Source: a virus. From it: a DNA stretch of 22,217 bases. Below are positions 1-22,217 of this stretch, piece by piece. The stretch lies in the IMG/VR virus record IMGVR_UViG_3300009700_000008, positions 1 through 22,217 of that record; one strand, written 5' to 3'. Position numbers and translations under genes: made by a program. The notes beneath the pieces are model-generated. The model was not told the origin of the DNA. It worked only from the letters and a program-made list of their open reading frames with translations, and did not search any database. Every line of letters starts with the position of its first letter. Within the stretch, counting starts at the first letter, position 1.

Positions 1-942
1 AAACGTCACCACGCCTGAAGCGGGCGCTGTATAAGAAGATACAACGATTGCAGGAGACAATACGTGATCATCGTCAAGATTGACGGAGTTGCCGCTAAAA
101 ATGAAGTTAGCATTAGCTGGGATAGGGCCCACGCCAGTACCTGGCGCCCAAGCTGAGCACGCACCACCCGATAACGTTACACAAGTAAGGTTGTCTCCCA
201 AAACTGCTGGTGTGACCGACACATCAGCCATATTGGAAAGCGCCAGTGGGACGCCGTTAACCTTATACGCCTGCGTGTCAACAAGTACATCACTTATACT
301 AGTGCCATCAGGAAACGGGCAAGATATGCCGGAACAATTTATAGCTATACCGGTAGCGCCTTCGGCCCCGAATAACGTCAGATGAAGCCCGGTGTAAGAA
401 CCAGATGTAATGACGTCACCAGAACTATCCGTGGAAACCAAACTTGGGCCCAGCGTAATGGTCCCCGTATACTGAGGAACTTGATTCGTCATACCAGGAC
501 TAATAGTGCCGCCGCCACTACTACTGGTTTGCTGCCAGCCACTTAACGTACACGCGTATTGATGAAATCCGGTAATGTCTGTATCGGGGCGACCTAAACT
601 GTAAAACGACAACGTGACGCCGCTAGCCGTAGCCGTAGCTGCGTTGCTTAAAGTTACCTGGTTGGTCAAGGTGTTGATAGCGGTAACGATAGTGCTGGTT
701 GGAATGCCAGAACCTACGACGGTTTGGTTCTCCAGTAACCCATTAACACTGAGCACCGTAACCGTGTAGCTAAGATTACTAGTCGACGCTGTCGTAGCGT
801 ACGGGCAACCACCAGACGGCGCGCCATTACTGGTAACTTGCGTCCAGTTGACCTGACTAATAGGACTGATTTGAGTCTGTCCACGCGCTTTTACGCAGTA
901 CGTACTCAAAGCTAACAACAAGACTCCAAGCCACAGCTTCAT
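1..942 (-). CDS. Exported beta-rich protein with signal peptide, 3' end outside window
   Basis: The minus frame is open from ATG 942 to base 1 (314 codons, no stop), so the C-terminus is missing. I chose ATG 942 over ATG 957 because GGAG lies 9 bases upstream of 942, while nothing SD-like precedes 957. Residues 1-19 form a Sec signal peptide: Lys2, hydrophobic LWLGVLLLAL, then a V-K-A signal peptidase I site before RGQ. There is no lipobox, since Cys16 follows S-T-Y. The mature part is Ser/Thr/Gly-rich with six visible cysteines (GGC, YAC, INC, ISC, LTC, GAC), an even number that would allow disulfides. It carries a GSGIP-type beta module at about 601-768. It follows the fibre genes directly, 25 bases after the previous stop. 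I recognise no family for the whole protein. Possible roles are a secreted receptor-related protein, a superinfection factor or a host-derived cargo gene. The frame and signal peptide are clear; the function is unknown. Confidence 0.85.
   Translation of the reverse strand, partial: MKLWLGVLLLALSTYCVKARGQTQISPISQVNWTQVTSNGAPSGGCPYATTASTSNLSYTVTVLSVNGLLENQTVVGSGIPTSTIVTAINTLTNQVTLSNAATATASGVTLSFYSLGRPDTDITGFHQYACTLSGWQQTSSSGGGTISPGMTNQVPQYTGTITLGPSLVSTDSSGDVITSGSYTGLHLTLFGAEGATGIAINCSGISCPFPDGTSISDVLVDTQAYKVNGVPLALSNMADVSVTPAVLGDNLTCVTLSGGACSAWAPGTGVGPIPANANFIFSGNSVNLDDDHVLSPAIVVSSYTAPASGVVTF
601..768 (-). repeat. GSGIP-type beta module, copy in exported protein
   Basis: The unit encodes YTVTVLSVNGLLENQTVVGS, GIPTSTIVTAINTLTNQVTL and SNAATATASGVTLSF. 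This is the most canonical of the three copies. Confidence 0.75.
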
Positions 943-967
943 AAGCCGTATCTCCATGATGGCCGCG

Positions 968-1366
968 TTACGATGAGTAAAAGTAAACCGCAAACACCTT
1001 GTCAGTAGACGAAGTTAAATAGTTCAAGGTCACGATGTTGGCTGTCAACGTGTAATCAATACCATAACGTTGAACTACACCATTAACTGTAAACTGAAGC
1101 ATTTGAGCTGGTGTTGGCGTGTGACTAAGCGTGTACACGGTACCAGGTACAGTCCCAGCAGGTGTCTCCGCAATAGATGGCGGCAATACAAAATCCCCAG
1201 CGTTGCCTGCCGTTAGCACCTTGACCCACAAGGCTGGCACCTCTACCTGGCCGCCAAAGATGAGGTCTAACAGATTCCAGTTATAGTTAGTAGGTACCTG
1301 CCAGTTAGCCTGATCAAAGGCCGCGATCTGCAGCCCAATGTTCGGCGTGGTAGTCTCGCTAGGCAT
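968..1366 (-). CDS. Short tail-fibre-associated protein with VPGTVY-type module
   Basis: This 132-residue protein starts at ATG 1366, just after the fibre gene's TAA (1368-1370). Residues 1-40 contain an N-I-G-L-Q-I start and NWQVPTNYNWNLLDLIFGG, resembling the short N-terminal segments of phage fibre or appendage proteins that describe a trimer set of legs. Residues 66-131 are a beta module of the type ETPAGTVPGTVYTLSHTP, a VNGVVQR turn, then DYTLT and a beta C-end. The same module is found in the connector at 15130-15324 and the head-closure-like protein at 13742-13936. Being immediately downstream of the receptor-binding fibre, it is probably a fibre accessory or virion decoration protein. 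It could instead be a second short fibre. No enzyme motif is seen. Confidence 0.75.
   Translation of the reverse strand: MPSETTTPNIGLQIAAFDQANWQVPTNYNWNLLDLIFGGQVEVPALWVKVLTAGNAGDFVLPPSIAETPAGTVPGTVYTLSHTPTPAQMLQFTVNGVVQRYGIDYTLTANIVTLNYLTSSTDKVFAVYFYSS
974..1171 (-). repeat. VPGTVY module, copy in fibre-associated protein
   Basis: This unit encodes AETPAGTVPGTVYTLSHTP, FTVNGVVQRYGIDYTLTAN and a variable end. It is C-terminal here rather than inserted. Confidence 0.8.
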
Positions 1367-1367
1367 A

Positions 1368-2363
1368 TTAGTACCCCACCGCCTTCCAATTCACCTGTAT
1401 AGCCGCACTGTTACTAACGTTAAGATAGCAGCCCGTTGTACTAACCTGATCGCCACCAGAATTGTCATTCAAAAAGCAAATACGCGCCGTACCACCATTT
1501 ACAAACTGTTGGATATGCATCACGCTAACGCTAGCAGCGTTCGTGAACGGCGTCGGAAATATAAGATGACCAGGCGCATTGAAGTTGTTGCCCCACTGTC
1601 TAATCAGCCCGCTAGGGTCCTTCTGCCAGTAGCCGTTCGCGTTAGACCCAGACGTGTAACCCGGTGCAGCTACCGGTACGTAGCTGACGCCATTGCCCGT
1701 CAGTACTTGCCCATCCGGGGCAGCACCAGCCACCTGCAACGTACTGAAGTTACCCGGCGCTGGGTTGAAGCTGCCAATAGCCACGCCGCCCATACCGTTG
1801 ACGCTCAACACAGGGCCAACAGCGTCCAAGTTGCCCGCAGCGTCTACCTTAAACAACTGCGCGCTTAGCACATTGGGCGTAGGATCAGACTGGGCGCCAC
1901 CATTGACGTTACCAGGGAACGTAACCGTCCACCCACCTGTGCCGTCCTGAACCCATAGCAGGCAAATAATCTGGCCCGCCGTTTGGCCGCTGATAGTAAA
2001 GGATAACGCGCCAGCAAGTGCTATTTGAAACCCGCTATACTTAGTAGCATTCAATGAAATGGTAGGCGACCAAGCTACACTTTGTAGGCCACCAGGTATA
2101 TCAACCGTAGTGAGTATGTTGGCCAACACCGCCGTCAACGTCGCCGGATCGGTGTCCAGCGTTGTGAACCCCTTACCAGCCATCATTTCCATAATGGCGT
2201 ACATGCCGCAGGTAAGCTGGTACAGCGTCTTGTTGGCTGAAGGACTGAGCCAGAGTGCGTCCACGCCAGCACCACCAGTACGCGTGACATCGGTTAGGTA
2301 CTCAGCGTCTGTCTCTTGGTTCGCCTGCGTCGGATTGAAGAGCAGAAAGTTCGTTGAACCCAT
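1368..2363 (-). CDS. Tail fibre, receptor-binding protein
   Basis: From ATG 2363 the product has 331 residues. ATG 2363 overlaps the upstream stop as TGATG, a coupling style used elsewhere here; an in-frame GTG at 2375 would add four residues but has SD-like bases too close to it. The N-terminal 75 residues (NPTQANQETDAEYLTD..., a GG-G turn, SANKTLYQ) match the particle-attachment segment of many fibres. A middle region with WVQDGTGGWTVTFPGNV is a beta domain frequent in fibres. Near the C-terminus, GYWQKDPSGLIRQWG followed by FPTPF and an alternating beta pattern matches the gp53-like C-terminal receptor-binding fold known from several fibres. It comes last in the baseplate series, as expected for a host-range protein. 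The domain assignments are from pattern recognition only. Confidence 0.85.
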   Translation of the reverse strand: MGSTNFLLFNPTQANQETDAEYLTDVTRTGGAGVDALWLSPSANKTLYQLTCGMYAIMEMMAGKGFTTLDTDPATLTAVLANILTTVDIPGGLQSVAWSPTISLNATKYSGFQIALAGALSFTISGQTAGQIICLLWVQDGTGGWTVTFPGNVNGGAQSDPTPNVLSAQLFKVDAAGNLDAVGPVLSVNGMGGVAIGSFNPAPGNFSTLQVAGAAPDGQVLTGNGVSYVPVAAPGYTSGSNANGYWQKDPSGLIRQWGNNFNAPGHLIFPTPFTNAASVSVMHIQQFVNGGTARICFLNDNSGGDQVSTTGCYLNVSNSAAIQVNWKAVGY

Positions 2364-2995
2364 CAGATTGCCCACTTTCCAACGTCAAAACCAGCTACGT
2401 AGCTGTTGTCAAGGTCAAAACCAAACGCCGGCAGTTCAGCAAAGTCGTAAGTGTACTCCACACCCTCCGGCCGAGGGACGATGAACCCATTGGTGATCAA
2501 GTCCTGGATAATAGACGTGAAGCTGCCGCTAAGAAAGATCGTCGCTGTCATATTTTGGTTGTCAGCAATGATGATGCTACCGCTGGGGAACAAGTACTTC
2601 CAGATGGTAAACAAACTGGTGATCGTACCGTCCCATTGATTCTGCGCTATCTTGGCTTTAATGTAGATGCGGTACGTGTTGTCGTCCAGTACAGGGCTTA
2701 CGCCGCCCATCGGCTGAAAGTTAACGGTACGGCTAGCCCCGGCGATAGCCCCCAGCGCGTCTAGCTGCGGCCCTACGGCGCTGTCCAAGTCAAATGCTGT
2801 GTCAAACTTAACTAGGCATTCACTGACATCATCAAACTTTTTCAGTAGCACATACAACAACGCATTCAGCTTAGGGCTGTTGACGTATTGAGATATCAAT
2901 AATGATTGGTAGTAGCCCATCGGCAGATTTTCAATAGGCTCGTTACCATAACCTGCCTGTCCATAACCGCCCGTACCATAACTTGGATTTGGCAC
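2363..2995 (-). CDS. DUF2612 baseplate protein
   Basis: This 210-residue protein starts at GTG 2995, two bases after the stop of the baseplate J gene, and ends in TGA overlapping the fibre ATG. The N-terminus is Gly/Tyr-rich (GYGQAGYGN). Residues 30-130 contain SPKLNALLYVLLKKFDDV, then a DLDSAVGPQLDALGAIAG helix and a DDNTYRIYIKAKIAQNQWDG segment. These are the hallmarks of DUF2612, a family functionally like Mu gp48 or P2 gpI that closes the baseplate and carries the fibres. The C-terminal region alternates Phe/Asp/Gly (AFGFDLDN, AGFDVG). The position between baseplate J and the fibre agrees with that role. The GTG start is supported by the lack of a nearby ATG and by the tight junction. Confidence 0.88.
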   Translation of the reverse strand: MPNPSYGTGGYGQAGYGNEPIENLPMGYYQSLLISQYVNSPKLNALLYVLLKKFDDVSECLVKFDTAFDLDSAVGPQLDALGAIAGASRTVNFQPMGGVSPVLDDNTYRIYIKAKIAQNQWDGTITSLFTIWKYLFPSGSIIIADNQNMTATIFLSGSFTSIIQDLITNGFIVPRPEGVEYTYDFAELPAFGFDLDNSYVAGFDVGKWAI

Positions 2996-2997
2996 AG

Positions 2998-4461
2998 CTA
3001 CACCGCCGCCACTTGGATGTTAGCGGGCACACCTTGCGCCGCCTCATAGAACAGCAGCGCCAAATCAACAGCCGTAATCGGCTGAACCGCTACAATGTTC
3101 ACCTGAGCGCTACCGCTACCGCCACCGCCAGTCGTAGCCACGCCGCTAGCTACCGCAAAACCGCTACCCGGCGTCGTCACCTGCGGGTAGATGCCCGTAA
3201 TACCACCTAAGCCATCCACACTACTAACCGTCACCGTACCACCTGCGCCGCCCGCCAACGTCAGCACGTCGTTTACTGCGTAGCCAGCACCAATCACCGT
3301 GCCCGGTACCACGGTAAATAACCCCGTGGCCGCCGTGCCTAGCGTTACGGCTTTGATACTAAACTCAGGCTGAGATGGATTAGGCATTACGCTAAGGGCC
3401 GCGCCGTACAGCGAAGAATGTACCACTTCCTCGCCAATAGCTAGCGAGTTAAGATATGCTACGATGGCAGCCTGAACCGCCAAAACAGTAGCTGAAGTGA
3501 AGCCAGACAAGCCGTATAAGTACATCCCCACAAAAGGCTGAACGTAAGTTGGCCGGTAAAAACTGATCGTCTCTTGGTAGCCTGTATTAGGGTCAGTCAC
3601 AAGACTTGATGTCGTGCCATTGGTGAAACAGCCTATGGTTTTCTTCAGGTAGATACTCAAAGCCACAGCCGCGTCCGTACCACCTTCAACAACCATCGTG
3701 ATACTGTGCGCCGGATTGCCCCAGGGGCTGTCTACCGCACCTGTAGGGTTCTCGATGGAACTGCCTGGACCGCCCGGCGTAGGGTAGCCTGGGGCCGTAC
3801 GCGTAACCCCCAGCGTGGCCAACACAGCAGCAACCGTAGCAGCGATAGGCGTAAGCGCTGGCAGTGCCACGCTGATAGCCTGCCTAGCCCGTAGCGCACT
3901 ATCTGCCTCTACCGGGTCGCCAGGTGTAGCCGCCGCTACATTGTTCACACTAGCCCAACCACTAACCGGGCTAGCCTTAATATTGATGGTGCCCGGTTCA
4001 GCCGTAATGTTACCCGGTGTTGTGCAGGTAGCCGTAACCGTAACACTACCACCAGTGAGCGTCACGGACGCCGGTAGCGCCCAAAGGTTGCCTACTTGAT
4101 CTTGAACAAAGCCATTGCTAATTATCAGTCCTGGCGTACCTGTGCAAACCACTGGGCAGGTAGAATACGTGAACGCTAAACGGGCCAGGCCGTTCATCTT
4201 TACCACGCGATCAAGCCCAGCACCAACAGCGGTTTGCGGAGAACTCTGATTATAGTCCAATTGGAGCGCCGCATTTTGATCAGCCAGCTTAAGACTGAGT
4301 ATGCTAAGTATTTGATAGATGGCGCTGTCCGGCGCTACGTATTGATTGGCGCCGTAGATATTTAGAAAAGCCTGAAGGTTATCCGCCAAAATGCTGGCGT
4401 AAGAATTGACAATTAAACCGCCCGGCCCCACAGAAGGCGGGGCATACGGAGGTGTGGACAC
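2998..4461 (-). CDS. Baseplate J (gp47-like) wedge protein with inserted Gly-rich module
   Basis: This 487-residue protein starts at GTG 4461. It has the baseplate J layout: an N-terminal Pro/Gly segment; a helical region (ADNLQAFLNIYGANQYVAPDS...ILSILSLKLADQ); a beta sandwich with FVQDQVGNLWALP and a TTPGN-TAEPGTIN motif; a helical arm with EADSALRARQAISV; and a C-terminal domain with PTYVQPF and HSSLYGAALS. In Mu, P2 and T4 this protein is a wedge arm that drives sheath contraction. Residues 387-459 are an insertion (GAGYAVNDVLTLAGGAGG ... GGGGSGSAQVNI) in the C-terminal domain; the normal ending resumes at QPITAVDLALLFYEAAQGVPANI. A related module lies in the sheath. A gp25-like gene precedes it and the DUF2612 gene follows, as in other baseplate cassettes. 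Confidence 0.92.
   Translation of the reverse strand: MSTPPYAPPSVGPGGLIVNSYASILADNLQAFLNIYGANQYVAPDSAIYQILSILSLKLADQNAALQLDYNQSSPQTAVGAGLDRVVKMNGLARLAFTYSTCPVVCTGTPGLIISNGFVQDQVGNLWALPASVTLTGGSVTVTATCTTPGNITAEPGTINIKASPVSGWASVNNVAAATPGDPVEADSALRARQAISVALPALTPIAATVAAVLATLGVTRTAPGYPTPGGPGSSIENPTGAVDSPWGNPAHSITMVVEGGTDAAVALSIYLKKTIGCFTNGTTSSLVTDPNTGYQETISFYRPTYVQPFVGMYLYGLSGFTSATVLAVQAAIVAYLNSLAIGEEVVHSSLYGAALSVMPNPSQPEFSIKAVTLGTAATGLFTVVPGTVIGAGYAVNDVLTLAGGAGGTVTVSSVDGLGGITGIYPQVTTPGSGFAVASGVATTGGGGSGSAQVNIVAVQPITAVDLALLFYEAAQGVPANIQVAAV
3085..3303 (-). repeat. Gly-rich GYxxGDVL module, copy in baseplate J
   Basis: The unit encodes GAGYAVNDVLTLAGGAGGTV, VTTPGSGFAVASGVATTGGG and GSGSAQVNI (residues 387-459). 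It shares the G-x-GY-x-x-x-D-V start and the GSGFAVASG / GTGYSTATG and SGSxxxVNI blocks with the sheath copy. Confidence 0.75.
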
Positions 4462-4478
4462 GGCTAGGCCTCGCTTTC

Positions 4479-4871
4479 TTAGAATCCCGTAGCTAGCGCG
4501 GCCCCTAGGGCCGGTACGTTGCTGATCGTTACAGAACCAAATACGGTCTCTGCCGTAGCAGTGTAGGTCAGCTTGCCGTTTGTAAAGCTGACCTCTACGT
4601 TGGACACAGCAGTAACGTATGGCGTAAAGCCCGCAATGTTCTGCTGGATAGCAAGCTGCATAGCCTTAAGCCCACTCTGGCTACCAAGCTGGCCCAGCAT
4701 TTGTTGAAACACTGGCAGGCCTAGATTCAAGTCTTCCCACCACTCACCCAAGAACAGTTTAAGCCGCGTCAAGATGGCCTGTGCTACCGCCGCGCCGTTA
4801 GTGAGCGCCGTGTTATCGGCAAAAATGGGATCGTAGCTACTGTCTAGCTGAAGGTACGCAATTGTTGCCAC
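4479..4871 (-). CDS. gp25-like baseplate wedge protein
   Basis: The product has 130 residues from GTG 4871. Motifs fit the small gp25/W-type wedge family: an N-terminal beta strand (YLQLDSSYDPIF), AVAQAILTRLKLFLGEWWEDLNLGLP where a double Trp follows the helix, then KAMQLAIQQNIAGFTPY and a beta pair in which VSNVEVSF is followed by KLTYTATAETVFGSV. In T4 and P2 relatives this protein nucleates the sheath on the baseplate. It lies between the spike and baseplate J genes, its usual place. The length matches the family. An alternative label is a Mu gp46-like protein, which occupies the same slot. Confidence 0.82.
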   Translation of the reverse strand: MATIAYLQLDSSYDPIFADNTALTNGAAVAQAILTRLKLFLGEWWEDLNLGLPVFQQMLGQLGSQSGLKAMQLAIQQNIAGFTPYVTAVSNVEVSFTNGKLTYTATAETVFGSVTISNVPALGAALATGF

Positions 4872-4875
4872 TGAT

Positions 4876-5673
4876 TTACTGTCCCTTCAATACTGACGTC
4901 TCACTACCTACCGGTATGCTAGGGCCGGCATAGCCCTTAGACACAAGGAATGGCTGAATGTTTGTAGCGTACCATTGGTAGAAAGTATCGTTCATCAACT
5001 TTTGCGCCGTACCGCTGATCGCGTTAACTGAAACCGCTGGGGCTGTTAGCTGCACAGCCGTGCTAGCATTCACAGCTAAATTTTCACCCGTAACCGTTAC
5101 GCCGTCCTCCGCGACATCAACTACCGTTGCACCATCATCTGAGCGAACTTGCAAGGAATTCGCTGAGTAGTTAGCCAGCACGTTAGGCTGGCTCCACAAC
5201 CCCGGATAAAATCCACAGTCATGAATGTAATGTCGTCGTACTTCGTTTTGCCGCTGACTGCCACTACTAACACCGGTGTTGTCCGCTACAGGGCTGTTCG
5301 TTTGACCGTTAGCCCACCACAAATCAATACAGGCGTCACAAAAGATAACCATGCCTTCATCGCCTTTTTTCAAAGGCAACGTAACACTGTAGCCACCACC
5401 ACGCGGTACCATGACAGGCACGAAAACAATAGGCGGTACGTCCCACCACTGAGCTTTTAAGCTGCTGACCACGCGTACCCGCTCCTGGATAGCTAACTGA
5501 ACAGTAACAGTCTGTTTGCCAACATCCATGTCCTCCGTTAAGAATCCAGGGCAAGCATAACGCGCCTCCGTCAAAACCTGGCGCAAAATCTGACGCCATT
5601 GCTCACTCTGCGCGGCGATAACTTGGCTCGGTGTTAGCGTTAATAACGGATTAGGGCCGGGTACGGTAGACAT
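4876..5673 (-). CDS. Gp138-type baseplate spike protein
   Basis: This 265-residue protein starts at ATG 5673, three bases after the hub gene's stop. The N-terminal OB-fold-like region (VTVQLAIQERVRV, PPIVFVPVMVPRGGGYSVTLPLKKGDEGMVIFCD) matches the Gp138 N-terminal domain family of membrane-piercing spikes. It is followed by the typical RRHYIHDCGFYPGLWS motif. Residues 175-225 alternate V/T/A (DGATVVDVAEDGVTVTGENL, NASTAVQLTAPAVSV), a likely trimeric beta-helix stem. The C-terminal 40 residues (YQWYATNIQPFL...GSETSVLKGQ) are a cap region. The spike sits at the tip of the tube and opens the outer membrane on contraction, which fits a Gram-negative host. No metal-binding tip motif (HxH) is visible. 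Confidence 0.88.
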   Translation of the reverse strand: MSTVPGPNPLLTLTPSQVIAAQSEQWRQILRQVLTEARYACPGFLTEDMDVGKQTVTVQLAIQERVRVVSSLKAQWWDVPPIVFVPVMVPRGGGYSVTLPLKKGDEGMVIFCDACIDLWWANGQTNSPVADNTGVSSGSQRQNEVRRHYIHDCGFYPGLWSQPNVLANYSANSLQVRSDDGATVVDVAEDGVTVTGENLAVNASTAVQLTAPAVSVNAISGTAQKLMNDTFYQWYATNIQPFLVSKGYAGPSIPVGSETSVLKGQ

Positions 5674-5676
5674 GAA

Positions 5677-6738
5677 TCATCCTGTGAACATGTTCAACAA
5701 AGTTTGCGCGTAAATTGTACTGAAACCTATCACCTCAGTCTGCCAATCATTACCCCGCGTGTCGCCCGTATGACGTACCTGGCTGACGTAAAAGGTAAGG
5801 TTAGAACTATCTGCCGTAGCTAGCAGGGTGGGCAGCTTACTGTTGACGCTAGGCTCGTACGCTAACTGCGTAATGTTAGTGCGTACTAACTGGACTAACT
5901 GAGGCGGCAAGTTAACTTTGAGCCTTGGGTCTAGCAGCACCGTAAAGATTACACCCTGCTGTATCTGCTGTGGCGTACCGACAATGCTTTGGTTTACACT
6001 GGGCGGCAGCCCATTTGAATTTTCAACGCCTCCAGGTGGGAAAGCTGGACTGTAAATTAAACTCGGTGTGATAACCCCGCTAGCCACCTCGCTAATGTAG
6101 GCCTGCTGGCCGTCATTCCAAGCTTGAACCTGGTTGCTATCTGATACTTGAGTAAGGAACTTACTAACCTTACCAAACACCGTGTTACCACGAGGATACT
6201 GCGTGGCTAGCATGCGCTGCCGGGCCACCTGGCCTAGTTTCACGACTAAGGGTGATGGATTAGCTCCAGCATTGTTTTCAGCAATCATACGCTGAATCAA
6301 CTGCAACTGGCTACTGAACTGACCCATAGAAAAACTAATCGTATCGCTGAGCGCGCCCGGCAGCGCTATGCAATGAAGGGTCAGCTTCTGATCAACTACA
6401 TTCTCCCTGGTGTAGATAGGCTGAAACACCGGGCCATCCCAGATGATCGAGCTCAACTGCGGGCCGAACTGGAAGCCGGCCTTGAGCGTGACCCAGGTAG
6501 CGTTAACCAATAAGTTCTGCGCTGTCTGATCATCAAAATTGTAGACACTGATATCGGCGTACCATAGCGGCGCGCTGTTCATGGACTGCTGAATTTCAAA
6601 CGTTACGCGTAGCGCCTCAGGCTGAAACCGGTTAGACCCTACAGTCACTACCTCTGCGCCGCCACCCTTGGTAGCGTAAGTAATTGCCAGTTCCCACGCC
6701 TGCCCCCAAAGCGGTATTCCAGACGTAGGTGTGCTCAT
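5677..6738 (-). CDS. Baseplate hub protein
   Basis: I place the start at ATG 6738, giving 353 residues: it overlaps the upstream TGA as ATGA and has GGGAGA six bases upstream. GTG 6753 is an in-frame alternative adding five residues. The protein has the beta-rich pattern of contractile-phage hub proteins (T4 gp27/P2 gpD-like): FQPEALRVTFEIQQSMNSA, then WYADISVYNF, then FQFGPQLSSIIWDGPVFQP and a segment LTLHCIALPGAL. The middle region GKVSKFLTQVSDS...VQAWNDGQQAYI resembles the second hub barrel. The end has TFYVSQVRHTGDTRGNDWQTEVIGF, a common hub C-terminal signature. It would bridge the tube and the spike encoded next. The family is clear from context; individual domain limits are estimates. 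Confidence 0.87.
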   Translation of the reverse strand: MSTPTSGIPLWGQAWELAITYATKGGGAEVVTVGSNRFQPEALRVTFEIQQSMNSAPLWYADISVYNFDDQTAQNLLVNATWVTLKAGFQFGPQLSSIIWDGPVFQPIYTRENVVDQKLTLHCIALPGALSDTISFSMGQFSSQLQLIQRMIAENNAGANPSPLVVKLGQVARQRMLATQYPRGNTVFGKVSKFLTQVSDSNQVQAWNDGQQAYISEVASGVITPSLIYSPAFPPGGVENSNGLPPSVNQSIVGTPQQIQQGVIFTVLLDPRLKVNLPPQLVQLVRTNITQLAYEPSVNSKLPTLLATADSSNLTFYVSQVRHTGDTRGNDWQTEVIGFSTIYAQTLLNMFTG

Positions 6739-7070
6739 ACGGTGTCTCCCCACAGCAAGCTGAACTGAGTCAAATTCAGCTGCCCCGGATAGTCAGCCGG
6801 CGAATTGCTGGTGTTCAGCAAATAGGCACTACCAATTTTAAGATACTGATATTGAGCCAGCAAGTTAGCTGAAGGATACTGACCCGTGATGAGCGGCACA
6901 CTGGCCACTAACAAATTGTTATTCTCATCAGCGATGCTAAGCTGCCAATAGCCAGCCATAGCTGAGTAAGCTAGCGTAAGGTTTAACGTAAGCGGCTGGC
7001 CATCGATAGTCAATTGAACGGCGAACGTCTGATTGTTGGCCGTGGTGAGTGGTGCTAGCTGATCACTCAC
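6735..7070 (-). CDS. Baseplate plug protein
   Basis: This 111-residue protein starts at GTG 7070, overlapping the previous stop as GTGA. The order of strands (FAVQLTIDGQPLTLNLTLAY, then YWQLSIADENNNLLVASVPL, then LLAQYQYLKIGSAYLL) and the terminal FSLLWGDTV agree with the small baseplate plug family that follows Dit-like proteins in myoviruses. It probably fills the hub-adjacent pore at the tail tip. The length is normal for the family. It is coupled at both ends to its neighbours, so it should be made in step with the hub protein. Confidence 0.82.
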   Translation of the reverse strand: MSDQLAPLTTANNQTFAVQLTIDGQPLTLNLTLAYSAMAGYWQLSIADENNNLLVASVPLITGQYPSANLLAQYQYLKIGSAYLLNTSNSPADYPGQLNLTQFSLLWGDTV

Positions 7071-8038
7071 GGCAGCACCGCACCCAAAGCATTAACTGTC
7101 GTTTGGCCCACCACACTGGAATAGAACCCAGCACCGGGAACGTTGACCACGTTGTTGTACACATCGATCGCGGCGTTAACCGGCCCAGACGGCGTAGCCG
7201 CCACCACCGGCGGATATTGGAACTGCCGCTGCGTAATAGACGGCACCGCACTCGGATTCACCTGGCCAAGCCCAGTTTGCTGCGTAGCGTCTGGGCGGGC
7301 GCTAAGCGCCGTCAAAGAAGACAAAGGACTAGTAACCGCGGACACGGCTGTAGTGGCCGTGAAAATTTGCTCAAACTCAACCCGTACGCGCAGTCCGGCT
7401 ATCGTCTTGTAATCTTCGCGCGGGTTGATACTCGTAATCAACATATTGGCGTACGTACGCAGCCTTGTAGTGACGGTCAAAGGTTGCCGCGCTAACTGAA
7501 GACTAATCAGCGTTTGGTAAGCATTGACGCTCTTACTCGTACTGCTACCACTGAACGGCGTCACGTTGTCTGGCGTAGCGCTACCGGCAGTGTTAGCGTT
7601 GTTAGCCCCACTAGCATAAGCATCCATCGCATCACTCATACCGATAAATAAAACCAAGCGCGGCGGCATGAGGTAAGCATGACTGCTAATGTCAGCACCC
7701 GTTTGAACTGGATGACGTGTTTTTTCAAGCCGCTGATCGTGCTCCAATTCCAACACAGCGTCAAACACATACGTCGTTTGCGTACTGCCACTAGCCACAA
7801 AGTTAGCCGTCTGAGTACCGGCCAGCGGCCCCGTAACCGGTATGGCTGTACCCGGCACGTAGTTAGCCGCCGTTACGGGTAACGCCCCCGGAACATTGCC
7901 TACAGCCTGCCCCTGCGTTGGTACCTGTGTGATGCTAACCATAGCCGGGCCGCGGGCCCACTGGGGAGGACGGTAAGCCACGGCGGCCTTCGGACTAGTA
8001 GCTGGAAGGGCAGTACCTGGTACATAAGTGCTAGCCAT
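7067..8038 (-). CDS. Dit-like distal tail / baseplate protein
   Basis: This 323-residue protein starts at ATG 8038. The core contains FDAVLELEHDQRLEKTRHPV, then QTGADISSHAYLMPPRLVLF and GMSDAMDAY, the signature of the Dit-like (DUF6046-type) tail proteins. Further on come YQTLISLQLARQPLTVTTRL and LITSINPREDYKTIAGLRVRVEFEQI. The N-terminal 85 residues are Pro/Ala/Thr-rich and contain a near repeat (YVPGTALPATSP, later YVPGTAIPVTGP). The C-terminal 80 residues are a low-complexity Pro/Val tail. In relatives this protein joins the tube end to the hub. It lies between the tape measure and the plug, as expected. The long flexible ends look like extensions compared with the compact family core. Confidence 0.83.
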   Translation of the reverse strand: MASTYVPGTALPATSPKAAVAYRPPQWARGPAMVSITQVPTQGQAVGNVPGALPVTAANYVPGTAIPVTGPLAGTQTANFVASGSTQTTYVFDAVLELEHDQRLEKTRHPVQTGADISSHAYLMPPRLVLFIGMSDAMDAYASGANNANTAGSATPDNVTPFSGSSTSKSVNAYQTLISLQLARQPLTVTTRLRTYANMLITSINPREDYKTIAGLRVRVEFEQIFTATTAVSAVTSPLSSLTALSARPDATQQTGLGQVNPSAVPSITQRQFQYPPVVAATPSGPVNAAIDVYNNVVNVPGAGFYSSVVGQTTVNALGAVLP

Positions 8039-8053
8039 AACGTAGTCCGCCTC

Positions 8054-9691
8054 TCAGTAGCTGTATGACAGCTGACTGAATTCCTGAAGGTTGCGCTGAA
8101 CCTGCTTAGCCGTTTCGCTAGCTGTCTTGCGCGCAATCTCATCGGCACTAGCGCCGGGCTGAGTGATGTGGATGGTGATTCCTCCAATGTTCACATCCCC
8201 GGTCTTACCTGAACGCCCCAATACCTTGGCAATGTACTGCTGCGTCTCACTAGGTAGCGTAGCTTTGCCAGCCAAGAAAGCATCCATACGCCCTGGTCCA
8301 GCGTTGTAAGCACCCAGCGCTTCTGCCACATTGCCGCCATAGCGCTTCAACATCTGATTGATATAGGCCGTACCACCAGCAACGTTCTGCGCCGCATCGT
8401 AAGGATTTACACCCAGCGCTGCCGCCGTTGGCGGCATAAGCTGCATAGTGCCGATTGCACCCTTAGGGCTGCGTGCCGCCATACCTAGCGCACCAGACTC
8501 TTGCGCCTGCATAGCCGCAATCAACGCTGCATTTGCCGAGCCGCCAGTAGCCAGATCACCAAAGTTAGCCCCTAGACCACCCGCGATAATTGGATGACGG
8601 CCTAGCAACCCAACGCCCTTGGCAGCTAAACGAGCAAAAAAGCCCGGCGCAACCGCCTCAGTAGCTTCGGCCCCTACACCCGCAGCGCCAGCTGCTTCAG
8701 CTTCCTCTGGCAGCAACTCTGGAGCCAAAAATGCCGACGCCACCATCACACCCGCCCCAATGGTACGAGCGTTAATATCCGCCAAGCTGGCCTTAAGTTC
8801 TTGCCCCGCGCCCTTGAAGTTACCTGTAGCAATATCCACCAGGGCGCTAATGAGGTGTGCCAGCAGGTCCTCGATGTTGGCCACGGTCTCAGCAAACACA
8901 GCAAAGATATGACTAACTTTTTGAACTGCCAAGCCGAACTTTTCCAGGCTATCCGTAGACTTAGTAATAGCCGTGTCGCCGGTAAGCAGCCCAATAAGGT
9001 TACTGAACGCGTCAGCCGTATCTTTCAACGCCGTACCAGTAGCCTTGAACACGTCCTTAATGTCGTACCAAACAGGCAGGAACATATCAGACAACTTTTG
9101 AGAAATCGTCGGCATGTTGTGCGTAATCCAGTCGTTAATGCTACGCAATTTCTTCAGTAAATCGTCCGGCCCAAGACCTAACGACCGCATGAAGTTAGTA
9201 ACCACATTCATGCCAAGATATTTTAATTCCACCTCCATGCGAGTGAACTCAAAACGTATGTCGCGTATTTTACGCATTTGTACTTCAAAATCACCACCAG
9301 GCGCCATAGCCTTTTGGTCAGCAATAAGCTGCCGCGTGCGCTCCCGTAGTTCCGCGTCCCAGGCTAGGTTTTCCAGCGGCTGACCGAGCGCATCCATCGC
9401 TACCTTAAGACTACGCGCTGCGTCCTTACTCATGTACATGTGAAGCGCAAACAGCCGGTACTCTTGATCAGCCATGGCCACTTTGTCAGCCAGGCCCAAA
9501 GCGGCCCCACCAATGGTAGCGAACCCACTAACAATTTCCGTCTGAGCCTTAAAGAAGGACTTAGACATGCCAAAAGCTGTGGCGTCTACCGTGGCGCTAG
9601 CCTCGGTAAGTGCCCGTTGAAAGCTGGCCATGCCGCTCTGGTCAACAACAGCGCCAAGCTTAATGAGATATTCATCAAGGATGTTCGGCAT
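8054..9691 (-). CDS. Tape measure protein with lytic transglycosylase (SLT) domain
   Basis: The start is ATG 9691, with GGAAGG six bases upstream, giving 545 residues; TTG 9709 is an alternative without an SD. Residues 1-385 are mostly helical with hydrophobic stretches (about 310-325 and 360-380), typical of a tape measure. Residues 389-478 are an SLT domain: Glu398 in QAQESG is the likely catalytic acid, followed by GTMQLMP (414-420) and AYNAGPG (461-467). The domain would cut peptidoglycan as the tail tip penetrates. With the usual rule of about 1.5 Angstrom per residue, the tail would be near 80 nm, short for a myovirus. The gene overlaps the end of the frameshifted chaperone, as in other tailed phages. 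Confidence 0.93.
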   Translation of the reverse strand: MPNILDEYLIKLGAVVDQSGMASFQRALTEASATVDATAFGMSKSFFKAQTEIVSGFATIGGAALGLADKVAMADQEYRLFALHMYMSKDAARSLKVAMDALGQPLENLAWDAELRERTRQLIADQKAMAPGGDFEVQMRKIRDIRFEFTRMEVELKYLGMNVVTNFMRSLGLGPDDLLKKLRSINDWITHNMPTISQKLSDMFLPVWYDIKDVFKATGTALKDTADAFSNLIGLLTGDTAITKSTDSLEKFGLAVQKVSHIFAVFAETVANIEDLLAHLISALVDIATGNFKGAGQELKASLADINARTIGAGVMVASAFLAPELLPEEAEAAGAAGVGAEATEAVAPGFFARLAAKGVGLLGRHPIIAGGLGANFGDLATGGSANAALIAAMQAQESGALGMAARSPKGAIGTMQLMPPTAAALGVNPYDAAQNVAGGTAYINQMLKRYGGNVAEALGAYNAGPGRMDAFLAGKATLPSETQQYIAKVLGRSGKTGDVNIGGITIHITQPGASADEIARKTASETAKQVQRNLQEFSQLSYSY

Positions 9692-9914
9692 TAGCAGCCT
9701 TCCATTCAACGTAGCGCCGATTGTTTTCTTCCTTCACGTCTAAAAACTCCAGCACGTCACAAAGATCTTGGACATCATAAGTACCGTCAAACATTTCATG
9801 TTGCTGCCATAACCCAGCAGCTACAGGCCGCCACACCAGCGGATTCAACGTAGGGAAGGCAGCAGGCTCCCAATCTAGGCGGCCTGGCTCGACCGGCCCG
9901 GTCCGCTCTCGGCT
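9675..9914 (-). CDS. -1 frame extension of the tail assembly chaperone
   Basis: Reading one base back after the slippery site opens a frame that runs to TGA 9675-9677 and adds 79 residues to the 145 encoded before the shift (224 in total). It has no start of its own; in this frame a TAG (TAG TTT GCT GCC) lies just upstream of the slippery run. The translation includes PTLNPLVWRPVAAGLWQQ, then DGTYDVQDLCDVLEFLDV and EENNRRYVEW. This resembles the second-frame domains of T-type chaperones, which recruit the tape measure. The frame overlaps the tape measure start by 17 bases. It fills the otherwise unexplained 180 bases between chaperone and tape measure. The frame is certain; its use is inferred from family behaviour. 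Confidence 0.85.
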   Translation of the reverse strand, partial: SRERTGPVEPGRLDWEPAAFPTLNPLVWRPVAAGLWQQHEMFDGTYDVQDLCDVLEFLDVKEENNRRYVEWKAANAEHP

Positions 9915-10348
9915 AAAAAAGGCAGCAAACTAAATACTAGCGCCTCCACTGTGAGCCTTGTCACCAGCATAGGATCCTCTTCCAACAGAGGGCACGCCCA
10001 CCGACCATCAGTTAGCATAACCGGCATGGGCTGCTCTGGTTGGCCCGCTAGAGTTTCCATGTGGCTGGTAACTAGCATAGCCGCGCGCTGAGCAAAGCCC
10101 ATATCTTCCCGACTAAGCTGAAGGAAAGCTATGCCACACAGCGTACGCAACCGCTCTTCCGGCGTAGCCTTAGCAACGGCCTCCTCCGCCCGTCGTTCTG
10201 AACCAGCTTCGCTCTCTTTTACCGGATGATCATCTTGGGCTTTGTATACCGCGTTCATTAGCCGTTGCCAGATGTAGCTACCGTCTAACGGTGTCATTTT
10301 ATGAATTTGCCACCTGGAACCTGACACTTCAACTACCGTTTCCCTCAT
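9875..10348 (-). CDS. Tail assembly chaperone, zero-frame product
   Basis: This 157-residue protein starts at ATG 10348 with AAGGAGG five bases upstream. It lies between tube and tape measure, the fixed place of G-type chaperones. The N-terminus is beta-rich (ETVVEVSGSRWQIHKMTPLD); the middle is charged and helical (ESEAGSERRAEEAVAKATPEERLRTL); the C-terminus is helical (VTRLTVEALVFSLLPFL). The last codons cross the slippery run T TTT TTA at 9914-9920, so a share of ribosomes should make the 224-residue extended form. Such chaperones coat the tape measure during tail assembly and are absent from the virion. The SD lies in a small hairpin (10351-10366) that may limit translation. Confidence 0.88.
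   Translation of the reverse strand: MRETVVEVSGSRWQIHKMTPLDGSYIWQRLMNAVYKAQDDHPVKESEAGSERRAEEAVAKATPEERLRTLCGIAFLQLSREDMGFAQRAAMLVTSHMETLAGQPEQPMPVMLTDGRWACPLLEEDPMLVTRLTVEALVFSLLPFLAESGPGRSSQAA
9891..9903 (-). promoter_or_regulatory. Hairpin downstream of the slippery site
   Basis: The minus strand has GACCG-GGC-CGGTC, a perfect five-pair GC-rich stem with a three-base loop. It begins ten bases after the slippery heptamer, a suitable spacing for a frameshift stimulator. The stem is short, so it may be part of a larger structure. Confidence 0.6.
9914..9920 (-). promoter_or_regulatory. -1 ribosomal frameshift slippery heptamer
   Basis: The minus strand reads T TTT TTA in the phase required for -1 slippage (zero frame CCT TTT TTA GCC). 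The heptamer follows the X XXY YYZ rule and is the only good candidate between the -1 frame TAG upstream and the zero-frame stop at 9875-9877. Confidence 0.88.
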
Positions 10349-10350
10349 AA

Positions 10351-10366
10351 GCCCTCCTTGCAGGGC
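10351..10366 (-). promoter_or_regulatory. Hairpin enclosing the chaperone ribosome binding site
   Basis: The minus strand reads GCCCT-GCAAGG-AGGGC, ending two bases before ATG 10348. The SD (AAGGAGG) lies half in the loop and half in the 3' stem, so folding would compete with ribosome binding. The core of 14 bases is identical to the one at 16378-16391. Confidence 0.5.
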
Positions 10367-10373
10367 GACTCAC

Positions 10374-10829
10374 TTACATGTTAACAACGTTAGCCGCTAG
10401 CAGCGCCCAGCGGACCCTGGTACCTGCCGCAGCGTAGGGCTTATCCGGTATTTTACCGAAGCCAACACCAGTCAGCACGTGCGTAGACCCATCAAGCAAC
10501 GTGCGGAAACTGATTGTAGTTGCCAACCATGGCAGTAGATCATCAGCGTTGGCCGAATTGACGCAAAGATTGTAAAGGCTGAGCAGCGCATGATGAAGCG
10601 GGCTAGTTTGCTGAACTTCTAGGTCTATGTGGCCATTATCACCAGCCACGTAGCTGCCCATCACCGTACCATCTGCCGCCACATCCATCACGGTGCGCTC
10701 TGTAGTCATAGTGATCGTCACCGAGCCCAGTCCAATGTTGCCGCCAGTTAACGGCAAACTGACGCCAAACAGCGGGTTGACTAGAACGCCAACCAAGTCT
10801 TTGAAACTGTAAGTTCTGCCAAGACCCAT
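10374..10829 (-). CDS. Tail tube protein (DUF3277 family)
   Basis: This 151-residue protein starts at ATG 10829 with AAGGAG nine bases upstream. The N-terminal TYSFKDLVGVLVNPLFGVSL, GSVTITMTTERTVMDVAADG and VMGSYVAGDNGHIDLEVQQ, then SPLHHALLSLYN, are the signature of DUF3277 tube proteins, which stack as hexamers inside the sheath. The C-terminal part VRWALLAANVVNM is the closing strand. It follows the sheath gene, as is usual for contractile tails. Both genes have near-identical leaders (AAGGAGCGTA), in keeping with matched high expression. Confidence 0.9.
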   Translation of the reverse strand: MGLGRTYSFKDLVGVLVNPLFGVSLPLTGGNIGLGSVTITMTTERTVMDVAADGTVMGSYVAGDNGHIDLEVQQTSPLHHALLSLYNLCVNSANADDLLPWLATTISFRTLLDGSTHVLTGVGFGKIPDKPYAAAGTRVRWALLAANVVNM

Positions 10830-10879
10830 CTCACTACGCTCCTTAAACTACAATGTTCATTTTGAAATCAACCCTAGCG

Positions 10880-12958
10880 TTACAGTTGTGCGTAGACGCC
10901 AATGACCAGACTTTGAACCGCTCCCGCCGTAGTAATTGCGCAGTAGATAGGCATCGCCTTACCAGCCGCCCGGTCGTTAGACGACTGCTGACTATAGGGC
11001 TGCGCCTGGTTCAAGTAGCCGCCTGGTATAGCTTGGCCATCTACCAGTTGGACGCCCGGTATGTTAATTGTCACGCCTTCCCAAATACCGTCAGCCAAGA
11101 ATCCAATTGTCGCAGATTGCGCGCAAGCATTATTAGCCGCTTGAATCAGCTTATGCTCGTCAGAATTGGTTTGGCCCACTACCGGGTTGCCAGTAAGCAC
11201 CGCCATCTCCTCCAGCTGCAAGAAGCTAACCAGCATAGCCAGGTTCAGCCAAAGATAGCTAGGTATGCCGTTAGACATAAAGCCCGGCTGAACATTTTGA
11301 TACGGGCTGAAGTTAGCATAAACATTGAACCTAGCACCGACAATGTTTGTATACTGCGTTTGGGATAGTGGCTCTGGCGCAATACCTATGATGGACTTAT
11401 AAGCCACCGTAAAGAAGCTACTGGCCAACCCGGTATTCAGCCCCATTTCTACGCCCATCAACCCCGCCGCCGCGTAAATATTGTTGGGGTACAAACCGCT
11501 CTGCGTCGTAGCGTAGATGCCCAGTACCCGCAGCTTAAGTGCTTGCAACTGCAGCGCAACATTGCCGACCACCCCGTTAGCAATATTAACGTTGCTGGAC
11601 CACGGATAGTAGCGCGTTGTTTGCCACAGCGAATCAGCCCACTCACTAATGGCTAAGTTGTCCGCGTCTGCCGGGTTGTTGACAGCCAGCCCGTACCAAG
11701 TAGTACTTGCCAAGCGGCAAGCCTGACTGGCTTGAAGCAAAGACTCGCCAGCCGTTATGTTTACCGTTAGCCCGCTGCCAGCGCCACCGCTTACACTAAG
11801 TCCGGTAGCCGTTGAGTAACCGGTGCCCTGAGTGCCCGGTACCGTACCCAACGTCAATGCCTGCCCAGCTTCGCCCACCGTCAGCACCGTAAGGTAGCCG
11901 TAACTAGCGTTAGTCTGCGCCACAAGTACTACATCACCAGCCTTGTAGCCATGGCCCACAGCACCAATACTAGTCTGCGCCGCCGTCACGCTGGTTAAGC
12001 AACTGGCAGCCAACACAGCCACATCCGTACTTGTCACGGAAGCGATAGTGGTTACCAAGTCTGCACCCGCCGTACCAGCGCCTGCCACGCGGATGACGGC
12101 CCCTACATCGCCAGCTTGGAAATTCGCCATCAGTGAAGCAAGGAAAGTATGGGCCGTGGTAGTAGACATGACGCCGTCAGACGCCGATCGACCAATGGTC
12201 ACCTCAGCACCAGACACCGTGGTAAGACAGGGGCTGTTGAGCACTGCCTCTGTACCACTGTTGATAGATTGGATGGTCGTAACCAGGTCCACGCCAAGCG
12301 CACCGGCGCCAGCTACGATGACCGTTTTGCCGATATCAGCCGAGACAAAGGCCGCCGTTGCAGAATCCAAATACGTTGGGTTGACGCTAGACGACATATC
12401 ACCGTCAGCCACAGCTCGCCCGATGACCACCTTAGCGGCAGTCACGCTGGTGGCACAACTTGCAGTGAGCACCACTACAAAGCCGTTTATCACGGACGCA
12501 ATAGTCGTATTGAGGTCCGCCGCGCCCACGCCTGCGCCCTTCACCGTTATTGCTGCACCGACATCAGCAGCGGTAAAAGCCGCCGTGGCCGATACCAGAT
12601 AGGCCGCGCTAGCCGTAACCGACATCACGCCGTCATTAACCGTGCGCCCATTAGGCAGGGCGCTGCCAATGGCAGTAAGGTCTTGGCGCCCGATCCAAAT
12701 GAATTGCGGGGCTGGCGTCTGGCTGAAGTAAATCTGCGCTGCGATGTACTCCGACGAATTCACCGTAAAGCCGTCCGCCAACATAGCCGTCGTGGACGGA
12801 TACTGACGAAGCCTGGGATTGACCCCATAACTCGGAATAGCGGTACTAGGCCCGACAAACAGCCCCTGATTGAACGTAGGAGCTACAACTGCGGCCGGGC
12901 TTACGGTAACACTGATGTCAACTAAGTTGCTGAGCGCCAGAGGCGGCACAGTAGACAT
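10880..12958 (-). CDS. Tail sheath protein (DUF3383) carrying an inserted repeat array
   Basis: This 692-residue protein starts at ATG 12958 with AAAGGAG upstream. Residues 1-100 (LVDISVTVSPAAVVAPTFNQ, then YIAAQIYFSQTPAPQFIWIG) and 405-692 (STTWYGLAVN..., FTVAYKSIIGIAPEPLSQTQ, GVTINIPGVQLVDGQAIPGG) are the DUF3383 sheath-like family. Between them about 300 residues are inserted: three repeats of exactly 76 residues (Asp109, Asp185 and Asp261 mark equivalent points; consensus F-x-A-x-DVG-x-x-I-x-V-x-GAG...DLVTTI) and a Gly-rich GYKAGDVVL module (333-404). Removing the insertion leaves about 390 residues, near the normal family size. The insertion probably projects from the outer surface of the sheath, because the tube-facing and contraction parts are conserved. 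Contractile tail identity rests mainly on this gene. Confidence 0.9.
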   Translation of the reverse strand: MSTVPPLALSNLVDISVTVSPAAVVAPTFNQGLFVGPSTAIPSYGVNPRLRQYPSTTAMLADGFTVNSSEYIAAQIYFSQTPAPQFIWIGRQDLTAIGSALPNGRTVNDGVMSVTASAAYLVSATAAFTAADVGAAITVKGAGVGAADLNTTIASVINGFVVVLTASCATSVTAAKVVIGRAVADGDMSSSVNPTYLDSATAAFVSADIGKTVIVAGAGALGVDLVTTIQSINSGTEAVLNSPCLTTVSGAEVTIGRSASDGVMSTTTAHTFLASLMANFQAGDVGAVIRVAGAGTAGADLVTTIASVTSTDVAVLAASCLTSVTAAQTSIGAVGHGYKAGDVVLVAQTNASYGYLTVLTVGEAGQALTLGTVPGTQGTGYSTATGLSVSGGAGSGLTVNITAGESLLQASQACRLASTTWYGLAVNNPADADNLAISEWADSLWQTTRYYPWSSNVNIANGVVGNVALQLQALKLRVLGIYATTQSGLYPNNIYAAAGLMGVEMGLNTGLASSFFTVAYKSIIGIAPEPLSQTQYTNIVGARFNVYANFSPYQNVQPGFMSNGIPSYLWLNLAMLVSFLQLEEMAVLTGNPVVGQTNSDEHKLIQAANNACAQSATIGFLADGIWEGVTINIPGVQLVDGQAIPGGYLNQAQPYSQQSSNDRAAGKAMPIYCAITTAGAVQSLVIGVYAQL
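11747..11962 (-). repeat. Gly-rich GYxxGDVL module, copy in sheath
   Basis: The unit encodes GHGYKAGDVVLVAQTN, a strand, TQGTGYSTATGLSVSGGAGS and GLTVNI (residues 333-404 of the sheath). Its partner is at 3085-3303 in baseplate J. Confidence 0.75.
11963..12646 (-). repeat. Three tandem 76-residue repeats inside the sheath gene
   Basis: Three copies begin near residues 105, 181 and 257 of the sheath protein, each about 228 bases. All share DG-x-M, AxFxAxDVG, V-x-GAG, DL-x-TTI-x-S and end in IG. Copies are alike in protein but diverged in DNA, so the duplication is not recent. Similar FTAADVGK-type units are common near the start of tail fibres and tailspikes. Confidence 0.85.
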
Positions 12959-12978
12959 TTGCTTACGCTCCTTTGGGT

Positions 12979-13599
12979 TTAAGCTTCCACCGTGAAGTCC
13001 GCCACTGGATCACTTGGCGAACCGTCATAAACCTTAACCTCAACGCTAGTCACAGCGCTGTCTTGAATCGTTTCCGTCACGTTCTCGTACATGGTAATGG
13101 CGAAGTCACACCGCTCCCACCACTCCGCGTTGATAAGCTCCGGCACGCGCATCGGCTCAGCCGGGTCCGGCACTGGGAAGAGATTGCTCTCGTTGAGCTG
13201 GTCATTGAAGTAGTCCAAGAACATTGCAGACCAGATCTGCCGCGCCCGGTCCAAGCTATTCGGCCCATACAGCGTCCAAGCAATCCGCCAAATGCGCGTG
13301 TAGGTCCAGCTTTCCATCAATGGGTCATCCGTGGACCCCATTCCGCTGAGCGTCTTATTGCGCACCTTGTTATACAACCCATCCTCAAGCGTGCAAGCGA
13401 GGTAGCACACGTCCTGCTTAGGCGTCACCCCGAACGGCTGGCCCTGGGTAGGCCACTCAACGCGCACCTGGTTAGCGTCTAACGGACCGAGCCCCATCAT
13501 CCCACAAGTCAACGGCTGAATAACATCGTTGATCTGCTCTAAGGTCAGCGCGTTACTGACCAGCGTCTGGCCGTTAGGATAAGTCGTAGAGGTGCCCAT
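12979..13599 (-). CDS. Phage neck terminator protein
   Basis: This 206-residue protein starts at ATG 13599 with AGGAGATCA just upstream. Residues include QVRVEWPTQGQPFG, then DVCYLACTLEDG, then TYTRIWRIAWTLYGPNSLDR and ARQIWSAMFLD. This is the pattern of the gp12-like/LIC_12616 neck or tail terminator family, which caps the tail tube and joins it to the head. The late segment WWERCDFAITMYENVTE matches the family end. It lies between the head-closure-like gene and the sheath gene, as in related cassettes. The length is near the family norm and there is no insertion. Confidence 0.82.
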   Translation of the reverse strand: MGTSTTYPNGQTLVSNALTLEQINDVIQPLTCGMMGLGPLDANQVRVEWPTQGQPFGVTPKQDVCYLACTLEDGLYNKVRNKTLSGMGSTDDPLMESWTYTRIWRIAWTLYGPNSLDRARQIWSAMFLDYFNDQLNESNLFPVPDPAEPMRVPELINAEWWERCDFAITMYENVTETIQDSAVTSVEVKVYDGSPSDPVADFTVEA

Positions 13600-13609
13600 T
13601 GATCTCCTC

Positions 13610-14200
13610 TTAAGCAGCCGTCAACCGCGTTCCCAGCGCCTTCCAGTACCCACCACCGAAGTCGTGATAAACCTGCAGCACCCGGTACTGCAAACCCTTA
13701 TACGTCAGCACATCGCTATAAGCGGTCTGCACATCCACCGTGATAGGCCAAGTAAAATAAAGGCTGGCCCCGACCGGTGTGGCTACGTTCATGTTGATCT
13801 GCGCACCGCTTAGCGTATAGTCCAAGTTCACCGTCTGCAGCAGACCATTGACGTACAAGCTGCCAACGCCACCAGGTGGGACAGAGGTAAGATCGTAAAC
13901 CGTGCCTGGTACCACACCACCAGGCACCTCGCCGTGGACGCCAGGCACCGGGGCCGTAGCTCGCGTAAGATAGATCGGGACCGTAGCCCAGAAGGACCGG
14001 ATCGAGCCGACCCTGTCAGCCTCGGACAGCATTGCGATCTCGCGGTTACTAGCTTGTTGCACCGGACCGAAAAGCTGGAACGTAGCGGTGCTCAACGGTT
14101 GAAAGACCCCGGTCACCCACTCACCAGTGGTGCGTTGAACGGTAAACGGTTCTGGCGCGATCAGGTCCGGGTCAAGCACGACCTCCTCAACACTGATCAC
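13610..14200 (-). CDS. Head-closure-like neck protein with VPGTVY-type insertion
   Basis: This 196-residue protein starts at GTG 14200, with GGAGGAG placed ideally upstream, and is two bases from the previous stop. Residues 1-80 (FTVQRTTGEWVTGVFQP, then FQLFGPVQQASNREIAMLSE) and 156-196 (AYSDVLTYKGLQYRVLQVYH, then GGGYWKALGTRL) form one core of about 130 residues. That size and its slot between neck gene and terminator suggest a head-closure or head-tail joining protein. Residues 89-153 are an inserted beta module (GEVPGGVVPGTVYDL...YVNGLLQ...DYTLSGAQI...LYFTWPI). The same module occurs in the connector upstream and the fibre-associated protein at 968-1366. The core family is not identified with certainty. 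Confidence 0.7.
   Translation of the reverse strand: MISVEEVVLDPDLIAPEPFTVQRTTGEWVTGVFQPLSTATFQLFGPVQQASNREIAMLSEADRVGSIRSFWATVPIYLTRATAPVPGVHGEVPGGVVPGTVYDLTSVPPGGVGSLYVNGLLQTVNLDYTLSGAQINMNVATPVGASLYFTWPITVDVQTAYSDVLTYKGLQYRVLQVYHDFGGGYWKALGTRLTAA
13742..13936 (-). repeat. VPGTVY module, copy in head-closure-like protein
   Basis: This unit encodes GEVPGGVVPGTVYDL, YVNGLLQTVNLDYTLSG and ASLYFTWPI, aligned position by position with the connector copy. It splits the protein core between residues 88 and 154. Confidence 0.85.
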
Positions 14201-14201
14201 G

Positions 14202-14537
14202 TTACTCCTCCTTCACCACCCCGACGATAGCAGCGCGTAACGCCCCCGTATCGATCAATGGGCGATCGCTGCCCTTGGCTTTAATGGTCGACGGCGCGTT
14301 GGGCACCCAGTGATTCCGCGGATCAGTGAAAAAATTACGTGCCGCGTTTTGACCCGCTAGGGCTGCCCGCTTCATCTTGTTAAGTGCCCGCTGGCCGTTT
14401 CCAGCTAAGTTAGCCTTAACGCTGGCGCTAAGCTCGCTGGCGATAGCCTGACGGTTACCATCAGCCTCTACGGCAGGCTCTAATACGGGCCGCGCCGGTA
14501 TATGACGCACAGGGCTACCCTTAGTATGGATAAACAA
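14202..14537 (-). CDS. C-terminal part of interrupted neck/tail-completion protein
   Basis: The frame is the same as that of the gene upstream (14562-14756), separated only by TGA 14562-14564. The codons between that stop and the nominal TTG start at 14537 read SDVTNAEL, and translation continues LFIHTKGSPVRHIPARPVLE. This is the continuation expected in HK97 gp10-like neck proteins, where an N-terminal VGIPA segment is followed by NAELLFIH and GSP-R-IP-RPV. The C-terminus (STIKAKGSDRPLIDTGALRAAI) is typical of that family. No SD lies in front of the TTG, so independent starting is doubtful. The intact protein would be 185 residues with the TGA read as an amino acid. This half holds most of the conserved fold. 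Confidence 0.7.
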   Translation of the reverse strand: MFIHTKGSPVRHIPARPVLEPAVEADGNRQAIASELSASVKANLAGNGQRALNKMKRAALAGQNAARNFFTDPRNHWVPNAPSTIKAKGSDRPLIDTGALRAAIVGVVKEE

Positions 14538-14561
14538 CAGTTCGGCATTGGTAACGTCTGA

Positions 14562-14756
14562 TCAAGCGGCCTTCTCCAGCCGCACTCTCTTCTTGCCGCG
14601 CGCCTTGCCAGCCATAGCCAACAATTGAGTTTTGCGATCACGCTTGCCAGCCGCCGGGATACCCACGTAAGCCGCCAACTTAGTCAACCCGGCAACCCGC
14701 TTGGCAAGGGCCGCCGCGCCGCTCTTACGCGCCAGCACGATGCGAGGTGCGGTCAT
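14562..14756 (-). CDS. N-terminal part of interrupted neck/tail-completion protein
   Basis: This 64-residue product starts at ATG 14756 in an ATGA overlap with the zinc-ribbon gene. It is strongly basic (Lys/Arg) and contains KLAAYVGIPAAGKRDRKTQL, which matches the YVGIPA segment near the N-terminus of HK97 gp10-like neck proteins. It ends at TGA (14562-14564) directly before the in-frame sequence SDVTNAELLFIH, which continues that family. As a free protein it would lack the conserved core. It is therefore best seen as the first part of a broken or recoded gene. Confidence 0.65.
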   Translation of the reverse strand: MTAPRIVLARKSGAAALAKRVAGLTKLAAYVGIPAAGKRDRKTQLLAMAGKARGKKRVRLEKAA

Positions 14757-14905
14757 AGGGATTTCTTTTCCGCAGGTGGCAGCGCCTTACCGCACTTACT
14801 GCAGACCGTAGCACCCAGCTGATACGGGTAGCCGCAGGTATAACGCCAAGGGTAGTACGGTATGTCCGTAATGTTAGGGCAGCGTAACACCAACTGAACT
14901 GTCAT
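14753..14905 (-). CDS. Small zinc-ribbon-like protein
   Basis: This 50-residue protein starts at ATG 14905, overlapping the connector's TGA as TGATG; upstream starts would run deep into the connector gene. Cysteines in LRCPNI, YTCGYP and VCSKCGKALP could bind zinc, with the final CSKCG being a clear knuckle. It sits between connector and neck genes with couplings at both ends, so it is probably translated. Its family is unknown to me. Roles could be assembly helper or minor neck part. Confidence 0.65.
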   Translation of the reverse strand: MTVQLVLRCPNITDIPYYPWRYTCGYPYQLGATVCSKCGKALPPAEKKSL

Positions 14906-15894
14906 CACCAGATCACCATCGGCCCGCTGCCGATCACCCGGGCCATCGTAGCCAACGTCTGGCCATAGCGAGTAAGGTTCCAAGCACCCCAATCCTTCAA
15001 TGATTCAAGCACCTGATAACCGACACTTACGTCACCAACGCTCTTCGAGGTCTGGATGCCACCGGCCAAACCTTGTGCTGCGATGGCCGCCCCACTTACC
15101 GGTGACACTGAGGTGAACGTCTGCTGTTGCACCGGCCAGGTGACGTACAACTTGGCACCACCAGGTGTGGCCACCGCAAAGGTGATCTGATTCCCGACCA
15201 ACGTGTAATCCACGCCAGGAACCTGGAACACACCGTTGACGGTAAGTGACTGAAGCGAACCACCAGGCGGCGCACCGCTTAACGCGTAGACCGTACCCGG
15301 AACCGTACCCACCGGTATCTCACCGTGGATGGCCGTCATCAGCTGACTGAGCACCTCGGTGGCATCACTTTGCGCGTACAGGGTAAGGTAATGTGCGATG
15401 AACAAGCCCATCCCAACCAGCCATTGTTCCTGCCACCGTGCGAACTGCAAGCTGGCGTAGGCCAGGTTCAAATAAAGCTGGATCACCGTCATCGGAACTG
15501 GTGGTGACTGGTACACCTGCAGTGCAATGATGCCACTAACGGTGGCGACGTTGTTCACCGTAATCGTGTTATTGCCCAAACCGGTAACGACCGTTCCTGG
15601 CGGAAAATTTTGTGACCGCAAGAACTGGCCGAGGACGAAGCCGGTCAAGCTAGGTACGACGATCGTGCTTGATCCGGCCACCGTTACGCAGTTGGCAACC
15701 GTCGTCGGCAAACCAAAGAACTTTGGGTGGAAGCTCAAAAAGTCATCCAGTGCGTAGGGTGGGTTCTGCCCGAAGACGAGATTGGTGCCGGCGTTGATCA
15801 GGCTACCAGGACCGGCAGACCAAAACTCCTGCCCGGCCCCCCAGGCGGTCTGGAGCCACGCTTGAAAGTTGGGCCAGGTGTTCCAATTACCCAC
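14905..15894 (-). CDS. DUF4054 head-tail connector with two inserted modules
   Basis: I place the start at GTG 15894 (329 residues) because AAGGAG ends seven bases upstream; GTG 15912 would put that SD inside the gene. The core matches DUF4054 connectors: LDDFLSFHPKFFGLPTT, then IQLYLNLAYASLQFARWQEQ and GLFIAHYLTLYAQSD, and the late KSVGDVSVGYQVLESLKDWG and NLTRYGQTLATMARV. Two modules interrupt it: a GTVVTGLGNNTITV-type beta unit (about residues 69-127) between the first two core segments, and a VPGTVY unit (about 191-255) between the LYAQSD helix and the end of the core. Family members are usually near 140 residues; this one is far larger because of these insertions and linkers. The protein would form the ring below the portal. 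Confidence 0.85.
   Translation of the reverse strand: MGNWNTWPNFQAWLQTAWGAGQEFWSAGPGSLINAGTNLVFGQNPPYALDDFLSFHPKFFGLPTTVANCVTVAGSSTIVVPSLTGFVLGQFLRSQNFPPGTVVTGLGNNTITVNNVATVSGIIALQVYQSPPVPMTVIQLYLNLAYASLQFARWQEQWLVGMGLFIAHYLTLYAQSDATEVLSQLMTAIHGEIPVGTVPGTVYALSGAPPGGSLQSLTVNGVFQVPGVDYTLVGNQITFAVATPGGAKLYVTWPVQQQTFTSVSPVSGAAIAAQGLAGGIQTSKSVGDVSVGYQVLESLKDWGAWNLTRYGQTLATMARVIGSGPMVIW
15130..15324 (-). repeat. VPGTVY module, copy in connector
   Basis: This unit encodes about 65 residues: GEIPVGTVPGTVYALSGAPP, then SLTVNGVFQVPGVDYTLVG and NQITFAVATPGGAKLYVTWP. The other copies lie at 13742-13936 and 974-1171. The DNA has diverged, while the protein skeleton is clear. Confidence 0.85.
15514..15690 (-). 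repeat. GSGIP-type beta module, copy in connector
   Basis: The unit encodes VAGSSTIVVPSLTGFVLGQF, then FPPGTVVTGLGNNTITVNN and TVSGIIALQV. It follows the common scheme strand, G-x-GIPPGT-V, N-TITL-N-A-T, strand. Related copies are at 17724-17900 and 601-768. Confidence 0.7.
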
Positions 15895-15915
15895 GATGCG
15901 GCTCCTTTCCACCTT

Positions 15916-15929
15916 GGTAGGTTTCTACC
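15916..15929 (-). promoter_or_regulatory. Leader hairpin before the connector gene
   Basis: The minus strand has GGTAG-AAAC-CTACC, a perfect five-pair stem ending a few bases before the AAGGAG ribosome site. Its role is unknown; it may set translation or RNA stability. Confidence 0.4.
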
Positions 15930-15955
15930 CTCCCCAGGTCCTAGAAATGCCCCTA

Positions 15956-15973
15956 AGTGGCTGTGGTGCCACT
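15956..15973 (-). promoter_or_regulatory. Intergenic hairpin between small head gene and connector
   Basis: The minus strand has AGTGGC-ACCACA-GCCACT, a perfect six-pair stem. A T-run lies before it, not after, on the transcribed strand, so it is not a normal terminator for these genes. It may be an RNA processing or stability element in the 105-base leader of the connector. Confidence 0.4.
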
Positions 15974-15999
15974 AAAAAGCCCCTTTAAGGCAGATCTTG

Positions 16000-16368
16000 C
16001 TAGGCTGCCACGACTCCCTTGCCCCTGCCCTTACGCGAGAAGCCCTCACCGATTGGTTTCTCAGGTTGGATGCCCAGTGGCAGAGGTGGCGCAGCCCGCT
16101 GCGCTTCGGCCGCGATCTCATCCTCGGTCTTGCCAGGCGCCGTGGCCTTAAGCTCCGCCTCCATCGCCTTCCTGGCCGTCTTGGTTGGCGGGGTGAGATT
16201 GATAATGCTCTTGTCCTTGATACCATGCGCATAGGTAAGTGTGTTGACGACCCAATCAGGGACCGGCACCGGGCCGTTGCCACTGGGAATGGCGTTGTAC
16301 CGCTTGCTTATACCGTCAGTGGTAGTGAAGAGAAAAAGATGCGATCGCTTGAAGAATAAACTCAACAT
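16000..16368 (-). CDS. Small protein of unknown function next to the capsid gene
   Basis: I place the start at ATG 16368 (122 residues) because AAGGAGGG lies nine bases upstream; the longer frame from 16434 would contain this SD inside it. The N-terminus is hydrophobic/basic (MLSLFFKRSHLFLF), the middle has PDWVVNTLTYAHGIKDKSII and NLTPP, and the rest is charged with a Gly/Lys-rich end (FSRKGRGKGVV). Small proteins with a DWV-NT--Y-HGIKDKSI pattern often lie behind DUF2184 capsid genes, but their role is not known to me. A minor head protein or connector-assembly factor is possible. The SD is part of a hairpin also seen before the tail chaperone gene. Confidence 0.72.
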   Translation of the reverse strand: MLSLFFKRSHLFLFTTTDGISKRYNAIPSGNGPVPVPDWVVNTLTYAHGIKDKSIINLTPPTKTARKAMEAELKATAPGKTEDEIAAEAQRAAPPLPLGIQPEKPIGEGFSRKGRGKGVVAA

Positions 16369-16377
16369 GGTAAGGTT

Positions 16378-16391
16378 CCCTCCTTGCAGGG
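16378..16391 (-). promoter_or_regulatory. Hairpin at the ribosome binding site of the small head gene
   Basis: The minus strand reads CCCT-GCAAGG-AGGG, with the SD in loop and stem. The 14 bases are identical to 10352-10365 before the tail chaperone. It is a candidate translational control element. Confidence 0.5.
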
Positions 16392-16526
16392 GTGTTGCTG
16401 CCGCGCAGGCACGGGGCTGACACTCCCAGCCCAACGAAAGGCGGCAAGGAGCGCTTCGTTAAGGGCCAGGGTCCTGAAACGCCCCGGCCCGCGCGACGGG
16501 TTAAGCACGCAAAGCGCGCGCGAAGT
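16392..16526 (-). other. Intergenic spacer after the major capsid gene
   Basis: This 135-base GC-rich spacer is the longest in the window. The minus strand has one short stem (CCCG-TCGCG-CGGG, near 16488-16500) but no T-run, so no normal terminator is supported. I see no promoter boxes either. Longer spacers after capsid genes may adjust the level of downstream messages. Confidence 0.4.
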
Positions 16527-17603
16527 TTAGATTCCATCCGCGTAGAGCATCGTGGTGGTCCGCTTGAAGATCACCTGTCCGATGCAGCCCACGTAGGCTG
16601 TCTCGTAGGCGCCACCGGCGCGGGTGGTGGGAACGGTCATGGCCTTGGTCATCACCTGGGGAATGCGGAGATACAAGGACTTCTTGCTGTTCTTGTAAAA
16701 CACCCCGCGGTCCAGGCCGTTACCAAGTTGACCCACCGGTGAGGAGTTGCCGTAACCCTGACCGGTGATCCAGGGATTTGGTAACGAGTTGATCTTGAAG
16801 GCCACACCATGATGCGGTGCGACGCAGTTCTTCTCCACGTACTCGATGATGGACATCGCCACAGGCACGCCGGCAATAGCCTGCGGCTGAGTGAGAACGG
16901 CAAACTGCGCGTAGGGTATGAGCAAGCGGTCAGCCATGCCCTCCTGCGCCGCGTAGCCGCTGTTCTCCACGGTGTTGTTAAGAGCCGTGTTGATATCCGT
17001 GAGAATTTCACCGGGTGTCTTCTTGGCCCACGTAGTGAAGGTGCTCGCCCCCGCCGGCACGACGGTGGAAGGCACGTAGGGATTGTTGATCAGCGCGGCG
17101 CCGCCCAGGAATCCTGCATAAGTGACGAAGTCCAGAGCCTTGACCCAGTTGGTCTCGACCGCGTTCTCGTACAGCTCCTGCAGACTGAAGGGTGGTGCCT
17201 GGCCGGTGCGGGTTGCGAACTCCATGCGCTGGAGGTCCACCCAAGTAATGGTGATGCCCATGGCCCAGATGTACGTGTTCCAGATGCCCTTCTGGATGTC
17301 GGCTTGCGCCTCAGGCAGTTCGGTGTTGTTGGTTCCTTGGAGGCCATAGAACTGTGTGCCCGTGGTGCCATAGTTGCTGGCCCACGCACTGAGGAACTGC
17401 GGGAAGCCGCCGCCCGTCTCCACCGTGATGTCCCGGGGATGAGTGACGGCCTGCAGCGGTTCTACCAGGTCCGTGTCGATGAGCTCCAGTTGGCTCTGAA
17501 GGAAGGCCATGCCGGAAGCGCCCGCAGCGTCGAACGCCTGCGCACGATTCCCGCCCGGATATCCGTAAGAGCCACGAGTAGGTTCAAGCATTTTACGTGT
17601 CAT
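16527..17603 (-). CDS. Major capsid protein (DUF2184 / PF09950 family)
   Basis: This 358-residue protein starts at ATG 17603 with AGGAGA upstream. Its pattern is that of DUF2184 capsid proteins (HK97 fold): FLQSQLELIDTDLVEPLQAV, a conserved WASNYGTTGTQFYG, then AQADIQKGIWNTYIWAMGIT and the segment TWVDLQRMEF. The helix LQELYENAVETNWVKALDFV, GYAAQEGMADRLLIPYAQFA and the final VPTTRAGGAYETAYVGCIGQ also fit. The protein has little or no removable N-terminal scaffold, so the neighbouring scaffold-like gene should serve that need. The gene lies between cement and connector-side genes. This is one of the surest calls. Confidence 0.92.
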   Translation of the reverse strand: MTRKMLEPTRGSYGYPGGNRAQAFDAAGASGMAFLQSQLELIDTDLVEPLQAVTHPRDITVETGGGFPQFLSAWASNYGTTGTQFYGLQGTNNTELPEAQADIQKGIWNTYIWAMGITITWVDLQRMEFATRTGQAPPFSLQELYENAVETNWVKALDFVTYAGFLGGAALINNPYVPSTVVPAGASTFTTWAKKTPGEILTDINTALNNTVENSGYAAQEGMADRLLIPYAQFAVLTQPQAIAGVPVAMSIIEYVEKNCVAPHHGVAFKINSLPNPWITGQGYGNSSPVGQLGNGLDRGVFYKNSKKSLYLRIPQVMTKAMTVPTTRAGGAYETAYVGCIGQVIFKRTTTMLYADGI

Positions 17604-17630
17604 GGTTCCAGGTTCTCCTCGTGTCTAGGG

Positions 17631-18437
17631 TTAGGCCGCTTGGCGGACCTTGATGGTCACTTCCAAGATGCTGTTGGCGTCGACGTAGCCGGTGCGCGCG
17701 ACCACGGTAGGCAGCGCGACCAGGTTGCTGAAGGTGACAGCCTGCCCAGCAATTACGTCCAGGATAAGGGCCTTGCTGAGCGTTGCTGTGCCGGCGGTGT
17801 ACACCGTCACGTAGGTGCCTGGCGCGATGCCCAAGCCGCTTACCACCTGGCCAGCCTGGATGTTAGCGTTGGTAATAGTCAGCGTGTTGGTGTTCACGGT
17901 CCCAGTCGGGGTGACGTCCGTAAACAGGTCGGTCGCCACAGGGGTGGCCTCCCAATCACCAACGAGACCGGCGGTAACGGCAGTGTTCAACACGACGCGG
18001 GTATAGATCTGGCTCCCCGCCACGGGCGCGCCGACGGACAAGAGGATGGTGGCCGAGCCACGCTCCAACACCTCAGCCATCTGGTTTGGCGCGTAGTAGC
18101 CAACCTGCAGAATGCCTGGTGTTTGCCCCGCAGGGTACGCTAACTGCGTCTGGACCTCACGCACCGCCATGCCACCAAACTGCGCAGCAACCAGTGCAAT
18201 GTTACTGGCGGCGGCATTGACAAAATCAGCTACCGAGGCCCAGTAACCACCCGAGTTGTTCTCAATCAACACGGCCGGGTCACCGAAGTTGAGGTTGAAG
18301 GTGCCTGAGACGCTCTGCTGCACGAGCTGGCGTGCCGCAATGACGCGCTCACCGAACCTGCTTACCGTGCCCGGAAAACCGAGATTGACACCAGTAACAG
18401 GAATGACTTGACCGAAGCTAACTGGATTCGGCGACAT
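17631..18437 (-). CDS. Capsid cement / decoration-like protein
   Basis: This 268-residue protein starts at ATG 18437; its SD (GGGAGG) overlaps the end of the protease/scaffold gene. The N-terminus (FGQVIPVTGVNLGFPGTVSR) and AVLIENNSGGYWASVADFVN, then VGYYAPNQMAEVLERGSATI, match proteins labelled structural cement (Gp24-like) in DUF2184 phages. They occupy the slot just before the capsid gene. Such proteins bind on the outside of the capsid lattice at local symmetry points and stabilise it. Residues 180-238 form an inserted GSGIP-type beta module, which could be displayed on the head surface. The C-terminus ANSILEVTIKVRQA closes the core. The family call relies on memory of related proteins and on context. 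Confidence 0.78.
   Translation of the reverse strand: MSPNPVSFGQVIPVTGVNLGFPGTVSRFGERVIAARQLVQQSVSGTFNLNFGDPAVLIENNSGGYWASVADFVNAAASNIALVAAQFGGMAVREVQTQLAYPAGQTPGILQVGYYAPNQMAEVLERGSATILLSVGAPVAGSQIYTRVVLNTAVTAGLVGDWEATPVATDLFTDVTPTGTVNTNTLTITNANIQAGQVVSGLGIAPGTYVTVYTAGTATLSKALILDVIAGQAVTFSNLVALPTVVARTGYVDANSILEVTIKVRQAA
17724..17900 (-). repeat. GSGIP-type beta module, copy in cement protein
   Basis: The unit encodes TVNTNTLTITNANIQAGQVV, then SGLGIAPGTYVTVYTAGTAT and LSKALILDVIAGQAVTFS, residues 180-238 of the cement protein. It matches the scheme seen in the connector and exported protein. Confidence 0.75.
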
Positions 18438-18440
18438 GGT

Positions 18441-19403
18441 CTACTTACCTCCCTTTGCGCGCTCATCGTAGTACGCTTGCACCTTTTCATCGCGCGTTGA
18501 CTGGCCGCTGCGCGCATCTGCCGCACGGCGGCGGTTAAGGTTGGGGTCCGTGCCCACGCTGCGATCACGTGCACGTGCACCGTCAGCAAAGGCGCCGTAA
18601 CTACCGGTCGTGGCCCGGCTACGACGGCGCAGTGTGCCCAGCGCGGTGTTGAACGCCCGCCGTACCGCCTGATCGTTGCTCCGAGCCACGAAGGGCCGAA
18701 GCATCTTCAGGGTCGCGGCTATGCCGTCGGCCGCACGAGCGCGGTCGTCAGCCCTGGCCCTGGGCTTACGGTCTGTGCAGCCACAGGCTGGGCAAGCCTC
18801 CTCGTCGTGGGCCGTGCCACAGTGCGCGCACTCCATCCCACCTTCCGAGGCGTCCTCGAGTGTGGCCTCACCGGATTCCAGGACCTTCTCCCCTGGTTGG
18901 GCCTCGGTGTCATGCCCGCGATCTTCAGCGTCCGGTTCCTCACCGGCACCGAGCAGCTCTTCGAGCTCGGCCGGATCGGCGTCCTCTTCCTGATGCTCAG
19001 GCTCGCCCTGCTCCTCGGTGAGAAGCTGGTCAAGCAGTCCACGTAGCGCCGGGATGTCGGTGTCCCGGCCACGCCGCCCACCCATGGCGTCGAGCAGGGT
19101 GTCCAGCGCATCGTGAGCAGCCTTCCGTTTGTCGTCGGTACGACGGTCATCTGACGGCCCCTGGTCCTGATCCACCGGGTCCATCTCGGGTGCGTCCTTA
19201 CCACGATGACGGTCGCGGCTGGTTGTAGTTTCAAACAGGTCCGGGCTGGTATCCCGGACCCTGTCACGGGTATGGCGGTCATCACTCTCGGCTGGAGGCA
19301 CCTGGTTGACAGCCTCAGCCGCCTCCGCCAACTTCTCTGGCTCTGCGTCGGTCGCGTACTGCTTAAGTCCCAGACCGAGTAGGTGCTTCAAGATGTTTGA
19401 CAC
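18441..19403 (-). CDS. Nested in-frame scaffold product (candidate)
   Basis: Within the protease gene, GTG 19403 has AAGGAG (19413-19418) nine bases upstream. Translation from it gives 320 residues starting VSNILKHLLGLGLKQY, exactly at the junction between protease domain linker and scaffold tail. Protease genes with an overlapping scaffold start are known (lambda C/Nu3). The start is well placed and its SD is better than that of many full genes here. Expression cannot be proved from sequence. Confidence 0.55.
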   Translation of the reverse strand: MSNILKHLLGLGLKQYATDAEPEKLAEAAEAVNQVPPAESDDRHTRDRVRDTSPDLFETTTSRDRHRGKDAPEMDPVDQDQGPSDDRRTDDKRKAAHDALDTLLDAMGGRRGRDTDIPALRGLLDQLLTEEQGEPEHQEEDADPAELEELLGAGEEPDAEDRGHDTEAQPGEKVLESGEATLEDASEGGMECAHCGTAHDEEACPACGCTDRKPRARADDRARAADGIAATLKMLRPFVARSNDQAVRRAFNTALGTLRRRSRATTGSYGAFADGARARDRSVGTDPNLNRRRAADARSGQSTRDEKVQAYYDERAKGGK

Positions 19404-20144
19404 GGGTTGCTTCTCCTTCTTCAAGGCGGTGGTTAATGGTGCGGTTGAGACGGACAACGATGCCGTCCCAGCATCTACGACAGGCTGGTCCGGCGGCGGT
19501 GACTCGGTAGTCGGTCTGGCGGCGGCATCCATGATCCGGACGTCATCACCAGCCCGACCCTTGGGAACGACGGCAAGGTGGTTACCAACCATGCCGACCT
19601 GCAAGATCTTATCGCCATCCTTGGCGATGCTGTAGTCGTAGCCCAGCGAGTTCTCACGGGCAAGCTTGTCCCGCACTTTCGCAACCAGCGGCTCACCGGA
19701 GATCACCAGGTCGGCAAGCAACGGCCAATCGCCAGAGGGCAGCGGCTCATCACCGCGGTGAACGTTCTGGATGTGACCCTTGGCGTACTGGTTGAAGGTG
19801 CCGGGCGTGATCCAGCTCGGAGGATGGTTGTCGCAGATGGGCCTGCCCTCTAGCGAGGCTATGAACTCAGGGGCGAAGACCTCTTCCTCGGGCCGATAGA
19901 GGTCGATGTTGGCGCTAGGATTGGACAGATCGACGCCCAACCGCCGCGCCGCCTCCTGGGGAAGGTCGCGAACCGCGTATTGCTGCCACCCGGTCCTGGC
20001 GATAGGACAGTTCTCGATCACCAGGCTGCCGTCATCCATTTGCCGGATGTTATCGGTCAGGGGCGAGGCCAGGTAGCCGTGGCCGGTGATCTCCAGGCTG
20101 TCGTCCTCGCTGGGGCCGACGTCAAACGCTAGGGTCTTAGGCAT
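18441..20144 (-). CDS. DUF2213 head maturation protease with scaffold-like C-terminus
   Basis: This 567-residue protein starts at ATG 20144 with AAGGA ten bases upstream. Residues 1-205 match DUF2213: NCPIARTGWQQY (45-56), then GRPICDNHPPSWITPG (100-115, with His107 a likely catalytic residue), and ENSLGYDYSIAKDG (164-177, Ser166), then GNHLAVVPKGRAG. From about 245 the protein is charged and largely disordered or helical, with an acidic block (376-415) and a late zinc-ribbon (Cys439, Cys442, Cys451, Cys454). Such tails act as scaffold for the prohead and are removed by the protease. An in-frame internal start at 19403 could give the tail alone. GKDA (315-318) matches the linkers of the gene upstream. 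The DUF2213 name is firm; catalytic residues are inferred. Confidence 0.88.
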   Translation of the reverse strand: MPKTLAFDVGPSEDDSLEITGHGYLASPLTDNIRQMDDGSLVIENCPIARTGWQQYAVRDLPQEAARRLGVDLSNPSANIDLYRPEEEVFAPEFIASLEGRPICDNHPPSWITPGTFNQYAKGHIQNVHRGDEPLPSGDWPLLADLVISGEPLVAKVRDKLARENSLGYDYSIAKDGDKILQVGMVGNHLAVVPKGRAGDDVRIMDAAARPTTESPPPDQPVVDAGTASLSVSTAPLTTALKKEKQPVSNILKHLLGLGLKQYATDAEPEKLAEAAEAVNQVPPAESDDRHTRDRVRDTSPDLFETTTSRDRHRGKDAPEMDPVDQDQGPSDDRRTDDKRKAAHDALDTLLDAMGGRRGRDTDIPALRGLLDQLLTEEQGEPEHQEEDADPAELEELLGAGEEPDAEDRGHDTEAQPGEKVLESGEATLEDASEGGMECAHCGTAHDEEACPACGCTDRKPRARADDRARAADGIAATLKMLRPFVARSNDQAVRRAFNTALGTLRRRSRATTGSYGAFADGARARDRSVGTDPNLNRRRAADARSGQSTRDEKVQAYYDERAKGGK

Positions 20145-20162
20145 TTGCTTTATGTCCTTCGA

Positions 20163-22217
20163 TCAAAATGATGGGCTGTAGATGCAATCGGTGGCAGGGG
20201 AGGCGTCCTTCGCCGGAACCAATGAATCTTCGTTCCAATAGCGGCCTTCGACTTTGTACCGTGTCGGCCCGCCGTTCGGATCGTATCGAATATGCGTGAT
20301 CTTACCGAAAATCTCCAGACCTCTAACCTTGACTCGCTCGCCAATCTCAAATTTGCCAACGTCTTTCACCCTTCCAGCGACACTTTTCTTTGCCAGGCCC
20401 GCGGCGCCATACTTCTTCCTGCCGATGGAGGCGACTAGCGCGGCCGGGTCGGAGACACCTTTGCGGTGGGCGAGGGAGCGCTCCAGTTTCTGGAAACCCT
20501 CGTGCTCGTCGTGTGCCGGGCGAATATCTTTGGCGTATTTACCGTTCTTAAGATACGCCGTATACGATCTGGTCGGGGTCTCAGCCGTGTGCCAGTCCGG
20601 CGTCGACTCCCCACCTAGTGAATTAATCGCATTGCAAACGCGCGTGATCTGTGCCGGGTTAGTGCTATAGTTGCCACGACATCCGCACATGCAACCAGGT
20701 TTGCCAGAATACACCCGGCTTACTTCTTTGGGATTGACAACGTCCCTCACCTCTACCGGTTCCAGTCCGTCGGCCACTCCGCCCTCCGCTCTCAGGTCCT
20801 CGTTCCGGACCGCCGTGCCGTGCTCGTCCCCGTTGAACCTCACCACCGTCCAGCTGGCGCCGGCGGTGACGACAACGCCGTGCTTCCCCAGGTGCTTCCC
20901 AGCGACGGCCTGGACCCGGGCGCCCTCGGAGGCGTCCTTCGCCGGTTTTGTCACGATAACGGTAACACCTTTGCGCCCACCGAGTTCATACCCGGTGCTA
21001 CGCCTGACAGTCACCGTCAAGCCTTGCTTCTTTGCAGCGTCGATAAAATCGTGCGGATAATCGCCTGCCACGAAATCATATTCACCAGGCTCTATCTTCA
21101 TAGTGTCCTTCGCTGGTGAAGGGTACACGCCATTAGGATCAAACTCCGCGCGAAGACTTTTCAACGCGCGCATTGCCTCAGCCCTGTTTGTAATATGCTC
21201 ACAGAGTATCTCACCAGCCTGTTTAATCAAAAACTCAGTTCCAGCATTGTTTGAGTACAGCATCACGCGACCCTTTGGGATATCAACGTAAACGCCCTTA
21301 GCAACCTTGCGTAAGGTGTCAGCGTCCTTCCCAAAGCTCAGCCCCAGCTTCTGGAAGCCCTCGCGCTCATCGTGTGCCGGGCGAATATCGTGGACCCGGG
21401 CGCCCTCGGAGGCGTCCTTTGCCTTCTTGAAACCTTCTTGTTTCGCCTTCCAGTATTCGTAATCGGCAATGGCAACCGGTGAGTGATTGGGATGTGACTT
21501 ACACTCCAGGCACCTATTACACGGTTGATTTCGACGATTGCCAGGCATTGGCGCAAACTTGTGCGGCACGGTGTCCTTCCCGAATGCCTTACCCAGCTCC
21601 TTCATCGTGTGCGGCCGGTAGATCTCACCGGCCCGCTCCGGGGAGAGGAACGCCGGGCCGGTGAGGGGCCGCGGCCTGGACGGCGGTGGCGCGTACTTGG
21701 GCTCGGCGTCGGAGGCGGTGGGAACCGGCTCCAGGGAGTCGTCGTGGCCGTACTTCCGCCGGTCGCAGACGACGCAGTAACCGGGCCGCCGCGGGCTGTC
21801 CACGTAGGGGTGGGAGGCGGCGTCCTTGGCGAGGGGGACTGAGGAGAGAGCGTCAAAACTGTGCTTGATGCCATGCTCGCGCCGTAGAAAGGTCTGAGCA
21901 GCCTCCGGCGTCCCATCGAACTTCTTTATACCATTGACTTTGACGATCACCCGACCATGACTTCCTTCAAGACCGCGGTACTCAACCTCGATATGCGGCT
22001 TCTTTGAGTTTGCGCCGGGCACGTACTCCTTGACCGTACCCTTATAGTATCCCTCACGATCTGGTTTATCGTAGGTGACTGGCGTGTAACGATCGGCGTC
22101 ACCGACGGGGACCGGAGCTGGGAGGGCGTCCTTCCCCTTCTTGGGTACCCCCGCGGTGCGTAGCGCGATGGCCACGGCCTGGTCGTGCGGCTTGCCGTGG
22201 GCCTCTTCGACCTCGAT
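20163..22217 (-). CDS. Modular polyprotein-like protein with AKDA linkers, 5' end outside window
   Basis: The frame is open through the right edge; the codons before GTG 22175 read EEAHGKPHDQAVAIAL, so the true start lies outside. Numbering from 22175, nine K-D linkers (mostly AKDA, GKDA, AKDT) at about 15, 117, 200, 253, 283, 356, 413, 549 and 656 divide short unlike modules. These include a cysteine knuckle (YCVVCD, 133-138), a second one (PCNRCLEC, 218-225), a KOW/SH3-like unit (EGARVQAVAGKHLGKHGVVV, 417-436), a third cysteine cluster (PGCMCGC), the phage motif GVSDPAALVASIGRKKYGAA (573-592) and a final KOW-like unit (FEIGERVKVRGLEIFGKITH). DIRPAHDE-x-EGFQKL occurs twice. It precedes the head protease gene, where portal or internal head proteins are common. 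Function unknown: internal virion polyprotein, MuF-like fusion or DNA-binding assembly factor are options. Confidence 0.75.
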   Translation of the reverse strand: MEVEEAHGKPHDQAVAIALRTAGVPKKGKDALPAPVPVGDADRYTPVTYDKPDREGYYKGTVKEYVPGANSKKPHIEVEYRGLEGSHGRVIVKVNGIKKFDGTPEAAQTFLRREHGIKHSFDALSSVPLAKDAASHPYVDSPRRPGYCVVCDRRKYGHDDSLEPVPTASDAEPKYAPPPSRPRPLTGPAFLSPERAGEIYRPHTMKELGKAFGKDTVPHKFAPMPGNRRNQPCNRCLECKSHPNHSPVAIADYEYWKAKQEGFKKAKDASEGARVHDIRPAHDEREGFQKLGLSFGKDADTLRKVAKGVYVDIPKGRVMLYSNNAGTEFLIKQAGEILCEHITNRAEAMRALKSLRAEFDPNGVYPSPAKDTMKIEPGEYDFVAGDYPHDFIDAAKKQGLTVTVRRSTGYELGGRKGVTVIVTKPAKDASEGARVQAVAGKHLGKHGVVVTAGASWTVVRFNGDEHGTAVRNEDLRAEGGVADGLEPVEVRDVVNPKEVSRVYSGKPGCMCGCRGNYSTNPAQITRVCNAINSLGGESTPDWHTAETPTRSYTAYLKNGKYAKDIRPAHDEHEGFQKLERSLAHRKGVSDPAALVASIGRKKYGAAGLAKKSVAGRVKDVGKFEIGERVKVRGLEIFGKITHIRYDPNGGPTRYKVEGRYWNEDSLVPAKDASPATDCIYSPSF
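20488..20528 (-). repeat. 41-base direct repeat, copy 1
   Basis: Matches 21349-21389 with three differences. It encodes DIRPAHDEHEGFQK of the modular protein. The second copy has REGFQK at the variable point. Confidence 0.9.
20911..20939 (-). repeat. 29-base exact direct repeat, copy 1
   Basis: Identical to 21391-21419. It encodes the linker KDASEGARV of the modular protein. Perfect identity suggests recent copying or gene conversion. Confidence 0.92.
21349..21389 (-). repeat. 41-base direct repeat, copy 2
   Basis: Partner of 20488-20528. On the plus strand it lies directly beside the 29-base repeat copy at 21391-21419, so on the protein level linker and DIRPAHDE unit were probably copied together. 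Confidence 0.9.
21391..21419 (-). repeat. 29-base exact direct repeat, copy 2
   Basis: Partner of 20911-20939; here KDASEGARV is followed by HDIRPAHDE, whereas the other copy leads into the KOW-like unit. Confidence 0.92.

Follow-up and report, generated by a model that had tools for sequence, protein, structure and literature searches.

A modular polyprotein encoded beside a DUF2213 head protease in an uncultivated phage is probably cut into small internal proteins

The substrates of the phage T4 protease gp21, which it cuts after L/I-x-E, include capsid, scaffold and internal proteins, the last of which travel in the head and are delivered (PMC9026906). SPN3US gp245 acts at A-x-E, with Ser favoured at P1′ (PMC10052503), and phiKZ gp175 at S/A-x-E (PMC9026906). 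Polyvalent proteins, which are multi-module phage proteins proposed to enter together with the DNA, have been likened to eukaryotic viral polyproteins (Iyer et al. 2017, PMC5512222). Head proteases that cut after A-x-E or L/I-x-E, and multidomain injected proteins, are known already; a search of openly available papers yielded neither a modular polyprotein cut by a head protease nor an A-x-D rule for DUF2213 proteases.

The DNA analysed here, a 22,217-nt stretch from IMG/VR record IMGVR_UViG_3300009700_000008 (the window), belongs to an uncultivated, soil-type phage that encodes about ten small proteins in one chain which, judging by its sequence, is probably cut inside the head. As the preliminary description had stated, the gene adjoins that of the head protease, lying directly upstream of the DUF2213 gene, and its frame runs past the window edge, albeit by only 17 codons. 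The rest of the ORF was read from a near-identical 52,321-bp IMG/VR contig, G001 (L002), giving a polyprotein of 701 aa whose start, also from that contig, is MLRSMPLLKGKS = MLRSMPLLKGKSNIGHN. The arrangement resembles that of T4 gp21 with IPI-III and Alt in that a short motif with an acidic P1 is common to capsid, portal, scaffold and polyprotein. However, each T4 internal protein has a gene of its own and an N-terminal targeting peptide, whereas the window has ten modules per chain, an [AG]-x-D motif and a DUF2213 protease fused to a scaffold-like region. The form of the motif is almost identical to those of SPN3US gp245 and phiKZ gp175, with Asp rather than Glu at P1, but nearly all cuts by the giant-phage proteases remove the N-terminal propeptide of a single protein, while the joints in the window separate many unlike modules. 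Unlike polyvalent proteins, the window polyprotein has no detected enzymatic or peptidase domain, and it consists of very small modules with repeated protease-site motifs. A likeness to the polyvalent set is found in the G001 portal protein (40869-43088, minus strand, L022), with an InPase domain (PF18823, E=2.4e-30) at its C-terminus.

The polyprotein contains ten K-D dipeptides (GKDA, AKDA, GKDT, AKDA, GKDA, AKDT, AKDA, AKDI, VKDV and AKDA), in agreement with the at least nine linkers between unlike modules that had been proposed, and an in silico cut after each [AGV]KD leaves ten unlike segments, 30-136 aa long, and a tail of 13 aa (Table 1). Most segments are basic, with a pI of 8-10, and three have cysteine clusters (CVVC, CNRCLEC and CMCGC), which are the three knuckles previously noted. 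The GRKKYG unit was likewise recovered, as was the duplicated DIRPAHDE unit, which takes the form DIRPAHDE.EGFQKL and is encoded by a 49-nt DNA repeat with 90% identity. This repeat and the 33-nt repeat listed in Table 1 indicate that module ends and linkers were recently duplicated within the gene. The two KOW-like units of the preliminary description were not supported by a Pfam scan of the polyprotein, in which no family matched at E<=0.01, be it KOW or an enzymatic domain; Pfam and PHROG scans also returned no embedded peptidase domain, and no solved homologues of the polyprotein were found. The phrog_5930 domain of module 8 is a stand-alone protein in mycobacteriophages, and tblastn matched it to Mycobacterium phage proteins.

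Table 1. Features of the polyprotein locus in window coordinates (arrows mark predicted cuts; aa, residues of the protein named)
Feature	Position	Strand	Details
Polyprotein ORF	20163..22217	minus	residues 18-701 of 701 in window, stop-free; translation
Module 1 (aa 1-47, partly in window)	22128..22217	minus	phrog_2423-like, PHROG E=1.2e-9; ends GKD↓A
Module 2 (aa 48-149)	21822..22127	minus	ends LAKD↓A
Module 3 (aa 150-232)	21573..21821	minus	CVVC cluster; ends FGKD↓T
Module 4 (aa 233-285)	21414..21572	minus	CNRCLEC cluster; ends KAKD↓A
Module 5 (aa 286-315)	21324..21413	minus	short ASEGARVH-DIRPAHD-EREGFQKL element; DNA repeats D3/D4; ends FGKD↓A
Module 6 (aa 316-388)	21105..21323	minus	ends PAKD↓T
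Module 7 (aa 389-445)	20934..21104	minus	ends PAKD↓A
Module 8 (aa 446-581)	20526..20933	minus	phrog_5930 domain, PHROG E=1.7e-14; ends YAKD↓I
Module 9 (aa 582-636)	20361..20525	minus	EGFQKL...GRKKYG...AGR unit, recurs in other polyproteins; ends RVKD↓V
Module 10 (aa 637-688)	20205..20360	minus	ends PAKD↓A
C-terminal tail peptide (aa 689-701)	20166..20204	minus	
33-nt direct repeat, encodes AKDASEGARV	copy 1 20911..20943, copy 2 21391-21423		97% identity
DUF2213 head maturation protease, acidic scaffold-like C-terminal half	18441..20144	minus	PF09979 E=3.8e-32; PHROG head maturation protease
GKD↓A candidate site, DUF2213 C-terminal half (aa 315-318)	19191..19202	minus	
Major capsid protein	16527..17603	minus	PF09950 E=1.1e-34
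Putative capsid maturation site AFD↓A (aa 23-26), after hypervariable extension	17526..17537	minus	

Enrichment of the linker motif was assessed in 30 dereplicated proteins of the homologous slot, with shared 12-mers masked and expectations obtained by shuffling. [AG]KD[AGST] was found 70 times in the slot proteins (4.5 expected) and 36 times in the C-terminal parts of DUF2213 proteins (5.7 expected), compared with one occurrence in the DUF2213 protease domain (1.2 expected) and none in tail proteins (4.4 expected). The reversed or substituted control motifs [AG]DK, [AG]KE, [AG]xE and [AG]xN showed no comparable excess. In the polyproteins, strong enrichment was confined to A at P3, where G was weakly enriched, and to D at P1; P1′ is mostly A, S or G. 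On contig G001, the strict form [AG]KD[AT] is limited to eight occurrences in the polyprotein, one in DUF2213 and two in another multi-module protein of the head region (45398-46864). The AKD of the linkers is encoded by 14 different 9-mers with codon usage near background, from which it follows that selection acts on the linker peptide and not on the DNA; a DNA recombination site was discarded as the cause of the linkers on the same grounds, despite the local duplication seen in two DNA repeats that contain linkers.

A capsid-protein profile search returned 61 viral contigs. Examining DUF2213 neighbours for proteins with shuffled modules, as had been suggested, revealed in about 20 of these contigs a K-D-linked mosaic protein of roughly 340-990 aa, whose gene lies immediately or nearly immediately upstream of DUF2213 and whose modules differ from contig to contig. 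Several mosaics begin with a phrog_2423-type module, as in the window, and others with a YFKGxG..VFYATANK module. Elsewhere, module 1 exists as a stand-alone protein of 52-68 aa in other phages, and the slot of the distant relatives L079 and L080 holds only a 64-aa stand-alone protein. In Aminobacter phage Erebus the slot comprises about ten separate small ORFs with no obvious sequence similarity. Acinetobacter phage LZ35 has module 1 joined to its protease ORF, with AND↓T coming after the module. Module 1 was the sole match when cultured phages were searched for polyproteins, the GRKKYG and YFKGxG modules having none in these phages, and genome contigs searched with the capsid profile and with a polyprotein module contained no relatives. 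Among close relatives, 15 of 25 module-swap breakpoints have an [AG]xD no more than 6 aa away in each of the two proteins, against 2.9 expected (p=0.0002); over all relatives, homology boundaries cluster weakly, with p about 0.001-0.01 for ends and no significance for starts. The pattern that the preliminary description had set against cleavage, namely modules kept while linkers are lost, was not seen, as [AG]xD persists at many junctions with differing neighbours.

An AlphaFold model of a relative's polyprotein (mean pLDDT 52, pTM 0.22) is compatible with beads on a string and does not address cleavage; 11 of its 13 linkers lie in low-confidence stretches, against a background of 56%. In the relative L030, some AKD sites are inside a predicted folded region, so not every site need be cut. 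The position of the linkers in such stretches, the shuffling of modules at them and the local duplication seen there as DNA repeats would also suit an internal protein that stays uncut and is packaged as a whole, in which AKD forms flexible, recombination-tolerant spacers (compare the N4 virion RNA polymerase and some polyvalent proteins). We regard this as quite improbable, since a plain spacer needs neither Asp at P1 nor Ala at P3, and would neither match the capsid and portal N-termini and the scaffold motif nor track the A/T class of the cognate protease, as set out below.

The PF09979 match of the DUF2213 protein scores 112 bits against a curated cut-off of 22, and in BFVD its structural model (pLDDT 86) was matched to proteins annotated as prohead proteases; a fold search of the model against the PDB gave nothing significant. 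The catalytic-type residues H107, S166 and H189 are invariant in 20 DUF2213 relatives, with S166 and H189 still invariant once E217 and LZ35 are added. Of the two linker-like sequences previously noted in this protein, the GKDA at 315-318 holds, whereas AKDG (174-177) is not a linker because S166 and H189 flank it and it is thus part of the conserved protease domain. An HRALD-type element, [RK]xR[LM]HxALDxx[LM]D, is present in most DUF2213 C-terminal parts, including that of the window, and in many unrelated head-region proteins, with three copies in the G001 protein at 45398-46864, and is absent from the window polyprotein. By analogy with the capsid-targeting sequences of T4 (PMC9026906), it could be a scaffold-binding or capsid-targeting tag. 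In Agathobaculum phage AB434P2 (L098/L130), the protease and the scaffold-like part appear as two genes, and the portal and capsid sites are of the A class.

The motif recurs at the N-termini of the capsid and portal proteins. Within the clade, the N-terminal extensions of the capsid protein (about 9-53 aa) are unconserved in sequence and almost all end in [AG]FD↓A, with AFD↓T, ALD↓A and VFD↓A as rare variants; capsid D25 is invariant in 18 sequences with identity down to 44%. The same Asp is found in the relatives ZF40 and Vibrio D93, which have just 6-7 residues ahead of it, and might therefore be structural. Portal proteins have A-x-D↓x[FY] after variable N-terminal extensions. A second DUF2213 clade has T-x-D at the equivalent portal, capsid and scaffold sites. 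Portal and capsid agree in class in all 24 phages compared (17/17 A/G-type and 7/7 T-type, kinship not being accounted for), and among 80 T-type loci T-x-D is present at 64 of 65 capsid and 43 of 56 portal sites, counts that likewise leave kinship in place. The scaffold parts of these 80 loci contain 170 TxD against 24.4 expected and 45 AxD against 42.8, while those of the window's clade contain 205 AxD against 52 expected and 8 TxD against 12. The polyproteins of the window's clade fall in the A class, with 111 AxD (27 expected) and 12 TxD (11 expected). That portal, capsid and scaffold, which are unrelated proteins, switch P3 in parallel is expected of the substrates of one protease and is hard to explain structurally. 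Taken with the occurrence of the motif near the N-terminus of capsid and portal proteins and in the C-terminal part of the protease itself, this parallel switch supports the earlier suggestion that the linkers may be head-protease sites. Phage 7-7-1, considered as an additional test of the capsid cut, was dropped as its protease is a Peptidase_U35.

These data also bear on which enzyme would act. Several loci, G001 among them, have just upstream a gene for a small phrog_5845 protein, which looks like a cysteine peptidase by sequence, and polyvalent proteins often bear their own peptidases (PMC5512222), so that an enzyme other than DUF2213 might cut the linkers. We consider this very unlikely: the residue class of the motif tracks the DUF2213 clade, the peptidase nature of phrog_5845 is a reading of its sequence only, and phrog_5845 proteins carry KD sites and so look like cargo. 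The gene for this protein lies between portal and polyprotein (L054:3821-4720, L021:18355-19347 and equivalents), and some versions have KD-linked stretches.

The pbunaviruses E217 and Pa193 have a similar block of portal, MuF, small module-1 gene, head maturation protease, decoration and capsid protein, with A-x-D sites at the capsid and portal N-termini. Unlike in the window, module 1 is there a separate 68-aa gene, which itself continues with TAKD↓C (E217 gp21 homologue), and there is no polyprotein. The capsid proteins of E217 (PMC10329688) and Pa193 (PMC11042391) are both resolved only from residue 66. In E217, AMD64↓S65 is the sole [AG]xD[AGST] in the first 100 capsid residues, and a start at 66, just after this site, is consistent with cleavage at head maturation. 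The portal proteins of both phages have a single [AGS]xD in their first 130 residues, AMD72↓S; the first 93 residues of the Pa193 portal were neither resolved nor detected by LC-MS (PMC11042391). The E217 authors weighed cleavage or disorder as reasons for the missing capsid residues (PMC10329688), and the motif proposal is absent from the available portions of both papers (PMC10329688, PMC11042391). Pa193 gp21 was detected in virions by LC-MS (PMC11042391), and from gene order it is likely to be the module-1 protein.

We consider it likely, from sequence comparison, that the window encodes a prohead polyprotein that is cut by the neighbouring Asp-specific, T4-type DUF2213 protease into small basic internal proteins. 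What we observed, and what this reading draws on, is the enrichment and placement of the motif, the P3 co-variation, the module mosaicism and the stand-alone homologues of module 1; cleavage, prohead entry, retention and ejection are steps that we infer. The polyprotein would be made beside, and presumably with, the DUF2213 protease-scaffold and would enter the prohead core. There the protease would cut after the Asp of A/G-x-D in the polyprotein, as it would at the capsid and portal N-termini and in its own scaffold part. The freed modules would stay with the packaged DNA and, by analogy with the T4 internal proteins, may be ejected into the host. The chain might instead be cut at the same A/G-K-D sites but serve mainly as scaffold or core, its pieces building the prohead and then being lost and not delivered. 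The polyprotein gene does adjoin the protease-scaffold gene, gp22 and gp67 of the T4 core are for the most part removed after being cut (PMC9026906), and the short HRALD element is common to DUF2213 C-termini and many head-region proteins. We nevertheless think a core role unlikely, as the modules are basic, often Cys-rich and diverse (median pI of the chain 9.3) while the scaffold part is acidic (4.7), their turnover among close relatives fits variable cargo better than core, and the likely module-1 homologue of Pa193 was found in mature virions.

A wider and more tentative proposal, to which we give somewhat less than an even chance, is that phages of this clade bring swappable sets of small host-acting proteins into the cell in the form of cleavable polyproteins. 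Modules would be acquired and traded between the protease-site linkers, the chain would be packaged together with the scaffold, and the proteins, once released by the Asp-specific DUF2213 head protease, would be injected. If so, a single gene would hold each phage's particular cassette of early effectors. A cut head polyprotein would bring to tailed-phage heads the polyprotein strategy known from RNA viruses. The co-variation further suggests that the widespread DUF2213 head proteases follow an A-x-D / T-x-D rule, from which the maturation sites of capsid and portal proteins could be predicted in hundreds of phages, pbunaviruses used in therapy among them, and the linkers may serve as a marker for otherwise anonymous small internal, possibly injected, proteins.

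Several further sequence features were seen in these genomes. In L029-L031, L034, L051, L054 and other polyproteins, LP[VL]P[VI] occurs just after a linker (17 against 1.1 expected), and REV[QL]PV recurs at the C-terminus of polyproteins from the same and other loci. On G001, the products of 45398-46864 and 48042-49037 (minus strand) are multi-module head-region proteins with KD/RD joints, the former containing RRARLHRALDSVLDARRGRARDA-type segments in three repeats. The tail sheath of the window (10880-12958, minus strand) has three tandem pectin-lyase-like inserts of ~80 aa (phrog_32881, three stretches) and is 692 aa long, compared with 473-542 aa in the relatives L026 and L028. Finally, the unit GTVPGTVY.L...VNG...DYTL is shared by three otherwise unrelated virion ORFs on the minus strand of the window, at 968-1366, 13610-14200 and 14905-15912.
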